Positions 1 to 64,000 of a stretch of DNA of 64,000 nt are shown here, in pieces. Both the position numbers and the translations under genes were made by a program. The DNA is from an uncultured Elusimicrobia bacterium. Its GTDB lineage: Bacteria > Elusimicrobiota > Elusimicrobia > Elusimicrobiales > UBA9959. Location: NCBI GenBank assembly GCA_903879915.1, contig CAIRNJ010000048.1, positions 1-64,000 on the forward strand. The letters are read 5' to 3'. Position 1 is the stretch's first letter, and each line of letters starts with the position of its first letter. The notes below the pieces were generated by a model. It worked only from the letters and a program-made list of their open reading frames with translations, was not told the origin of the DNA and ran no database searches.

Positions 1-55
1 ACGGCATACGCGATAGCAGGAAGTGACTGGAGTTCAGACGTGTGCTTTCCGATCT
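1..55 (+). other. Illumina P7/i7/Read2 adapter at contig end (not genomic)
   Basis: Bases 1-14 match the end of the Illumina P7 oligonucleotide with one mismatch (CGCGAT for CGAGAT). Bases 15-22 (agcaggaa) sit where an 8-base i7 index belongs. Bases 23-55 match the TruSeq Read 2 primer site with one base missing (GTGCTTTCC for GTGCTCTTCC). The order P7, index, Read 2 site is exactly that of a library molecule. Genomic sequence therefore begins about base 56, and this end is an assembly end. The adapter identity is from memory of the published oligonucleotides; the match itself is visible. Confidence 0.96.
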
Positions 56-118
56 AGCGGAAGAGATAGAGCAGAGAGAGTTGAGACAGGTAATGATAGT
101 TGCTAGGAGAATAACACA

Positions 119-472
119 ATGAGCAAGAGAATATATGTGGGCGGACTGCCCTTCAAGACCACTGAAGAGGAAATGAACACCCTTTTCGCGACGTACGGCC
201 AGGTTACCAGCGCCAAGCTGATCACCGATAAGTACTCCGGCCAGAGCCGCGGCTTCGGCTTCGTCGAGATGCCCAATGACGAAGAGGCCGTTGCGGCCAT
301 GGAAAAGCTTAACGGTTCCGAATTCGGCGGCCGCAAGCTGACCATCAATGAAGCGCGCCCCATGGAAGCCCGCCCCCGCACCGGCGGTTTCGGCGGCGGT
401 CGTGACGGCGGTGGCCGCGGCGGCGATCGCGGCGGTCGCGGCGGCGGCGGCGGCTATGGCGACAAGTGGTAA
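119..472 (+). CDS. RRM-domain RNA-binding protein with glycine-rich tail
   Basis: 117 aa. A single RNA-recognition motif fills residues 3-82, with RNP2 (IYVGGL, 5-10) and RNP1 (RGFGFVEM, 44-51) both intact, including the aromatic residues that stack on RNA. The tail from about residue 88 is an Arg/Gly-rich segment. This is the usual layout of small bacterial Rbp proteins, which bind single-stranded RNA in the cytoplasm and are often cold-induced; the role here is inferred from family. The start is supported by AGGAG at 105-109, nine bases before the ATG. A strong terminator follows directly, so the gene is probably monocistronic. Only about 60 bases of genomic upstream sequence exist because the contig begins with adapter. 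Confidence 0.95.
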   Translation: MSKRIYVGGLPFKTTEEEMNTLFATYGQVTSAKLITDKYSGQSRGFGFVEMPNDEEAVAAMEKLNGSEFGGRKLTINEARPMEARPRTGGFGGGRDGGGRGGDRGGRGGGGGYGDKW

Positions 473-492
473 TTAACCTTTAAAAGGTTTCA

Positions 493-526
493 AACCGCCG
501 TCCTGAAAAGGGCGGCGGTTTTTTAT
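493..526 (+). terminator. Rho-independent terminator after the RRM gene
   Basis: AACCGCCG and CGGCGGTT arms close a GC-rich hairpin with a short loop, followed by a T6 run. It lies 20 bases past the stop codon. Confidence 0.9.
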
Positions 527-540
527 TTCCCCGGGTTGAA

Positions 541-577
541 AAGAGAACGCCCGGCCTTTTAAAGGCCGGGCGCTCTT
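541..577. terminator. Bidirectional terminator-like hairpin
   Basis: CGCCCGGCC and GGCCGGGCG form a near-perfect stem with an AT-rich centre (ttttaaa), flanked by aagag/ctctt. Read on the minus strand it lies just beyond the stop of the exported protein ending at 590 and is followed by a T/C-rich tract, so it probably ends that transcript. Confidence 0.75.
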
Positions 578-589
578 ATTGCCGCGGTG

Positions 590-1213
590 TTAATTTATCC
601 GCGCCGGGCCGCTTCTGAATTCAAAGAAGCCGTTCAGCAGGCTCTTCATCTCGCCGATAGTTACCGAAGATATGAACCTGGGCGCCCCGAAATATGACCC
701 GTTCGGGACCGGATTTGCGCCCACGCAATACAGGGCGTAAAAATTGGAGTCGTTGAACTCCAGGAAGTCCAGGGTTATCATAACGTCCAGTTCCTCTATG
801 TAGGCGTCCGTATGCGGAACCCGCTGTATCCTGACCCTGGTCCCTTTTTTCAGCACCCGCCTGGCCGGACTGCCCGCCACTGAAAATCTGCAGAAGGAGC
901 TCGTCCGGTACGCTGTCACCGCCAGCGCCCCGTCCTGGATGTACATCTGGTAGAGGTTCGGCGGGATAAGGATGTCGCTTGCGGCTATCAGCTCGGAAGT
1001 GTTCCCTATAGCGGTCAGCGGCAGCGTATCCTCCGGAGGGTTGACCCGCGCGGGAAGAGGGAGCGGGAAAAGGCCGGCTCCCGCGGGAATACTCACGTCA
1101 ATTCCCGGCAGGTCCGCCGCTCTCAGGTCCTGCAGGTCAGCCGCCCGCCCGGCAGCGGAATTGAAGCAAAGCGCCGCGGCGAATAATACGGTTCTTTTTA
1201 TTTTGTTCTCCAT
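590..1213 (-). CDS. Exported hypothetical protein
   Basis: 207 aa from the ATG at 1213, chosen because it begins a typical signal peptide (MENKIKRTVLFAAALCFNSAAG, cleavage expected near AGRAA). A longer reading to 1306 only adds residues unlike a signal peptide, and it overlaps the frameshift-corrected end of the upstream gene. The mature part is a periplasmic or secreted protein with at least two cysteines (SSFC, YALYC) and no domain I recognise. No clear Shine-Dalgarno site is present, but the gene starts 7 bases after the corrected stop of the upstream exported protein, so translational coupling is likely. The pair probably forms one transcript ending at the hairpin near 541-577. Confidence 0.75.
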   Translation of the reverse strand: MENKIKRTVLFAAALCFNSAAGRAADLQDLRAADLPGIDVSIPAGAGLFPLPLPARVNPPEDTLPLTAIGNTSELIAASDILIPPNLYQMYIQDGALAVTAYRTSSFCRFSVAGSPARRVLKKGTRVRIQRVPHTDAYIEELDVMITLDFLEFNDSNFYALYCVGANPVPNGSYFGAPRFISSVTIGEMKSLLNGFFEFRSGPARIN

Positions 1214-1220
1214 TGTGTGA

Positions 1221-1632
1221 TCAATTATTAAGCCTGCAGGCCAGTTCCGAACGCCTCGGGCCTCCGTCCGAGCTTGTAACAGTGAGCCCCGCGCGGAACG
1301 AGTCACGCTGCGCGTAGTCGGCCGGCAGGTCCAGCCTTGCCTGGTAGTTGTACTTGTCCGTCCAGGTCGGAAAGCAAGGTGGCCTTGCCGCTTTTGCTGG
1401 TGACGCGGAAAGGAGTGCTTACGAGCGTAAGCGGCGGATACATATCCTGCAGGAACACCTCCAGGTCGCCGCTGGCGCCGGATTTGTCGAAGTCCAGGAA
1501 AACCCGCAGCTTATCGTTGTAGTCTACCGAATCGCAGACAAGCCGGCGGCCGGTGACCGGCGCGGGCCAGGCCGCGGCTGAAAAGGCGGGGAAACAGATG
1601 GAAACCAGGAGGAACATTACGATAGATTTCAT
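1221..1632 (-). pseudogene. Frameshifted small exported protein
   Basis: The gene starts at 1632 behind AGGAG and begins with a clear signal peptide (MKSIVMFLLVSICFPAFSAAA). The uninterrupted frame ends at 1303 after 109 aa with an unlikely Gly/Ala/Arg tail. If one G of the GG pair at 1358-1359 is removed, the reading continues as DLDDKYNYQARLDLPADY and on to a natural end, ACRLNN, at the TGA at 1221-1223. That gives a 136-aa exported protein with two Cys in the mature part, ending 7 bases before the next gene. I infer either a sequencing indel or a recent mutation. Family unknown. Confidence 0.65.
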
Positions 1633-1995
1633 TAAAACTCCTTAGAAGTTAATTTCCGCCGGTCATGCGCCGCGGATGGTTTTCCTCCCGCCCGCTTTTT
1701 CCTGTTATGACCGTGCCGGCTATCCGGGCACAGGTATATTCTACAGGTTCGCGGCGGCGCTGCCCTGAGGCAGGGTGCTCACGCGGGCGCGGTATTCGTG
1801 CTCATGCGCATTGCCCGTTCGCCTTACGCCGGCGCCGGCTATTGATACGCGGTTTTAGAGAAGCAGCGCTTCTCTACCGCGGGTTTCGGGGCTGGAAAGC
1901 CAGGAGGTTGTTTGATCTTGACAGGAGGTCCAGGGGGACGTAAAGACGGTGGAAAATTATTCAGCGGCTGGGCGGCACGGTTTCAGCGCAGCAAC
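1633..1995. other. Gene-poor interval with one hairpin
   Basis: No coding region is convincing here. A 32-base hairpin spans 1849-1880: outer arms gcggt/accgc and inner arms AGAGAAGC/GCTTCTCT around a 3-base loop. It has no T tract, so it is not a classic terminator. The interval also contains the upstream region of the minus-strand gene starting at 1632. Confidence 0.5.
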
Positions 1996-2847
1996 TTAGA
2001 AGTCCCACAGCCTGACCACTTTCCCTATCACATAAAAGAAGGCCGACCTTTCGGTCTTACTGGTGACCGCGTAGGTCTGGGCGGCCTCGATGTTCGCGCT
2101 GATCAGCGGGAAAAGGCCCCGCAGCGCGAGGGCGTCCGCGCGTATGATGCCTTTGCTGGCCCACTCGCAGGAGCCGGTCTGCTCCAGCTTTTCAAGATAA
2201 CCTCTGAATTTCCCGCGCAGTTCCGGCTCCAGGGCGCTCATATTGGGATAGCCCACCATCTGGCCGGCCACCCGGGACTTATAAAAACCTTTTTTTACTT
2301 CCTTCACAAGCTTGGCTTTGGCCAGCTCCTTCAGGGACTTTTCCGCTGCCGGAGTTTTTACCCGGATAGCTTTTGCTATTTCCGCGGCGGACCAGACGCC
2401 GGTGTCGTTGCCCATGGTCAGGCTGCACTTGTACGTTTCAAAGCTGGACAGCATGGCGCGGAATTGGGCGGGCGTCAAATAATATTTGCTGTCCGCGAGC
2501 GTCCGCTGCAGCGCCTTGTGTACCGGGGAAAGGCCTACCGCTTCCGTCTTCGCCGAAATTATCGGTTCAAGGATCTCTTTGTACACTTCATCGCCGGCCA
2601 TTGTCCTGAGCCATGCCACGATAAGCTCCCTGGCCGCGGGAGTAGTCTGGGGCAGGCGCAAGGCCGGGTAAAGTTTTTGAAGTTTGTTTATCACGGGCAG
2701 GCTCGTTCCCTGCTCCATCATAAGGTAATTGCGGTACGACATCCTGAGCACGGGCCCTCCGCCGTTGTCGTGATAGAACCGGTAAGCCGTCTGGAAACCG
2801 GCCTCTTTGCGCAGCCGCACCAGGGTTTCAGAAAATAATGTTCCCAT
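1996..2847 (-). CDS. Unknown protein, probable DNA-binding regulator
   Basis: 283 aa from the ATG at 2847, preferred over an in-frame GTG at 2925 because GAGG lies nine bases upstream of the ATG and nothing similar precedes the GTG. The N-terminus (SETLVRLRKEAGFQTAYRFYHDNGG, then NYLMMEQGTSLP) has the rhythm of an XRE-type helix-turn-helix in which the usual 'start/plan' residues are recognisable. A second winged-helix-like part follows (WSAAEIAKAIRVKTPAAEKSLKELAKAKLVKEVKKGFYK). No signal peptide or membrane segment is seen. The domain order resembles TIGR02147-type regulators, which join two such regions, but I cannot confirm membership. Confidence 0.7.
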   Translation of the reverse strand: MGTLFSETLVRLRKEAGFQTAYRFYHDNGGGPVLRMSYRNYLMMEQGTSLPVINKLQKLYPALRLPQTTPAARELIVAWLRTMAGDEVYKEILEPIISAKTEAVGLSPVHKALQRTLADSKYYLTPAQFRAMLSSFETYKCSLTMGNDTGVWSAAEIAKAIRVKTPAAEKSLKELAKAKLVKEVKKGFYKSRVAGQMVGYPNMSALEPELRGKFRGYLEKLEQTGSCEWASKGIIRADALALRGLFPLISANIEAAQTYAVTSKTERSAFFYVIGKVVRLWDF

Positions 2848-2988
2848 CAGGTATTCCTCAGCTTCTCTCAAAACACTGCGCCGGCTCCCGTAAATCTGGC
2901 GGATAGAGGCGTTTTGTTCAACCACATTTAAGCATAATAGACGGCCGCATTAAAGGCAGACGCCTATGATGCGGCATCGGCCTGGGCC

Positions 2989-3017
2989 TTGACAAAATAG
3001 TTATACGGATGTATAAT
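2989..3017 (+). promoter_or_regulatory. Consensus sigma-70 promoter of the TetR/ABC efflux operon
   Basis: TTGACA at 2989-2994 and TATAAT at 3012-3017 are both exact consensus hexamers with the optimal 17-base spacing. Such a strong promoter normally needs a repressor, in keeping with the palindromes that cover it. Confidence 0.93.
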
Positions 3018-3032
3018 TATACGATAGTATAA
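3001..3032. promoter_or_regulatory. Two tandem perfect palindromic operators (TetR site)
   Basis: TTATAC-GGAT-GTATAA (3001-3016) is followed without a gap by TTATAC-GATA-GTATAA (3017-3032). Each is a perfect 6-4-6 inverted repeat, and together they form a larger near-symmetric block flanked by G and C. They cover the spacer, the -10 box and the probable start of transcription, 14 bases before the tetR start codon. Autorepression by the adjacent TetR protein is the natural inference. Confidence 0.85.
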
Positions 3033-3045
3033 CAATGGAGGCAGT

Positions 3046-3675
3046 ATGGCAAGACCACCGTCAGGTACCGACCTAAAACTTAAAGCCGCGGGCAGGAAGC
3101 TGCTGCAGGAGAACGGCATAACCGGCCTGAGCGTGCGCGAGGCCTGCCGCGTGGCCGGGGTGAACACCGGTATGTTCCATTACTATTTCGGCTCCAAGGA
3201 CGAGTTCCAGAAAGCCATCCTGAAAGAGATCTACGCCGAATTCATGCAGAACTTCAAAGCCGGCGTGGCCGTGGCCGGCACGCCCCGGGAGCGGCTTAAG
3301 ACCGCGCTGACCGAGGTGGGGAAATTCGCGCTGGGCCTGCGCAAAGTGGCGCCCATGATGTTCGCCGACCTGGCCCACGGCAAGAAAGAAGCTTTCGCTT
3401 TTGTCAGCGGCAATTTCACCGAGCATATCACGCATATTACAGCGCTGGCGCTGGAATGCCGCCCGGCCAGCGCCGTCAAAGAAAACTCCATCCCTTTCAT
3501 GATAGCGGCCATGGTGCCGGTAATGATCTTCCCGGTGCTGATAGGCAGCGTGATGGAGCGCAACGGTGTAAAGAGCGTGGGCGGGTTGGAGCTGGAAAAA
3601 CTGCGCGAGGAGATCTTTTCCGACGCCGGCATAGCGGCGCGGGCCGAAATAGCTTTAAGGGGAATAGGCTTATGA
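3046..3675 (+). CDS. TetR/AcrR-family transcriptional repressor
   Basis: 209 aa. The N-terminal TetR DNA-binding domain is plain (GLSVREACRVAGVNTGMFHYYFGSKDEF, helix-turn-helix about residues 28-51). The rest is an all-helical ligand and dimer domain with no further motif. GGAGG at 3037-3041 supports the start. It is the first gene of an efflux operon: its stop overlaps the start of the TolC-like gene (ATGA). It most likely represses its own operon through the two palindromes over the promoter and is released by an exported compound; the ligand cannot be told from sequence. Confidence 0.93.
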   Translation: MARPPSGTDLKLKAAGRKLLQENGITGLSVREACRVAGVNTGMFHYYFGSKDEFQKAILKEIYAEFMQNFKAGVAVAGTPRERLKTALTEVGKFALGLRKVAPMMFADLAHGKKEAFAFVSGNFTEHITHITALALECRPASAVKENSIPFMIAAMVPVMIFPVLIGSVMERNGVKSVGGLELEKLREEIFSDAGIAARAEIALRGIGL

Positions 3676-5018
3676 AACTCATATGTATATTCCTTATACT
3701 GGCCGGCACGGCACAGGCCGGGGAATTCAGCCTTACGCTGAAGGACGCCGAGCAGAGCGCGCTGGCCGTCTCCAACCAGTTCCGCAGCGCGAAGTTCTCC
3801 GCCGAAGCCGCCGCCGCCGGGGCCGCGGCCGCGGGCTCGCTGCTGAACCCGCGCCTGAGCCTGGAGGGCAGTGTGCGCTATAACGCCGTGGTGCCCGCCA
3901 TAGCCATGCCGGCCGCGCTGGGCGGCGGCAGGCCGCTGGGCGACAACTGGAACTATTCAGTGGGGCCGTCGGCCAGCTGGACCTTCTACGACGGCGGTTC
4001 GCTGCGCTCGGGCCGCGACAGCGCGCGGCGGAGCGCCGCGGCGCGCTCGGCCGAGGCCGGGAACGCCCGGCGCCAGGTGCTGCTGAGGGCCCGCACGGCC
4101 TATTTCCAGCTGCAGCTGGCGCTGGAGCGGGTCTATCTTATAGGCGAGAACCTGCAGCTTTCGCTCAGCCAGCTCAAGGATATCACGCTCGGGGCCAAGG
4201 CCGGCACGCTGAGCCGCCTCGACGAGATCCGCGCCAGGCAGGAGACCACCGCCCGTCGGCGGGACCTGCTGCTGGCGCGGGCCGACCTTTCGGCGGCGCT
4301 GCGGGAGCTCAGCTTCGCCACCGGCGTGGAACTGCCGGCCGGCGCGGCCCTGCCGCTGGACGCCCGGATGGCCGGCCGCAGCTACGGCGACGCGGAGCCG
4401 GCCACGTTGTTCGTGAAGGCCGAGCCGTACGAAGCCATACTCAGCCGGCTGCTGCCCTCGGCCAAAGGCGGGCTGGACAAAGAATTACCGTCCGTAAAAG
4501 CTCTGGAGGAGACGGCGCTGGCCTACAAGGCCTCGGCCGGAGTTTATAAAGCCGATAAGCTGCCGCGCCTGACGCTGGGCGCGCGCAGTTCGCTGGATTA
4601 TCCCAACGGGCCCAACCTTTATACCTTCATGCAGAACTCGGCGTCGCTGGCCCTGAGCCTGCCGCTGTTCGAGAGCGGCCGCTCGGCGGAGAAAGAAAAA
4701 GAGAACGAGCTTAACTCGAAGGCCGCGCTGGAAAAACGCGACGAGGCGGCCCTGGCCGCCGCGAAGGACTTCGACAAGGCGCAGGACGCCTTCAAGGCTT
4801 TGCTCGCCGAGCAGGCTTTGAACATAGAGGCGGTGGACGACGCCGCCGAGGCGGCGAGGCTCGCCTACGCGGCCTACAAGGCCGGCGGCGGCACCTGGCT
4901 GGACGTGGAGAGCGCTAACCTCAAGGAACTGCAGGCCAAGACCACGGCCGCCACCACCGACGCCGAGATACTTATGAAGCTTGCCATTCTGGACAACCTT
5001 ACCGGGAGCGTGAACTGA
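3672..5018 (+). CDS. TolC-family outer-membrane efflux protein
   Basis: 448 aa from the ATG at 3672, which begins a signal peptide (MKLICIFLILAGTAQAGEF) and overlaps the tetR stop by ATGA. Two outer-membrane-efflux repeats follow, rich in Ala/Leu/Glu coiled-coil (for example LLRARTAYFQLQLALERVYLIGENLQL and the C-terminal ALAAAKDFDKAQDAFKALLAEQAL). The length fits a TolC/OEP subunit, which trimerises into an outer-membrane barrel and periplasmic tunnel. It provides the exit duct for the ABC pump encoded downstream; the fusion-protein gene starts one base after its stop. Confidence 0.92.
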   Translation: MKLICIFLILAGTAQAGEFSLTLKDAEQSALAVSNQFRSAKFSAEAAAAGAAAAGSLLNPRLSLEGSVRYNAVVPAIAMPAALGGGRPLGDNWNYSVGPSASWTFYDGGSLRSGRDSARRSAAARSAEAGNARRQVLLRARTAYFQLQLALERVYLIGENLQLSLSQLKDITLGAKAGTLSRLDEIRARQETTARRRDLLLARADLSAALRELSFATGVELPAGAALPLDARMAGRSYGDAEPATLFVKAEPYEAILSRLLPSAKGGLDKELPSVKALEETALAYKASAGVYKADKLPRLTLGARSSLDYPNGPNLYTFMQNSASLALSLPLFESGRSAEKEKENELNSKAALEKRDEAALAAAKDFDKAQDAFKALLAEQALNIEAVDDAAEAARLAYAAYKAGGGTWLDVESANLKELQAKTTAATTDAEILMKLAILDNLTGSVN

Positions 5019-5019
5019 T

Positions 5020-5745
5020 ATGAAAAATAAAATAATACCGCTGGCGCTGCTGCTGGTGATAGGCACGGTGATCTTCCTGAAGGCCAGGAAGGACCGGGAT
5101 TTCCGCTACAGCGGCACCATAGAGGCTACCGAGACCGACCTTTCAGCCCGCATCGCGGGCGTGATAGAGAGCTACGGCGCCAAAGAGGGCGACGCGGTAA
5201 AAAAAGGCGCCGTGGTGACCTCCATTGATTGCGACGACCTGAAGCTGGCCGCCGGCATCGCCGCGCAGGATTACCGGCGCGCCGAGAAGCTCTATAAAGG
5301 CGGCTCGCTGTCCGAAGAGAATTACGACCGCCTGAAATATCGGCGCGACGATTCCGCGCTGAAGCTGGACTGGTGCGCGGTGAAATCTCCGGTTGCCGGC
5401 CGGCTGCTCTACGCCTATAGGGAGAAAGGCGAGCTGGTGGCCCCCGGCGTGAAGCTGGCCACCGTGGCCGACCTCACCGAGGTGTGGGCCTATGTTTACG
5501 TGCCGCATGACCTGCTTGCGAAGCTCGGCGCCGGCATGGAAGTGAAAGGCTTTCTGCCCGAAGCCGGGGACAGGGAATTCCCCGGCAGGATCTCGGTGAT
5601 CTACCCCGAGGCCGAGTTCACGCCCAAGAACGTGCAGACGCGAAAGGAAAGAACGCGGCTGGTGTTCGCCGTGAAAGTTACTTTCCCCAACGCGGACGAA
5701 ACGCTCAAGCCCGGAATGACCATAGAAGTTAAACTGCCGGAATAG
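5020..5745 (+). CDS. HlyD/YbhG-type periplasmic membrane fusion protein
   Basis: 241 aa, short for the family. One N-terminal membrane anchor (IIPLALLLVIGTVIFL, residues 5-20) is followed by a lipoyl-like half (GTIEATETDLSARIAGVIESYGAKEGDAVKKGAVV), a brief helical hairpin (AAQDYRRAEKLYKGGSLSEENYDRLKYRR), the second lipoyl half (CAVKSPVAGRLLYAYREKGELVAPG) and a beta-barrel part. The coiled-coil is shorter than in HlyD or MacA. It should link the ABC-2 permeases in the inner membrane to the TolC-like channel. It sits between the channel gene and the ATPase genes in the same operon. Confidence 0.9.
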   Translation: MKNKIIPLALLLVIGTVIFLKARKDRDFRYSGTIEATETDLSARIAGVIESYGAKEGDAVKKGAVVTSIDCDDLKLAAGIAAQDYRRAEKLYKGGSLSEENYDRLKYRRDDSALKLDWCAVKSPVAGRLLYAYREKGELVAPGVKLATVADLTEVWAYVYVPHDLLAKLGAGMEVKGFLPEAGDREFPGRISVIYPEAEFTPKNVQTRKERTRLVFAVKVTFPNADETLKPGMTIEVKLPE

Positions 5746-5779
5746 GAAAATCGAGGGTCGAAGAGAGAAGAGCTGACGT

Positions 5780-6504
5780 ATGGAAAATTTTTCGATACGG
5801 ACGGAGAACCTTAAGAAAGACTTCGGCGCGGTCAGCGCGCTGAACGGGGTTTCCTTTGATCTTTCCGCCGGGCTGCTGCACGGGCTGATCGGCTCCAACG
5901 GGGCCGGCAAGACCACCACCATGCGCCTGCTGGCCGGGCTGCTCAGGCCGACGGCCGGAAGCGTGAATTATTTCAGCGGCGGTCAGCCCGCGGCTTTTGC
6001 GGACCTGCGCCCGGCGCTGGCCTATATGCCGCAGCAGGCGAGCCTCTACCCCGACCTGTCGGTGGCCGAGCACCTGGAGTTCTTCCGCGAGCTGTACCGG
6101 CTGGACGCCGCCACCTACGCCGCCCGCTCGGCCGAGCTGCTCGAGATCACCCGGCTGGCCAAGTTCAGGGAGCGGCGCGCGGGCCAGCTGTCCGGCGGCA
6201 TGTACAAGAAGCTGGGTTTGATGTGCGCGCTGCTGCAGTCGCCCTCCGTGCTGCTGCTCGACGAGCCCACCAACGGCGTGGACCCCATCAGCCGCCGGGA
6301 GTTCTGGGAGCTGCTCTACGGCCTGGCCGCTAAAAAAATACTCATCGTAGTTTCCACGGCCTATATGGACGAGGCCGAGCGCTGCTCCCGGGTGCATCTG
6401 CTGGACGCGGGCCGCCTGCTGGCCTCGGGCGAGCCGCGCGCGGTGCTCAAAGAGGCCGGCGCCGCGAATTTCGAAGAGCTGTTCATTAAAAAGGGGGCCA
6501 GGGT

Positions 6505-6508
<4 letters not shown>
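5780..6508 (+). CDS. ABC transporter ATPase (first of pair)
   Basis: 242 aa. All nucleotide-binding motifs are canonical: Walker A GSNGAGKTT (38-46), Q-loop MPQQ (Q86), signature LSGGM (137-141), Walker B VLLLDE (157-162), D-loop region NGVDP and an H-loop region in which TAYMDE replaces the common THYMDE, so the switch histidine appears to be Ala. It resembles one half of YbhF, which in many bacteria is a fused double ATPase; here the halves are separate genes. Its stop overlaps the next start (ATGA). It energises export by the two ABC-2 permeases. Confidence 0.93.
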
Positions 6509-7431
<923 letters not shown>

Positions 7432-7435
7432 AAAT

Positions 7436-8554
7436 ATGAACGGCTATTTTGATTTTCACCGGGCCTATTCCATAGCGCGCAAAGAGGTGATGCATATCTG
7501 GCGCGACCCCTTCACGCTGGCGCTGGCGCTGGGGCTGCCGGTGATGCTGGTGACTTTCTTCGGCTACGCCATTGATTACGAGGTGAAGGACATACGGCTG
7601 GCCGTTTCCGACCGCGACAAAGGCCCGGCCGCCCGCCGTTTCAGGGAGATCTTCTCGGCCTCCGGCTATTTCCAGCCCGTCGAGACCGGGCCGGCGGGGC
7701 CCGTGGCCATGCTGGATTCGGGCCGGGCTTCGGCGGCATTGTTCATAGAGCCGGATTTCTCGAAAAAAATAAAAGGCGGCGGCCGGGTAACGGCGCAGTT
7801 CGTGCTGGACGGCAGCGACAATTCCAAGGCGGCGGCGGTGATGGGCTACCTGCCCGGCATACAGCGCGCCGCGCTGGCGCGCCTGGCCGGCGCGGCCCCG
7901 CGGGAGCCCGTCTCTTTCGAGACGCGCTTCCTGTATAACCCTGAGCTGAACAGCCGCTGGTTCACCGTGCCGGGCCTGGCCGCCATAATCATAGGCCTGC
8001 TGGCCATCCTGCTTACGGCCATGACCGTGGCCCGCGAATGGGAGAACGGCTCGATGGAACTCCTGCTGTCCACGCCGGTGCGCCCGCTGGAGATAATGTT
8101 CGGCAAGCTCGCCCCGTACGGCGCGCTGGTGCTGGCGGGGGTGTTCTTCGTTTACCTGGTGTCGCGCTTGGTCTTCGGCGTGCCTTTCGCCGGCAGCCAT
8201 TTGCTTTACCTGGCGGCCTGCCTGCTGTTCGTTACCGCCGCGCTGTCCCAGGGGCTGCTGATCTCGGTGATAACGCGGCAGCAGCAGATAGCTATGCAGC
8301 TGGGCATGATAACCGGCCTGCTGCCGTCCATGCTGCTGTCGGGGTTCATTTTCCCGGTGGAGAGCATGCCGGTCTTCTTCCGGTATTTCACCATGCTGCT
8401 GCCGCCGCGGTGGTTCATGGCCGCGGCGCGCGGCATAATCCTGAAAGGGGCCGACCTGGGCGAGCTGGCGGTGCCTTTCCTGGCGCTGGCCATCCTCAGC
8501 GCCGGGATGCTGGCGCTGGCGCTGAAAAAATTCAAGACGGACCTGGAGCCGTAG
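7436..8554 (+). CDS. ABC-2 type permease (YbhS-like)
   Basis: 372 aa. Topology is typical of ABC-2 drug exporters: one N-terminal membrane helix (LALALGLPVMLVTFFGYAI), a periplasmic domain of about 140 residues, then about five helices (from LAAIIIGLLAILLTAMTVA) with the family segment REWENGSMELLLSTPVRPLEIMFGKL. It starts 4 bases after the ATPase stop and should dimerise with the permease encoded next. Confidence 0.92.
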   Translation: MNGYFDFHRAYSIARKEVMHIWRDPFTLALALGLPVMLVTFFGYAIDYEVKDIRLAVSDRDKGPAARRFREIFSASGYFQPVETGPAGPVAMLDSGRASAALFIEPDFSKKIKGGGRVTAQFVLDGSDNSKAAAVMGYLPGIQRAALARLAGAAPREPVSFETRFLYNPELNSRWFTVPGLAAIIIGLLAILLTAMTVAREWENGSMELLLSTPVRPLEIMFGKLAPYGALVLAGVFFVYLVSRLVFGVPFAGSHLLYLAACLLFVTAALSQGLLISVITRQQQIAMQLGMITGLLPSMLLSGFIFPVESMPVFFRYFTMLLPPRWFMAAARGIILKGADLGELAVPFLALAILSAGMLALALKKFKTDLEP

Positions 8555-8558
8555 TGCT

Positions 8559-9659
8559 ATGAACCTGACGCTCAAAGCTTTTGTAAAGAAAGAACTTACC
8601 CAGGCGCTGCGCGACGTCCGGATGCGCGCGCTGATGTTCGGCGCGCCGATAATCCAGCTCACCATCTTCGGGCTGGCGCTGTCCACGGAAATAAAGAACA
8701 TCAAGCTGGCGGTTTTTTCCGGGCCCGGCGACGCCATGTTCGGGCGCGTGGCCGACGGCTTTTATTCCTCCGGCTGGTTCCTCCGCGCGGGCCACGCGCC
8801 GGGGGAGGACCCCTACGAACTGATAGCTTCCGGCCGGGCCGACGCGGCGCTGATAGCCCCGGCCGCCGGGCTGGCGCGTTCGGCAGAGCGCGGCGGCGGC
8901 AGAATGCAGCTGCTGGTGGACGCCACCAACGCCACCAAAGCCAGGGCGGTGGAGGCCTACGCCCGGAACATCATAGCGGCCCAGGCCGCACGGGAATACG
9001 GCGCGCGGGATGACGCCGCGCTGAAGTTCGACGTGCGCGTGCTGTACAACCCGGCCATGGAATCCTCCATGTTCCTGGTGCCCGGCGTGATGGGCATGCT
9101 GGTCTGTCTGATAACCATAATCCTCACCGCCATGTCCCTTACGCGCGAAAAAGAAATGGGGACTTTCGAGACCATCGTTTCCGCGCCGCTGTCCAACGCC
9201 GAGGTGCTGCTGGGCAAGACCGTGCCGTACATCCTGTTGGGGCTGGCCGACGCGGCGCTGGTGGTGGCGGCGGGTTACCTGATCTTCGGCGTGCCGGTGC
9301 GGGGGCCGCTGTGGCAGCTGGGGCTGGCGGCGCTGGCGCTGGTGGTCACCACCGTCAGCATAGGCACTTTCATCTCCACGGTGGCCCGCAACCAGCAGCA
9401 GGCCATGCTGGGCGGCTTCATGTTCCTGTTCCCGGCCATACTGATGAGCGGCATAATGTACCCGGTGGAGAACATGCCGCGGGCCGTGATAGCGGCGGCG
9501 TACCTCGACCCCCTGATGTATTTCGTGAGGCTTATCCGGAACATCATGCTGAAAGGCGGGGACGTACACGTGCTCTGGGCCAACCTGGGCGCGCTGGGGC
9601 TGATGGCCCTGCTGGCGGCCGGCCTGGCGTATAAACGGTTCAGGCAGACGCTGAACTAA
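8559..9659 (+). CDS. ABC-2 type permease (YbhR-like)
   Basis: 366 aa, same architecture as the preceding permease: N-terminal helix, large periplasmic loop, C-terminal helices with TREKEMGTFETIVSAPLSNAEVLLGKT. It begins 4 bases after its partner ends and is the last gene of the efflux operon. The order (regulator, channel, fusion protein, two ATPases, two permeases) is the YbhGFSR type of tripartite exporter with its own outer-membrane channel. The substrate is unknown; hydrophobic drugs or cations are the usual cargo of this group. Confidence 0.92.
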   Translation: MNLTLKAFVKKELTQALRDVRMRALMFGAPIIQLTIFGLALSTEIKNIKLAVFSGPGDAMFGRVADGFYSSGWFLRAGHAPGEDPYELIASGRADAALIAPAAGLARSAERGGGRMQLLVDATNATKARAVEAYARNIIAAQAAREYGARDDAALKFDVRVLYNPAMESSMFLVPGVMGMLVCLITIILTAMSLTREKEMGTFETIVSAPLSNAEVLLGKTVPYILLGLADAALVVAAGYLIFGVPVRGPLWQLGLAALALVVTTVSIGTFISTVARNQQQAMLGGFMFLFPAILMSGIMYPVENMPRAVIAAAYLDPLMYFVRLIRNIMLKGGDVHVLWANLGALGLMALLAAGLAYKRFRQTLN

Positions 9660-9699
9660 GAAAAGTTTTTAGCTGACGGGGATTTTTAAGGAGACATAT

Positions 9700-10035
9700 A
9701 TGAAAAAAGAAAACAAAGAGGACCTGCGCGGCCGGGCGCTGAAGGCTAAAGACCTGGTAGCTTACGACAAAGGCGCGGTGGTGAGCCGCACCATAATAGA
9801 AAAAAAGACCGGCACGGTCACTATTTTCTCGTTCGACAAAGGGCAGGGCCTGAGCGAGCATACCGCCCCGTTCGACGCGATGGTGGAGATACTTGACGGC
9901 GAGGCCGAGATCCATATCGCCGGCAAGCCGCACAGGGTGAAAGCGGGGGAATTCATAATAATGCCTGCGAACAGGCCGCACGCGCTGAAAGCCGTTAAAA
10001 AGTTCAAAATGGCGCTGGTAATGATACGCTCCTGA
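9700..10035 (+). CDS. Small cupin-domain protein
   Basis: 111 aa. One cupin barrel: GLSEHTAPFDAMVEILDGEAEIHIAGKPHRVKAGEFIIMPANRPHALKA carries both conserved cupin motifs, with His residues in the expected metal-binding places. AAGGAG lies eight bases before the ATG. It starts 40 bases after the efflux operon on the same strand, so read-through is possible, but the extra Shine-Dalgarno site and spacing suggest a separate unit. Such single-domain cupins are often metal-binding or small-molecule-sensing; no specific reaction can be assigned. Confidence 0.9.
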   Translation: MKKENKEDLRGRALKAKDLVAYDKGAVVSRTIIEKKTGTVTIFSFDKGQGLSEHTAPFDAMVEILDGEAEIHIAGKPHRVKAGEFIIMPANRPHALKAVKKFKMALVMIRS

Positions 10036-10156
10036 AAATTATTCCCGCGGGTTTCATAAAACGCGCGCACTTTTGGTATTATAGCGGTAGGGCCGTTTTT
10101 TGGCCGCCGGGTGTGCCGGGTTAGGATAAAATACGAAAAACAGAGGGAATGCTTTT

Positions 10157-11320
10157 ATGGAAATAAAAAACAGAACAGCTGTGTTTTTTGCGCTGACGAT
10201 AGCGCTGGCCGTTGGCGCCGGACGCTGCATGGCCGCTCCGGCCGACGCAGCCGCCGATAGACCGGAGAAAGCCCAGGCGGCCGCCCCGGCCGCGCCGGTA
10301 ACTGCCGCCCTGCCGGCCCGCGCCGAGCTGAAAATAGAAAAACTCGACCTGGCCGCCGCCGTGAAAGAGATAGCTTCCGGCGATACGGACGGGATGGTGG
10401 ACCTTTACCAGAAGATAACCGATATCTATATGCGGACGCAAAAGCCGGATAAAGCCATAAGCCTGCTGGAAACCTACCGGGGCCAGGGGGGCGCGAACCA
10501 GACGATCCTTGCCAGCCTGGCGGGCTTTTATATGCAGCGCGGCGCCCTCAAACAGGCCGCCGAAGTTTACGAAACCATGGCAAAGCAGCCCGCCGGGGCC
10601 GACCGCATGGCCACCTCCGCGCTGCTGAATATTTACCGGCAGCAGGGCGATTCCAAAAAAGGGGCCGCCCTGGTGGAGGCTAACGCCAAAGCGAACCCCT
10701 CGAACCCGGAAGTGTTCCTGCAGGCGTCCGACTACTACCTGCAGAACGACGATACGGTTAAGGCCGAAGAGGCCATGAGGAAAGCTATAGCGCTGGCGCC
10801 GAAGGCCGAATCTTACAAGCAGCTGGCTCAGATAACTCTCCGGCAGGGCAGCCTGGACAAGGCTGTGGCGGCTTTGCAGGAGGGGATCAAGAAAATACCC
10901 GCCAGCGAGGTGGAGCTGACCGTTATGACCGCCGACATGTACGCCCAGACCGGGCAGGCCGACAAGGCCCTCTCCCTCCTGGACGAGGCCGTGAAAAAAC
11001 TGCCTGCCGGCCAGCTGGAGCTTACTTTCGCTGTAAGCAATATCTATCTGCGCAAAGGGGACCAGGACAAGGCCGCGGAAGTTCTTAAGGCCCTGCTTGA
11101 AAAGGTCAGCGACCCCTCGCGCAAAGAGGCCGTACAGCAGAGGCTGAACAATCTGCGTTCGGCGCAGTCCCCTGCCTCCGCCGGCGCCCCGGTCCCGGCC
11201 ATGGCGGCGGCCATGGCAGGTATGGCTCCCTCGCCCGCGCCCGCTATCGTTCCCGCGGCCATGCCGCAGGCCGCCCCGGGGGCAGTGCCCGCCGGCGCGC
11301 AGCCTCCCGTGAACCCGTAA
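10157..11320 (+). CDS. Exported TPR-repeat protein
   Basis: 387 aa. A signal peptide (TAVFFALTIALAVGAGRCMAAP) is followed by an Ala/Pro-rich linker, then about seven TPR-like helical repeats from about residue 80 to 330 (for example DLYQKITDIYMRTQKPDKAISLLETY and EAMRKAIALAPKAESYKQLAQITLRQGSLDKAVAALQEGI). The tail is Ala/Pro/Met-rich low complexity. It should act as a periplasmic scaffold; partners are unknown. A -10-like TAAAAT sits about 25 bases upstream and GAGGGAA precedes the start. Confidence 0.88.
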   Translation: MEIKNRTAVFFALTIALAVGAGRCMAAPADAAADRPEKAQAAAPAAPVTAALPARAELKIEKLDLAAAVKEIASGDTDGMVDLYQKITDIYMRTQKPDKAISLLETYRGQGGANQTILASLAGFYMQRGALKQAAEVYETMAKQPAGADRMATSALLNIYRQQGDSKKGAALVEANAKANPSNPEVFLQASDYYLQNDDTVKAEEAMRKAIALAPKAESYKQLAQITLRQGSLDKAVAALQEGIKKIPASEVELTVMTADMYAQTGQADKALSLLDEAVKKLPAGQLELTFAVSNIYLRKGDQDKAAEVLKALLEKVSDPSRKEAVQQRLNNLRSAQSPASAGAPVPAMAAAMAGMAPSPAPAIVPAAMPQAAPGAVPAGAQPPVNP

Positions 11321-11334
11321 AGACACTTCTTCCC

Positions 11335-11399
11335 GGGACCCTGCAAGGGTCCCGCTCCGCCGCGGCCGGCCCTGGCAGCAGTCAGGGACGCCGCGGCGG
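11335..11399. terminator. Two GC-rich hairpins after the TPR gene
   Basis: GGGACCCT-gca-AGGGTCCC (11335-11353) is a perfect stem. It is followed by a larger nested one with CCGCCGCGGC (11357-11366) and GCCGCGGCGG (11390-11399) enclosing ccctg/caggg. No T run follows, so they may pause or end transcription by another route; they separate the TPR gene from the arsenic operon. Confidence 0.5.
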
Positions 11400-11425
11400 C
11401 TCCATATCCGGGGCCCGGCGGGCCC

Positions 11426-11456
11426 TTGACATCTATTTGGCTATTTGGCAAAATAG
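11426..11456 (+). promoter_or_regulatory. arsR promoter with embedded operator
   Basis: TTGACA (11426-11431) and CAAAAT (11449-11454) are 17 bases apart. CTATTT-GGCA-AAATAG (11441-11456) is a perfect 6-4-6 palindrome over the -10 box, and CTATTTGG occurs twice in tandem (11433-11448). The site is well placed for repression by ArsR. Transcription should start within a few bases of the ATG at 11461, so the message is probably leaderless; no Shine-Dalgarno sequence is present. Confidence 0.8.
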
Positions 11457-11460
11457 AACG

Positions 11461-11757
11461 ATGAAACAGGACCTTAAAAAAAGATACGCCGCGCAGGCCG
11501 CCGTGATCAAGGCCATGGCGCATCCCACCCGGCTGCTGATACTGAATTCGCTTAAAAAAAGGGAGACCTGCGTCTGCGAACTGCGCGACCTGGTGGGCGA
11601 CGATATTTCCACGGTCTCCAAACATCTGCTGGTGCTGAAGAACGCAGGCCTGGTGGCCGCGCGCCGCGAGGGGAACTGGCTGCATTACAGGCTTACCTGC
11701 CCCTGCGTGCTGGAGTTCGCGGCCTGCGTGGGCGGCCTTAAAGGAAAGAATGTTTAA
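11461..11757 (+). CDS. arsR: ArsR-family arsenic-responsive repressor
   Basis: 98 aa from the ATG at 11461. An in-frame TTG at 11437 lies inside the promoter and is rejected. The winged helix is typical (AHPTRLLILNSL, then DISTVSKHLLVLKNAGLVAARREGNWLHYRL). The arsenic-sensing CVCEL pair (C37, C39) is in the helix used by classic ArsR proteins, and a further CPC and Cys lie near the C-terminus. Arsenite binding should release it from the palindrome over its own promoter. It heads the six-gene arsenic operon and overlaps the permease gene by 8 bases. Confidence 0.95.
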   Translation: MKQDLKKRYAAQAAVIKAMAHPTRLLILNSLKKRETCVCELRDLVGDDISTVSKHLLVLKNAGLVAARREGNWLHYRLTCPCVLEFAACVGGLKGKNV

Positions 11758-12712
11758 ACCCGTGCAGCTGCTCGCGGATTGGCTGGTGTACGGCGTGCTC
11801 GGCCTGGGGCGGGAGACGCTGGCGGGCTCCTCCGTGAATTTCTTCGTTTTCGATACGATCAAGATCTTTCTGCTGCTGGCCTGCATAATCTTCGCAGTTT
11901 CCATCATACGCACCTTCCTGCCGCCTTCGAGGATACGGGAGATCATCCTTAAGAAAAGCCGCTTCTCCGGGCATCTGTGGGCGGCCGGGCTGGGCATCAT
12001 CACCCCGTTCTGCACCTGCAGCGCCATCCCGCTGTTCCTGGGTTTCGTGCAGACCGGCATCCCGCTGGGCGTCACGTTCTCCTTCCTGGTGGCCTCCCCG
12101 ATGATAAACGAGGTGGCCCTGATAATGCTGTTCGGCATGTTCGGCCTTAAAATAGCCGCGCTGTACGCCCTCAGCGGTTTTATCATAGCGGTGATCTCCG
12201 GGCTGCTGATAGGCAGGCTTGACGTCGAGCACCTGCTGGAGGGCTTCGACGTCTCGAAAAAGATACAGAACGCTGTTTTCGGCGCCGAAATGCCCTGGCC
12301 GGAGCGTTTTTCCTTCGCACGGGACTACACCCTGGACATACTTAAGACAGTGTGGCCGTACGTGCTTATCGGCATAGGCATAGGCGCCTGGATACACGGC
12401 TACGTGCCGGAGAATTTCCTGGCCCGCTGGGCCGGCGCGGATAAATGGTACGCGGTGCCGCTGGCGACATTGGTGGGCATTCCGCTGTATTCCAACGCGG
12501 CCGGCGTCATCCCGCTGGTGAGCGCGCTGACCGAGAAAGGCGTGGCGCTGGGAACCACGCTGGCGTTCATGATGGCCGTGACCGGCCTGTCGCTGCCCGA
12601 GTTCCTTATCCTCAGGCGCGTAATGAAGCTGAAGCTGCTGTTCATTTTCTTCGGGATAGTGGGCGCGGGCATAATGTTCACGGGTTTCCTGTTCAATTTC
12701 GTGATGAAGTAG
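11750..12712 (+). CDS. arsP: ArsP/DUF318-type permease
   Basis: 320 aa with about eight membrane helices. The family hallmark TPFCTCSAIPLFLGF sits about residue 85, and a second matching half is seen near PLYSNAAGVIPLVSAL, the duplicated arrangement usual for this permease family. Characterised ArsP proteins export trivalent organoarsenicals such as methylarsenite; others in the family are uncharacterised. Placement between arsR and an arsM gene makes export of methylated arsenic the best reading. AAAGGA precedes the ATG and the gene overlaps the arsR end. Confidence 0.88.
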   Translation: MFKPVQLLADWLVYGVLGLGRETLAGSSVNFFVFDTIKIFLLLACIIFAVSIIRTFLPPSRIREIILKKSRFSGHLWAAGLGIITPFCTCSAIPLFLGFVQTGIPLGVTFSFLVASPMINEVALIMLFGMFGLKIAALYALSGFIIAVISGLLIGRLDVEHLLEGFDVSKKIQNAVFGAEMPWPERFSFARDYTLDILKTVWPYVLIGIGIGAWIHGYVPENFLARWAGADKWYAVPLATLVGIPLYSNAAGVIPLVSALTEKGVALGTTLAFMMAVTGLSLPEFLILRRVMKLKLLFIFFGIVGAGIMFTGFLFNFVMK

Positions 12713-12720
12713 GAGGAAAG

Positions 12721-12954
12721 ATGAAAAAAATACAGATATTCGGCGGCGGCTGCGCCAAATGCGCCAAACTTTACGAGCATGCCGAAGCCGCGGCAAAAGA
12801 GCTGGGTCTGGACTACGAAATGGAAAAAGTGGGGGACTATCAGAAGATAGCCGAGGCCGGGATAATGTCAACGCCGGCGCTGGCCGTAGACGGGAAACTG
12901 AAATTGGAAGGCCGCGTGCCTACGGTGGAAAGTCTTAAGGAGCTGCTCAAATGA
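12721..12954 (+). CDS. Thioredoxin-like small redox protein
   Basis: 77 aa. A thioredoxin-fold miniature with a CAKC active site (C11, C14) after the first strand (KKIQIFGGG), then a cis-Pro segment MSTPALAVDGKL. This is the TM0996/MTH895 'redox-active disulfide' group, commonly encoded next to DUF318 permeases. It may supply thiols for arsenic reduction or transfer arsenicals to the permease; this is inference. AGGAGG precedes the ATG, and its stop overlaps the start of arsM (ATGA). It is encoded in its own frame inside a longer spurious open frame. Confidence 0.9.
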   Translation: MKKIQIFGGGCAKCAKLYEHAEAAAKELGLDYEMEKVGDYQKIAEAGIMSTPALAVDGKLKLEGRVPTVESLKELLK

Positions 12955-13709
12955 AAACTCATCGCTCTGTGCACGAACTGGTAAGATCGGCCTACGGCGC
13001 GGCGGCAAAGAATTCCTCTTCCTGCTGCTCATCTTCCTGCTGCGGCGGGCCGAAGCCGGCTGCTTCCGAAGGGGAACTGGGGCTTTCCTGCGGCAACCCG
13101 GTGGCGTTCTCGAAAATCAAGAAAGGCATGACCGTGCTGGACCTGGGCAGCGGGGCGGGGAAGGACGTTTTTATCGCCGCGCCGCTGACCGGGCCGAAAG
13201 GCCGCGTGATAGGCGTGGACATGACCCCCGAGATGCTGAAGCTGGCGGCCGGCAACCTGCTGAAGTTCACCGCGCGCACCGGGCTCAGGAACGTGGAGTT
13301 CCGCAGGGGCGTGATAGAAAAGCTGCCCGTCAGGGACGGCGAGGCCGACCTGATCATCTCCAATTGCGTGATAAACCTCTCACCGGACAAGCCCGCCGTG
13401 TTCCGGGAGGCTTTCCGCGCCCTCAGGCCGGGCGGTTCTATAGTGGTGAGCGATATTGTGCTGAACCGCGAACTGCCGCCCGCGCTGAAAGAACACGCCG
13501 GGCTTTACGCCGCCTGCGTGGCCGGCGCGCAGCAGCGCCGGGAGTACCTGGGCGCAATCAAGGCCGCAGGTTTCAAGGGTATAAAACTGCTTGCGGACAG
13601 GACCTACCGCGCCGCGGACCTGGAGCTGGACCCTTTTACCGCTAAGGCCGGCAAAACGCTGGACGGCGCGGCTTCGAGCATAACGGTGTTCGCGCTGAAA
13701 AAGAAATGA
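12951..13709 (+). CDS. arsM: Arsenite S-adenosylmethionine methyltransferase
   Basis: 252 aa. The Rossmann SAM-binding motif is VLDLGSGAGKD. ArsM hallmarks are present: LGLSCGNPVAF, IISNCVINLSPDK and YAACVAGA, which carry the Cys that bind trivalent arsenic in known ArsM enzymes. An N-terminal run of Cys pairs (SSCCSSSCCGG) is an added thiol cluster. No Cys is seen near the C-terminus where some ArsM have a fourth. It converts arsenite to methylated species in the cytoplasm, feeding the ArsP-like exporter. It overlaps both neighbours by ATGA. Confidence 0.94.
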   Translation: MKTHRSVHELVRSAYGAAAKNSSSCCSSSCCGGPKPAASEGELGLSCGNPVAFSKIKKGMTVLDLGSGAGKDVFIAAPLTGPKGRVIGVDMTPEMLKLAAGNLLKFTARTGLRNVEFRRGVIEKLPVRDGEADLIISNCVINLSPDKPAVFREAFRALRPGGSIVVSDIVLNRELPPALKEHAGLYAACVAGAQQRREYLGAIKAAGFKGIKLLADRTYRAADLELDPFTAKAGKTLDGAASSITVFALKKK

Positions 13710-14140
13710 AAAAAGTGCTGTTCCTCTGCACCGGAAATTCCTGCCGCAGCCAGATGGCCGAAGGCTGGGCGAAAAAACTGCATCCCGGGGTTATCGAGGC
13801 CTGCTCCGCCGGCACCGCGCCGGGCGCGGAGGTGGACCGGCGGGCCATAAAAGTTATGGCCGAGGCCGGCGTGGATATCTCCGGCGGCGTTCCCAAGAGC
13901 GTGCAGGTTTTTAAAGATACTGCCTTCGACCTTGTGGTGACGGTCTGCGACAACGCCCGTGAAACCTGCCCCGTCTACCGGGGGATGGGCGTTAAGCTGC
14001 ACCGCGGTTTCGACGACCCCGGCACTGTTGCGGGCAAGGACGCTTCCGACGAGGCGGCGCTGCCTGTTTACCGCCGGGTGCGCGACGAGATAAAAGGGTT
14101 CGTCAAAGAACTGCCTGAAATCCTGGAGAACATAAAATGA
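13706..14140 (+). CDS. arsC: Arsenate reductase, low-molecular-weight phosphatase type
   Basis: 144 aa. The phosphatase-like P-loop CTGNSCRS (8-15) carries the nucleophile C8, and C81/C88 (VCDNARETC) form the redox pair typical of thioredoxin-coupled ArsC (the pI258 type). It reduces arsenate to arsenite in the cytoplasm. The thioredoxin-like protein encoded two genes upstream may be its electron donor. Start and stop overlap the neighbours by ATGA. Confidence 0.95.
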
Positions 14141-15213
14141 ACAGAATAATAGCTAAACTGTCCTTCCTGGACCGGTACCTGACTTTATGGATCTTCCTCG
14201 CCATGGCGGCCGGCGTAGGCGCGGGCTGGCTGTGGCCGCAGGCGGTGGCGAACTTTAACGCGGCTTCCAGCGTGGGAACCACCTCCATTCCCATCGCCAT
14301 CGGCCTGATACTGATGATGTACCCGCCGCTGGCCAAGGTTAAATACGAGGAAATGCACAGAGTTTTCGCCAATAAAAAAGTGCTGGCGCTGTCCCTGTTC
14401 CAGAACTGGCTGGCGGGCCCGGTGCTGATGACGGCGCTGGCCGTTATCTTCCTGCGGGACAAGCCCGAGTATATGGTGGGCCTTATAATGATAGGCCTGG
14501 CGCGCTGTATCGCCATGGTCATCGTCTGGAACGATCTGGCAAAAGGCGACCGTGAATACTGCGCGGGGCTGGTAGCTTTCAACTCCGTGTTCCAGGTGCT
14601 GCTCTTCCCGGTTTACGCCTGGTTCTTCATCACTATCGTGCCGCGCTGGCTGGGGCTAGAAGGCGCGGTGGTGAATATTACAATGGGAGAAATAGCGAAA
14701 AGCGTGTTCATCTACCTGGGCATTCCTTTTATCGCCGGTATAGTCACGCGGTTCTCGCTGATCGCGGCCAAAGGGCGGGACTGGTACTCGGAGAAGTTCA
14801 TCCCGGTCATAAGCCCGCTGACGCTGGTGGCGCTGCTTTTTACGATAATCGTGATGTTCTCCATAAAGGGGGAGAACATAGTTAAGGTGCCGCTGGACGT
14901 GGTGCGCGTGGCGGTCCCGCTGCTGGTCTATTTCGTCATCATGTTCTTCGCCTCTTTCTATATGAGCAAAAAAATGGGGGCGACTTACGAGGAGTCGGCT
15001 ACTTTATCTTTTACGGCCGCTTCGAATAACTTCGAGCTGGCCATCGCCGTGGCCATCGCCACTTTCGGCATCGGGCACGGCGCGGCTTTTGCCGCCGTTA
15101 TCGGGCCGCTGGTGGAAGTGCCGGTGCTGATAGGGCTGGTGAACGTTTCGCTGTGGATAGGCCGGCGGTGGTATGCCGGGCCCGTACAGGCCGCCTCTGG
15201 GCGCAGGGCGTGA
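14137..15213 (+). CDS. acr3: Arsenite efflux transporter, ACR3 family
   Basis: 358 aa with about ten membrane helices. ACR3 signatures are clear: [16 protein letters not shown], then [19 protein letters not shown] with the conserved Cys required in characterised ACR3, then [15 protein letters not shown]. It exports arsenite and is the last gene of the arsenic operon. The operon thus has two exits, ACR3 for inorganic arsenite and the ArsP-like permease probably for methylated forms. Confidence 0.95.
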
Positions 15214-15278
15214 TACAGTGCCCGTGAAATTACGCGCTTTTGATAGAATGTTCTAGAACGGCCGGACAAGGAGCTTTC

Positions 15279-16016
15279 ATGGACAGGACCTCTTCGGGTT
15301 ATTTAATGCTGATCGCTGGCGTGGCGCTGGGGCTGGGCGGCGGCTATGTTTTTATGAACGCCGGTACCGGGGGAGTGAACCCGACTACGGTGGGCTCTTT
15401 CGCCGCGCTGCTGGCTGGCATCGTGCTGGCTTTTATGGGCAAGTCCCGCGCGGCGGCCGGGGCGCAGGAAGGCCTGGCCGGCGAGGTAGGGCTGGAAGTG
15501 AAAGGCGCGCTGGGCCTGGCCGGTTCGGAGCGGGTGGAAATGGAGGGAGATTTCGGCGGCTTCAAAGTGCGCGTGAGCAGGCGCGAGACTACTTCCAGGG
15601 GAGTCGGCGGCTATTCGCGCAATACTTTCGAGGCTTATGTTTTTACCGTGGAACTGCCCAACCCGGCCGGGCTTTCTTTCTACGTAGGGCCGGATTCTAT
15701 CCTGCAGGCTCCGCTCGGCTTCCTGCCGGAAAAGCTGGACTCCTCCGCCTGGACCTGGGCCGGCCTGCTGGCCGTGCGCGGCGAACCGCGGCCGGCGGCC
15801 GAAGCTTTGTTCGGGAACAATGCCGCCTGGCCGCTGTTCACGGAGTTCTTCGGCAGGGTCACCTGCCAGCTTAAGAATGAAAAGATGGAATTCGAGCCCG
15901 AAAGCGGCCCGGAGGGTTCTTTAACCCCGGAAAAAATAAAAGGTTTAATAAACCAGGCCGTGGAACTGGCGCGCCTTGTTTCCGCGCTGCCCCCGGCCGG
16001 GAATTACCAGGCCTAG
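15279..16016 (+). CDS. Membrane-anchored hypothetical protein
   Basis: 245 aa from the ATG at 15279, which has AAGGAG five bases upstream; a longer frame to 15240 lacks such a site. Two N-terminal membrane helices (GYLMLIAGVALGLGGGYVFM and GSFAALLAGIVLAFM) are followed by a soluble domain of about 180 residues with no family I recognise. It begins 65 bases after acr3 but ends at its own terminator and has no obvious link to arsenic. Confidence 0.82.
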   Translation: MDRTSSGYLMLIAGVALGLGGGYVFMNAGTGGVNPTTVGSFAALLAGIVLAFMGKSRAAAGAQEGLAGEVGLEVKGALGLAGSERVEMEGDFGGFKVRVSRRETTSRGVGGYSRNTFEAYVFTVELPNPAGLSFYVGPDSILQAPLGFLPEKLDSSAWTWAGLLAVRGEPRPAAEALFGNNAAWPLFTEFFGRVTCQLKNEKMEFEPESGPEGSLTPEKIKGLINQAVELARLVSALPPAGNYQA

Positions 16017-16033
16017 AGCAGCAATGATCTAAT

Positions 16034-16063
16034 AAAAAAGCCCCGGCAACGGGGCTTTTTTTA
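16034..16063. terminator. Bidirectional Rho-independent terminator
   Basis: AAAAAAGCCCCG-gcaa-CGGGGCTTTTTTT lies between two convergent genes and has an A run on one side and a T run on the other, so it can serve both. Confidence 0.92.
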
Positions 16064-16067
16064 TGTA

Positions 16068-16742
16068 TCAGTAGGTTACGGGTTCAGTAGATATTTTCAC
16101 CGGCCCTGGCGGCTTGGGGTGGCCGTGTGCGAGTTTCGCCGCGGCGGCCTTGTCTGAGTTCTGCCGCGCTTTGATCGCGGCGTTTTGTCCGGTTTTCCTG
16201 CTTTTTACCGCTTTGTCGAATTCGGCCTGCGGCTTTCCTTTGAGGCTTTGCTTGAGCGTGTTTATTTCATCGATATCGTTCTTCCTGAGTTCCTCGACGG
16301 TCAGTTGCCGTGCGGAGGCCGGGGTAAAGGCCCCGATCGTGGTGGTGCTGTGAAAGGGGCGGAATCCTTTCTCACCCGGTTCCGCGGTGCCGCCCAGCGC
16401 CGGTAAGGCGCTCTGTACGGGGCGGAAAAAAGCGGAGGCTGGCGCCGTTGTAACGGTAAGCGTGGGGACGGGGTTCTTCACGGGGCGGAAGAAGACGGCT
16501 TCCGGCGACGTGACTACCGGCGCGGCGGGAACGGCTGTAGGCTGTGCCGAAGGCGCGGCCGCGGGCTGGGCCGGTCCTGCCAATGTGGGCTGGGCCGGCT
16601 TCTCTAAGGAAGGCTGCGCGGGCGCTGCTGCCGAAGGCTGGGCCGGTTTGTCTAAAGAAGGCTGCGCCGGGGCGGCGGTATTCTGCGCGCCGGCCGCGGG
16701 AGCAAGCCAGGCCGCCAGCGCTATTATCGATATTATTTTCAT
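16068..16742 (-). CDS. Exported Pro/Ala-rich repeat protein
   Basis: 224 aa. A signal peptide (MKIISIIALAAWLAPAAGA) is followed by a low-complexity repeat of PAQPSLDKPAQPS type (about residues 20-75). Then come three related blocks beginning FFRPV, FFRPV and GFRPF, and a basic helical C-terminus (TVEELRKNDIDEINTLKQSLKGKPQAEFDKAVKSRK). No catalytic motif is seen; a cell-wall-spanning or linker role is possible. AAGGA precedes the start. Confidence 0.8.
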   Translation of the reverse strand: MKIISIIALAAWLAPAAGAQNTAAPAQPSLDKPAQPSAAAPAQPSLEKPAQPTLAGPAQPAAAPSAQPTAVPAAPVVTSPEAVFFRPVKNPVPTLTVTTAPASAFFRPVQSALPALGGTAEPGEKGFRPFHSTTTIGAFTPASARQLTVEELRKNDIDEINTLKQSLKGKPQAEFDKAVKSRKTGQNAAIKARQNSDKAAAAKLAHGHPKPPGPVKISTEPVTY

Positions 16743-16830
16743 ATTTTTATCCTTGTGCCGAAGCCTGCGGTCGCGGGGGCAGGAACCGTAAGGTCCAGCG
16801 TTCTGATCTCTCCCCTTTTATACCGGTAAA

Positions 16831-16863
16831 GCCGGCCTGAGATAAGTGTATCTCCTGGCCGGC
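16831..16863. other. Inverted repeat between two minus-strand genes
   Basis: GCCGGCC-T-GAGATA pairs with TATCTC-CT-GGCCGGC around an agtg loop. It lies after the B12-binding gene and about 90 bases before the Pro/Ala-rich gene on the minus strand. No T tract follows, so it could be a weak terminator or an operator. Confidence 0.45.
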
Positions 16864-16921
16864 CGGCCGGCTATTCGGAATATTGCCCGGCCTGGTAGGT
16901 AGTACTACGGTCCGTGCCGGT

Positions 16922-17713
16922 TTATTTCAGGGCGCGGACTTTCTTGATAGGGAAGTCGGTGATATTCCGGCAGGATATGACAGCCAGTTCGGGCGGCAGC
17001 AGCAGGCCTTCCTTTATGGGACCGCCGCCGGCCAGGACAAGGGGCCTTTTGTTTTTCGGGATTTTAACTATTTCAGCGGCCAGCGCCCGCAGGTCCCTGA
17101 CCTGCGGGGCCAGCGAGACGGACAGCCCCAGCACCTTAGGTCGGAGGGAACTTATCAGCCCCAGTATTTCACGCCCGGGAAGGCCGGGCAGCACGGTGAA
17201 GGTTTTCAGCCCCGCGGACAGCAGGCTGGTTTCAAGGAATCTCACTCCGAGGGTGTGATAGTTCCCGTCGATGTTGGCCAGCAGGACATCCGGCTTTTCC
17301 GCCTGCCTGTTCTTCCCAAGTTCCGGATAATGCGCCTGGACGTGCGTGACCATTCTTTCCGCGAACGAGCTGAAGCGGTGCTCGGTTGCTACGGTGGCCT
17401 CGCCCTTCGCCCAGAGTTCTCCTATCTCGTAAAGAGCGGGCTGTATTATCCCTATCAGCAGGTCCTGGGGTTTTATTCCCAGGGCAAAACCTTCTTTAAC
17501 CCACCACTCCGGCGGCGAATTTATGCCGCTCCTGACCTCGTCCCTGAGTTTCGTGAAAAACGCTACCAAGGGCTGCAAGCGTTCGGAAACGTCATTCTTC
17601 CCGGCTATGCCGCTGGCGTCGCATTTCTCACAGAGACAGTGCGTCAGATTATATTTATCGAAAGGCGCACATTCGCCCAGATAGCTTTGGCAGTACGCGC
17701 ACCAGCGTATCAT
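16922..17713 (-). CDS. Cobalamin-binding protein with CarH-type W-x9-EH motif and Cys-rich N-terminus
   Basis: 263 aa from the ATG at 17713, supported by AAGGAG eight bases upstream. Residues 1-35 hold six Cys (5, 8, 15, 26, 28, 31), a likely zinc-ribbon. A four-helix cap follows (about 45-130) with W101-x9-E111-H112, the motif that shields the upper face of adenosylcobalamin in CarH/LitR photoreceptors. Then comes a B12-binding Rossmann domain with NYHTLG (H153 as candidate lower ligand). Unlike CarH there is no MerR DNA-binding domain. It is therefore a probable B12-dependent light or B12 sensor, with output through the Cys-rich part. The motif match is seen; the function is inferred. Confidence 0.82.
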   Translation of the reverse strand: MIRWCAYCQSYLGECAPFDKYNLTHCLCEKCDASGIAGKNDVSERLQPLVAFFTKLRDEVRSGINSPPEWWVKEGFALGIKPQDLLIGIIQPALYEIGELWAKGEATVATEHRFSSFAERMVTHVQAHYPELGKNRQAEKPDVLLANIDGNYHTLGVRFLETSLLSAGLKTFTVLPGLPGREILGLISSLRPKVLGLSVSLAPQVRDLRALAAEIVKIPKNKRPLVLAGGGPIKEGLLLPPELAVISCRNITDFPIKKVRALK

Positions 17714-17813
17714 CAGCGGCTCTCCTTGTTCCTGTTCATGGGCCCCTGCTATTATGCGACAATACGCGCCGTTAGGCAAATTCCTGCCGGGAAAAGCGGG
17801 GGGCCTTCCGTGC

Positions 17814-20138
17814 TCAATCGCTCAGCGCCGCAGGGTTCGAATAGCGGCCGTTATTCAGCTCGAGCCCGCGCTGTACGGCCGCGGCCGCGCTGTCCGGCCC
17901 GCCGTTGAGCGCTAGGCGGGCCGAGCTGTCCTGTTCGCCCTTTATCTTCTTGTCGGCGCGGTAGCTGAGCTGTGCCGCTACGTCGGCCGGCTCCGCGAGC
18001 TGTATCAGCACCCGGAGCAGCCCGGTGTAGGCCAGGCCTGAGCTCCCTTCGCCGCCCATGAGCCTGGCCAGCCTCTCGGCCTTCAGGTCCGGGTCGGCCA
18101 GGGCGCGCACGCTCGCGATATCCGCCACCACCCTGGCGGCGGTAGCGCAAAGTTTGGCGATCATGTCCATTATGCCGAACCCGGGTTTGAATTCATCCCC
18201 GGTCAGGTCCACTACCCCGGCTATGTCCCGGCGGGAGTAGCTGAGGCCGCCGTTCTCGTCCACCGTGGAGACCGAAAGCACTTTCATCATTATCCCGCCC
18301 GCGGCGGCGTCCAGCGCGTTGAAAAAAGACTTTACTATAAGGCTGGCGGGGGAGGCCAGGATGTCGGCCACCGCCCTGGCGCTGAAAGCCAGGCTGAAGG
18401 ACATGAACGCAGACCCGTAAACATGGTCCTGCCCTACGCCGGAGGTTTGCGGGCGCGGCGGCTGGATGGCGTCCAGCGGCAGTTCCGTTGCCGGGTTTAT
18501 TCCGTCGCCTTTGGCGCCGGCGTACTTCACTACGTTGTTCGCCTCCTCCAGCATCTCGCGGGCGCTGTGGTCGTGGTGGCGCACCTCGCTTTCGAACTGC
18601 TGGTACACCAGCGCGGGCCCGCTGGCCGCTTCGGAGGAGATTTTCGTGGTCAGCGCGTACGCGTTGCGGCTGCTGTCGTGCCTGATCAGCGGGCCGGCCA
18701 CGGGAACGGGGAAGAAATCGGAATCCCGGTTCTTGTATTTATGATAGACGGTCATGACCGCGCCGCCCCCGGCCGCGGTGAAGCGGTCGTAGCGCAGGCC
18801 GGAGGCGTTGCGCTGGTTGGTTATCAGCGGAACGTGGAGGTCCACGCTGTGCACATGGTCGTTATAGGCGTCCATGCCGGCGTAGGCGGGCTCGGTCTCC
18901 AGCCTGCCGCCCCATTTGGCCTGCAGCCTGTCCAGCTCCTGCGCGCTCTCCAGGCTGGCGTGCCCCGGCAGGTAGCGCCAGGCGGTCACCAGCCTGGCCA
19001 GCTGCCGGAGGTTGTCGAGCTGACCGCCCTGCAGCAGGGCGGCCAGCGCCTCCATCTGCCCGGCGTCCGTCGGGTCCAGCACGTACTCTATGAGGATGCG
19101 CTGCCCCTTGCGCTGGCCCAGGCTGAGGTTAAAGCTGGCAGTCAGGTAATTCTTGAAGACCTCCACTATCTTCTTCGCCGCAGGCGCGCCTACGGTGCCG
19201 CCGAGATAGCTCTCCAGCTGCGGCTGGATGGCGTCCAGCGCCGTATGCTCCGGGAACAATCCCGCGCTTACCGAGCCGCCGGCCGCGCGGATCACGGCCC
19301 TGTCTATGCGCAGGCGGAAGCGCAGCTCCTTCTCGCCCCTGCGGAAAAGCGAGACCGTGGGGACGTATTCGCGGGCGCTGGTGAAAGAGACGCTGACGGT
19401 GGTCTGATAGGCCGTGGCGCCTACCGAAGGCGAGAGGCCGGCCCAGAAGACCACGGGCATTTTCCACAGCTCGCCCACCTGCATTTCGGAAATATGTTTC
19501 GCGTTCAGCGGCAGGATGGTCTTTATCTTGAGCGGGTTGAGCAGCACGCGCAGCTGGTCGCAGCTTTTAACGTAGCCGAGGTCGCGGATAACTACCGACT
19601 CGCCCTCCAGCCGGACTCCCGCCTTAAGGCCCACCGAGATCCCCGCGCCGGCGTCTAGCGCCGGGGTTTCCAGGCCGAGGTTCATCCTCAGCGCGACGGC
19701 GTCCGTCAGCGCCAGGCGGCCGTCCGGAAAACGGCGGAAGTCGCGGTGCAGCCCGGCCCCGACGCCCACAACGGCTCCTTCAACTCCGGCGAGGCTGGTC
19801 GGGCTGACGTCGAAGCTCAGGGGGATCTTCGCTTTGTCGCAGATATCCCTGTTGACGTCGAATTTTACCTGCATTTTTTCCCAGAACGCGGTCTCGCCCG
19901 CCGACTGCCCGTCCGCAGGCCCGGCCGGGCCCTGTGCCGTAGAGACGGCCACGGTCTGCCAGCCGCCCTTCTCCATAACGGCGGCGCCGGGGCCGGCCAT
20001 GGAAACAAGTCCGGTCAGCGCGCCGGCGCCTGCCGCCGCCAGAGGGGAGCAGTCCAGCAGAACGAGCAGGGCCGCCGCCGCAAGAAGGCCCGGGAATTTA
20101 ACTTTATCAGGTCCTGTCATTGTATTCATGAAGTTCAC
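17814..20138 (-). CDS. Large exported protein of unknown function, coupled to a phospholipase D
   Basis: 774 aa. The GTG at 20138 overlaps the stop of the upstream phospholipase D gene (GTGA), so I take it as the start; an ATG at 20129 is an alternative. A hydrophobic signal segment (GLLAAAALLVLLDCSPLAAAGA) follows. The early part is rich in beta strand (FDVSPTSLAGVEGAVVGVGAGLHRDF, SVSFTSAREYVPTVSLF), like a barrel or surface protein. The middle has a His/Asp segment (DAYNDHVHSVDLHVPL) and SEVRHHDHS. The C-terminal third is helical. I recognise no family. Coupling with the phospholipase D suggests a shared job at the envelope. Confidence 0.85.
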   Translation of the reverse strand: MNFMNTMTGPDKVKFPGLLAAAALLVLLDCSPLAAAGAGALTGLVSMAGPGAAVMEKGGWQTVAVSTAQGPAGPADGQSAGETAFWEKMQVKFDVNRDICDKAKIPLSFDVSPTSLAGVEGAVVGVGAGLHRDFRRFPDGRLALTDAVALRMNLGLETPALDAGAGISVGLKAGVRLEGESVVIRDLGYVKSCDQLRVLLNPLKIKTILPLNAKHISEMQVGELWKMPVVFWAGLSPSVGATAYQTTVSVSFTSAREYVPTVSLFRRGEKELRFRLRIDRAVIRAAGGSVSAGLFPEHTALDAIQPQLESYLGGTVGAPAAKKIVEVFKNYLTASFNLSLGQRKGQRILIEYVLDPTDAGQMEALAALLQGGQLDNLRQLARLVTAWRYLPGHASLESAQELDRLQAKWGGRLETEPAYAGMDAYNDHVHSVDLHVPLITNQRNASGLRYDRFTAAGGGAVMTVYHKYKNRDSDFFPVPVAGPLIRHDSSRNAYALTTKISSEAASGPALVYQQFESEVRHHDHSAREMLEEANNVVKYAGAKGDGINPATELPLDAIQPPRPQTSGVGQDHVYGSAFMSFSLAFSARAVADILASPASLIVKSFFNALDAAAGGIMMKVLSVSTVDENGGLSYSRRDIAGVVDLTGDEFKPGFGIMDMIAKLCATAARVVADIASVRALADPDLKAERLARLMGGEGSSGLAYTGLLRVLIQLAEPADVAAQLSYRADKKIKGEQDSSARLALNGGPDSAAAAVQRGLELNNGRYSNPAALSD

Positions 20139-21547
20139 AGTCCGGCCAGGTCGACAGGCAAAGAAGTCTGCGGGGCCAGGAAAGGCAGGTGCCCGGCGAT
20201 AGCGTTGCCGAGGTCGAACTTGGCGCCGGTTATCCGCAGGCTCTGGGCGATATCCTTGTCGAAAATGCGGGTATCGAGCTGCGCCGCGAATTCCCGGTCC
20301 AGCACCAGCAGGTTCATCTCGTTGTTATATCTAAGGCTCTGGGGGTCGAGGTTGGACGACCCCACCGTGGCCCAGAGATGGTCCATTACCGCCACTTTCA
20401 GGTGCTCCATGCGCGGCTGGTATTCGTATATCTCTATGCCCGCCTTCAGCATATCCTTGTAATGCGAGCGGAAGGCGCTCAGAGTTATCTGCATGTCGTT
20501 CTTGGCGGGCACTATCAGCTGTACTTTAAGGCCCGGGCGCCGGGGGTCGGCGGCGGCTTTGATCAGCGCCTTTATTACCTCGCGGTCGGTGAAATACGGG
20601 TCTTCTATGCGGATAAGGTCGCGCGCGGTGTTGATGGCCAGAATGTAGGCGCTCTTTATGTTATGGTCGGCGCCGCCTCCTTTATGCATGATGACGTAGG
20701 TGCGCACGCCGCCTTCCTCCGGCCGCGGCTCGGGGAAGCCTGAAAGCTCCTCTCCGGCCGCCTTTTTCCATTTCTCCAGAAAAGACTTGTGCAGCTGCGC
20801 TACCGCGGGCCCGGTAACGCGCGTCTGCTGGTCGTGCCAGTTCAGCTGGTAATCCTCGCCGATGTTCATCCCGCCGGTATAGCCCACCAGCCCGCCGGTC
20901 CCGTCGTCCATCACTATGACCTTGCGGTGGTCCAGGTGCAGCAGTTCGAACGGGCGCACCTTTACCTCTATGCCCGCGGCGCGCATGGAATCCACGAACT
21001 TGTTCTCCCTGCTGCCCACTATCATCAGCGAGCTTCCGAGGCGGTCCAGCATTATCCTTACGCGTACGCCGGCTTTCACTTTTGCCGCCAGGAGATCGCG
21101 CAGCTTCGCCCCGATCTCGTCCGCCTGCCACTGGAAGATCTCAATATGGATGAACGACCTGGCGCCGCGCAGGTCGGGGCCCGCGGCGCGCATCACCTCC
21201 GGCCCGTCCACCAGCAACTGCAGTTTATTCAGCCCGCAGTCGGCCAGCCCGCCCGGCTTGACCATGCCGCCCAGCTGCCAGAAATAGTCCTCCCAGGCCT
21301 TCGCCTGTCCCAGCGGGTAGGGCGACGCTTCGGGGAGCTGCCCGGCGGCGGCCGGCGCCGGCACCGCGGTGACGGCGGGCAGGTCCGCGGAAACTAAGGG
21401 ATACGCGCCCGGAGCGCCGTCGAAACTGATATTCATCCTCTGTGCCGGCGCCGGGGGCACCGCGGCTGAAAGAGGGCATCGGGGCGTTAAAAAAACAATA
21501 CCTAGCGTCAAGAGCGAAACCGCGCGAACCGTGTTCTTTGTGTCCAT
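20135..21547 (-). CDS. Exported phospholipase D / cardiolipin synthase-like protein
   Basis: 470 aa. Both HKD motifs are complete: H207-K209-D214 (LDHRKVIVMDD) with GYTGGMNIG after it, and H382-K384-D389 (EHLKVAVMD) with VGSSNLD after it. This matches cardiolipin synthase-like members of the PLD superfamily. It differs from ordinary Cls in having an apparent cleavable signal peptide (AVSLLTLGIVFLTPRCPLSAAV) and a linker of about 60 residues in place of two membrane helices, so it likely works in the periplasm or outside. AGGAG precedes the ATG. It overlaps the 774-aa gene downstream. The lipid substrate is unknown. Confidence 0.9.
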   Translation of the reverse strand: MDTKNTVRAVSLLTLGIVFLTPRCPLSAAVPPAPAQRMNISFDGAPGAYPLVSADLPAVTAVPAPAAAGQLPEASPYPLGQAKAWEDYFWQLGGMVKPGGLADCGLNKLQLLVDGPEVMRAAGPDLRGARSFIHIEIFQWQADEIGAKLRDLLAAKVKAGVRVRIMLDRLGSSLMIVGSRENKFVDSMRAAGIEVKVRPFELLHLDHRKVIVMDDGTGGLVGYTGGMNIGEDYQLNWHDQQTRVTGPAVAQLHKSFLEKWKKAAGEELSGFPEPRPEEGGVRTYVIMHKGGGADHNIKSAYILAINTARDLIRIEDPYFTDREVIKALIKAAADPRRPGLKVQLIVPAKNDMQITLSAFRSHYKDMLKAGIEIYEYQPRMEHLKVAVMDHLWATVGSSNLDPQSLRYNNEMNLLVLDREFAAQLDTRIFDKDIAQSLRITGAKFDLGNAIAGHLPFLAPQTSLPVDLAGL

Positions 21548-21615
21548 TTATCGTTTCTCCTGTACCAAACCGCGTTAATTCCCGCCTAAACAATGCACAA
21601 CGCAGTAATAACAGC

Positions 21616-21632
21616 GTAATACATTGTATTAC
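21616..21632. promoter_or_regulatory. 17-base palindrome upstream of the phospholipase D gene
   Basis: GTAATACA-t-TGTATTAC is a perfect dyad about 70 bases upstream of the PLD start codon on the minus strand. It is AT-rich in a GC-rich setting and has operator form. No regulator gene is adjacent. The rest of 21548-21829 shows only a short ACCCAGG/CCTGGGT hairpin (21662-21679) and the terminator of the next gene. Confidence 0.5.
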
Positions 21633-21779
21633 ATCCGGCGCGCGCGGTCATGGGCAGTCGGACCCAGGCCTCCCTGGGTACTTTATCCCGGCCGGGGGGC
21701 TTGGGGATTTCTTATATTAAGGAAAAGAGGGCGGGCGGCAGGGACAGCGGCCGGCGCCGCCGTTAACAGGGGGAAAGAA

Positions 21780-21805
21780 AGGACCGCGGGGCGGCCCGCG
21801 GTCCT
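21780..21805 (-). terminator. Terminator of the OPA-type transporter gene
   Basis: AGGACCGCGG and CCGCGGTCCT form a strong stem 25 bases past the stop at 21830. On the minus strand it is followed by a T/C-rich tract (tttctttcccc). Confidence 0.75.
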
Positions 21806-21829
21806 ATGCCGGCAAGCGTGAGCTTTCCG

Positions 21830-23170
21830 CTAAGCTTCGTCTTCCACCAGCGGCCGGTGGTCTTCCGGCTCGCCGGTGTCGGGCTTATTGAGCGGGACCG
21901 CGTTCCACAGGCGGGTCATCAGCAGCGCGCCGGCCAGCGAGAACGGCATTATCATGTAGGTCCAGGAGCCCCAGCCCCATTTGTCCAGGAAATGCCCCAT
22001 CAGAAAGCCCGTGAGGCCCGAGGCCAGGTACTGCACGCCGTCGAGCAGGCCCGCCACCGTGGAGGCCGCCCTTGTGCCGCCGAAGTCCATGGAGGCGGTG
22101 CCGGTGAGCATGCCGTGCACGCCGAAGATCCACATGCAGGAGACGCCTATCATCAACGACGCCACCAGCGGGCTGGCCGTCTGGCCGAGTATGAACAGCG
22201 AAACTATCTGCAGCAGGTAGAAGATAAAGGCCACCGGCGGGCGGCGCGACTGGAACAGCTTGTCGGACATGTAGCCGCACAGGATGCCGCCCAGGATGCC
22301 GCCCACGGTGATGCCGGAGGTGGCGATGGTGAACAGCGTGCCGCCGTGCTCTATCTTGTGCACCTCGCTGAGGAAAGGCACGAACCAGAGCAGCAGGCCC
22401 TGGCGCACGAAGCCGGTGCAGAATTCCGAGACGGCCAGCGTGACTATCACGGGGTTGGTGAACACGCGGGTCATCAGCTCGCCGAATTTAAGGGGTACGG
22501 CGTTGTCTTTCTCGTGGGAGGAGGCGTCGCCGGTGTTGAAGTTCTCGAAGCCGGCGTCCTCGGGCGTGTCCTTAACCATGAACAGGTCCACGAGGAACAT
22601 GATGAAGATGGCGGCTGAAGGTATCAGGAACACCATGTACCAGGGCATGGTGGACATTATCCAGCCGCCCACGGTCATGGCCAGGAAGTAGCCGCCGGAG
22701 ATCATTATGCCGAAGATGCCGCCGAACACGCCGCGCTCCTTCACGTGGAACCACGGGGCGTTCACTTTCACCACGGACAAGGCGCCGAAGGACTGGAAGT
22801 ACTGGTTCACGGCGTAGAGCAGCGACATGCCGACTATCAGCTTCGTGCTCCAGCCGTTGAGGAACAGCAGGCCTATCACCAGGTTCAGCAGCGAAGCGCC
22901 CAGCGCGCCGAAAAGTATGGCTTTCTTGCCGCCGATGCGGTCGGCCAGCGGGCCGTTGAACATCACGGACAGGGCGTAGGTCCAGAACCCGGCGGTGGCT
23001 ATGATGCCGAATTCCCCTTTGCTCAGGTGGAACATGTCCATCATGCTCTTGGACGCGACGTTAAGATTGTAGCGGCCCATGTAGAACGTGGCGTAGGTGA
23101 GGCCGAGGGGGAACCAGTTCAGGAAACGGCGGCGGCGGTAGTCGGGCGAGTGGACGGGGGCTTCGGGCAT
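21830..23170 (-). CDS. MFS transporter, organophosphate:phosphate antiporter (GlpT/UhpT) type
   Basis: 446 aa, twelve predicted membrane helices. The N-terminus RRRRFLNWFPLGLTYATFYMGRYNLNVASKSM matches the first helix and loop of the OPA family, where an Arg in this region contacts substrate phosphate in GlpT. SKGEFGIIATAGFWTYALSVMFNGPLADRIGGKKAIL is the usual MFS loop. The C-terminal halves are likewise MFS-like. It probably imports a sugar phosphate or glycerol-3-phosphate by exchange for phosphate; the exact substrate cannot be read from sequence. CAGGAG precedes the start and a TATAAT lies upstream. Confidence 0.88.
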   Translation of the reverse strand: MPEAPVHSPDYRRRRFLNWFPLGLTYATFYMGRYNLNVASKSMMDMFHLSKGEFGIIATAGFWTYALSVMFNGPLADRIGGKKAILFGALGASLLNLVIGLLFLNGWSTKLIVGMSLLYAVNQYFQSFGALSVVKVNAPWFHVKERGVFGGIFGIMISGGYFLAMTVGGWIMSTMPWYMVFLIPSAAIFIMFLVDLFMVKDTPEDAGFENFNTGDASSHEKDNAVPLKFGELMTRVFTNPVIVTLAVSEFCTGFVRQGLLLWFVPFLSEVHKIEHGGTLFTIATSGITVGGILGGILCGYMSDKLFQSRRPPVAFIFYLLQIVSLFILGQTASPLVASLMIGVSCMWIFGVHGMLTGTASMDFGGTRAASTVAGLLDGVQYLASGLTGFLMGHFLDKWGWGSWTYMIMPFSLAGALLMTRLWNAVPLNKPDTGEPEDHRPLVEDEA

Positions 23171-23302
23171 TTATAGGCTCCTGTTTAGATATTATACTAT
23201 GCGCTAATTATATGAATTCGGGAAATACCGGAATGTAAATTCTGTGTAAAGCCGGGGCGGGCCGGCGGAGCAGGCAGTAAATTTATTAAGCGGACGCCGG
23301 GG

Positions 23303-23337
23303 TAAAACAAAACCCCGTCCGCGGGGCGGACGGGGTT
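23303..23337 (-). terminator. Terminator of the FadL-like gene
   Basis: AACCCCGTCCG (23311-23321) pairs with CGGACGGGGTT (23327-23337); on the minus strand a ttgtttt tract follows. Confidence 0.88.
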
Positions 23338-23360
23338 CGTTAGGCGTTGCGCCTGTAAGC

Positions 23361-24602
23361 TTAGAACTTGTAGCTTACGGTGATGGCCGGCAGCATGGCC
23401 GAGGCGTTGTACTTGCCGTTCAGGTAATTGCCGCCGATAGTGGCTCCGTCGTCCTGCACGCTGGAGTCTATCTTCCTTTCCATGAACTTAAGATACATAT
23501 AGGAAGCGTCCACGGTTATGTTGCCTTTGGTGTAGCCCGCGCCTATGGAGAAGGCCAGCCGGTCAGCGTCGGGTACGCGGGTCTCGAAGTATTTTTCCGT
23601 GACGGGGGTCCAGTCATAGAAAATACCGGCCCGGGCTTTCCAGGCGTCGGATACTTTATACTCGGTGCCGGCGCGAAGGGCCCATACGCTGGTCCAGTTC
23701 TTGTCGTCTATGGTCTGGGCGGCCGCGCCGGTATTCCTGGTGTAATCTATTATCAGGCGGCGGTAGGTGGTCCAGTTGGTGTAATCCGCTTCACCCGAGA
23801 ACAGCCAGGTGTCGCTGTATTTATAGGACGCGCCGAGCTGGAACATGTCTGGCATGGTTATCTTGGTTTTGGCGTTCCTGTTGTCGGCCGCCAGAGCGTT
23901 AAGCGTCGTGCCGGTGGTCGGGAGATTTATTTTGCCGTCCACGTCTATCTTTACCGCGCTCCGGTAACTGGTGCCGAACTGCCATTTGTTCCATTTGTAC
24001 AGGCCCGCGACGTTGAAACCTACGCCGTTGCCGTCGCCTTTCAGGGTCTGTTCTACGTTGGTCGTGCCGAACTCCACCTTCTTGTTCATGGTCGCGTCCA
24101 GGCTTACGTAGCTGGCGCCGGCGGCCACGGAAAGGGCGTCGTTCACTTTATAAACGCCGTTTAGGTTCGTGTATATTGCCTGTATCTCGGATTTAGTGGC
24201 TATCTCGCGGGTATTGGCGGCCAGCTTATCCCAGCTGGTGGAAAGGCCGAAGGGAGCGTTCACGCTCAGGCCGACGGCTATTTTCGGGGCCAGCTTGCGC
24301 GTGGCGTAAAAATGCGGAGGAACGTGGAGCACGTTCTCTATCTTGTCCGTGGAGGTAGCTCTGACCTCGTTCTTGTGGTCCATGGAAGGAGCCACCATTA
24401 CGCTGCCCAGGGACAGGTTGGTGCCCTCAAGGCCTATAATGGCCGCGGGGTTGTACCAGGCCGCCGAGGCGTTGTCGGCTACCGCCACGAACGAATTGCC
24501 CATACCTGTCGCTTTCGCGTCCTGTTCCGCCAGGCGGAAACCGGCTGCGCCGGCATTGCCTGCCATCGCGAGGACTATTGCTAAGATCGCTGTGTTTCTC
24601 AT
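23361..24602 (-). CDS. FadL/OmpP1/TodX-family outer-membrane transporter
   Basis: 413 aa. A signal peptide (AILAIVLAMAGNAGAA) is followed at the mature N-terminus by GFRLAEQDAKATGMGNSFVAVADNASAAWYNPAAI, the family signature that forms the plug of FadL. Beta strands follow to a C-terminal Phe (VSYKF), the signal for outer-membrane insertion. Such channels pass long-chain fatty acids or other hydrophobic compounds across the outer membrane. AGGAGG precedes the ATG. It has its own promoter region and terminator, so it appears monocistronic. Confidence 0.93.
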   Translation of the reverse strand: MRNTAILAIVLAMAGNAGAAGFRLAEQDAKATGMGNSFVAVADNASAAWYNPAAIIGLEGTNLSLGSVMVAPSMDHKNEVRATSTDKIENVLHVPPHFYATRKLAPKIAVGLSVNAPFGLSTSWDKLAANTREIATKSEIQAIYTNLNGVYKVNDALSVAAGASYVSLDATMNKKVEFGTTNVEQTLKGDGNGVGFNVAGLYKWNKWQFGTSYRSAVKIDVDGKINLPTTGTTLNALAADNRNAKTKITMPDMFQLGASYKYSDTWLFSGEADYTNWTTYRRLIIDYTRNTGAAAQTIDDKNWTSVWALRAGTEYKVSDAWKARAGIFYDWTPVTEKYFETRVPDADRLAFSIGAGYTKGNITVDASYMYLKFMERKIDSSVQDDGATIGGNYLNGKYNASAMLPAITVSYKF

Positions 24603-24635
24603 TAAACCCTCCTAATTAATTTATCAACGTTTACT

Positions 24636-24666
24636 ATTCTACAAAAAATCGGCATTACAATTGTAA
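24636..24666 (-). promoter_or_regulatory. Promoter and palindrome upstream of the FadL-like gene
   Basis: On the minus strand TAGAAT (24641-24636) is a good -10 box. TTACAATTGTAA (24655-24666) is a perfect 12-base palindrome that would overlap a -35 box (TTACAA, 19-base spacing). An operator for a fatty-acid-responsive regulator is possible but unproven. Confidence 0.5.
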
Positions 24667-24702
24667 CGAATAGCGGCCTGCCGGCGCGCCGCGCCGCGGC
24701 CC

Positions 24703-25563
24703 TTACAGGGCCCAGAGCTTCACGGTCTTGTCGTTGGAGGCCGAGGCCAGGAGTTTACCGTCCGGGGAGACCGCCACGCCGTAGATCTCGTCCGTATGGC
24801 CTTCTAAGGTCTTAACGCAGGCGCCGGTGGCCGGGTCCCAGAGCTTTACGGCCATGCCGCCGGTTATCAGGAACCTGCTGTCGGTGGTGAAAACCACGCA
24901 GTTGAGCCAGTCGGAGTCTTTCACCGAGCCGGCCTCTTCCAGGGTTTCCGCGTTCCAGATCTCGTAGCGTTTTTCCATGCCGGTGGCCACGGCCAGCATT
25001 TTTCCGTCCGGGGAGAAAGCCAGCTGCTTAACGCCGTGCAGGTAGTTGTCGTTGTCCTTGAGCAGCTTGCCCGTGGGTTCCAGCAGCTGCAGGTCCACCC
25101 CGCCGGCCGCCAGCAGCCCTTTGGGCGAGACCGCCAGGGCCTTTATGTCTCCCATGCCGGGGTTTATGGTATTTTCCAGCGAACCGCCGGGGGAGGAGAA
25201 TACTTTGATGGCGGCGTCGTCCGAGCCGGAAAAAAGCAGCTTGCCGTTGGGCGAGAAGGCCAGGCAGTTCACAGCGGCGGTATGCTTTTCGGCTTCGGCC
25301 AGCGTGGCGCAGTCGGAGGTGCGCCAGAGCTTTACCGTTTTGTCCCAGGAGGCCGAGGCGAAGATGCCGCAGTCGGGAGAGAAGGCCAGGGCCCGGACGT
25401 TGCCTTTATGGGCCTGCAGGGTCCGGATCTCGATGCCGTCCGGGGTGTCCCAGAGCCTTATGGTGTTGTCGGCGCCGGCCGTGGCCAGGAATTTACCGCA
25501 AGGCGAGAAAGCCAGGGCGAGCACGCCCTCCGTATGTCCCTGCAGAGTTTTTATTTCGTTCAT
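24703..25563 (-). CDS. WD40-repeat beta-propeller protein
   Basis: 286 aa, made almost wholly of about seven WD40 repeats (GHTEGVLALAFSPCGKFLATAGADNTIRLWDT, HKGNVRALAFSPDCGIFASASWDKTVKLWRT, through the last GHTDEIYGVAVSPDGKLLASASNDKTVKLWAL). The first and last repeats can close one seven-bladed propeller. The fourth to sixth repeats are more diverged. There is no signal peptide, so a cytoplasmic scaffold is likely. The start has an AGGGGG site upstream, and the gene is divergent from the MFS gene at 25618. Confidence 0.92.
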   Translation of the reverse strand: MNEIKTLQGHTEGVLALAFSPCGKFLATAGADNTIRLWDTPDGIEIRTLQAHKGNVRALAFSPDCGIFASASWDKTVKLWRTSDCATLAEAEKHTAAVNCLAFSPNGKLLFSGSDDAAIKVFSSPGGSLENTINPGMGDIKALAVSPKGLLAAGGVDLQLLEPTGKLLKDNDNYLHGVKQLAFSPDGKMLAVATGMEKRYEIWNAETLEEAGSVKDSDWLNCVVFTTDSRFLITGGMAVKLWDPATGACVKTLEGHTDEIYGVAVSPDGKLLASASNDKTVKLWAL

Positions 25564-25617
25564 AGCCGCCCCCTTGCCCGTCCGCTGAGACGATAATTTA
25601 TATAATTAATAGACCCA

Positions 25618-26907
25618 ATGCAAAAACAGCGCGTTAAAACCAGCGTGAAAGCCTCCATAAAGGACGGCGTCGCCTGGGCGCTGATGAGCGGTTTCGCCGA
25701 CCCCTACGGCGTGCCTTTCGCCCTGGCGCTGGGCGCCACCCCCATGGGCATCGGCCTGCTGCGGTCGCTGCCGCCGCTGGCTTCGGCCTTCTGCCAGCTG
25801 TTCACCGAGAAAATAGTGCTGGCGCTGGGGCGCTGCAAGAAAGCCATGCTGCTGGCCGTGGGCCTGCAGGCGGCGGCGCTGGCCGGCGCGGCGGCCGCGG
25901 TTTTCCTGCCGGCGCGCTGGGCGCTGGCGGCGTTCATAGCCCTGACGGCGGTGTACACGGTGGCGGGGAACCTGTCCGGCCCGCCCTGGGCGGTGCTGAT
26001 GGGCGAATACATCCCGCCGTCGAAGCGGGGAAATTTCTTCGGGCTGCGTTCGCAGCTGGTGGGCGTGGTTTTCTTCGCAGCCAGCTTCCTGGCCGCCAGG
26101 ATACTGGGGCTCTGGGAGAAAGCAGCGCTGTGGGGCTTTTTTTTCATCTTCGCCGCGGCCGCCGCGTTCCGGCTGGCCTCTTTCTATTACCTTACGCTGA
26201 TGTACGAGCCGCGCAACAGCTACCACATGCCGCGCGGCGCGGGCGTGGATTTCCTGTCCTCCCTGGACCTGCGCAAAGGGCGCATCCCGGCGCTGTTCTT
26301 TTCGGTTTTCCTGCTGCTGTGCTCCACCTACCTGTCCGCGCCTTTCTTCGGGGTTTACGCGCTGTCCGATCTGCGCTGCGGCTATACCCGCTACATGGTG
26401 CTGATGAGCGTGGGGCCGCTGATGACCTACCTGTTCATGCGGCGCTGGGGCCGGCTGGCCGACCTCTACGGCAGCGTCAGGATACTCAAGGCGGCTTTCC
26501 TGCTCATTCCTCTGGTGCCGCTGTTCTGGACCTTCAGCCGGAATTTCTATTACCTGTCCGTGGTGGAAATATTTTCCGGCATTATCTGGGGCGCCTACCT
26601 GATAGGCATGAATAATTTCATCTATGAAACGGCCCCCGCCCACTCCCGCACCGGCTACAACGCTTTTTACAGCTTTATCGGCGGCCTGGCCCAGTTCGGC
26701 GGCGCGCTGGCCGGCGGCTGGCTGTACGGGCGCCTGCCGGCCGTTTGGGGCAGCTCATTCATTTTCCTGCTGTTCATTTCAGCCGCGCTGCGCGCGCTGG
26801 CGGTGGCGCCGCTGCTGCTGCTGGTGCGCGAAGTGCGCGCGGTGAAAACGGGCGGGCCGCTGGAACTGCTGTCCGTCATCTCCGGCTTTAGGCCGGCCGG
26901 CGGCTGA
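25618..26907 (+). CDS. MFS transporter
   Basis: 429 aa with about twelve membrane helices. The loop MGEYIPPSKRGNFFGLRSQLVGVV is an MFS loop 4-5 type sequence, and GRLADLYGSVRILK is the usual cytoplasmic loop of the second half. No substrate clue. The ATG has no Shine-Dalgarno site, and TATAAT lies only 12 bases upstream (25601-25606), so the transcript may be nearly leaderless. The serine acetyltransferase gene follows 68 bases later on the same strand, so co-transcription with the Cys pathway genes is possible. Confidence 0.87.
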   Translation: MQKQRVKTSVKASIKDGVAWALMSGFADPYGVPFALALGATPMGIGLLRSLPPLASAFCQLFTEKIVLALGRCKKAMLLAVGLQAAALAGAAAAVFLPARWALAAFIALTAVYTVAGNLSGPPWAVLMGEYIPPSKRGNFFGLRSQLVGVVFFAASFLAARILGLWEKAALWGFFFIFAAAAAFRLASFYYLTLMYEPRNSYHMPRGAGVDFLSSLDLRKGRIPALFFSVFLLLCSTYLSAPFFGVYALSDLRCGYTRYMVLMSVGPLMTYLFMRRWGRLADLYGSVRILKAAFLLIPLVPLFWTFSRNFYYLSVVEIFSGIIWGAYLIGMNNFIYETAPAHSRTGYNAFYSFIGGLAQFGGALAGGWLYGRLPAVWGSSFIFLLFISAALRALAVAPLLLLVREVRAVKTGGPLELLSVISGFRPAGG

Positions 26908-26975
26908 ACAATACAAAAGTTATATAATGGTTGCTGCTTTTCAGGGCGGAAAAGAGCTGTACGGCCGGAGGGAAC

Positions 26976-27596
26976 ATGCGTTTTCTTGAAGATATACGGA
27001 CTGTGTTCAAAAAAGACCCGGCCGCGCGCGGCTGGGCGGAAGTGCTGCTCTGCTACCCGGGCCTGCACGCGGTGTGGGTGCACCGGCTCGCCCACTGGTT
27101 CTGGCGGCTGGGCCTTTACCTGCCGGCCCGCCTGCTGTCGCATTTCGCCCGCTTTTTTACCGGCATAGAGATACACCCCGGCGCTACCATAGGCCGCCGC
27201 TTCTTCATAGACCACGGCATGGGCGTGGTCATAGGCGAGACCACCGAGATAGGCGACGACGTGCTGCTTTACCAGGGCGTGGTGCTGGGCGGCACTTCGC
27301 TGGAGCACAAGAAGCGCCATCCCACGCTGGAGAACGGCGTGGTGGTGGGCGCCGGCGCCATAGTGCTGGGCGCCATAACCATAGGCGCCCGCTCGCGCAT
27401 AGGCGCGGGGTCGGTGCTGCTGCAGGCTGTTCCGCCCGACACCACGGTTTTCGGCGTGCCGGCTCACAGCGCGCACGGCGGCGCTTCGGCTAAAGGCCAG
27501 CTCGACCACAATAAACTGCCCGACTATTGCAGCGAGGAAATGCGCCGAGTGCACAGGGAACTGGACGAGCTGCGCAAGCTGGTGGAGGTAAAATGA
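26976..27596 (+). CDS. cysE: Serine O-acetyltransferase
   Basis: 206 aa from the ATG at 26976 (GGAGG upstream). The N-terminal helical part ([40 protein letters not shown]) and the left-handed beta-helix with hexapeptide repeats ([34 protein letters not shown]) are standard for CysE/EpsC. It makes O-acetylserine from serine and acetyl-CoA. The short length and short N-terminal part fit the EpsC-like form. It overlaps cysK by ATGA, so the two steps of cysteine synthesis are translationally coupled. Confidence 0.95.
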
Positions 27597-28522
27597 AATA
27601 CGCCAAAGACCTTACCGGACTGGTGGGGGCCACGCCGCTGGTGCGCCTGAACCGGGTGACGGCCGGCAGTACGGCCCTGGTGCTGGCCAAGCTGGAATTC
27701 TTCAACCCTACGTCCAGCGTTAAGGACCGCGTAGCGCTGAGCATGCTCGACGCGGCGCGGGAGCAGGGGCTGGTAAAAGAAGGGACCCTCGTCATAGAGC
27801 CCACCAGCGGCAATACCGGCATAGGCCTGGCCTTCGTCTGCGCCGTGCGCGGCTACCGGCTTACGCTGACCATGCCCGATACCATGAGCCCGGAGCGCCG
27901 GAAGATACTCCGGGCGCTGGGCGCGGAGATAGTGCTTACGCCGGGCGTCGAAGGCATGAAAGGAGCCATCGCCAGGGCCGTGGAGCTTAAGGCGGCCAAC
28001 CCCGGGGCGTTTATGCCGCAGCAGTTCGACAACCCGGCCAACCCGGCCGCGCACCGGGCTACTACCGCCGAGGAGATCTGGCGCGATACGGACGGCGCGG
28101 TGGACTATTTCGTGGCCGGCGTGGGCACCGGCGGCACCATCACCGGCGTGGCCGACGTGCTCAAGGCGCGCAGGCCGGCGGTTAAAATAATAGCCGCGGA
28201 GCCTTTCACTTCCTCCGTGCTGTCCGGCGCGCCCGCCGGCCCGCACAAGATCCAGGGCATAGGCGCGGGCTTCGTGCCCGGCGTGCTTAAAACAGCGTGC
28301 CTCGACGAGATAATACGGGTGACGGACGCCGAGGCCGGAGGCATGGCCCGGCGGCTGATGAAGGAAGAGGGCATCTTCGCCGGCATTTCGGCCGGCGCCG
28401 CCGTGCACGCGGCCGCCCTGTTGGCCGCGCGGCCCGAAGCCTCCGGCAAGACCATAGTGGTGCTGCTGCCGGACACCGCCGAGCGCTACCTCAGCACCTG
28501 GCTGTTCGACGACCTGAAATAA
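27593..28522 (+). CDS. cysK: Cysteine synthase (O-acetylserine sulfhydrylase)
   Basis: 309 aa from the ATG at 27593, which overlaps the cysE stop. K44 in NPTSSVKDR is the PLP lysine; [15 protein letters not shown] binds the substrate carboxylate and [15 protein letters not shown] binds the PLP phosphate. It joins O-acetylserine with sulfide to give cysteine. The C-terminal segment is slightly short compared with E. coli CysK but complete. Confidence 0.95.
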
Positions 28523-28529
28523 AGGCCCC

Positions 28530-28988
28530 ATGAAACTCGCCACGCTGTGTTACCTGCGCAGGAACGGCCGCACGCTGATGCTGCACCGCGTCAAAAAACA
28601 GGACGACATCCACGAAGGGAAATGGAACGGCCTGGGCGGAAAATTCGAGCCCGGTGAGTCGCCCGAGGAATGCGTGGTCCGCGAAGTGCGCGAGGAGGCC
28701 GGCCTTAAAATAAAGAATCCGAGGCTCAAAGGCGTGCTGACCTTCCCCGGTTTCGCCAAGGGGGAGGACTGGTACGTTTTCGTGTTCACCGCCCCGGAGT
28801 TCACCGGCCGCATGCGGGACTGCGCCGAGGGCGAGCTGGAATGGATAAAGGACGCCGACCTGCTGAAGCTTAATCTCTGGGCGGGGGACAAGGTTTTTCT
28901 GCCCCTGCTCAAGCGCCGCGGCCATTTTTCCGGCAAGTTCAGCTACAAGAACGGCCGGCTGGTGAAATACAGCGTGGAAAAATACTGA
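28530..28988 (+). CDS. Nudix hydrolase (MutT/8-oxo-dGTPase-like)
   Basis: 152 aa. A perfect Nudix box, G37-x5-E43-x7-REVREEAGL (51-59), binds the metal for pyrophosphate cleavage. The segment KQDDIHEGKWNGLGGKFEPGE resembles the 8-oxo-dGTP diphosphatase group (MTH1-like 'GKWNGLGGK'), so nucleotide-pool cleaning is the likely role. It starts 7 bases after cysK and ends one base before anmK. Confidence 0.93.
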   Translation: MKLATLCYLRRNGRTLMLHRVKKQDDIHEGKWNGLGGKFEPGESPEECVVREVREEAGLKIKNPRLKGVLTFPGFAKGEDWYVFVFTAPEFTGRMRDCAEGELEWIKDADLLKLNLWAGDKVFLPLLKRRGHFSGKFSYKNGRLVKYSVEKY

Positions 28989-28989
28989 T

Positions 28990-30099
28990 ATGAAAACAGA
29001 AAAAATAATGGGCCTGATGAGCGGCACTTCCGCCGACGGGCTTTCTATAGCCCTGTGCGCGGCCGGCCCCGGCAAAGAGCTGAAGGTGCTTAAATTCTCC
29101 AATTACCCTTATTCCTCCGCGCTGCAGGCTAAAATAATAGCCGCCAGGGAAATGAAGGCGCCGGAACTTTCCGCGCTGAACTTCGAGCTGGGCCGCCTGT
29201 GGGGGGGCATGGTGCGCAGGTTCTGCCGGACGCACCGGGTGGCTTATAAAAGCATAGCCGTCATAGGTTCGCACGGCCAGACCGTCTGGCACAGCCCCGG
29301 GCGGCGCGGGCATACGCTGCAGATAGGCGAGGCTTCCTTCATAGCCGAAGAGACCGGCCGCCCCGTGGTCTGCGATTTCCGCCCCGCCGACATGGCCGCC
29401 GGGGGGGAGGGCGCGCCGCTGATCCCTTTCCTGGACGAATACCTGTCCGGCGGCGGCCGCCCCGCGGCGCTGCAGAACATAGGCGGCGTCGGGAATATCG
29501 CTTTCGTCGGTAAAGGCGTCAGAACTTTCGGCTTCGACACCGGGCCGGGCAATTCGCTGATGGATACCGCCGTGGCGCTGCTGACCGGCGGCCGGCGGAC
29601 CTACGACCGCGGCGGCGCTCTGGCCTATGCCGGCGAACCCGACGCGGCGAAGGTGGAGAAATTCCTGGCCATGCCTTTTTTCCGCAGGCGGCCGCCCAAG
29701 TCGCTGGACCGCAGCGAGTTCTCCGAGGCGTTCATTGAGAAGCATTTCGGACGCGTCACCGGCGCCAACGCGCCCGGCGTGCTGGCCACGCTGAACCTTT
29801 TTACCGCGGCCTCCATAGCGCTGGCTTTCAGGAAATTCGCGCCGCGCGGCACGCGCGAGCTGATAGTGAGCGGCGGCGGGGCGCTAAACCCGGCGCTGCT
29901 GGACAATATAGCCGCGCTGTTGCTGCCGGCCGGCGTAAAGGTTCGGTCCTCCGCCGAGCTGGGCCTGCACCCGCTGGCCAAGGAGCCGGCCTGCTTCGCG
30001 CTGCTGGCCTGGCTGGCCCTGAAAGGCGCCGTGAACCATTGCCCGTCGGCCACCGGCGCCCGCGGCCCGCGCATACTGGGAAAAATAATAAAAAAATGA
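28990..30099 (+). CDS. anmK: Anhydro-N-acetylmuramic acid kinase
   Basis: 369 aa. MGLMSGTSADGLSIALC is the N-terminal ATP-binding signature, with Ala-Asp where many have Met-Asp. GSHGQTVWHSP, VCDFRPADMAAGGEGAPLIPFLDEYL and GFDTGPGNSLMD are the other conserved AnmK blocks. It phosphorylates and opens 1,6-anhydroMurNAc during recycling of peptidoglycan fragments. Its stop overlaps the next start by ATGA. Confidence 0.95.
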   Translation: MKTEKIMGLMSGTSADGLSIALCAAGPGKELKVLKFSNYPYSSALQAKIIAAREMKAPELSALNFELGRLWGGMVRRFCRTHRVAYKSIAVIGSHGQTVWHSPGRRGHTLQIGEASFIAEETGRPVVCDFRPADMAAGGEGAPLIPFLDEYLSGGGRPAALQNIGGVGNIAFVGKGVRTFGFDTGPGNSLMDTAVALLTGGRRTYDRGGALAYAGEPDAAKVEKFLAMPFFRRRPPKSLDRSEFSEAFIEKHFGRVTGANAPGVLATLNLFTAASIALAFRKFAPRGTRELIVSGGGALNPALLDNIAALLLPAGVKVRSSAELGLHPLAKEPACFALLAWLALKGAVNHCPSATGARGPRILGKIIKK

Positions 30100-31409
30100 C
30101 GGACCACCCCGCCGCCCACCGGTCCAGGCTCGCGCTGATGCTGCGGGCCTTCAAGTACAGGAATTACCGGCTGTTCTTCGGCGGGCAGTGCATCTCTCTC
30201 ATCGGCACCTGGATGCAGACGGTAGCGCTCAGCTGGCTGGTGTACCGGCTCACCGGCTCGCCGCTGCTGCTGGGCGTCACCGGCTTCGCCAATCAGGCGC
30301 CCAGCCTGCTGCTGGCCCCGCTGACCGGCGTGACGGCCGACCGCTTCGACCGGCGGCGCATACTGCTTATAACCCAGAGCCTGGCCATGCTGCAGGCTTT
30401 CGCGCTGGCCGCGCTGGTGCTGTCCGGCACGCCGCAGGTCTGGCAGATAATAACGCTGGCCGCCCTGCTCGGGTTCGTCAACGCTTTCGACATTCCCGCC
30501 CGGCAGGCCTTCGTGTCGGAAATGGTGGAGAAGCGGGAAGACCTGGCCAACGCCATCGCGCTCAATTCCTCGATGTTCAATTCGGCCAGGCTGATAGGCC
30601 CGTCCATAGCCGGCGTCTGCATAGCGGCTTTCGGCGAAGGCATCTGTTTCCTGCTCAACGCCTTCTCCTATATCGCGGTCATAGCCGCGCTGCGGGCCAT
30701 GCGCATGCCGGCGGGCGGCGGCACGGCCGGCCGGAAGGCCGGCGGCGGCTTCGCCGAGGGCCTGAAATACGCTTTCGGTTTCCCGCCCATAAAATACGTG
30801 CTGCTGATGCTGGCGCTGGGGAGCCTCCTGGGGATGCCGTACGCGGTGCTGATGCCGGCCTACGTAAAGGAAATACTGCACGGCGGCCCGCGGACGCTGG
30901 GCTTTCTTATGGCCTGCTCCGGCACCGGCGCGCTGCTGGGGGCGCTGCGCCTGGCCGGCCGCAGGCATCCCTCGGGGCTCGAGCGCGGCATCCCGCTGTT
31001 CACTGCTATCTTCGGCACCGGCCTGCTGGCTTTCTCGTTCTCCACCGTTTTTGCTTTTTCCGCGGTTTTTATCGGCATGGCCAGCTTCGGCATGATCAGT
31101 TTCATGGCTTCCGCCAATACCCTGGTGCAGACCCTGGTGGACGACGACAAGCGCGGCCGGGTGATGGCGCTTTATTCGGTGGCGTTCATGGGCATGGCGC
31201 CTTTCGGCAGCCTGCTGGCCGGCTGGGCGGCCAGCCATATAGGCGTGGCGCATACAATGGCGCTCAGCGGCTTTTTCGTGCTGTGCGGCACCGCGGCTTT
31301 CAGCCTGAAGCTTAAGGAGATCTCCGCGCATTCCGCCGCGGTTTACGGCCGCATGGCCGCCGCGAACCTGGCGGCGGCCGAGGCCGGGCGGGCCGGGCTG
31401 CAGGTTTAA
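30096..31409 (+). CDS. MFS exporter (EntS-like, DHA3 type)
   Basis: 437 aa from the ATG at 30096, which overlaps the anmK stop. The N-terminus (LMLRAFKYRNYRLFFGGQCISLIGTWMQTVALSWLVYRLTGSPLLLGV) and GVTADRFDRRRILL, then DIPARQAFVSEMV, are typical of the EntS/MFS_3 exporters. About twelve membrane helices. Substrate unknown. It ends the co-directional run that starts with cysE, and no terminator is seen before the next gene 26 bases on. Confidence 0.88.
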   Translation: MTDHPAAHRSRLALMLRAFKYRNYRLFFGGQCISLIGTWMQTVALSWLVYRLTGSPLLLGVTGFANQAPSLLLAPLTGVTADRFDRRRILLITQSLAMLQAFALAALVLSGTPQVWQIITLAALLGFVNAFDIPARQAFVSEMVEKREDLANAIALNSSMFNSARLIGPSIAGVCIAAFGEGICFLLNAFSYIAVIAALRAMRMPAGGGTAGRKAGGGFAEGLKYAFGFPPIKYVLLMLALGSLLGMPYAVLMPAYVKEILHGGPRTLGFLMACSGTGALLGALRLAGRRHPSGLERGIPLFTAIFGTGLLAFSFSTVFAFSAVFIGMASFGMISFMASANTLVQTLVDDDKRGRVMALYSVAFMGMAPFGSLLAGWAASHIGVAHTMALSGFFVLCGTAAFSLKLKEISAHSAAVYGRMAAANLAAAEAGRAGLQV

Positions 31410-31434
31410 AACGGGTTAGACAGGGAGAAAACAA

Positions 31435-33246
31435 TTGACCGAAGGCTTTTCCCGGCGGCGGGTACTGGCAGTAGCCGCGCTCGCCCTTATCGTGCGGGCC
31501 GTATTCCTGGGCCAGTGGCTGGGGCTGCCTTATGTCGGCTCGCTGTCCGCCGACGCCTGGGTGCACGATAAATGGGCGCTGGAGATCCTCGGCGGGCAGC
31601 TGGTGCGGCACGCGGCTTTCTACCAGTCGCCGTTCTATCCTTATTTCCTGGCGTTTTTTTATAAAATTTTCGGCCATCATCCGGCCGGCGTGCTGTGGCT
31701 GCAGGTCCTTGTGGATTCTCTGAGCTGCGCGCTTATCCTGCGCCTGGGCGAGCGCTGCTTCGGCGCGCGCGCGGGGCTGCTGGCTGGCCTCGCCTGCGCG
31801 CTTTACCGGCCTTTTATTTTCAGCACCGGCCTGCTTACCAAGGAAACTTTCGTCATTTTCTCCACGGCGCTGTTCGCGCTGCTGGCCCTGCGCGCCGGGG
31901 AGCGCGGCCTGAAAAAGGACTACCTGTTCTGCGGCCTGGCGGCGGGCCTCTGCGCGTTGATGCGCACGAACGTCCTGGCGCTGGTGCCTGCCGCCCTTTT
32001 CTGGTTCTGGCTGCGGCGGCGCGGCAGGGCCGAACCGGCGCGCAAGTTCCTTGCGGCGGCCGCGCTGCCGCTGCTGCTGGGCGCGGCGCTGCCCATCCTG
32101 CCCGCCGCGGTGCATAACTTCGCCGCCAGCCGGGACCTGGTGCTGGTGAATTCTACCGGCGGCTTCACTTTCTTTATAGGCAATAACCCGGAGGCCACCG
32201 GCACCGCTAATTTTCCGCTGGGCATCAGCTCCGACCCCCTGCTGGAGGAGTCTCAATCGACGGGCCTGGCCGGAAAGCTGGCCGGCCGTCCGCTGAAGCC
32301 TTCGGAGGCGTCGGCGTTCTGGTTCAGGAAAGGGCTGGCGTTCATTGTTGAACACCCCGCCCGCTGGCTGGGCCTTACCGCGGTTAAATTCTGGCTGTTC
32401 TGGAACTGGTACGAGATCCCTGATAATTACGACCTGCAGTTCGTCGTAAAGCATTTCCGCACCGTGCTGGGCTGGCCGCTGGTTCCTTTCGCGCTGATCG
32501 GCTGCCTGGGAGCGGCGGGGCTTTTCCTGTGCCGGTGGCGCGAAGCTTCCGGGCTGCCGGCGCTGCTGCTCGCGGCTTACCTGGGGCCGCTGCTGTTCTT
32601 TATAATGGGCGACCGCTACCGCCTGCCGGCGCTGGTCTTCCTGCTGCCGGCCGCGGGAGCCGCCGCCGACCGCCTGCTGACGGCGGCGGCGGGCTTCGAC
32701 TTCAAAGGCGTGTGGAAACCCTGCCTGGCGGCGCTGCCGCTCATGCTGCTGTGCCTGAGCCGCACGCCGTTCAACCTTGAGCTGGCCGAGGCCGCGGGCT
32801 GGGCGCAGCTGACCACGGTGTATGCCGAGCGCGGCGAGCATGAACGGGCGCTGGAGGCGTTCACCCGCGCCTTCGACACCGATCCCGGCGGCATTGACGA
32901 TTCCACGGTGGCGAAGGCCGCGGCCTCGCTGGAACGCCTGGGGCAGGCGGACGTGGCGCTTGGCCTGTACCAGCGCTGGCTGAAGGTTTACCCGGGGTCG
33001 CCCATGCTCCACAACAATTGCGGCATACTGCTTTTTAAGCTGGGCAGGACCCGGGACGGGGTGGAAATGTTCGAGCGGGCGCTGGCGCTGGACCCCGCGC
33101 CGGCGGAGGAATACCGCAATCTGTTCTACGGCTATTCAAAGCTGGGGAAAAAAGCGCCGGCGGTTAAATACGGGGAGATCGCCGCCGCGCTGCAGCCCCG
33201 GGACGCGGAGCTGCGGCGGGCGGTGGCGGAGCTTAAAAACCGTTAG
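31435..33246 (+). CDS. GT39/PMT-like membrane glycosyltransferase with C-terminal TPRs
   Basis: 603 aa, starting with TTG at 31435 behind AGGGAG. An N-terminal membrane part of about 10-12 helices has the pattern of ArnT/PMT-type enzymes that use polyprenyl-phosphate sugars: an early loop with acidic residues (LSADAWVHDKWALEILGG) and YQSPFYPYFLAFFYKIFG. Residues from about 460 to the end form about four TPR-like repeats (TTVYAERGEHERALEAFTRAFDTDPG, NCGILLFKLGRTRDGVEMFERALALDP). It probably glycosylates an envelope target in the periplasm. The last 14 bases overlap the convergent gene ending at 33233. Confidence 0.85.
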   Translation: MTEGFSRRRVLAVAALALIVRAVFLGQWLGLPYVGSLSADAWVHDKWALEILGGQLVRHAAFYQSPFYPYFLAFFYKIFGHHPAGVLWLQVLVDSLSCALILRLGERCFGARAGLLAGLACALYRPFIFSTGLLTKETFVIFSTALFALLALRAGERGLKKDYLFCGLAAGLCALMRTNVLALVPAALFWFWLRRRGRAEPARKFLAAAALPLLLGAALPILPAAVHNFAASRDLVLVNSTGGFTFFIGNNPEATGTANFPLGISSDPLLEESQSTGLAGKLAGRPLKPSEASAFWFRKGLAFIVEHPARWLGLTAVKFWLFWNWYEIPDNYDLQFVVKHFRTVLGWPLVPFALIGCLGAAGLFLCRWREASGLPALLLAAYLGPLLFFIMGDRYRLPALVFLLPAAGAAADRLLTAAAGFDFKGVWKPCLAALPLMLLCLSRTPFNLELAEAAGWAQLTTVYAERGEHERALEAFTRAFDTDPGGIDDSTVAKAAASLERLGQADVALGLYQRWLKVYPGSPMLHNNCGILLFKLGRTRDGVEMFERALALDPAPAEEYRNLFYGYSKLGKKAPAVKYGEIAAALQPRDAELRRAVAELKNR

Positions 33247-34363
33247 GGTTGCCGGGGTGTTCCTGGTAGAAGGCCAGCACCAGCGAGGTGACGGCTCCCA
33301 CCACTTCCTTGGGGTAGAGCTTCGTATCCACGTCGCCGCTTATCGAGCCGCGGTCGATGTTAAGGCTTATCCCCGTATCCTGTATATAGAAAGACTGGTC
33401 GCCGAAGCGGCTGCGCAGCTCCAGTTTCACGGCCTGCTCCGGCTTTTCTGCGTTCTGCAGCTCCACCGTGCCGGTCAGCTCGTAGCTGCCCGCCCATTCC
33501 TCCATCCTCAGGTCGGTGCGGCCCGCGCGCAGCTCGTAGCGGCTGCTGAAGAAATTGCTGACGCGGCCGTACACCCGGCTGCCGCCGGCCTCTATTTCGG
33601 CGTCGTACTCCCTGTCGAAGATCTTCCTGAGCCCCACCGTAATGCGGGCGAAGGGGTCGCTGGCCTCCACGGTGTTCCAGCCCATGCCGCCCCTGGTTAT
33701 CAGCCAGACGCGCTCGGTGTTCCTGACCGCCTTCTCTTCGTGCTTAGGCTGCCCTTTCTCCACCTGCACGGCCAGCAGCAGCGAAACCACGCCGGCCACC
33801 GCTTTCTTGGAGAAGCGGTCGGTATCATAGTTGCCGTTGATCGAATTCCTGTCCGTATACAGGTTGAGGCCGTTGCCGAAGATGTTATAGGAGAAGTCGT
33901 CGAAGCGTTTGCTCACGTTAACGCTCACCTGCGTGGTATGGCCGTTCTCGGACACGTTGCCGTTGATGAAATACGAGCCGTTGGAGCCGCTCATGTTCAG
34001 GTACAGCCCGGAGCCGGAAAGAGTGTAGTAGGTGCCGGACTTTCGGATGGACCCCCAGGAATTGTTCAGGTCCGAGCGCAGGCTCACGTCGTAGCTGTCC
34101 TGGAAAGTTTCGCGCACGCGCGCTTCTATGCGGGCGCCGTAGTCGTTGGCGTCGGCTTCCTTCATGGCGGCGTTGTTGCTGACGCTCATCCACAGGTACT
34201 GGCTGGCGGCTTTTACGGCGGCCGGGACTTCAGCGGCGGCCGTGACTTCCACGGCGGCGGGTCCGGTTCTTTCTATGCCGGCGGCGTTGACGGTTTGCAG
34301 GTCGAAGGAAAAAGCCGGGCAGGCCGAAGAGACCAGCAGAACGGCTGACAGAATTTTTATCAT
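33233..34363 (-). CDS. Exported protein of two diverged tandem domains
   Basis: 376 aa. A signal peptide (MIKILSAVLLVSSACPAFSF) is followed by two related halves of about 140 residues. The clearest match is at their ends: NSINGNYDTDRFSKKAVAGVVSLLLAVQVE against GSISGDVDTKLYPKEVVGAVTSLVLAFYQE. Upstream of that, SYNIFGNGLNLYTDR aligns with SFYIQDTGISLNIDR. Each copy appears to be beta-strand-rich with one closing helix. I know no such family. It is convergent with, and overlaps, the glycosyltransferase gene. Confidence 0.85.
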   Translation of the reverse strand: MIKILSAVLLVSSACPAFSFDLQTVNAAGIERTGPAAVEVTAAAEVPAAVKAASQYLWMSVSNNAAMKEADANDYGARIEARVRETFQDSYDVSLRSDLNNSWGSIRKSGTYYTLSGSGLYLNMSGSNGSYFINGNVSENGHTTQVSVNVSKRFDDFSYNIFGNGLNLYTDRNSINGNYDTDRFSKKAVAGVVSLLLAVQVEKGQPKHEEKAVRNTERVWLITRGGMGWNTVEASDPFARITVGLRKIFDREYDAEIEAGGSRVYGRVSNFFSSRYELRAGRTDLRMEEWAGSYELTGTVELQNAEKPEQAVKLELRSRFGDQSFYIQDTGISLNIDRGSISGDVDTKLYPKEVVGAVTSLVLAFYQEHPGNPNGF

Positions 34364-34460
34364 TATACCCCCATGAGGACCATTACCTTACACGCTGATA
34401 TTGTAGACACCGCGGCGGAGGGGGGAAAGGGCCATACTGCTCAGGCGCGCCTGGGCCTTT

Positions 34461-34483
34461 GGGACCGGGCTTAGGCCGGTCCC
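34461..34483. other. Inverted repeat upstream of the phytoene/squalene synthase
   Basis: GGGACCGG-gcttagg-CCGGTCCC is a near-perfect hairpin about 60 bases before the start codon. No T tract. The nearby single arm ggggacaagttttg at 34517-34530 resembles the solo arm at 40534 in its opening GGGGAC. Confidence 0.4.
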
Positions 34484-34545
34484 ATGGCGGTCCCAGGCTT
34501 TCAGAGTTTAAAGGTGGGGGACAAGTTTTGTAAAATTTAAGGGTC

Positions 34546-35610
34546 ATGCCTAAACGCGACGTTATTGCCGGAGAAACCAAAAGCATCCTTAAAAAAGTTT
34601 CCCGCACTCTTTACCTGAGCGTCAACATCCTTCCCGAGCCGGCCCGCTCGCTTATGGGCCTGGGCTATATGCTTTGCCGCGCCATGGATACGGTAGTGGA
34701 CACGCCCGGCGTTCCCGCCCCGGAGAAGCTCGAGTTCCTGAACCTTATGCGCGGGCTGGATACGCCCGGCAACGCCGCCCGCCTTGAGGAGCTCTCAGGG
34801 AAGCTGGCTCCCCTTGCGGGCTTTCCCGGCGAGAAGGAGCTGCTGTTCAAACTCGGCAAGCTGTTGGCGCTTTACGAACGCCTGCCGGCGCACGACAAGG
34901 AGCTTTTTACCCCGCTGTTTGGCGGGGTGGCCGCCGGCATGGAGATGGATATAAAATGCTTCCCGGGCGGCCAGCCGGCGGCCCTGCAGGAGGCCGAGGA
35001 CCTTGAGCGCTACTGTTCCCTGGTGGGCGGGGCGCCGGGCGTTTTCTGGGCCCGGCTTTACCGCGAGACCATCAGGCGGGCCAGCCACTCGGCCGTGGCT
35101 TTCCCTTCGGAAAAAGAGGCGGAGGCGATAGGCGCCGCGCTGCAGATGACCAATGTGCTCAAGGACATAGCCGCCGATCTGCGGCTGGGGCGCTGCTACC
35201 TGCCGCAGTCCGACCTGAACGCGAACAATCTTAGGCCGGGTGAACTGCTTGATCCGGCCGCCATGCCGCGCATAAGGGAGACGGTCGGCAAATGGATAGC
35301 CTGGGCCATGGACCGCCTCGACCTTAGCGAGTCTTTCCTGCTGAAAGTGCCCAAGACCGAATTGACCCTGCGCGCGGCCGTTATCTGGCCGGTTTACTGG
35401 GCCATGGAAACTCTGGAAGCCGTGGCGCATTCCAACCTGCTCGATCCCGCCGACAGGCCGAAGATAAAACGCAGCCGCATCTACGCCACCATCGCGTCCA
35501 CGCCGCCGCTGCTGCTCAGCAATACCGCTTTCGCGCGCGGCTACCGCTTCCGCCGGGAGATGCTCATTGTTTCAATAACCGGCGGGAATTTCGAAGGCCG
35601 GGCTATCTAG
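34546..35610 (+). CDS. Squalene/phytoene synthase family protein
   Basis: 354 aa. Two Asp-rich motifs bind Mg-diphosphate: CRAMDTVVDTP (first) and QMTNVLKDIAADLRLGRCYLP (second, the classic N-x3-D-x3-D followed by GRxYLP). Substrates are two prenyl diphosphates joined head to head, giving squalene-type or phytoene-type products; sequence alone does not separate the two. AAGGG lies 4-5 bases before the ATG. No other carotenoid or hopanoid gene is in the window, so the gene stands alone here. Confidence 0.9.
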   Translation: MPKRDVIAGETKSILKKVSRTLYLSVNILPEPARSLMGLGYMLCRAMDTVVDTPGVPAPEKLEFLNLMRGLDTPGNAARLEELSGKLAPLAGFPGEKELLFKLGKLLALYERLPAHDKELFTPLFGGVAAGMEMDIKCFPGGQPAALQEAEDLERYCSLVGGAPGVFWARLYRETIRRASHSAVAFPSEKEAEAIGAALQMTNVLKDIAADLRLGRCYLPQSDLNANNLRPGELLDPAAMPRIRETVGKWIAWAMDRLDLSESFLLKVPKTELTLRAAVIWPVYWAMETLEAVAHSNLLDPADRPKIKRSRIYATIASTPPLLLSNTAFARGYRFRREMLIVSITGGNFEGRAI

Positions 35611-35750
35611 GAACAGGCCTCCGCGAACGGCGTTGTCCGCCTTTTTGCCCCAATGGCCGTATGCTCGTAGGCCTTTTAGCCCTTTTGGCCGGGCGCGAAC
35701 GGATGTAGATTATCATTAATGTTAAAAGTACTTCTGTTTATGCGGCTTCT

Positions 35751-36719
35751 ATGGGAATGATCGAACAGAACCGCGCGGCAGGAAGTCTGAGATCGCTGCT
35801 CGCGATATCGGGCGTTTGTGCCTGCCTGCTTTTCTTTTTGTCGGCGGGCGGGCTTGCCGCCGCCGCCTTCGATAACCTCTCTGCGCTTTCATACGCGGAC
35901 GCGCCTGCCGTCCCCTCGCCCTCCGCGCCGGAGCTCTTGCCCGGCCCGCTCAGGGCGCCCCGGGCCCTGAACGCTTATTTCATAAGCGTGGGGCAGGGCG
36001 ACGCCGAGTACCTCGAACTGCCCAACGGCCAGAACGTGCTGATAGACGGCGGCCCCAACCCTACGGCGCCGCTGGTCAAGTTCCTCACCGACCATAATAT
36101 AACGCATATCGGCCATGTGGTGCTGACGCATCCGCACCTTGACCATTACAGCGGGCTGGGCTACGTTTTTAGCCATCTGCAGGTGGATAATTTTTACGAT
36201 ACGCGCGAAGACAATACCGGCGCGGCCGGCGCGAAGGCTTTGCGCGAGAAAATAGCCGCCCTAGGCGTTAACGTGGTCTACCCAGCGGCCGGCGATCTCC
36301 TGGACTGGGACCCGGGCGAAGTGGCGGTGAAGGTGCTCAACAGCTGCTCTACACCAGGCGCCAGCAATTCGGGCGCCGTGCTCAACGACTGCTCCATCGT
36401 GCTGAAGGTGACCTACCAGGATACCACCATACTTTATAGCGGCGATATGCAGGCGGACCAGGAAGCGAACCTTATAGCCGCCTATGGCGCCGAATTGAAG
36501 GCGGACGTGCTGAAAGTGGCCCATCACGGCAGCAATACGGCCACCAGCACGGCTTTCCTGGACATGGTAAAACCGAAATACGCGTACATAGAGGTCGGCG
36601 CTGGCAACACTTTCGGCTTCCCCGCGGCCGTGACCTTGAATAATTTACAGGCGGCCGGCGTTACCGTTTTCCGCACCGACATGGGCGGCACGCAGGAGTA
36701 CGTGATAAACGGGCGGTAG
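35751..36719 (+). CDS. Exported ComEC-like metallo-beta-lactamase-fold hydrolase
   Basis: 322 aa. One N-terminal hydrophobic segment (SLLAISGVCACLLFFLSAGGLAAAA) acts as signal or anchor. The rest is a metallo-beta-lactamase fold of the ComEC/Rec2 C-terminal type: YFISVGQGDAEYLELPNGQNVLIDGG, then H127-x-H129-x-D131-H132 (THPHLDH), SGDM and KVAHHGS. In this group it is usually a DNA-degrading domain of competence proteins; here it stands alone without the ComEC membrane channel. Start: ATG 35751, or six bases later; no good Shine-Dalgarno site. Confidence 0.9.
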   Translation: MGMIEQNRAAGSLRSLLAISGVCACLLFFLSAGGLAAAAFDNLSALSYADAPAVPSPSAPELLPGPLRAPRALNAYFISVGQGDAEYLELPNGQNVLIDGGPNPTAPLVKFLTDHNITHIGHVVLTHPHLDHYSGLGYVFSHLQVDNFYDTREDNTGAAGAKALREKIAALGVNVVYPAAGDLLDWDPGEVAVKVLNSCSTPGASNSGAVLNDCSIVLKVTYQDTTILYSGDMQADQEANLIAAYGAELKADVLKVAHHGSNTATSTAFLDMVKPKYAYIEVGAGNTFGFPAAVTLNNLQAAGVTVFRTDMGGTQEYVINGR

Positions 36720-36722
36720 CCG

Positions 36723-36751
36723 TTTACAGCGCCCCCGGATTTTGTTATAAT
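36723..36751 (+). promoter_or_regulatory. Strong sigma-70 promoter
   Basis: TTTACA (36723-36728) and TATAAT (36746-36751) with 17-base spacing, immediately after the MBL gene. Transcription should begin near 36758. Confidence 0.85.
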
Positions 36752-36757
36752 AGTTCT

Positions 36758-36948
36758 ACGACATTGTAAGGCAGTGAAAGTGTTTTCCGTATCTTACAAG
36801 CTGCGCGGGTATCCTTAAACACCTAAGACTACTCTCCGCAGTGATGTCTCGCAAAGTCCGCGGGCGCGTTAAGTTTCCCCCACCTACAACGGAACTTAGC
36901 ACAAAGTATCGGGAATATAATAAAAATTATATTTCGGAGGCTTGTGTT
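36758..36948 (+). ncRNA. Long structured leader or small RNA, unassigned
   Basis: About 190 untranslated bases lie between the promoter and the next start codon. TTGTAAG and CTTACAA form a perfect 7-base stem at its 5' end, with GCAG/CTGC nested beside it. Near the 3' end AATATAAT-aaaa-ATTATATT (36914-36933) is a perfect hairpin just before the ribosome-binding site. I cannot match it to a known riboswitch or to 6S RNA. It may be an unknown cis-regulator or only a long leader. Confidence 0.4.
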
Positions 36949-37566
36949 ATGAAAAAGTACGTCAAATTGGTTGCCTGTATTCTCCTTGTAGCCCTGTCCG
37001 GCTCCGCTTTTGCGCGGCCGAACCCGGGCAATTCCGCTCTTGAGGCCGTTATCGCCGGGACCGACGCGCAGCTGGCGCCGGCCCTGAACAGCGCCCTGGA
37101 GCAGTATCAGCCCGCCCCGGTGCCCGCGGCGGAACCGGAAAAAGCCGCCCAGCTACGGCTTACGGATATAACCGAAAAATGCACGCACAACGGCGAAGTG
37201 GTCTCGGCCTATCCCGCTATCTATAAAATGGTGCCCAGCGAGGAGAATTCCCGCGTGATAAAAGTGTTCAGCTTCCGGGACGCGAAAGGCCTCGAGCGCC
37301 GGCTGGAGGTTTTCTACACCGGCGGCGACTGGATGCAGTACGGGCTGACCTATTTCGCGACCGACGCGGGGCAGGAAAGGGCCCAGGCCGGGGCGTATTT
37401 CATGACCGACCTTTCCACGCCCGACCGCGAAGAGGGCGCCGTGGCCCCCAAGGTGGACCCTTTCAATATGCCGCAGCTCACCGGCTTTATCGTGTCCGGG
37501 TTCCTTGACGCCGCCGGCAAAGTGAAGGCCGCGTTCGCCAGCATCGCCATAGCGTCCGCGAAATAA
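36949..37566 (+). CDS. Exported hypothetical protein
   Basis: 205 aa from the ATG at 36949, with GGAGG eight bases upstream (a longer frame reaches 36841 without support). Signal peptide MKKYVKLVACILLVALSGSAFA. The mature part has one Cys (TEKCTHNGEVVSAYPAIYKMVP) and a strand-rich centre (RVIKVFSFRDAKGLERRLEVFYTGGDWMQYGLTYF). No family recognised. It follows a strong promoter and an unusually long leader and ends at its own terminator. Confidence 0.83.
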   Translation: MKKYVKLVACILLVALSGSAFARPNPGNSALEAVIAGTDAQLAPALNSALEQYQPAPVPAAEPEKAAQLRLTDITEKCTHNGEVVSAYPAIYKMVPSEENSRVIKVFSFRDAKGLERRLEVFYTGGDWMQYGLTYFATDAGQERAQAGAYFMTDLSTPDREEGAVAPKVDPFNMPQLTGFIVSGFLDAAGKVKAAFASIAIASAK

Positions 37567-37589
37567 GATATCGGTTCAGAAAGGTAAGA

Positions 37590-37620
37590 AGCCGCCGCGA
37601 GACATCGCGGCGGTTTTGTT
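37590..37620 (+). terminator. Rho-independent terminator
   Basis: CCGCCGCGA-gaca-TCGCGGCGG followed by ttttgttt, 25 bases after the stop at 37566. Confidence 0.92.
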
Positions 37621-37628
37621 TAGGTTAG

Positions 37629-37723
37629 GGGACGCTGCACGATAACTCGATCATCGCTTTATTTCCGGCAATAACAGGAATCCAGACTGAATTTTAAGTT
37701 ATCGAGTTATCGTGCAGCGTCCC
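37629..37723. repeat. Palindromic MITE/REP-like element, GGGACGCTG type
   Basis: A perfect 23-base inverted repeat: left arm 37629-37651 begins GGGACGCTGCACGATAAC; right arm 37701-37723 is its exact reverse complement; 49 bases lie between. It is not a terminator (no T tract, and a separate terminator lies just before it). The element at 49155-49235 starts with the same GGGACGCTG and has the same plan, so they look like two members of one mobile or REP-type family. Confidence 0.85.
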
Positions 37724-37757
37724 GGATGCCTTTTAATTTGGTTCGATGGAGGCAGTA

Positions 37758-37790
37758 AGACTAAAATCCCTTTCGGGGGGATTTAGTCCC
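37758..37790 (-). terminator. Terminator-like hairpin
   Basis: GACTAAAATCCC and GGGGATTTAGTC pair with one bulge, just beyond the minus-strand stop at 37802; a ttttagtctt stretch follows on that strand. Moderate match. Confidence 0.6.
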
Positions 37791-37801
37791 CGGCATGGAC
37801 T

Positions 37802-38329
37802 TTATTTCCCATGTCCCTTTTTATTTTCTTTCCCGCTTTTTCCTTTTTGTTTTACCTGCTTGCCCTGGTCTTCGGAACCTTTATAGTTCTCCTGAACGGC
37901 GCCCTGGGTCCCGTGCGCTGCCGGGTTTCCGCTTTTTTCCTGAGCCGAGCCCTTGTACCCGTTCTTCTTCCACTGGCCGTAAGGGATGCGCTTTCCTTCC
38001 TGCTTCCCGTAGACCGCCCGGTAATTAGGGACCAGGTAAATGCGGTGCACGGGGGCCGGGACATAACGCTGGTCCATTACTATCCATGTTCCGTTGTAAT
38101 CATTGGCGCGATACCACTGGCTGTCGCGCGCCGCCCACCAGAACCCGCTGTAAAAGAACACATCGGCGTCCTGCCCGGGGACGAAGTACACGCCGCCGGG
38201 AACCATCACTACTTCCTGCGGCAACGCGACTCCCAGGCTGAAGCTGAGATTCACCTTCACCTGGGCCGAGGCATCTTTGGGGCCTCCGAAGCCGCTCATC
38301 ACCGCAAGAAAGACTGCGGGCATGCACAC
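37802..38329 (-). CDS. Small exported protein with basic tail (N-terminus probably frameshifted)
   Basis: 175 aa in the open frame, which starts with a poorly supported GTG at 38329. Upstream, AAGGGG and ATGATAATG (38355-38347) make a better start in another frame. Adding one A to the seven-A run after that ATG joins them, giving MKKNIYRVCMPAVFLAVMSG, a normal signal peptide. The true gene is then 37802-38355. The mature protein has an aromatic, Trp/Tyr-rich core (FFYSGFWWAARDSQWYRANDYNGTWIVMDQRYVP, RIPYGQWKK) and a Lys/Gln/Gly-rich tail. It resembles small exported 'YXW'-rich proteins of unknown role. Confidence 0.75.
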   Translation of the reverse strand: MCMPAVFLAVMSGFGGPKDASAQVKVNLSFSLGVALPQEVVMVPGGVYFVPGQDADVFFYSGFWWAARDSQWYRANDYNGTWIVMDQRYVPAPVHRIYLVPNYRAVYGKQEGKRIPYGQWKKNGYKGSAQEKSGNPAAHGTQGAVQENYKGSEDQGKQVKQKGKSGKENKKGHGK

Positions 38330-38513
38330 CCGGTAAATATTTTTTTCATTATCATAGGGTCCCCTTATTTGGTCTTCTGCCGTCTTGCTCCTATGATACC
38401 TGTCCGTCCCTGCCGGCCGCTATGCGGAGTTGTACGCGGTCCCTTTCTGTAGGATCCCCGCACCCGCCCGTCTTTCTCCGCAGGGTCCGGTTCCGCGGCT
38501 GGATGCAGTTTGA

Positions 38514-38660
38514 TATAATTAACGTGTTCTGGCGGAGGAATCCGGTGTAAATCCGGAGCTGCCCCGCAACGGTGATGTCCGTCCCTGACGGTCTAAGCCC
38601 GGTCTACCGCCGGAACGGTCGCAGCCTGCGAGGGACGGCATTTTTCCTTTTAAGGGAGGG
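38514..38660 (+). promoter_or_regulatory. Cobalamin riboswitch with promoter
   Basis: TATAAT (38514-38519) starts the leader. GGCGGAGGAATCCGGTG, then AAATCCGGAGCTGCCCCGCAACGGT, is the most conserved core of the AdoCbl riboswitch (RF00174). A B12-box-like AGCCCGG...CCGCC lies at 38596-38611, with CCGCC able to pair with the upstream GGCGG. CCGTCCCT (38579-38586) pairs with AGGGACGG (38631-38638), closing before a TTTTTCCTTTT tract. It precedes a TonB receptor gene, its usual target: cobalamin should switch the gene off. Confidence 0.95.
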
Positions 38661-38701
38661 CCGCCTTTTGTTATGGCGCGGCCTGTCCCGCGGGAGGAAA
38701 A

Positions 38702-40531
38702 ATGAGGATCATGCCAGCGTTGTTCCTGTTGTTGTTCTGTTCCCCTGACCTGTACTCCGCCGATAAGACCGGCCCCGACGTATTTTTTTCCATTTCAAGG
38801 ACCGCCGCTTACCGCGCGCTGCCGCCAGTCGACGCCAGAACGCTGGACGCCGCCGCCCTGGAGCGGCAAGGCACGGCTTCCCTGGCCGACCTGCTGGAGG
38901 GCTCGCTGCCGCTGACCATCAGGCGGCTGAACGGCCCGCTGGGCCTGGCCACCGTTTCGATGCGCGGCTTCCAGGCCAAGCAGACGGCGGTGTTCATGGA
39001 CGATGTCCGCGTTCCCTCGGATATAACCGGCACGGTAGATCTTTCCCTGATCCCGGCCGCGGGGCTGGGCAAGGTCGAGATACTTCCGGGAGCGGCCTCC
39101 TCCATATACGGCGGCAACGCGGAGGGCGGGGTGGTGCAGCTGTTCACGCGCCGCCTTTCCCCGGGGGCCAGGCTGGCCGGCGCGGAGGCCTCCTGCGGCT
39201 CTTATGCCGCCCGCCACGGTTCCGTAAAGGCCGGCGCCGCCGGGCGGCGGCTGGAGGTTTTCTTCGGCGGCTCGTCGGACGCTTCGGCCGGCTTCCAGCA
39301 GAACTCGAAGCTGGACAAGGCCGCCGCCAACGGCCGCGTTTCGCTGGCCCTGGGCGCGGCGGGCAGCCTTACCTTTACCGGCTTCGTGTCGCGCCTGAAA
39401 ACGGGGCTGCCGTCCGGCACGCCGGTGCCGGTGGCCGATTGGGACGGCTCCAAAGAACGGACCGCAAATTCCCTTACCGACCGGCAGACCTCGAAGCGGA
39501 ATTTCCTGTCCGGCTCCTGGAGCGTGGGCGGCAATGACCTGGCCCTGCGGGTGGATTCCTCCCTTTCCTCGAACGATATAGAAGCGTTCCAGTGGGGGGC
39601 GCTCAACGGGGCGAAGGTTACGGACAGAGCGCTGGCCGCCAGGCTGACGCTGGCCCGTACCGCGGTGCTGGGGGCGGAAAGCGCGGTCTCCAGGCTGGCT
39701 TCCGGCACTTACGGCGACCACGCGCTGGATTCGGCCGGCTTCTTCGCGCAGAAAACTTTCAGCCCGGCTGAAGGCCTTGAACTGACGCCGGGGGCCAGGC
39801 TGGATAAAAGCGCCGGCTTCAAAAGCCGGGTCAGCCCCAAGCTGGCGGCGGTTTACGCGCCGGATGAAAAATGGAAGTTCTCGGCCTCCGGCGGCTATGG
39901 CTTCCAGGCGCCGACTTTCGCCGACCTCTATAACCCCTGGGCGGCGCCAGCCCCGGGGCTTAAGCCCGAGACCAGCCTGAACGTCAATGCGGCCGTGTCT
40001 TACGGCTCGCCCGACGGCTGGTACGCCGGCCTGGCCGGCTATTATTCCGACATTAAAGACAGGATAGCGCTGGACCCCGTAACCTGGGCGGCGGCCAACC
40101 TGGACGCCGGCTTTAACACCGGCCTGGAGGCCGAAGCGGGTTACAGAGCGGATGAGGTGACGGCCTCGGCCGGCTATGTGCGCAATATAAGCATGGTGAA
40201 GACCGGCGGCGCCGGCTACAAGCTGCTGAACTTCAGCCCGGCGCAGCGTTTCACCGGCTCGGTTACGGTTAAAGCCGCCGGCCTGGACCTGGGCCTCAGC
40301 GGCCGCGGCGCTGCCAGGCAGTATACCGGGCGGGGGAAAACCGGCCTGCGCCTGCCGGAATTCTGGGTGTTCGGCTTCACCGCGGCCAGGAAGTTAGGCG
40401 CGTTGGAAGTGTGGGGGGGCGTAGGCAATATCTTCGACCGCCATTACGCCGAGACCGCCGACGCTTTCAACGGCTGGTTCCCCCAGCCCGGCCGCACTTT
40501 CACCGCAGGCCTGAAAGCCCGCTTCCTATAG
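38702..40531 (+). CDS. btuB: TonB-dependent receptor, BtuB-like (cobalamin uptake)
   Basis: 609 aa. A signal peptide (ALFLLLFCSPDLYSA) is followed by a plug domain (ALERQGTASLADLLEGSLPLTIRRLNGPLGLATVSMRGFQAKQTAVFMDDVRVPS, then VEILPGAASSIYGGNAEGGVV) and a 22-strand barrel ending in KARFL. The plug and length match BtuB-type vitamin B12 receptors, and the cobalamin riboswitch directly upstream makes B12 or a corrinoid the likely cargo. A clear TonB box is not obvious near the N-terminus. GGAGG precedes the ATG. No btuCDF genes are in the window. Confidence 0.93.
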   Translation: MRIMPALFLLLFCSPDLYSADKTGPDVFFSISRTAAYRALPPVDARTLDAAALERQGTASLADLLEGSLPLTIRRLNGPLGLATVSMRGFQAKQTAVFMDDVRVPSDITGTVDLSLIPAAGLGKVEILPGAASSIYGGNAEGGVVQLFTRRLSPGARLAGAEASCGSYAARHGSVKAGAAGRRLEVFFGGSSDASAGFQQNSKLDKAAANGRVSLALGAAGSLTFTGFVSRLKTGLPSGTPVPVADWDGSKERTANSLTDRQTSKRNFLSGSWSVGGNDLALRVDSSLSSNDIEAFQWGALNGAKVTDRALAARLTLARTAVLGAESAVSRLASGTYGDHALDSAGFFAQKTFSPAEGLELTPGARLDKSAGFKSRVSPKLAAVYAPDEKWKFSASGGYGFQAPTFADLYNPWAAPAPGLKPETSLNVNAAVSYGSPDGWYAGLAGYYSDIKDRIALDPVTWAAANLDAGFNTGLEAEAGYRADEVTASAGYVRNISMVKTGGAGYKLLNFSPAQRFTGSVTVKAAGLDLGLSGRGAARQYTGRGKTGLRLPEFWVFGFTAARKLGALEVWGGVGNIFDRHYAETADAFNGWFPQPGRTFTAGLKARFL

Positions 40532-40533
40532 GC

Positions 40534-40563
40534 AGGGGACGTATTTGACTATTTGACTATTTA
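40534..40563 (+). repeat. Solo REP-like arm
   Basis: GGGGACGTATTTGACTATTT, then GACTATTTATC, lies between two convergent stop codons. TTTGACTA is directly repeated. The opening GGGGACG recalls the arms of the palindromic elements at 37.6 and 49.2 kb, but no matching right arm is seen, so it may be a remnant. Confidence 0.5.
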
Positions 40564-42101
40564 TCACGGTGCGTGAAGACTGAATTCCGGCCTTTGAAAT
40601 CCAGCAGCTTCACATTGACCGTATCGGCCTTGCCGCCGGCTATAGTAAAAATTACACCGGTATTCGTCTCCGGCTCGCGGAAAGTATTGCCGTCCCAGTG
40701 GGCCAGCCGCACGGGTTCCGGGTTGTTGCCTAAGAAGATAAGAAGGCCGCTTTTTTTAGCGGGCTGGACGCGTATTTTCCCGTAATAATCGTTCTGATAT
40801 TCGCCGCTGTAGGCGGCGGGCCTGAGAGCGGCGGTCTTTTTCTTCGGGGCGGCCGGCAGATGCTCGTAGGGGTCCAGGATGGACCCCGCGGCGGCTTTTT
40901 TAAACTTCTCTTCTATGACAGGCCACCAGTCTGTATCGCTTTTGCCGGAAAAATACAGCTCGGCCAGCTTTTTCATCAGCGCGGCGTGCAGTATATGTCC
41001 CTCGGGAAAAGAGTTAGTGAGTATGGCTACGCCCAGGTTCTCCGAAGGCCACAGCTGGGCGATGGTGCTTATGCCGTTGCCGAAATCGCCGCCGTGGCTG
41101 ACGCTGACGCGGCCGTCGGCGCTTTCGAGCTCCCAGCCCAGCCCGTAAGCCGAGATGGAGTCCGGGCCGGAGTCAGTGATGGTCTGCGCCTTTTCGGTTT
41201 CCTCCAGCGCGGCCCGGGCGACTATCTGTCTGCCGTCCAGTTTCCCTCCCGCCAGCTGGAAACGCAGCCAGCGGCCCAGGTCGCGCGCGGTGGAGCAGAT
41301 CCCGCCGGCGGGGGCGAAAATATCGTCCTTAGCCGGGGTCTGCACCTGCGGCTTGCCTTTGTCCATCCTGTGGGAGAAGGCCTTGTTCCCCGCTTTCTCG
41401 TAATCGGCGTATACGGCGCTGGTAGCCGTCATGCCAAGGGGGGTGAAAATGCGCTCCCGCATAAGAGCGGCGTAGGGCTTGCCGGTTCTTACGGCGGCGG
41501 CTTCGCCCGCTATGGCGAACATCACGTTCTGGTAGCCGTAATCGGAGCGGAACTGCGCGGCCGGCTTCTGGTAGCGTATGCGGCCGATTATCTCCGGCAG
41601 CCCGTACATGAAAGTAAAAGCCAGGTCGTCGCCGGTATATTCCGGCAGCCCGCTGCGCTGCGCCAGCAGGTCGCGTAGGGAGAACTGCGCGGTGACCGCG
41701 GGGTCATACAGCGCGAACCCGGGCAGGGTGTCCGTTACCTTGCCGTCCCAGGCCAGCAGCCCGTCCCCGACCAAAGAAGCGATAAGCCCGGCGGTGAAAG
41801 GCTTCGACATGGAAGCCAGCTGGAATACGGTATCGGCGTCCACTTTCGCGGACTTGCCCGTTTTCCGCACGCCGAAACCTTTCAGGTAAACCGCGCGGTC
41901 GTCCTGTACTATGGTCACGGCCATTCCCGGCACGCCGCTTTTTTTGAACGTGTCCGCCGCGTATTTCTCGAATTCGGGCAGGATAGCCTCCAGGCGGGCT
42001 TTGTGCTTCAACTTCAGATCGGTAGTTTTCATGGCGTCCTCGGCGTACGCGAACCGCGAAGAAAATATAATAGCCAGCGCGGCCGTAAGTTTAAATAGCA
42101 T
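40557..42101 (-). CDS. Exported serine hydrolase, class C beta-lactamase/PBP-like
   Basis: 514 aa from the ATG at 42101, which begins a signal peptide (MLFKLTAALAIIFSSRFAYA); a longer frame to 42377 is not supported. Catalytic S97-x-x-K100 (SMSK), a YQN triad element and SHGG for the third motif are present, the set used by class C beta-lactamases, D-aminopeptidases and esterases of family S12. A C-terminal barrel-like domain (YSGEYQNDYYGKIRVQPAKKSG) resembles DUF3471. Substrate unknown: D-amino-acid peptides, beta-lactams or esters. TATAAT lies seven bases upstream of the ATG, implying an almost leaderless message. Confidence 0.92.
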   Translation of the reverse strand: MLFKLTAALAIIFSSRFAYAEDAMKTTDLKLKHKARLEAILPEFEKYAADTFKKSGVPGMAVTIVQDDRAVYLKGFGVRKTGKSAKVDADTVFQLASMSKPFTAGLIASLVGDGLLAWDGKVTDTLPGFALYDPAVTAQFSLRDLLAQRSGLPEYTGDDLAFTFMYGLPEIIGRIRYQKPAAQFRSDYGYQNVMFAIAGEAAAVRTGKPYAALMRERIFTPLGMTATSAVYADYEKAGNKAFSHRMDKGKPQVQTPAKDDIFAPAGGICSTARDLGRWLRFQLAGGKLDGRQIVARAALEETEKAQTITDSGPDSISAYGLGWELESADGRVSVSHGGDFGNGISTIAQLWPSENLGVAILTNSFPEGHILHAALMKKLAELYFSGKSDTDWWPVIEEKFKKAAAGSILDPYEHLPAAPKKKTAALRPAAYSGEYQNDYYGKIRVQPAKKSGLLIFLGNNPEPVRLAHWDGNTFREPETNTGVIFTIAGGKADTVNVKLLDFKGRNSVFTHRDK

Positions 42102-42185
42102 AAAATCGATTATATCCAATTTTCTCAGGCAGGGGCGGAGTTTTGTATTATTATCGGGACGAAGATCGGTTTTACGGAGAACATC

Positions 42186-43217
42186 ATGAAGAATTCCGAA
42201 ACGGTGGAACTGCTGCGCAAGCTGGAGGCTATAAATTCGCCCAGCGGGTATACTAAAGAGGCCATAGCTTTCCTGGCCGGCCTGTTCAGGGCCGCCGGGC
42301 TTAACCCCACGCTTACCAATAAGGGCGCGCTGCTGGTGTGCGAGCACCCCGAGCCGGTTACGGTCTGCGCCGCGCACGTGGACACTTTAGGCGCCATGGT
42401 AACGCAGTTGCAGGGCGACGGCACGCTGCGCGTAACGCAGGTGGGCGGCTGGCCGTGGAATTCTTTCGAGGGGGAATACGTTACGGTGCTGGGCTCCGCC
42501 GGTAAAAAATGGCGCGGCACCCTGCTGTGCGACAATCCCGCCGCGCACGTGAACCGCAATATCGGCAAAGCCGAGCGCTCGGCCGAGAACATGCATATCC
42601 GCCTGGACGTGGAGGTAAAGACCGCCGCCGATACCAAAAAACTGGGCGTCTGCGCCGGGGATTACGTTTTCTTCGACCCCCGCTTCGAGGCCACGGACAC
42701 CGGCTTTATCCGCTCCCGCTTCCTGGACGACAAGGCCGGCTGCGCGGTGCTGGCCGAAGTGATCCTGAACGCGGGCGCCAGACTTAAAAAAATGCCCGTA
42801 GCGTTCTTTTTCTCCAATTACGAGGAAGTGGGCCACGGCGCCAGCGCGGGCATACCGCGCTGCGTGCGCGAGATGATAGCGGTGGACATGGGCGTGGTGG
42901 GTCATAACGTGTACGGCCACGAGACACTGGTCTCCATCTGCGCCAAGGATTCCACCGGCCCGCACGATTACGAACTGCGCCAGCGGCTGGTGAACCTGGC
43001 CAGGAAGAAGCGCATCCCGCACGTGGTGGACATCTTCCCGTTCTACGGCTCGGACGCGCACGCCACCATGGGCGCCGGCTACGACGTGCGGGTGGCCGTG
43101 ATAGGCCCCGGCGTGTCGGCCTCGCACGGCGTGGAGCGCACCCATATAAAAGGCATACGCGCCACGGTGCAGCTGGTGGAGGCGTACCTGGCCGATATCT
43201 GCGCCGCTGAAAAATAG
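42186..43217 (+). CDS. M42-family metallo-aminopeptidase
   Basis: 343 aa. The dinuclear zinc ligands are in place: AAHVDTLGAMV, FLDDKAGC, NYEEVGHGAS (catalytic Glu and metal Glu), VDMGVV, and a late His in SASHGVERTH. M42 enzymes (FrvX, glutamyl aminopeptidase, TET) form large cytoplasmic particles that trim peptides. No signal peptide. It is divergent from the serine hydrolase gene. Confidence 0.93.
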   Translation: MKNSETVELLRKLEAINSPSGYTKEAIAFLAGLFRAAGLNPTLTNKGALLVCEHPEPVTVCAAHVDTLGAMVTQLQGDGTLRVTQVGGWPWNSFEGEYVTVLGSAGKKWRGTLLCDNPAAHVNRNIGKAERSAENMHIRLDVEVKTAADTKKLGVCAGDYVFFDPRFEATDTGFIRSRFLDDKAGCAVLAEVILNAGARLKKMPVAFFFSNYEEVGHGASAGIPRCVREMIAVDMGVVGHNVYGHETLVSICAKDSTGPHDYELRQRLVNLARKKRIPHVVDIFPFYGSDAHATMGAGYDVRVAVIGPGVSASHGVERTHIKGIRATVQLVEAYLADICAAEK

Positions 43218-43341
43218 ACCGTTGCCCGTTGTACCCAGCCCGCGGGGGGCCGAATAACAAGGCTTCTTTGAGCCTTGCGGCCCTATTTTCTCCCTCGCAT
43301 AGTTGATTAGAATTAAGGCTGCCTGTATAAGGAGAGAACGC

Positions 43342-44244
43342 GTGAAAAAAGAATTCCTGGCCCTTGCCGCGGTCGCAGCGCTGGTCACGGCTGCGCATGC
43401 GCAGCAGAACACGGCGCTTTCCCAGCTTATCGACCCTTCCGATATAAATGTTTCAGTTCCGGCCGCTTCTCTGCCGGCGCGCGGCGGCGTGGTTACCGCC
43501 GTGGCCAACCCCTGGGACCCCGCGGCGCCTTTTTCCTACAATCAGCTGCCGGCGCAGCTCTTCCGCGCTGGCGGCGCGACGGGCGTCCGGAACGTGCGCT
43601 CCGGCCCTGCCCCGGCCGACCATAAGAGCTATAAATGGGAGACCGTTACCGTGAACGCGGCGCGGATAGAAAAAGTGCTTTACGGCTACCGGCTTTACGG
43701 CACGGGGCATTCCTTCCTGGTGTTCATTTTTAACGATGGCGGCGCGGTGGACGCGCGCGGGCAGAACGTGCGGGCGCTGACCTTCGGCGCCGAGGCCTGG
43801 AGCCGCGAGCCTTACGGTTTTACCTTGTCCCATGCGCTGCTGGGCCGCTACCCGCTTATCTGGGTAGCTACCACTTTTGAAAGCTACACGGATTACATCG
43901 CCGTGGTAAAGAAGAAGGACACTTTCTTCAAGGTCCTCGCGCTCGGGCCGGAACAGAACATAAGGCTTTTTAGGCTGCTGCTGGCGCGCGTGGACGAGAC
44001 CAACCGCAACAGGGAAACCTATAACCTGTTCAATAACAGCTGCACCAATAACCCCGTGGACCTTATCAACCAGGTCATCCCCGCGGCGGCGCGCATTTCG
44101 CTGGACGTGGCCGGCCTGATGAACCCCTACGCGTCCATCCCCAAATTCGCGGTGCAGAGATACACGGCCAACGGCGTACTGACGGGCGAGGCCTTCCGCC
44201 TGGGCGCCGACAATGCCGGCGCCTTCGACGTAAATAAAATATAA
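43342..44244 (+). CDS. Exported DUF4105-like protein
   Basis: 300 aa from the GTG at 43342 (AAGGAG upstream). Signal peptide MKKEFLALAAVAALVTAAHA. The segment NRETYNLFNNSCTNNPVDLIN matches the core of DUF4105 proteins ('YN...NCT'), and GTGHSFLVFIF supplies a conserved-looking His. In that family a Cys and His are thought to form a hydrolase-like site near the membrane; the function is not established. The C-terminus (SIPKFAVQRYTANGVLTGE) is periplasmic. Confidence 0.82.
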   Translation: MKKEFLALAAVAALVTAAHAQQNTALSQLIDPSDINVSVPAASLPARGGVVTAVANPWDPAAPFSYNQLPAQLFRAGGATGVRNVRSGPAPADHKSYKWETVTVNAARIEKVLYGYRLYGTGHSFLVFIFNDGGAVDARGQNVRALTFGAEAWSREPYGFTLSHALLGRYPLIWVATTFESYTDYIAVVKKKDTFFKVLALGPEQNIRLFRLLLARVDETNRNRETYNLFNNSCTNNPVDLINQVIPAAARISLDVAGLMNPYASIPKFAVQRYTANGVLTGEAFRLGADNAGAFDVNKI

Positions 44245-44248
44245 AAAA

Positions 44249-44278
44249 GGACCCGCGGCGTGTTAGGCGCGCGGGTCC
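44249..44278. terminator. Terminator between convergent genes
   Basis: GGACCCGCG (44249-44257) and CGCGGGTCC (44270-44278) with an A run on the left and gttcttt on the right; placed between the DUF4105-like gene and obgE. Confidence 0.82.
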
Positions 44279-44299
44279 GTTCTTTGCTGCCGGCCGGGT

Positions 44300-45664
44300 T
44301 CAGTATTCCTGGTCGAACTTCCTGTATTTGTAGGCGAACTTCGAGGGCCTGCCCGTGGGGGCGGCGGCGTCCGACCACTGGAATTCCTTGCCGCCCAGGC
44401 GCACCAGGTCGTCCTTCACCACGCCGGCCTTCTGCAGGGCCTTGTCGAGGCCTATCAGCTTGAAGATGCGGTGTATGCGGTCCCAGGAATCCGGCTGCGC
44501 GAAGTTGGTCATGGCCACCATTTTGTCTATCTTGGCGCTGGTCACCCGCACTACGCCGTCGACGTCGTGCGTTATCACGAAGCCTTTGCCCACCGGCTTG
44601 GGGCCGCGCACCGCGGTGCCGGCCGCCTGGTAAAGGTCTTCTTCTTTTATGGCCGGCAGCATTTTTATCACGCGGTCCATCAGCTGGCTGACGCCCTTGC
44701 CCGAGACCGCGGAGATAAGGAAGATCTCCCGTTTCTTGAATCTCTTCGCAAGCGCTTTCTGCACCACTTCCGCCTCGGGCAGGTCGGCCTTGGTCACCAC
44801 CAGGATGGAGGTTTTTTTCGCCAGCTTGGGGTGGAACTCCTTCAGCTCTTTCTCTATCACGCGCACCGATTTCTCGGGCTTGATCTTGCCGAAGCCCTGC
44901 GGGTCCACCAGGTGGATGAGCATCTTCGTGCGCAGGATATGCTTCAGGAACATGTCGCCCAGGCCCTTGCCGGAGTGCGCGCCCTCTATCAGGCCGGGGA
45001 TGTCGGCCACCGCGAAATTAGTTCCCTTGTGCGTTACCATACCCAGGTTGGGGTTGAGCGTGGTGAACGGGTAGGCGGCCACTTTGGGGCGCGCCTTGGA
45101 GATAACCGACAGCAGCGTGGATTTGCCCGCGTTGGGAAAACCCACCAGGCCCACGTCGGCCAGCACGCTGAGCTCCAGGTTGGCCTCGAACTTCTCGCCC
45201 GGTTCGCCGTTCTCGGAGATCTTGGGCGCGGTGTTGAACTGCGTCTTGAAAGCGGTGTTGCCGCGGCCGCCGCGGCCGCCCCTGGCCACGCGGAAGCGCT
45301 GGCCGTGTTCCTTCAGGTCGGCCAGCACCGCGCCGTCGCGCTTTATCACGGTGCCCCTGGGCACGTAGATGGTCTTGTCCTCGCTCTTCAGCCCGTCCCT
45401 GCGGTTGCCGCCGCCCGGGGAGGCGTTGTCAACGGTGATGTGCGGGTGATAGGCCACTTCGGCCAGCGTGGTGATGTTGGAGGAGGCCTCGAACCAGATG
45501 CTGCCGCCGTGCCCGCCGTGCCCGCCGTCCGGGCCGCCGTAGGGGATGTATTTCTCCCTGCGGAACGAGGAGCAGCCGTTGCCGCCGTCGCCGGCCTTGA
45601 GATAAACGTGGGCCGTGTCTATGAAGCCGGCCGAACTGCGGTGGTCGCCTGTTTTTTTCATCAT
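44300..45664 (-). CDS. obgE: Obg GTPase (CgtA)
   Basis: 454 aa. The glycine-rich Obg fold (IDTAHVYLKAGDGGNGCSSFRREKYIPYGGPDGGHGGHGG), a G domain (G1 GFPNAGKST, G3 DIPGL, G4 TKAD) and a C-terminal OCT-like part are all present. The protein acts on the 50S ribosomal subunit and in stress control. It is downstream of rpmA and rplU, the usual order, but a terminator separates rpmA from obgE. GAGGAAG precedes the start at a somewhat long distance. Confidence 0.96.
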   Translation of the reverse strand: MMKKTGDHRSSAGFIDTAHVYLKAGDGGNGCSSFRREKYIPYGGPDGGHGGHGGSIWFEASSNITTLAEVAYHPHITVDNASPGGGNRRDGLKSEDKTIYVPRGTVIKRDGAVLADLKEHGQRFRVARGGRGGRGNTAFKTQFNTAPKISENGEPGEKFEANLELSVLADVGLVGFPNAGKSTLLSVISKARPKVAAYPFTTLNPNLGMVTHKGTNFAVADIPGLIEGAHSGKGLGDMFLKHILRTKMLIHLVDPQGFGKIKPEKSVRVIEKELKEFHPKLAKKTSILVVTKADLPEAEVVQKALAKRFKKREIFLISAVSGKGVSQLMDRVIKMLPAIKEEDLYQAAGTAVRGPKPVGKGFVITHDVDGVVRVTSAKIDKMVAMTNFAQPDSWDRIHRIFKLIGLDKALQKAGVVKDDLVRLGGKEFQWSDAAAPTGRPSKFAYKYRKFDQEY

Positions 45665-45699
45665 ATGCGGGTCTTCCTCTGCGGAACTTCCAAGGCGGG

Positions 45700-45741
45700 A
45701 ATAAAAAACCCCCTGAAAGCGGTTAGCTGTTCAGGAGGTTT
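45700..45741 (-). terminator. Terminator between rpmA and obgE
   Basis: AAACCCCCTGAA (45706-45717) pairs with TTCAGGAGGTTT (45730-45741); a T6 run follows on the minus strand. obgE must rely on read-through or its own promoter. Confidence 0.9.
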
Positions 45742-45754
45742 TTCGTCTGGTAAG

Positions 45755-46027
45755 TTATTTGGCGGCGGCGGTGGCGGCGGGATAAACGCTGATCATTTTC
45801 TTGTTGCGTTTCGCCCACTCGAACTTCACGACGCCGGCTATCTTCGTGTACAGCGTGTCGTCGGAGCCTTTCCTGACGTTCTCGCCGGGCAGGAACTTGG
45901 TGCCGCGCTGGCGGCAGAGCACCTCTCCGGCCTTCACCACCTGGCAGCCGTAGCGCTTTACGCCGAGCCGCTGGCCCTTGCTGTCACGTCCGTTAGTGCT
46001 TGAACCTTGTGCTTTTGTACTGGCCAT
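45755..46027 (-). CDS. rpmA: 50S ribosomal protein L27
   Basis: 90 aa. [16 protein letters not shown], then [32 protein letters not shown], is standard L27. The N-terminus reads [10 protein letters not shown] where most bacteria have MAHKKGGGS, so the basic tip that reaches the peptidyl-transferase centre is changed. An Ala-rich tail closes the protein. Confidence 0.96.
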
Positions 46028-46134
46028 GATTGAACCTCAATATCCGCGTAGATGCCGTTTGAACGGCCGATCGTAAAACTTCGGCCAATACCCGCCCGGT
46101 ACTGCGGCGGACCGTGGCCATGAACAGCCAAAAA

Positions 46135-46446
46135 CTATGTTAACTGGATATCTTTAACTTCTATCTCAGTAAGTTCCTGGCGATGCCCCGAGGCCTTTTC
46201 GTAAGCTTTCTTGGATTTTTTCCTGAAAACTATTATCTTGGGACCCTGGAGATGCCGGACTATCCGGGCTGTGACCTTCGCGGCCGGAGACTTTGAGTCG
46301 GGAGCGGTTTTCGCTTCCTGGTCTGCGGACCACAGCGCCGTGAAGGTCACTTCGGTGCCTTCTTTTGCCGTGAGCTTTTCCACATGCAGGATCTCGCCCG
46401 GGACTACCCAGTACTGCTTGCCGCCTGTTTCGATGATTGCGTACAT
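46135..46446 (-). CDS. rplU: 50S ribosomal protein L21
   Basis: 103 aa. MYAIIETGGKQYWVVPGEILHVEKL and the basic FRKKSKKAYEKASGHRQELTEIEV near the C-terminus are diagnostic. It is the first gene of the rplU-rpmA unit. The ATG lies about nine bases from a -10-like TATTAT on the minus strand with no Shine-Dalgarno site, suggesting a very short leader. A gap of 107 bases separates it from rpmA and holds no feature I can name. Confidence 0.96.
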   Translation of the reverse strand: MYAIIETGGKQYWVVPGEILHVEKLTAKEGTEVTFTALWSADQEAKTAPDSKSPAAKVTARIVRHLQGPKIIVFRKKSKKAYEKASGHRQELTEIEVKDIQLT

Positions 46447-46522
46447 AGTGGTAATATAATATCAAAACGGGAGGGAATAATCAAATGGACCGCGCGCGGC
46501 TGCCGGGGCGGGGACCCCTAAA

Positions 46523-46542
46523 GGCCCACGTTAAGGTGGGCC
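46523..46542. other. Short perfect inverted repeat
   Basis: GGCCCAC-gttaag-GTGGGCC between the divergent rplU and exported-protein genes. No T tract; an operator or leader hairpin is possible. Confidence 0.45.
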
Positions 46543-46622
46543 GTAAGCCACTTCCGCGCGGCCTGTTAATATACGATACTATAACTACAACCATGAAGCA
46601 AACATGTCAAGCGGAGGCTTTA

Positions 46623-47048
46623 ATGAAGATCACCCGGACTTTTATTTTCACGGCGGCGGCGGCCGCGGTTTTTTCCACCCTGGCCACTGCGGGCGGGCCC
46701 GTCCTGCTGGCGCTCAACACTCCCGTTAAAGAAACCGTTAAACCGGTCCTGATCAGTTCAGCTACCGCCGCCAGCCCTGCCGCCGCGCAAGTGAAGCCCG
46801 CGGAAGGCGACTGCACCGATTTCGACGCGCTGAGCGCCGTGGACGATCCGCTTTACCGCGAAGGCGCCAAAGAGATGCTCAAGCAGGTGTGCGAGAACGA
46901 CGCCGCCGCCATTGCCGCCGCCGCTAAGACCGCGCCCGTGATGCGCGACGCGCCCAATTCCAATTCCAGGCCCGCGGCGAAGATAAAGAAGCCCCGCGCG
47001 AAAAAACCCGCGCATGCCGACCCCGTGAAGTCCAAGAGCGATCTGTAG
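46623..47048 (+). CDS. Small exported hypothetical protein
   Basis: 141 aa from the ATG at 46623 (GGAGG upstream). A signal peptide (TFIFTAAAAAVFSTLATAGG) is followed by a short Ala/Pro-rich linker, a segment with two Cys (GDCTDFDALSAVDDPLYREGAKEMLKQVCENDAAA) that could form a disulfide, and a Lys/Pro-rich basic tail (KIKKPRAKKPAHADPVKSKSDL). No family recognised. Confidence 0.82.
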   Translation: MKITRTFIFTAAAAAVFSTLATAGGPVLLALNTPVKETVKPVLISSATAASPAAAQVKPAEGDCTDFDALSAVDDPLYREGAKEMLKQVCENDAAAIAAAAKTAPVMRDAPNSNSRPAAKIKKPRAKKPAHADPVKSKSDL

Positions 47049-47070
47049 GCGGTTAACCATTGCGGCAAAG

Positions 47071-47102
47071 ACCCGGCGGCCCTGCGGCCCCGGGTTTTTT
47101 TT
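47071..47102 (+). terminator. Rho-independent terminator
   Basis: ACCCGGCGGCC-ctgc-GGCCCCGGGT followed by T8. Confidence 0.92.
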
Positions 47103-47160
47103 GCGTTCGCGCGGCCATAAATAATAGAATAGTCCCGTAGCTTTTGCACCGGAGGATAAA

Positions 47161-47847
47161 ATGCTCAACGATGTGATCGGAATTTTTGAAGAACCGCTTT
47201 TGAACGTCTGGCGGCTGTTCTCGGATTATATCCCGAATATCCTGGCGGCTTTCGTTTTTATACTGCTGGGCCTTTTCGTGGCGCGCATCGTCAGTTCCAT
47301 GCTGGAGAAGTTCATGCGCCGCATACAGCTGGACTCCTACACCAGCCGCGTGGGCATCAACGAGATGCTCACCCGCTTCGGCTTCGGCAAATCCCCTTCC
47401 AAAGTAGTGGCCTTCATGATCTACTGGGCGCTGCTGCTGATGTTCTTCGTGACCGCGGCCAATATCCTTAACATGGCCGTCATCTCGGCCATCCTGAAAA
47501 CGTTCATCATCGGGTTCATCCCGCGCATGGTGGCCGCCATCTTCATAGGTTTCGGCGGCCTGCTGTTCGCGCGCTTCCTGGGCGACGTGGTGCTCAACGC
47601 CGCCACGGCCAACAACCTGCGCGGCGGGCGCTCGTTGTCGAAGATAGTGCATTTCGTGGTGGTGGTGTTCACGCTGATCGCGGCCATCGAGCAGTTGGGC
47701 ATCGAGATGAAGATGATCCGCGGCGCGGTGGACATCCTGTTCGCCTCGCTGGGGCTTTCCTTCGCCATCGCCGTGGGCCTGGGCGCGAAGGACATAGCGC
47801 ACGACGTGATAAAGGGCCTGTTCACGGACAACAAAGAAGAAAAATAA
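47161..47847 (+). CDS. MscS-like conserved membrane protein
   Basis: 228 aa with four to five membrane helices. The last helix region (ILFASLGLSFAIAVGLGAKDIAHDVIKGLF) is the pore-helix and following segment of MscS-type channels, and FVFILLGLFVARIVSSMLEKFM is the conserved 'TM_helix' repeat. The cytoplasmic beta and C-terminal domains of MscS are missing, so it may be a reduced channel or a membrane scaffold. GGAGG precedes the ATG; strong terminators lie on both sides. Confidence 0.88.
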   Translation: MLNDVIGIFEEPLLNVWRLFSDYIPNILAAFVFILLGLFVARIVSSMLEKFMRRIQLDSYTSRVGINEMLTRFGFGKSPSKVVAFMIYWALLLMFFVTAANILNMAVISAILKTFIIGFIPRMVAAIFIGFGGLLFARFLGDVVLNAATANNLRGGRSLSKIVHFVVVVFTLIAAIEQLGIEMKMIRGAVDILFASLGLSFAIAVGLGAKDIAHDVIKGLFTDNKEEK

Positions 47848-47868
47848 ATTTCCGCCGGCGGAAAAGAA

Positions 47869-47902
47869 GAAGCCCCGGAAGTTGCCGGGGCTTTCTCTTT
47901 TT
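47869..47902 (+). terminator. Rho-independent terminator
   Basis: AAGCCCCGG-aagttg-CCGGGGCTT then ttctcttttt. A separate 16-base palindrome TTTCCGCCGGCGGAAA (47850-47865) lies just before it. Confidence 0.9.
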
Positions 47903-47927
47903 ATACTGCGGATAATGAGTATGATCA

Positions 47928-47959
47928 GCCCGTCGGGACGCCGGGCGGTTTTGTTTTTT
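47928..47959 (+). terminator. Second terminator-like hairpin (tandem or attenuator)
   Basis: GCCCG-tcgggacgc-CGGGC followed by ggTTTTgTTTTTT, 70 bases before the TPR lipoprotein start. Two such sites in a row may be a double terminator, or this one may attenuate the following gene. Confidence 0.65.
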
Positions 47960-48028
47960 GGGGCGGGTTTTGTAGGATATGCCTGTAGGAGTTACGGGTT
48001 CTCGTGCATGTCAGCCGGGGGGTGCGCC

Positions 48029-49141
48029 ATGAAACGTCCGGAATGGGTAAAAAAGACAGGTTTCGCAGCGGCCGTGCTCGCGGTTCTATTTATTTGCGGA
48101 TGTTCTAAGGCCCCGAAGAGCGCCGCGGATTATTACAGCCGCGGGGCCGTTTACGCTACCAATGGCGAGTTCGACAAGGCGATAGCCGATTTTTCCAAAG
48201 CCGTCGAGCTCGACCCGAAAGACGTCAGATCTTATTACAACCGGGGGCTTGCCTACGGGGCTAAAAGCGCGTACGCCCCGGCGATAGAGGACTTTTCCAG
48301 AGCGATAGCCATCGCTCCCGGCTCCGGCATGGCCTACCTTAGCCGCGGGAACATGTACGCAAAAAAGGGCGCGTACGACCTGGCGATAGCGGATTATTCC
48401 CGCGAGATAATAATTACTTCGAAGCCCGTTGACGCGTATTATTACCGCGGCCGCGCTTACGCCGCCAGTGGCAGTATCGAGGCGGCGATAGAGGATTTTA
48501 CGCGGGCGCTAGAGAATGACCCGAGATGTTCCGGGGCGTATGCCGACCGCGGACTCGCGTACTATAACATAGGCGAGCAGGAGATGGCGATGATGGATGT
48601 CTCCAAAGCGCTGGAGCTGAACCCGGAGATGGCCGCCGGCTATTCCATACGCGGGACTATCTACATGGGAACTGGCCGGGGCGCTCTGGCTATCGAGGCC
48701 TTTACCATGGCGCTGGCCATGGCCCCGAAGGACGCGCGGGTATATGCCGACCGCGGCCGCGCCTATGCCGGGGAAGGCAAGTACGCCCCGGCTATCGAAG
48801 ACTTCTCCCGCGCGCTGGAGCTGGACCCGAAACTGAGCGGGGCGTATTCGGGCCGCGCGGCGGCGTATATAAAAAATGGCGACTTTAACAAAGCGCTCGA
48901 AGACTGCGCCAGAGCGATAGCGCTGGACCCAAAGTCGGCGGAGCCTTATTATACCCGGGGCCTCGCCCGCGCGTATAATGGCGAGCACGACAGGGCGATA
49001 GAGGATTTTTCCTCGGCGATAGCTATCGCGCCGCGTACGGCCAGTATCTATTACAACCGCTCGCTTTCTTACCGTGAGAAGGGCGAATACAGCAAGGCGG
49101 CGGCCGATAAAAAGAAATACCGGAGCCTGGCTAAGAAATGA
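48029..49141 (+). CDS. TPR-repeat lipoprotein
   Basis: 370 aa from the ATG at 48029. A lipoprotein signal (TGFAAAVLAVLFICGC, with the second Cys as the lipid site) is followed by ten uniform 34-residue TPRs, from ADYYSRGAVYATNGEFDKAIADFSKAVELDP to the C-terminus, with no other domain. An array of this size should make a full superhelix. It should be membrane-anchored in the periplasm as a protein-binding scaffold. An in-frame ATG at 48008 is an alternative start. Confidence 0.9.
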   Translation: MKRPEWVKKTGFAAAVLAVLFICGCSKAPKSAADYYSRGAVYATNGEFDKAIADFSKAVELDPKDVRSYYNRGLAYGAKSAYAPAIEDFSRAIAIAPGSGMAYLSRGNMYAKKGAYDLAIADYSREIIITSKPVDAYYYRGRAYAASGSIEAAIEDFTRALENDPRCSGAYADRGLAYYNIGEQEMAMMDVSKALELNPEMAAGYSIRGTIYMGTGRGALAIEAFTMALAMAPKDARVYADRGRAYAGEGKYAPAIEDFSRALELDPKLSGAYSGRAAAYIKNGDFNKALEDCARAIALDPKSAEPYYTRGLARAYNGEHDRAIEDFSSAIAIAPRTASIYYNRSLSYREKGEYSKAAADKKKYRSLAKK

Positions 49142-49154
49142 GGTGCGGAGGTGC

Positions 49155-49235
49155 GGGACGCTGATGACTATATGACTTATTGCTAACTATTTAAACCAGG
49201 TTGTTGATAAATAATCATAACGTCATCAGCGTCCC
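49155..49235. repeat. Palindromic MITE/REP-like element, GGGACGCTG type
   Basis: GGGACGCTGATGAC (49155-49168) is repeated inverted as GTCATCAGCGTCCC (49222-49235). The similarity continues inward for about a dozen more bases with a few mismatches (TATATGACTTATT against the complement of AATAATCATAAC). The unit sits between two convergent genes. It shares its first nine bases and its plan with the element at 37629-37723. Confidence 0.85.
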
Positions 49236-49255
49236 TATCTCCGGTCCCGGCTGTT

Positions 49256-50164
49256 CTAGTTTATCACGAACGACGTATCGCTGAGCCTTTCTCTCAAGTC
49301 CGGATCACATTCAAAATTAAGGGCGGATTCGAGCGTTCTGAACAGCGCTGTTTTTGTTTTCCAGCCTTCCACCACTTTGGTGCTCAGGACCAGTTTTGAG
49401 CCGGGCAGGTGCTTTTCTAAAGTATCCAGAAAATGGATCCTCGAGGCGCAGCTGTATAAGCCCAGCATTACAGGTCTTGTTTTAGCCTGATCGACGGCGG
49501 TCAGCAGGAATTTCAAGCCGGGCCTGTTGGCGCGGTACCAGGGGTAATCCACCGTTCCGGCGCTGTCGGGCCGCGGAGGAGCGAAATCAGGCCCGCCGCC
49601 GTCCCGCGAATGGCCCTCATAGAACACCATGTCCGCGTTCTGCAGCGCCCAGCCGTAGAACTCCCTGGCGGTCCTGGTCTGCTCCTCCTGCTGGTCTTTA
49701 TACTGGGTCAGGTTATCCGAGTTGCCGAGGCTGTAACTGCTGTTAATGGTATAGACGTTCACGGTAATTTGCCTGTCCGCGGCGGTCAACTCCCGGGTGT
49801 AGAGATTGACCTTGTGCTCGCCTCCCTGGGCCAGTTTGAAGCCGCAAAACCCCTGGCCTTTATAAACACAGGGGTTGGTAAGATTGCGGGTGACGGCGTC
49901 GAGGATAAAGACATCCGTAACAAGGTCGAGATGTTCGTCGGTGAGGTCGCTGTAGCCGAGAGCTACGGCAATATTAAGAACTCCGGGAGTTTTTGCGCCG
50001 GCCATAATTCTGTTCTGACAGGCATAAAGTCCTTCAGGTTTTTCGCTGGGGGCGTAAGTAAGACCCGAAGCGGCAGCCCTGTACGCTTTCAGGTCCTGAG
50101 CCTGGACGGAGTTCAAACAGGATATACTTAGGAATATCGCCGGCAAAAGTATTGAAGGTTTCAT
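49256..50164 (-). CDS. Exported protein, putative clan-CD (caspase-like) hydrolase
   Basis: 302 aa. A signal peptide (ILLPAIFLSISCLNSVQA) is followed by a mature domain in which DMVFYEGHSRDGGG (H185) and PVMLGLYSCAS (C239) look like the His and Cys strands of clan-CD peptidases such as gingipains, legumains and caspases: a hydrophobic strand ending in GH, then a second hydrophobic strand ending in C, about 55 residues apart. Four other Cys are present (49, 99, 107, 287). This is a motif-level reading, with no specific family. A binding protein with lost activity is the alternative. Confidence 0.78.
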   Translation of the reverse strand: MKPSILLPAIFLSISCLNSVQAQDLKAYRAAASGLTYAPSEKPEGLYACQNRIMAGAKTPGVLNIAVALGYSDLTDEHLDLVTDVFILDAVTRNLTNPCVYKGQGFCGFKLAQGGEHKVNLYTRELTAADRQITVNVYTINSSYSLGNSDNLTQYKDQQEEQTRTAREFYGWALQNADMVFYEGHSRDGGGPDFAPPRPDSAGTVDYPWYRANRPGLKFLLTAVDQAKTRPVMLGLYSCASRIHFLDTLEKHLPGSKLVLSTKVVEGWKTKTALFRTLESALNFECDPDLRERLSDTSFVIN

Positions 50165-50230
50165 AATGTATTTAAATTTTACACCGTCCCTGGAAGAATT
50201 GCCTGAGGCCGAAGAACCAGCGCCGCCCGC

Positions 50231-50370
50231 TTATCCGGCCCAGGAGCGGCGGCTTAGCGAAAACGCCTTTGGCTAAGCCTGCGGCTTAATCCGTTCCCCT
50301 CGCCGCCGGTATTAAACCGCGGGTTTATTAAAACCCGTTTTGAGTAAGCCGCCGCTCCTGGGCCGGATAA
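50231..50370. repeat. 140-bp element with perfect 26-base terminal inverted repeats
   Basis: Left arm 50231-50256 starts TTATCCGGCCCAGGAGCG; right arm 50345-50370 is its exact reverse complement. The 88-base interior has further small hairpins (AAGCC/GGCTT and AACCGCGGGTTT). No open frame of note. It fills most of the 317-base gap between two genes that are divergently arranged. It could be a MITE or a structured RNA gene. The arm sequence is unrelated to the GGGACGCTG elements. Confidence 0.85.
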
Positions 50371-50481
50371 CCGGGCCGCGCCAGCTCTCCGCCTCATGAA
50401 ACGCGCGGATAAGCCTGCGATAATATACACATGGAACAGCCCGCCGGAGAAAGCCGGCAAAGACCAGAAAAGGAGGAAAAA

Positions 50482-50967
50482 ATGAAGATATTAACCGGAG
50501 CGATGGTCCTTGCGGTCATGACGAGCCTTGCGGGCGCGGGAGAACTGGAGAACGTTCAGGTGTCAGGTGCTCTCAGGGCCCTGAACCTGTCGGCCGCGCG
50601 GTCGGTCAGCGTTCCCGCACCTTCTCAGGAACTATATATAAAGGCGAAACCCGGCTCTGTCGCGGCCTGGGTGACCGCGGTAAAAAAGGCGTATCAGGAA
50701 TCCCTCGACGCCGGAGCCGATCTGCCCGGCGCCGCCCTGGTGGAACTTCCGGCGGCCGCGCGCAGGCAGCTGCAGGAGGATACCGCCCGGTACTGGCCTG
50801 ATTATCCTTCGGTCGCCTATAAGCTGGTAGTGTACGGCGAGACGGCCTATGTGATAGACAACCATAACGACACTTACGTGCTGGTGACCATTTTTGACGC
50901 GGCCGGAGCACGCATAGCCTCTGGCAGCCTGGACGAAAGAAACGGAAAGTTCACCTGGAACCGCTAA
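50482..50967 (+). CDS. Small exported hypothetical protein
   Basis: 161 aa from the ATG at 50482 (AAGGAGG upstream). A signal peptide (ILTGAMVLAVMTSLAGAGE) is followed by a mature part with a helical half (SVAAWVTAVKKAYQESLDAGADLPGAALVELPAAARRQLQEDTARYW) and a strand half (YKLVVYGETAYVIDNHNDTYVLVTIFDAAGARIASGSLDERNGKFTW). The latter half looks like a small beta sheet. No family recognised. Confidence 0.83.
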   Translation: MKILTGAMVLAVMTSLAGAGELENVQVSGALRALNLSAARSVSVPAPSQELYIKAKPGSVAAWVTAVKKAYQESLDAGADLPGAALVELPAAARRQLQEDTARYWPDYPSVAYKLVVYGETAYVIDNHNDTYVLVTIFDAAGARIASGSLDERNGKFTWNR

Positions 50968-51116
50968 GCCGGCGGGCAGCGCCATAACGCTGCCGCGTCC
51001 GCCTGGCTCAACGGCTTCCGCCCGGCGCGCGAAGTTGATACCTGCGTCAGGTAAATTATAGGATTGACCGGGCAGAAGCGGGTGGCGTATTTAAATATAA
51101 GGATGGCCGGTAAATT

Positions 51117-52394
51117 ATGAACAACTGGCGCGTAAAAACTTCGCTGTTCCTGAACTACTTCGTTTTCGCCATCCTGCTTAACAGCGTGGGAACGGTCATC
51201 CTGCAGGTGCAGAACAACTTCGGCGTTTCGAAGCCCGCGGCCAGCGTGCTGGAAATGTTCAAGGACTTTTCCATTGCGGGGGTTTCTTTCCTGCTGGCCT
51301 CTTTCATCGTCCGGATAGGCTATAAAAGGACCATGCTCATCGCGCTGGGCTTCATCTCCTCCGTTACCCTGCTGGTGCCGTCCATGCCGGGTTTTCTGGC
51401 CCTCAAATTGCTTTTCGCGGCCACCGGCGCGTCGTTCGCGCTGATAAAAGTATCGGTGTTCGCCACCATAGGCCTGGTAACGAAGAACCACAGGGAGCAC
51501 GCCAGCTTCATGAATTTTATTGAGTCCTTCTTCATGGTGGGCGTGCTTTCAGGCTACTTCATCTTCGGCGCTTTCGTGGACGAGGCTAACCCGGCCTCCA
51601 CCTCCTGGTTCAAGGTGTATTACCTGCTGGGCGCCCTGTCGCTGACGGCCTTCCTGCTGCTGCTGTCCACGCCGCTGGACGAGTCCGCCGTGAAAGCGGA
51701 AAAACCCCTCCCGCTGCGGGAGGAGTTTTCCGGCATGCTGAAGCTGGCGCTCTCGCCTTTGGTGCTCATCTTCGTGGCCAGCGCTTTCCTTTACGTGCTG
51801 GTGGAGCAGGGCATCATGAGCTGGCTGCCCACGTTCAACAGCCAGACGCTGCATCTGTCGAACAAGCTGAGCATACAGATGACCAGCATCCTGGCCGCCT
51901 CCATAGCGCTGGGGCGCTTCCTGGCCGGCTTCGCGCTGCGCCGCCTGCCCTGGCTGCCCCTGCTTGTGGGCTGTCTGCTCTCCGCGGCCGCCATGGTGAT
52001 ACTGGTCATCCCGATGACGAAAGGGCTGGACCCGCGGCTGGTGGTGCAGTCGCTGAGCGGCGCGCCTTTCGCGGCTTTCGTTTTCCCGCTGATCGGCATG
52101 CTGCTGGCCCCGGTGTATCCGGCCATCAATTCCCTGATCCTCAGCTCCCTGCCGGAGCGGCAGCACGCGCCTATGACCGGGCTGATAGTGCTGTTCTCGG
52201 CGCTCGGCGGCACCACGGGGTCGATCATCACGGCGTTCATCTTCAGGAACTACGGCGGGCAGACGGCTTTCTATTTCTCGCTGCTGCCCATAACCGTACT
52301 GATAGGGTGCCTTACGGTATTCCACCGCCTGCAGAAGCCTAAAGCCTCTCCGGTGGCGGAGCCGGCCGTGGCTCAGGAAGGAACTGCCCTGTGA
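51117..52394 (+). CDS. MFS transporter, sugar-permease type
   Basis: 425 aa, twelve helices. The N-terminal half (NYFVFAILLNSVGTVILQVQNNFGVSKPAASVLEMFKDFSIAGVSFLLASFIVRIGYKR) resembles the FucP/TsgA group of sugar permeases. It overlaps a trehalase gene by GTGA, so uptake of trehalose or of a related disaccharide, cleaved inside the cell, is the natural inference. Confidence 0.87.
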   Translation: MNNWRVKTSLFLNYFVFAILLNSVGTVILQVQNNFGVSKPAASVLEMFKDFSIAGVSFLLASFIVRIGYKRTMLIALGFISSVTLLVPSMPGFLALKLLFAATGASFALIKVSVFATIGLVTKNHREHASFMNFIESFFMVGVLSGYFIFGAFVDEANPASTSWFKVYYLLGALSLTAFLLLLSTPLDESAVKAEKPLPLREEFSGMLKLALSPLVLIFVASAFLYVLVEQGIMSWLPTFNSQTLHLSNKLSIQMTSILAASIALGRFLAGFALRRLPWLPLLVGCLLSAAAMVILVIPMTKGLDPRLVVQSLSGAPFAAFVFPLIGMLLAPVYPAINSLILSSLPERQHAPMTGLIVLFSALGGTTGSIITAFIFRNYGGQTAFYFSLLPITVLIGCLTVFHRLQKPKASPVAEPAVAQEGTAL

Positions 52395-53881
52395 AGCAGA
52401 TATACGACCTGGCCGGACTTTTCGAGGACGCGCAGCTCGGCGCGGTTCTCGGCGACGGCAAGACCTTCGTGGACTGCGTTGCCCGGCGCCCCGCGCAAGA
52501 AATAGAGAACGAGTATCGGGCGCGGAAAACGACGCCCGGCTTCGACCTGAAAAAATTCATAGAAAAGAACTTCGAACTGCCGCCCGCGGCCGCGTCCGGT
52601 TACGAAAGCGACAAGGCCCTTTCCGTGGAAGAGAACGTCCGGAGGCTCTGGGACGTGCTTACCCGCCCGCCGGCGCCCGAAAGCGGCTCTCTGCTCGGCC
52701 TGCCGTTCCCCTACGTGGTGCCGGGCGGCCGCTTCCGCGAGATCTATTACTGGGATTCCTATTTCACCATGCTGGGCCTGCGCGAGCACGGGCGCGCCGG
52801 CCTGATTGGGAATATGGCGGATAATTTCGCGTTCCTGATAGAAAAATACGGCCATATCCCCAACGGCAACCGGAGCTACTACCTCAGCCGCAGCCAGCCG
52901 CCTTTCTTCGCCCTAATCGCGGAGCTGCTGGCCGGGCTGAACGGGGCGGAGCCGGTTTACCGGCGCTACCGCGCCGCGCTGGAAAAGGAATATTCTTTCT
53001 GGCAGGCCGGCGCGGACGGTTTGAAGCCAGGCGAGGCGCGCCGCCGCGCGGTGAGGCTGCCCGGCGGGGAACAGCTGAACCGCTACTACGACGATTCCCC
53101 TGCGCCCAGGCCGGAAAGCTACGCGGAAGACGCGCGCCTGGCCGCGGCCGCCGGGCGGCCGGCGGAGCAGTTGTACCGGGATATCCGCGCCGGGGCTGAA
53201 AGCGGCTGGGATTTCAGCAGCCGCTGGTTCTCCGCCGGGGGCGGCCTGGCCACCATCCGGACCACCGAACTTGTGCCGGTGGACCTGAACTGCCTGCTGT
53301 ACACGCTTGAAGATACGCTCGCGAAAGCCGCCGGTTCGGCGGGCGACGCGGCCGCCGCCGCCGGGTTCGGCGCCCGCGCCGCCGCCAGGAAAGCCGCCGT
53401 CCTGAAATATTGCTGGAACGGCGCGGCCGGTTTTTTCTGCGACCACGACCTTGTTTCGGGAAAGCCCTCGGGCGTGATCTCCGCGGCCGGCCTTTACCCG
53501 CTCTTCGCGGGGATAGCGGACGACGCGCAGGCCGCCTCGGCGGCCGCGGTTGTAAAAGAGCTGCTGCTTAAGCCCGGCGGGATAGTGACAACCACCACTA
53601 ATACCGGCCAGCAGTGGGACGCGCCCAACGGCTGGGCGCCGCTGCAATGGATAGCGGTACGCGGGCTGGAGAATTACGGTTTCTGCGGCCTGGCCGGCGA
53701 AACGGCCCGGCGCTGGCTCTCCCTCAACGACAGGGTTTTCCGGGAAACCGGCAAACTGATGGAGAAGTACAACGTTGAGGACCTCAGCCGCCCCGCCGGC
53801 GGAGGGGAATATCCCTCGCAGGACGGCTTCGGTTGGACGAACGGCGTTTACGCGGCGCTGAACAAGAAATACGGAACTTAA
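52391..53881 (+). CDS. treF: Cytoplasmic trehalase, GH37
   Basis: 496 aa, GTG start overlapping the transporter stop. Trehalase signature 1 (PGGRFREIYYWDSYF, from residue 111) and signature 2 (QQWDAPNGWAPLQW) are both perfect. GWDFSSRW carries the catalytic acid Asp, and GGEYPSQDGFGWTNGV the catalytic base region. No signal peptide, so it works in the cytoplasm: trehalose to two glucose. It is translationally coupled to the MFS transporter. Confidence 0.95.
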   Translation: MKQIYDLAGLFEDAQLGAVLGDGKTFVDCVARRPAQEIENEYRARKTTPGFDLKKFIEKNFELPPAAASGYESDKALSVEENVRRLWDVLTRPPAPESGSLLGLPFPYVVPGGRFREIYYWDSYFTMLGLREHGRAGLIGNMADNFAFLIEKYGHIPNGNRSYYLSRSQPPFFALIAELLAGLNGAEPVYRRYRAALEKEYSFWQAGADGLKPGEARRRAVRLPGGEQLNRYYDDSPAPRPESYAEDARLAAAAGRPAEQLYRDIRAGAESGWDFSSRWFSAGGGLATIRTTELVPVDLNCLLYTLEDTLAKAAGSAGDAAAAAGFGARAAARKAAVLKYCWNGAAGFFCDHDLVSGKPSGVISAAGLYPLFAGIADDAQAASAAAVVKELLLKPGGIVTTTTNTGQQWDAPNGWAPLQWIAVRGLENYGFCGLAGETARRWLSLNDRVFRETGKLMEKYNVEDLSRPAGGGEYPSQDGFGWTNGVYAALNKKYGT

Positions 53882-53906
53882 GCGGGCTATAATTCCCCCG
53901 CAAATA

Positions 53907-53945
53907 ACAAAGCCCCGGAACGCGCGCGCGTTCCGGGGCTTTGTT
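53907..53945. terminator. Perfect palindromic bidirectional terminator
   Basis: AACAAAGCCCCGGAACGCG and its reverse complement form a 39-40 base hairpin between the convergent trehalase and exported glycosidase genes; A-rich and T-rich ends serve both directions. Confidence 0.88.
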
Positions 53946-53950
53946 CAGGG

Positions 53951-56386
53951 TCAGAAAGAGACGCCGGTCAGTTTAAGAGTTTTTACCGGCTCGTCGCCGC
54001 CTATCTCTACGATCCCGCTCGCGGCCTGGGCGCTGTCAGCAGGCTGAGAACCGTTGCCGGAGCGCTGCCAGAAACGGTTGAACTGCACCGGGACCTTTGC
54101 CGCGCTCCGGACCGTCAGCTTTATCTCGTTGTCTCCGGATAATCTCTCTATCTTCAGGTCGAAGCGGTTCCCGGCGTAGACCAGGTTCTTTATCTCGGTG
54201 CTCTTTTCGGGGTCGAAGGAGGGGCTGATCTCCAGATAGCCCTTGCCGAGCAGCGCCATTTGCCCCGCGGCTTTCTTCCCGTCGGCCGAGGAAAGCCACG
54301 CCGAGACCTTCTCGGGGGAGAAGCCGGGCTTGCCGGCTTCGACTGCCAGCTTTCTGAAAGCCGGGATATCGCGCGTACGGCTGAAGCTCAACGACGGCTC
54401 GGTAAGCAGCGCGTACAGCCAGCGGTTCAGGCCGCTGGCCGGCCCGCGGTAGGCCGGCACCGCGTCCAGCCCCGCCACGAAGTGCAGGGCCTCCAGCGGT
54501 ACGGCAGAGCCCCAGCCGGCGAATTTGGAGCGCGTCCTGTGCAGGCTGCCGTCTTCGCGCACCATGCGGCCCCAGGTGGGCACCTCGGCGCCGGAGGCGT
54601 CCTTCTTTAAGCCGTAAAACTCCATAAGCGTGCCGCGCGCTTTCATGTCGGCCTGCTCCTCCGGCGAGGAGTCGCCTATCGCGGCCGAGGGGCTGTCGCC
54701 GGAGCGGTAGGCGCGCGAGACCGCGGCTGCCGCGGCGTTGACTTTCTGGAACAGTACGGAGGCTTTTCCGCGGTAGCCGTGCTCGAAAAGCATGTCTCCC
54801 AGCATCACGAAATCCGGCGGCCAGCCGCCGCCGCGCCAGTACTGCCCGCCGGGCGAATAAAACGGGCTGTCTTTAGACAGGCTGGGCGGGAAGAACGGGC
54901 TGCCGAAGCGCGCCGGGTTCTCCAGGTTCGCCGAGATCATGCGCGCCAGCCGCGCGCCGCCGGGGACATGGGCCAGGGCCGGCCAGAAACCGGCGGCCGT
55001 AAGGGCCGGGTCCTGAACATACGAGCCGTCACCGGCAGGAGCGAGGTCCACGTAAAGGCCGGCGGCTTCGTTCCAGTACTTGCTGTCAATTATGCCGGCG
55101 ATCTTCCCCGCTTCCTGCCCGGCAGCGGCGGCCTCGTCCCAGCGGCCGAGCGTCAGCAGGAATTCCTTTTCCTGGTCCAGCATCATCTTGTAATACGAGA
55201 TAAGGTCCACGGCCAGGCCGCCGCGGTCGAGGCTTCTCGGCGCGTTGTCGCGGCCTGTGCCGATGTTGGTCCAGGTAAATCCCAGCAGCTTGCCGTCGGG
55301 GCCGTTCACCCCGTGGCTCTCCGCCAGCCAGCCGCGCTGGGCCCGGAGGGAGGCTATCGTCTCTTCAAGGGCGGCCGCCGGCTTCGAAGGGTCCCAGCGC
55401 ACGGTCTGCCGCTCGGACCACCCGGCCAGCGGCGGGTTGAAGAATTCCCCGTTGGGCGTGCGGCGGCCGAATTTCACGTTCCACGGGCGCTGGTACGGCG
55501 TCATGTTGGCGCGCAGCTCGCGCGGAACGGCGCCGGTGGCGCGGTCCTGCGTGGCCAGCTTGAACTTGCGCATCAGCTCGGCCAGCTTAGCGTCGAAGAA
55601 GCGGGAGTAGCGCTTGACGAACTCAGAGTCCCAGTCGAAGAAATGCCAGCTGAAGGCCGCGCCGCCGGTCACGAACACGTCGTTAAGGCCGGCCGGCACC
55701 GCTGTGCCGTCGGCAGAGTCGGTTATCCTCACCCCCGACGGGTTGAAGTCCTTGTCGAAGTCCAGCGCGAAAGTGAGGGCTGAGCCCCTTTCCTCGAAAA
55801 TTTTGCGGAGCGCGGCCGGCGCGTCGGGCCGGACGGTCCAGGCCATGCTCTCGCGCTGCAGGCCGGCGGCCGTGCGCACCAGCTCCGGGTCCATGCCGCT
55901 GGAGCGGATAAAATTCTCCGGCAGGGAAAGCCCGGGCAGCGGGTAGGAGGCGTAGACCTCTTTCGCGACTTTGGGGTAATCCACGCTTTCGAACAGGCGG
56001 GCTTCGGTGACGTGCACTTCTTTGCCGTCCTTCATGAAAACAACCCTGACGTCGTTCTGCCTGTTGGGGGCGAGCGCCGGATAGGCCGCCTCGTCCGCTC
56101 CGGCCGGTACCTCTACTGTCCGCTCGCCGCCGTCTATCTCCAGGTAGATCCTGTCAGGCGCCAGGCCGAGTTTCTCCAGCTGCGGGACCACTTTCCCGCG
56201 CAGCCCGGCTATGTTCACCGTTATCAGTTTCTTTTCCTTGTCCCAGGCTCCGTCCGGGCACATCCCTTCCAGCTGGCGCAGCTCTTCCGCCGGGGGCGGC
56301 TGCGTACCGGCGGTCTGTCCGCAGAGAGCAGGGGCAAAAGCCGTAAAGAAAACTGCTAGAACCGCAAGAATGCCGTGCCTGGACAT
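53951..56386 (-). CDS. Exported (alpha/alpha)6 glycoside hydrolase, GH63/GH37-like
   Basis: 811 aa. A signal peptide (ILAVLAVFFTAFAPALCG) is followed by an N-terminal beta region (about 40-160) and a large helical-barrel domain. TWTNIGTGRDNAPRSLDRGG is the catalytic-acid segment (usual form 'SG.DNSPR'), with GGQYWRGGGWPPDFVMLGDML and LMEFYG later. This is the MGH1-like/GH63 fold shared by mannosylglycerate hydrolases, glucosidases and trehalases. A C-terminal beta domain ends the protein. The exact sugar is unknown; facing a trehalase operon, an extracellular alpha-glucoside is attractive. GGAGG precedes the ATG. Confidence 0.85.
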   Translation of the reverse strand: MSRHGILAVLAVFFTAFAPALCGQTAGTQPPPAEELRQLEGMCPDGAWDKEKKLITVNIAGLRGKVVPQLEKLGLAPDRIYLEIDGGERTVEVPAGADEAAYPALAPNRQNDVRVVFMKDGKEVHVTEARLFESVDYPKVAKEVYASYPLPGLSLPENFIRSSGMDPELVRTAAGLQRESMAWTVRPDAPAALRKIFEERGSALTFALDFDKDFNPSGVRITDSADGTAVPAGLNDVFVTGGAAFSWHFFDWDSEFVKRYSRFFDAKLAELMRKFKLATQDRATGAVPRELRANMTPYQRPWNVKFGRRTPNGEFFNPPLAGWSERQTVRWDPSKPAAALEETIASLRAQRGWLAESHGVNGPDGKLLGFTWTNIGTGRDNAPRSLDRGGLAVDLISYYKMMLDQEKEFLLTLGRWDEAAAAGQEAGKIAGIIDSKYWNEAAGLYVDLAPAGDGSYVQDPALTAAGFWPALAHVPGGARLARMISANLENPARFGSPFFPPSLSKDSPFYSPGGQYWRGGGWPPDFVMLGDMLFEHGYRGKASVLFQKVNAAAAAVSRAYRSGDSPSAAIGDSSPEEQADMKARGTLMEFYGLKKDASGAEVPTWGRMVREDGSLHRTRSKFAGWGSAVPLEALHFVAGLDAVPAYRGPASGLNRWLYALLTEPSLSFSRTRDIPAFRKLAVEAGKPGFSPEKVSAWLSSADGKKAAGQMALLGKGYLEISPSFDPEKSTEIKNLVYAGNRFDLKIERLSGDNEIKLTVRSAAKVPVQFNRFWQRSGNGSQPADSAQAASGIVEIGGDEPVKTLKLTGVSF

Positions 56387-56477
56387 GAATTCCTCCCTAA
56401 GCCGCGCAATAGTTAATGAAATTATACTAAACGACGCCTCCCTTTACCGGCGGGAAACACGGAAGAACCGTTTCAAT

Positions 56478-56510
56478 GGGCCTACTTCCGTCTAGGCCCT
56501 TTTATTTAAT
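56478..56510 (+). terminator. Orphan terminator-like hairpin between divergent genes
   Basis: GGGCCTA-cttccgtc-TAGGCCC followed by TTTTATTT. No gene ends before it on the plus strand, so it may block antisense transcription or end a short unknown RNA. Confidence 0.6.
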
Positions 56511-56551
56511 AACCTGGGCCTTTATTTTACGGATTCCTGCCCTTTGGTACC

Positions 56552-56580
56552 TTTCGCGGCCGTGCTGTGAGCCGTATAAT
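56552..56580 (+). promoter_or_regulatory. Probable promoter of the 546-aa exported protein
   Basis: TATAAT (56575-56580) with a weak TTTCGC 17 bases upstream; start of transcription expected about 40 bases before the ATG at 56626. Confidence 0.6.
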
Positions 56581-56625
56581 ATTAATGTCGGAACGGTTCT
56601 AAGATTTACCGAGCGAGAGAAAACT

Positions 56626-58266
56626 ATGAAAAAAAACATCATACTTGCGCTGATCCTGGCCGGAGTTTTCCGGAACCTCCCTTGCGGAGCCGCGGAGCCC
56701 GCCGAAAGAGCCTCTCTGAAGGCCCTGCCCGGAATGGACCAGGCGACGGACAACCCTTTCGCCGACGTCCTCAGAGAACTGGGGCTGAAGAATTTAAGCG
56801 TGGCGGTCTCGCGCGAAGAAGCAGCGGCACAGGAGAACGCGACCGGCGGCGCGGTGAACTTCAAGGCCGCCCTTATAAGTTCGCTGGCAAAACTGATAAC
56901 CGCAGCCGGGGACGCGCGTGTTGTGAATGGCGCGAGCGTGAGCCTGCTGGGCCTTGGGGAGAGCGCCGTCAGGGGCGAGAGCGCCGCGGCCAACTGGATC
57001 TTCTACGTGCACCCCCCGAGACGGGCGGACAACGGGTTTTTTATAATAGTGGACAGGAAAGGGAAAAAACAGACTTATATTTATTCTGACAAGGACTGGA
57101 ACCACGCGGCAGCCGCTTCAGGGCCGGCGGTCACCGTCTCAGGGCCGGCGGCCGCCGCGCCCGCAGATTCAGCCTCTTATAATTCTCTGCGCTCGGGCGA
57201 TCCCTTCGGCACCCGGAGCGCGGACGGCGGCCTTGTGGCGGCCAACCTCCCCGCCGGCCTGCCGCAGAACGGCGCGCAATCCGGCAAGGCCATGGGCGGC
57301 GGCACCACGGAAGCCGGTACCCCCGGCACCCTGCAGGACATCAGGCACCAGGCCGAGATGTACTACACCAACTACGGGGCTAACCTCACCTTCGTGGGCT
57401 ACGACGGCTGGCCGGACAGGTTCCCGGTGTACGGCGCCTTCGCCAAACCCTACAGCGAATATATCAAGAACGCCAGGAAAATAGACGGGCTCCGGATAAA
57501 AGTGCGCGAAGCCTGGGAAAAAATAAACGCCAATCTGACGCCGCAGGCCGCCCAGGTGATCCTGGCGGACATGCAGCGGATGGGCAGCGAGTACAACACG
57601 CTCGTGGGCGAGTGCATAAAGTACGTGCGCGACGGCCAGGTGCTTTACGCCCAGGGCAAGGCCACCTTCCCGTCGCTGCTTTACAATATTAAGGTCGTAA
57701 AGGGCTCCGCGCGGATAGAGCTCTATGACAACAAAGGCCAGAAGATAGTAAGGAACACCACCTGCGCCAAGTGGGGCGAGAAGAAGGTGTGGAGCTGGAC
57801 TACGATGAGCTACACTACGGTGCAGGGCGACTGCCTCGTCTGGAACACCGTGCCGGTGTACGGGACGGTCCCCGATTACAGCATGGCGTACGGCACCGAC
57901 GGGGACCAGGTGCTCCCCCACCGGGCCAGGATGATGGACACCCCGCCCACCCCCGCTTTCCCCGAGGTCTTTCTGCAGGAGAGCGTGAAAAGGGACCAGT
58001 ACGACATGGAAGTCACCGTCACCTGCACCCTGAACGAAAAGAGCGGGAACTGGCTTATCTCCGGCGCCAGAATGCGCAAAGGGATGTCCGGTACTTCGGA
58101 TTCGGCCGGCGGCTCCGCCGGCGTGAGCGGGAAAGTAGGGATCATCGTGGAAGGCGGTTTCTCCGTTAACCTCAGCTACGGCCATACCTGGAACCATTTC
58201 CAGTTCGGCCAGATGGTGAGCTATAACGGCATGGTCGGGAAGCCCTGCTTCGAGATAAAGCAATAA
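56626..58266 (+). CDS. Exported protein of unknown function
   Basis: 546 aa from the ATG at 56626, the start of a signal peptide (NIILALILAGVFRNLPCGAAE). Residues 60-160 look like a compact alpha/beta domain (NWIFYVHPPRRADNGFFIIVDRKGKKQTYIY). A low-complexity Ala/Pro/Gly linker (about 165-240) follows, then a helical region (YYTNYGANLTFVGYDGWPDRFPVYGAFAKPYSEYI) and a strand-rich C-terminus with paired Cys (NTTCAKWG...GDCLVW, TVTCTLNE). No family recognised. The Sel1 gene 28 bases downstream is probably in the same transcript. Confidence 0.83.
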   Translation: MKKNIILALILAGVFRNLPCGAAEPAERASLKALPGMDQATDNPFADVLRELGLKNLSVAVSREEAAAQENATGGAVNFKAALISSLAKLITAAGDARVVNGASVSLLGLGESAVRGESAAANWIFYVHPPRRADNGFFIIVDRKGKKQTYIYSDKDWNHAAAASGPAVTVSGPAAAAPADSASYNSLRSGDPFGTRSADGGLVAANLPAGLPQNGAQSGKAMGGGTTEAGTPGTLQDIRHQAEMYYTNYGANLTFVGYDGWPDRFPVYGAFAKPYSEYIKNARKIDGLRIKVREAWEKINANLTPQAAQVILADMQRMGSEYNTLVGECIKYVRDGQVLYAQGKATFPSLLYNIKVVKGSARIELYDNKGQKIVRNTTCAKWGEKKVWSWTTMSYTTVQGDCLVWNTVPVYGTVPDYSMAYGTDGDQVLPHRARMMDTPPTPAFPEVFLQESVKRDQYDMEVTVTCTLNEKSGNWLISGARMRKGMSGTSDSAGGSAGVSGKVGIIVEGGFSVNLSYGHTWNHFQFGQMVSYNGMVGKPCFEIKQ

Positions 58267-58294
58267 GGCGCGGCGTCCTGAGCGGAGAATACCT

Positions 58295-59257
58295 ATGACC
58301 AGATCTTTGCGCGCGCCGGTGCTCCTGCTCTGCTGCGCCTTCCTGGCCCCTTCCGCCGGCGCGGCCGCCGGCTCCGGGAAAGCGGCGGCGAAGCCTGACT
58401 ATCTTAGCTGGCAGGAAGCTGCCCGCCGTGGGGATACCGAAAAAGAATATACGGTGGGGCTGGCTTTTTACCGGGGCATAGGCGGCGCCCCCAGGGATCA
58501 TGCGAAGGCCCTGGAGTGGTTCGCCCTGGCGGCCGGCCACGGCAACAGCGCCGCCGCTGTGAGGCTCGGGGAGATGTACGCCCTGGGGCAGGGCGCGGCG
58601 AAGGACGCGAAAAAAGCTTTCGACCTGTATCTGAAGGCCGCCGGCGCCGGCAGCGCCGAAGGCATGGAAAAGCTGGCTGACGCCTATCTGAACGAAAAGG
58701 AGCTTGGCGGAAATTCCGCCGAAGCCGCGAAATGGTACGCCAAAGCGGCCGAGACCGCCGCCCTGCCCGACCCGGCGTTCAAACTGGCGAGATTATATTA
58801 TCTTGGCGGCCCCGGGCTTGAAAGGGACGAGGAAAAAGCCCTGCAGTATTTCCTGAAAGCTTTCGAGGCCGGGCAGCCGGATGCGGCGTGTTATCTCTCC
58901 GGCATAGCCGAACGCCGCGGCGAATACGGCGCATCCGGGGACTGGCTGGTAAAAGGCGCGGAAAAAGGTTCCGCCACCGCCATGTTCGCCCTGGCGAAAG
59001 CGCAGCTGGGCATAGAAGAATACGAGGGAAAAAAGCTGGTCCAGCCCGGAGCGGCGCCGGCCTACAAATGGCTTTACGTGCTTACCAGGAAGGAATACCA
59101 GCCCCGGTTCGACGAGCTCCTGAAAAAGACGGCTGCTAAACTGAGCGCGGCCGAGCGGAAGAAAGCTGAAGCCGACGCGGCCCCGCTGATCGCGCGGCTG
59201 GCGGGCAAAACGGAACTTAAAAGCGCCGCCGCCGCCAGGAAAGCGGGCAAGCGCTGA
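58295..59257 (+). CDS. Exported Sel1-like repeat protein
   Basis: 320 aa. A signal peptide (APVLLLCCAFLAPSAGAAA) is followed by about six Sel1-like repeats of 36 residues (AFYRGIGGAPRDHAKALEWFALAAGHGNSAAAVRLGEMYALGQGAAKDAKKAFDLYLKAAGAG and so on) and a Lys/Ala-rich helical tail. Such proteins are periplasmic or secreted adaptors. GGAG precedes the ATG. Confidence 0.9.
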   Translation: MTRSLRAPVLLLCCAFLAPSAGAAAGSGKAAAKPDYLSWQEAARRGDTEKEYTVGLAFYRGIGGAPRDHAKALEWFALAAGHGNSAAAVRLGEMYALGQGAAKDAKKAFDLYLKAAGAGSAEGMEKLADAYLNEKELGGNSAEAAKWYAKAAETAALPDPAFKLARLYYLGGPGLERDEEKALQYFLKAFEAGQPDAACYLSGIAERRGEYGASGDWLVKGAEKGSATAMFALAKAQLGIEEYEGKKLVQPGAAPAYKWLYVLTRKEYQPRFDELLKKTAAKLSAAERKKAEADAAPLIARLAGKTELKSAAAARKAGKR

Positions 59258-59287
59258 CCCGGCAATTCTTATACGGCGCGTTAAAAG

Positions 59288-59326
59288 AACAGGGGCGGCA
59301 GTCAAAGACTGCCGCCCCTGTTCCTG
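59288..59326. terminator. Bidirectional terminator
   Basis: AACAGGGGCGGCAGTC-aaa-GACTGCCGCCCCTGTT, perfect 16-base arms, between the convergent Sel1 and rpoD genes. Confidence 0.9.
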
Positions 59327-59344
59327 TTCATGCCGGCAGGCCGC

Positions 59345-61054
<1,710 letters not shown>

Positions 61055-61079
61055 CTTTGTCTCCTAATCCCGCCGCTGT

Positions 61080-62822
61080 TTAAATATCCTTGTCCGAAGC
61101 TTTCAGCTCGGACATCAATCTGCCGTACTCCCGCAGCTGCTCCGGCGTCATAGCCCCGGAGCTCTTCAGTTCTTTCAGGTAGCGTTCCATCGCGGAGTGT
61201 TTTATCCTGCGTACGGCCCCGGCCGCGTTCTGCGTGAGGTCCGATTCCCCCGCGGGGTCCGACACCGCCAGTTCCATTATCAGGGTCGCGTCCTCGGGGA
61301 ACTGCTCCGCCAGGCTGGTGGAGGCGCTGGCCCTGGCCTCCGCCGGCATGGCGCCTATCGCCGAGAAAAGTTTGCGGGCGAGGGGGCTCGCGAAGTCCCC
61401 GGGTTTGAGGTCAGCCGCTTTTTCGAACAGGGCGGGGTCCCTGAGCAGCAGCTGGATGAAGCCGCGCTCGATGGCGGGCATGTCCGGGGCGGGCGCCTTG
61501 GCGCGCGGGGCGGCGGGCCTGGGCCCCGACGCGCCGGCTTTCTTAAGTTCCTTGTGCACCGACGCTTCTTCCACGCCGAAGCGGGAGGCCAGCGCCTTTA
61601 CCCATTCGCTCTTCATGATCTCGTCGGGCTGCTTGGCCACGGTCTCCAGCATGGCCGCAATGGCCTGGGCCTTCTCCTGCGAGGTGGGGGGCGTGGTCCT
61701 GTCCTTGAAAAAAAGGTTCATGCGGAATTCCAGCGGGTCGGCGGCCGAAGCCATCTTTTTCTCGAACTCCTCCCTGCCGTATTCGTTCAGGAATTCGTCG
61801 GGGTCCAGCGTGCAGCCGAGGTCCGCCAGGCGCACGTACAGGCCCGCGTCCATGAAAACTTCCGCGGCCCGCACCGAGGCGGTTATGCCGGCGCGGTCGC
61901 CGTCGAACATCACCACGGTGTCCTTGGCGTAGCGGCCTATGAGGCCGGCGTGCTCGCTGGTCAGCGCCGTGCCCAGCGGGGCCACGGCCCAGTCCACGCC
62001 GTGCTGGTGCGCGCCTATCACGTCCATGTAGCCTTCCAGCAGCAGCAGGCGGCCGCTCTTGCGTATCTGCGGCAGGGCCTCGTGGATGCCGTAAAGGGTG
62101 CGGCGCTTCGAGAACAGGACGGTTTCCGGGGAGTTCAGGTATTTCGGCTGCGCTTCGGGGTCCAGCACGCGCCCGCCGAAAGCCACGGTGTCGCCGGTCT
62201 GGTTGCGGATGGGGAACATGATGCGGCCGCGGAAAGTGTCGGTCACCCTGTCGCCTTCGCGCTCGGAGACCAGCCCGGCCTTCAGGGCCAGGTCGCAGCT
62301 CCAGCCGTGCGCCTTCATCTCCTCTATCAGGGCGCTGCCGCCCGCCGGGGCCCAACCCAGCTCGAAGCGCTCCACGGTGGCCTTGCTCAGCCTGCGCTCG
62401 CCAAGGTACAGCCTGGCTTTCTCGCCGGCGGGGGAAAAAAGAGTTTTGTGGTAGAAGGCCGCGGCCGCGGTGAGTAGCTTTTTAAGCTCCAGCCGTTCTT
62501 TGTCGGCCTCGGTCATGGCGTGGGAGCGATCGTCGCCGTATTCCACGCCGGCCTTCAGCGCGAGCTTGCGCGCGGCTTCGGGGAAAGTGAGGCCCTCTAT
62601 CTTCATCACGAACTTAAAAATATCGCCGCCCTCGTTGCAGCCGAAGCAGTAGAAGATCTGCTTCTCGGGGCTGACGGTGAAGGAGGGGGTCTTTTCGTTA
62701 TGGAACGGGCAGGGGGCTTTGTAGTTGCGGCCGGCCTTCTTAAGGGCGGGCACGTACTCCCGGACGACATCGGCGATGTCCAGCTTTTCCCTGATAAGTT
62801 CTATGACGGGAGATGAACTCAT
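61080..62822 (-). CDS. dnaG: DNA primase DnaG
   Basis: 580 aa. The CHC2 zinc-binding motif (C38, H41, C59, C62) opens the protein; the Toprim core is marked by LLLEGYMDVIGAHQHGV and VVMFDGDRAGI. A Pro/Ala linker precedes the C-terminal helicase-binding domain. It makes RNA primers for replication. No Shine-Dalgarno site is evident. A terminator lies between it and rpsU, as is known from the E. coli operon. Confidence 0.97.
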   Translation of the reverse strand: MSSSPVIELIREKLDIADVVREYVPALKKAGRNYKAPCPFHNEKTPSFTVSPEKQIFYCFGCNEGGDIFKFVMKIEGLTFPEAARKLALKAGVEYGDDRSHAMTEADKERLELKKLLTAAAAFYHKTLFSPAGEKARLYLGERRLSKATVERFELGWAPAGGSALIEEMKAHGWSCDLALKAGLVSEREGDRVTDTFRGRIMFPIRNQTGDTVAFGGRVLDPEAQPKYLNSPETVLFSKRRTLYGIHEALPQIRKSGRLLLLEGYMDVIGAHQHGVDWAVAPLGTALTSEHAGLIGRYAKDTVVMFDGDRAGITASVRAAEVFMDAGLYVRLADLGCTLDPDEFLNEYGREEFEKKMASAADPLEFRMNLFFKDRTTPPTSQEKAQAIAAMLETVAKQPDEIMKSEWVKALASRFGVEEASVHKELKKAGASGPRPAAPRAKAPAPDMPAIERGFIQLLLRDPALFEKAADLKPGDFASPLARKLFSAIGAMPAEARASASTSLAEQFPEDATLIMELAVSDPAGESDLTQNAAGAVRRIKHSAMERYLKELKSSGAMTPEQLREYGRLMSELKASDKDI

Positions 62823-62854
62823 TATTGAACTTAGTTATCCCGGAGCGAAACAGG

Positions 62855-62884
62855 CAAAAAGCCGTCCGCCCAAGGCGGACGGCT
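62855..62884 (-). terminator. Terminator between rpsU and dnaG
   Basis: AGCCGTCCGCC-caa-GGCGGACGGCT followed on the minus strand by TTTTTGCC. It should reduce dnaG relative to rpsU expression. Confidence 0.9.
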
Positions 62885-62901
62885 CTTTGTTCGGCAGCCG
62901 C

Positions 62902-63105
62902 TTAGAAACTTCTTCTGCCTTTGCGTACTTTGCGGCGGGCTTCCTGGGACTTTATCTTGCGCTTCATGCTGGGGGGCATATAATGCTCCCGGCGCTTGAT
63001 CTCCTTGAGGATGCCGTTGCGCTCACAGTCGTGCTTAAAGCGCCTGAGGGCTTCTTCGATAGATTCTTCGTCTCTTACTTTGACAAATACCACGCTAATC
63101 ACCAC
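62902..63105 (-). CDS. rpsU: 30S ribosomal protein S21
   Basis: 67 aa. VVFVKVRDEESIEEALRRFKHDCERNGILKEIKRREHYMPPSMKRKIKSQEARRK is standard S21, with the long basic tail. It heads the rpsU-dnaG-rpoD unit. Confidence 0.96.
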   Translation of the reverse strand: MVISVVFVKVRDEESIEEALRRFKHDCERNGILKEIKRREHYMPPSMKRKIKSQEARRKVRKGRRSF

Positions 63106-63150
63106 CTTAGTTGTTAGAATGCTAAATCTTTTCCGCCGTGCGCGGGGCTC

Positions 63151-63492
63151 TCAGCCCGGCGGCCACATCAGCTTGCGGCCGGCCAGCAGGTGGTAGTGCA
63201 GATGGTCCACCGACTGTCCCGCTCCGCGCCCGTTGTTCGTGACCAGGCGGAAAGCGCCTTCCACTTTCAGGTCCGCGGCTATCTTGGCGGCGGCCAGCTG
63301 CAGCTTGCCCAGCAGCTCCGCGTCCTCCGGCGCCGCCGAGGTAAGGCGGTCCAAGTGCCGGCGCGGGATTATCAAAATGTGCGTTGGCGCCTGCGGATTG
63401 AGGTCCATGAAAGCCAGTACGTCAGGGTCCTCGTAGACGATCCGGGAGTTTATCTCTCCGGACGCTATCCTGCAAAAAAGGCAATTCGCCAT
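63151..63492 (-). CDS. hinT: HIT-family nucleotide-binding protein (HinT)
   Basis: 113 aa. The histidine triad HLHYHLL near the C-terminus, the N-terminal CLFCRIASGEI (a CxxC zinc site) and PQAPTHILIIPRRH are diagnostic for the HINT branch, phosphoramidases that act on AMP-lysine-type compounds. It lies 45 bases upstream of rpsU on the same strand. Confidence 0.95.
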   Translation of the reverse strand: MANCLFCRIASGEINSRIVYEDPDVLAFMDLNPQAPTHILIIPRRHLDRLTSAAPEDAELLGKLQLAAAKIAADLKVEGAFRLVTNNGRGAGQSVDHLHYHLLAGRKLMWPPG

Positions 63493-63568
63493 TGGCCCTA
63501 TTATATTACTTTATAAGGGGACAGGGCAATGGCGGCGGGAAAGGGAAGGGCGGGCGGCCCCGGGGGCG

Positions 63569-64000
63569 TCAGAAGCCGGAGAGGGGCAGATATCTTTCGC
63601 TGAACTTCCCCGGGGTGCTTTCTAGGGGATTTACCGAGGTTTTGCTTTTGTTTATCCGCAGCGGCGTTACTCCCGCCTTGCGCGCCTGGATGATGCCGGC
63701 GTCCGAAGGGCCGGCGTACAGCACGAAGCGGTTCTTCTCCAGCAGCTCGTATTTTTCGTTGTCGCTGCGGGTGAAATAGATATCGTCGGCCAGCCGGCTC
63801 CAGCCGGCTTCCAGGCTGTCGGAGCCTTCGGGGCCGCGGTCCAGGAAAAAAGCTATGCGGAACCCTATCACCTTCAGCGCCCAGGCCGTCAGCCAGGGCA
63901 CCGGCTTGAGGCGTTCGTAAGTGTAGGCCCTGTTGACCGCGTTCCAGTAATCGGGGCTGCCGGCCTCCAGCTGGTCCTTGGCGGCCTCCTGGAACGCCGG
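63569..64000 (-). CDS. Hypothetical protein, C-terminal part (runs off window)
   Basis: At least 143 codons, open to the window edge; the start lies beyond 64000. The visible part includes DYWNAVNRAYTYERLKPVPWLTAWALKVIGFRIAFFLDRGPEGSDSLEAGW and ends near YLPLSG. An in-frame GTG at 63901 is not needed, because the frame is open and protein-like upstream. No family recognised. Confidence 0.75.
   Translation of the reverse strand, partial: PAFQEAAKDQLEAGSPDYWNAVNRAYTYERLKPVPWLTAWALKVIGFRIAFFLDRGPEGSDSLEAGWSRLADDIYFTRSDNEKYELLEKNRFVLYAGPSDAGIIQARKAGVTPLRINKSKTSVNPLESTPGKFSERYLPLSGF

Follow-up and report, generated by a model that had tools for sequence, protein, structure and literature searches.

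A cysteine-ribbon protein with a B12-sensor-type cap and fold in Elusimicrobiota and Myxococcota

Background

The window analysed here, a 64,000-nucleotide stretch of DNA from an uncultured Elusimicrobia bacterium (contig CAIRNJ010000048.1), encodes a protein that resembles the adenosylcobalamin (AdoCbl) photoreceptors CarH and LitR but begins with a cluster of cysteines instead of a MerR domain. A first-pass annotation had read it as a CarH-like B12 sensor without a DNA-binding domain. Two questions are raised by this locus: which kind of B12 domain the protein carries, and what could serve as its output.

The B12 photoreceptor signature of SignatureFinder comprises four marks, GxxW, EH, GxxH, and GxxxP (PMC11796333), and that study lists 1,561 candidates. 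The key AdoCbl residues of CarH are W131, E141, H142, and H177 (PMC11796333), and the B12-binding motif has been written as D/ExHxxG-x41-SxT/V...GG (PMC9304148).

Results

The gene is real: it occupies 16922..17713 on the minus strand as an open frame of 263 aa plus stop, its ATG lies seven bases 3' of an AAGGAGA, and in the alignment most homologues share this start position. The translation of 17713-16922 has W101, E111-H112, and H153 where the annotation had placed them. A helical cap domain (Pfam B12-binding_2, aa 71-124, 17342..17503, minus strand) scored 36.9 bits against a cut-off of 23 and includes the Wx9EH motif, which runs from W101 to E111-H112 (17378..17413, minus strand). The Rossmann-like B12-binding domain (aa 142-233, 17015..17290, minus strand; Pfam E 2.2e-6) scored 27.9 bits, slightly below the Pfam cut-off of 32.1, and 29.7 bits in a whole-genome search; it holds the axial-ligand loop G150-N151-Y152-H153-T154-L155-G156 (17246..17266, minus strand). 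The best NCBIfam match of the protein was CarH at 36.2 bits, below the equivalog cut-off of 400 bits, with the corrinoid protein MtgC in second place (30 bits). The family search matched neither a MerR domain nor a DNA-binding domain of any other kind, and an N-terminal ribbon of four cysteines plus H25 (aa 4-31, 17621..17704, minus strand) stands instead, in line with the earlier reading. That reading counted six N-terminal cysteines, all of which exist (C5, C8, C15, C26, C28, and C31), but only C5, C8, C28, and C31 are conserved; C15 is private to the window protein among the aligned sequences, and C26 is Gly or Thr in the others.

The AF2 model of the 263-aa protein (pLDDT 88) consists of the ribbon, a helical cap, and a Rossmann-like domain, with strands at 2-5, 11-14, and 23-26 and a helix at 29-33 in the ribbon. 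Foldseek matched it to CarH and photocobilin B12 domains with E-values of 6e-8 to 4e-7 and a TM (target) of up to 0.73. The B12 domains of MetH, TtCarH, CtMerR (8jbs/8jbt), and photocobilins were returned at similar significance, with MetH as the top matches. In this structural comparison with CarH, which the annotation had proposed, CarH is matched, but Foldseek does not separate CarH from MetH.

Key positions were read off 111 B12-domain frames taken from the fetched loci, some of them overlapping, and a maximum-likelihood tree was built from 77 domains, in which MerR-type proteins were recognised by a simple sequence pattern. If the protein were a corrinoid methyl carrier like MtaC, MtgC, or MetH, the weak MtgC and MetH matches and the top place of MetH in Foldseek would be explained. 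However, Phe or Tyr takes the place of the Trp in the methyl carriers of the set, which also lack EH, and the tree splits the Wx9EH proteins from them with support of 100/99. The CarH model also outscores MtgC, and no methyltransferase was found among the scanned neighbours. The annotation had named alignment of the motif with ordinary methyl-carrier caps as the outcome that would overturn it; instead, motifs and tree place the protein with the Wx9EH sensors. We reject a methyl-carrier identity on these two grounds and give it next to no weight. The comparison supports a cap and B12 fold of the AdoCbl-sensor (Wx9EH) type.

Across 13 aligned ribbon proteins, W4, C5, C8, Q9, G13, P17, H25, C28, C31, G98, W101, E111, N151, H153, G156, and S198 are invariant; H112 is kept in 12/13. 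The family carries three of the four published photoreceptor marks. GxxW is present throughout, as G98 and W101. EH is found in 12 of the 13, the window protein included (L099 has EQ), and so is GxxH, as GNYH in the window protein (L096 has DNRH). At the GxxxP site, all 13 have L, A, Y, T, or Q where the Gly would be, while the Pro is kept in 12; the window protein has L175...P179. Measured against the published B12-binding motif, H153, G156, the x41 spacing, S198, and G229-G230 are present, with Asn in place of Asp/Glu and Ser/Ala in place of Thr/Val. This Asn, two residues ahead of the axial His, is shared by all ribbon members and is also seen in a small number of Wx9EH proteins that have no ribbon. 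W101 is followed by Ala in the window protein, and a His equivalent to CarH H132 was seen only in L099 of the 13.

In the tree, the ribbon family and one ribbonless relative, L100, form a single clade (100/98), and the MerR-type proteins lie elsewhere. L100 has Wx9EA instead of Wx9EH, possibly a degenerate or B12-independent form. By its sequence the ribbon family is not CarH, since it has a separate clade, no H132 (L099 aside), Asn in the axial motif, and no Gly in GxxxP. The CarH/LitR-type arrangement proposed earlier therefore stands for the sensor-type cap and fold, but not for CarH itself. The lost Gly and the axial-motif Asn could mean a different ligand preference, and a strict use of the published signature would miss the family because of the lost Gly. 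Many Wx9EH proteins are without MerR, and a B12 sensor lacking a DNA-binding domain is less unusual than the first-pass annotation implied (PMC11796333; PMC10979010; AerR, PMC9144470).

A search for the Cys-rich/cap/B12 architecture, which the annotation had suggested, yielded at least 16 full-length proteins with this layout, from genomes of Elusimicrobiota and Myxococcota, with no further recognised domains in the 16. Within the source genus, 6 of 32 genomes hold an intact copy (the source genome counted), and these relatives are 66-50% identical. A second genus of the same family contributes one genome, with a copy at ~31% identity, and the remaining members come from Myxococcota-type genomes. 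The sampling covered these two phyla, with the whole-collection scan made by near-exact peptides only. Conservation reaches down to 29% identity across the two phyla, which makes the motif pattern more than chance. Plasmid relatives were B12-domain matches only (about 25-28% identity, without the N-terminus), and no relatives were found on viral contigs.

In genome G002, 771 bases are missing, with approximately residues 1-224 of the protein gone and flanks that are 86-93% identical; the deletion is clean, at L080 1487-1499, between otherwise syntenic flanks. In genome G010, a decayed ribbon piece is all that is left of the gene. With the gene largely deleted in one genome and decayed in another, it is accessory and its role dispensable; the genomes are drafts, and some gene absences may be assembly gaps. 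The combination of ribbon, cap, and B12 fold is a real and conserved architecture within the known class of AdoCbl-type B12 sensors with diverse outputs, and no description of it was found in the literature searched.

The ribbon follows the pattern WCxYCQ-x3-G-x3-P-x7-H-x2-C-x2-C, and its four conserved cysteines and H25 are also kept in three sequences found after the alignment. No Pfam family covers it above cut-off. A family-profile search matched N-terminal ribbons on PAS proteins within the phylum. A pattern search of the source genome found three more ribbons, C-terminal on a REC, a GAF, and a PAS-type protein (names that are our reading of the sequence), while the reversed pattern gave zero matches. 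These three loci (L127, L128, and L129, on G000 C50, C72, and C102) are response-regulator-like, GAF-like, and PAS-like, with a ribbon of the form CxxC...[ST]HG-x-CxxC that no Pfam model matched above cut-off. In the PAS proteins L090, L091, and L089, a short ribbon ahead of the PAS part is joined by a second conserved block, GCGKT-x2-C-x2-C.

Aligned with hhalign, the B12 ribbons matched six REC/GAF/PAS ribbons (CxxC...[ST]H-x2-CxxC) at 97.8% probability and a score of 53.1, compared to at most 26.4 for 60 shuffles keeping the Cys/His columns and at most 18 for five unrelated zinc ribbons. Since the six rows of the profile were chosen by hand, the result supports homology with the ribbons of REC, GAF, and PAS signalling proteins and does not measure its extent. 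The suggestion that a Cys ribbon replaces the MerR domain was upheld and gains this apparent kinship. The ribbon has the look of a mobile module for signalling, and of all parts of the protein it is the strongest candidate for the output.

A different role for the ribbon would be that of a redox part, with rubredoxin-like iron or thiols reducing or sensing the cobalamin of its own chain. Its four invariant cysteines would suit such a part, as would the weak hit that related N-terminal ribbons gave to the PknG rubredoxin model (E 0.004, under the cut-off). Rubredoxin itself was unmatched in the profile test, however, and the role would not fit the homologous ribbons of REC, GAF, and PAS proteins, which have no B12; we regard it as improbable. 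The invariant H25 was also considered as an AerR-like upper axial ligand, but it makes poor evidence for one: the equivalent His is kept equally where the ribbon sits on a protein that lacks B12, and membership of the ribbon module accounts for it better.

The cobalamin riboswitch and receptor mentioned in the first-pass annotation were both located: an AdoCbl riboswitch (RF01482, 58.5 bits) lies at 38510-38645 on the plus strand, with a TonB-dependent receptor directly downstream (38702-40528, plus strand). The source genome also encodes a PduO-type adenosyltransferase, and the only cap-domain proteins found in it are the ribbon-B12 protein and a 1135-aa MetH-type protein. No conserved neighbour genes of the ribbon-B12 gene were found among 10 loci, so that the surroundings point to no partner. 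In one genome (G009), a hybrid histidine kinase gene (REC-PAS-GAF-HisKA-HATPase-REC; L076 10651-13131, minus strand) precedes the ribbon-B12 gene by ~140 bases in the same orientation, a single case. Elsewhere in the window, 11750-15213 (plus strand) looks from its sequence like an arsenic cluster of a permease, a small thioredoxin-like protein, a Cys-rich ArsM-type methyltransferase, an ArsC-type phosphatase, and an ACR3-type transporter.

These surroundings bear on the natural signal. In a stronger form of the AdoCbl-sensor explanation, which overlaps with it, AdoCbl photolysis would be the signal and the protein would control photo-oxidative defence like CarH. The photoreceptor-type signature speaks for this, and so do genes of the squalene/phytoene synthase family (SQS_PSY), found in 30 of the 32 genomes of the genus, with one copy inside the window (34546-35604, plus strand). 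However, these genes are present with or without the ribbon gene and may serve squalene or hopanoid synthesis, photolyase is absent from all 32 genomes, and the His of CarH H132 is missing. A second SQS_PSY copy lies on the same contig beyond the window (71390-72136), and no carotenoid cluster was seen by eye in the open reading frames around it, which also counts against a light sensor. Across the genus, the distribution of the ribbon gene relative to photolyase and SQS_PSY was uninformative.

Alternatively, and also as a specific form of the AdoCbl-sensor explanation, light would not be used in nature and the apo and AdoCbl-bound states would report AdoCbl supply or oxidation. That the genome imports and adenosylates cobalamin, and that the genus has no photolyase, fits such a sensor. 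One relative comes from the bin GWD2_63_28, which we take to be groundwater, and this was counted on the same side. Against it, the signature proteins tested in PMC11796333 are light-responsive. Given the lack of conserved neighbours and of photolyase, and the presence of SQS_PSY regardless of the ribbon gene, light and AdoCbl supply are equally placed as signals; we hold each as a tentative possibility.

Discussion

The explanation that we find the more probable is a soluble AdoCbl sensor of the Wx9EH class whose output is protein contact through the ribbon, as in AerR or the stand-alone photocobilins. Behind it stand the domain architecture, the conserved motifs, the clade, the predicted fold, the homology of the ribbon, and the genes for AdoCbl supply in the source genome. 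AdoCbl is predicted to be sandwiched by the cap helices and the Rossmann-like fold, with H153 as its lower axial ligand and with W101, E111, and H112 on the side of the adenosyl group. Were that group lost, through light or because AdoCbl runs short or becomes oxidised, cap and oligomer would change, and the N-terminal C4 ribbon, presumably holding a metal, would pass on this change of state by contacting a partner, not DNA. From the sequence comparisons, AdoCbl binding is likely and a protein-contact output plausible. No output route of a B12 protein by ribbon contact was found described in the literature searched. We think it rather unlikely, though conceivable, that the ribbon is a plug-in linking the B12 sensor to the cell's ribbon-bearing REC, GAF, and PAS proteins, so that AdoCbl state or light would feed two-component signalling.

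Like CarH and LitR, the ribbon-B12 protein has the cap and B12 fold, Wx9EH, and the axial His in xHxxG; the ribbon in place of MerR sets it apart, along with the differences of motif and clade given above. In one study of TtCarH, loss of H132 stops tetramer dissociation (PMC10442372). CtMerR and the photocobilins are missing this His and yet respond to light (PMC11796333), so its absence does not exclude a light response. CtMerR, from Chloracidobacterium, is thus similar in having H132 replaced, but differs in bearing a MerR-type DNA-binding domain.

Compared by description, AerR/PpaA, the B12 antirepressor of CrtJ/PpsR, is also a cap and B12 protein with an N-terminal extension and no DNA-binding domain. 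It acts by protein contact, with CrtJ as the target of AerR (PMC5362033), and the same kind of output is proposed here. Unlike the AdoCbl sensor proposed here, LAerR binds hydroxocobalamin tightly, with His10 of the extension as upper ligand, and no ribbon is described for AerR/PpaA in that source (PMC9144470). Photocobilins and photoglobins, which pair B12 with a bilin globin, offer a further likeness as GxxW/EH B12 sensors with non-DNA output, stand-alone forms included, and a stand-alone photocobilin regulates its partner through contact (PMC10979010); the ribbon-B12 protein has no globin or bilin domain. Heliorhodopsins are photoreceptors with an N-terminal ribbon, CxxC-17x-CxxC (PMC8612252), against CxxC-19x-CxxC here; the likeness is one of spacing pattern, and their sensor domain is unrelated to the B12 fold.

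Conclusions

If AdoCbl is bound and its loss, or light, is sensed, this family would add to the B12 sensors a compact lineage that lacks a DNA-binding domain. For the ribbon, which signalling proteins of several kinds carry and which no Pfam model matches above cut-off, this would give a first functional handle. A fold of the B12 photoreceptor type would then be kept in a genus without photolyase, where the choice between a light sensor and an AdoCbl-supply sensor would be directly testable.
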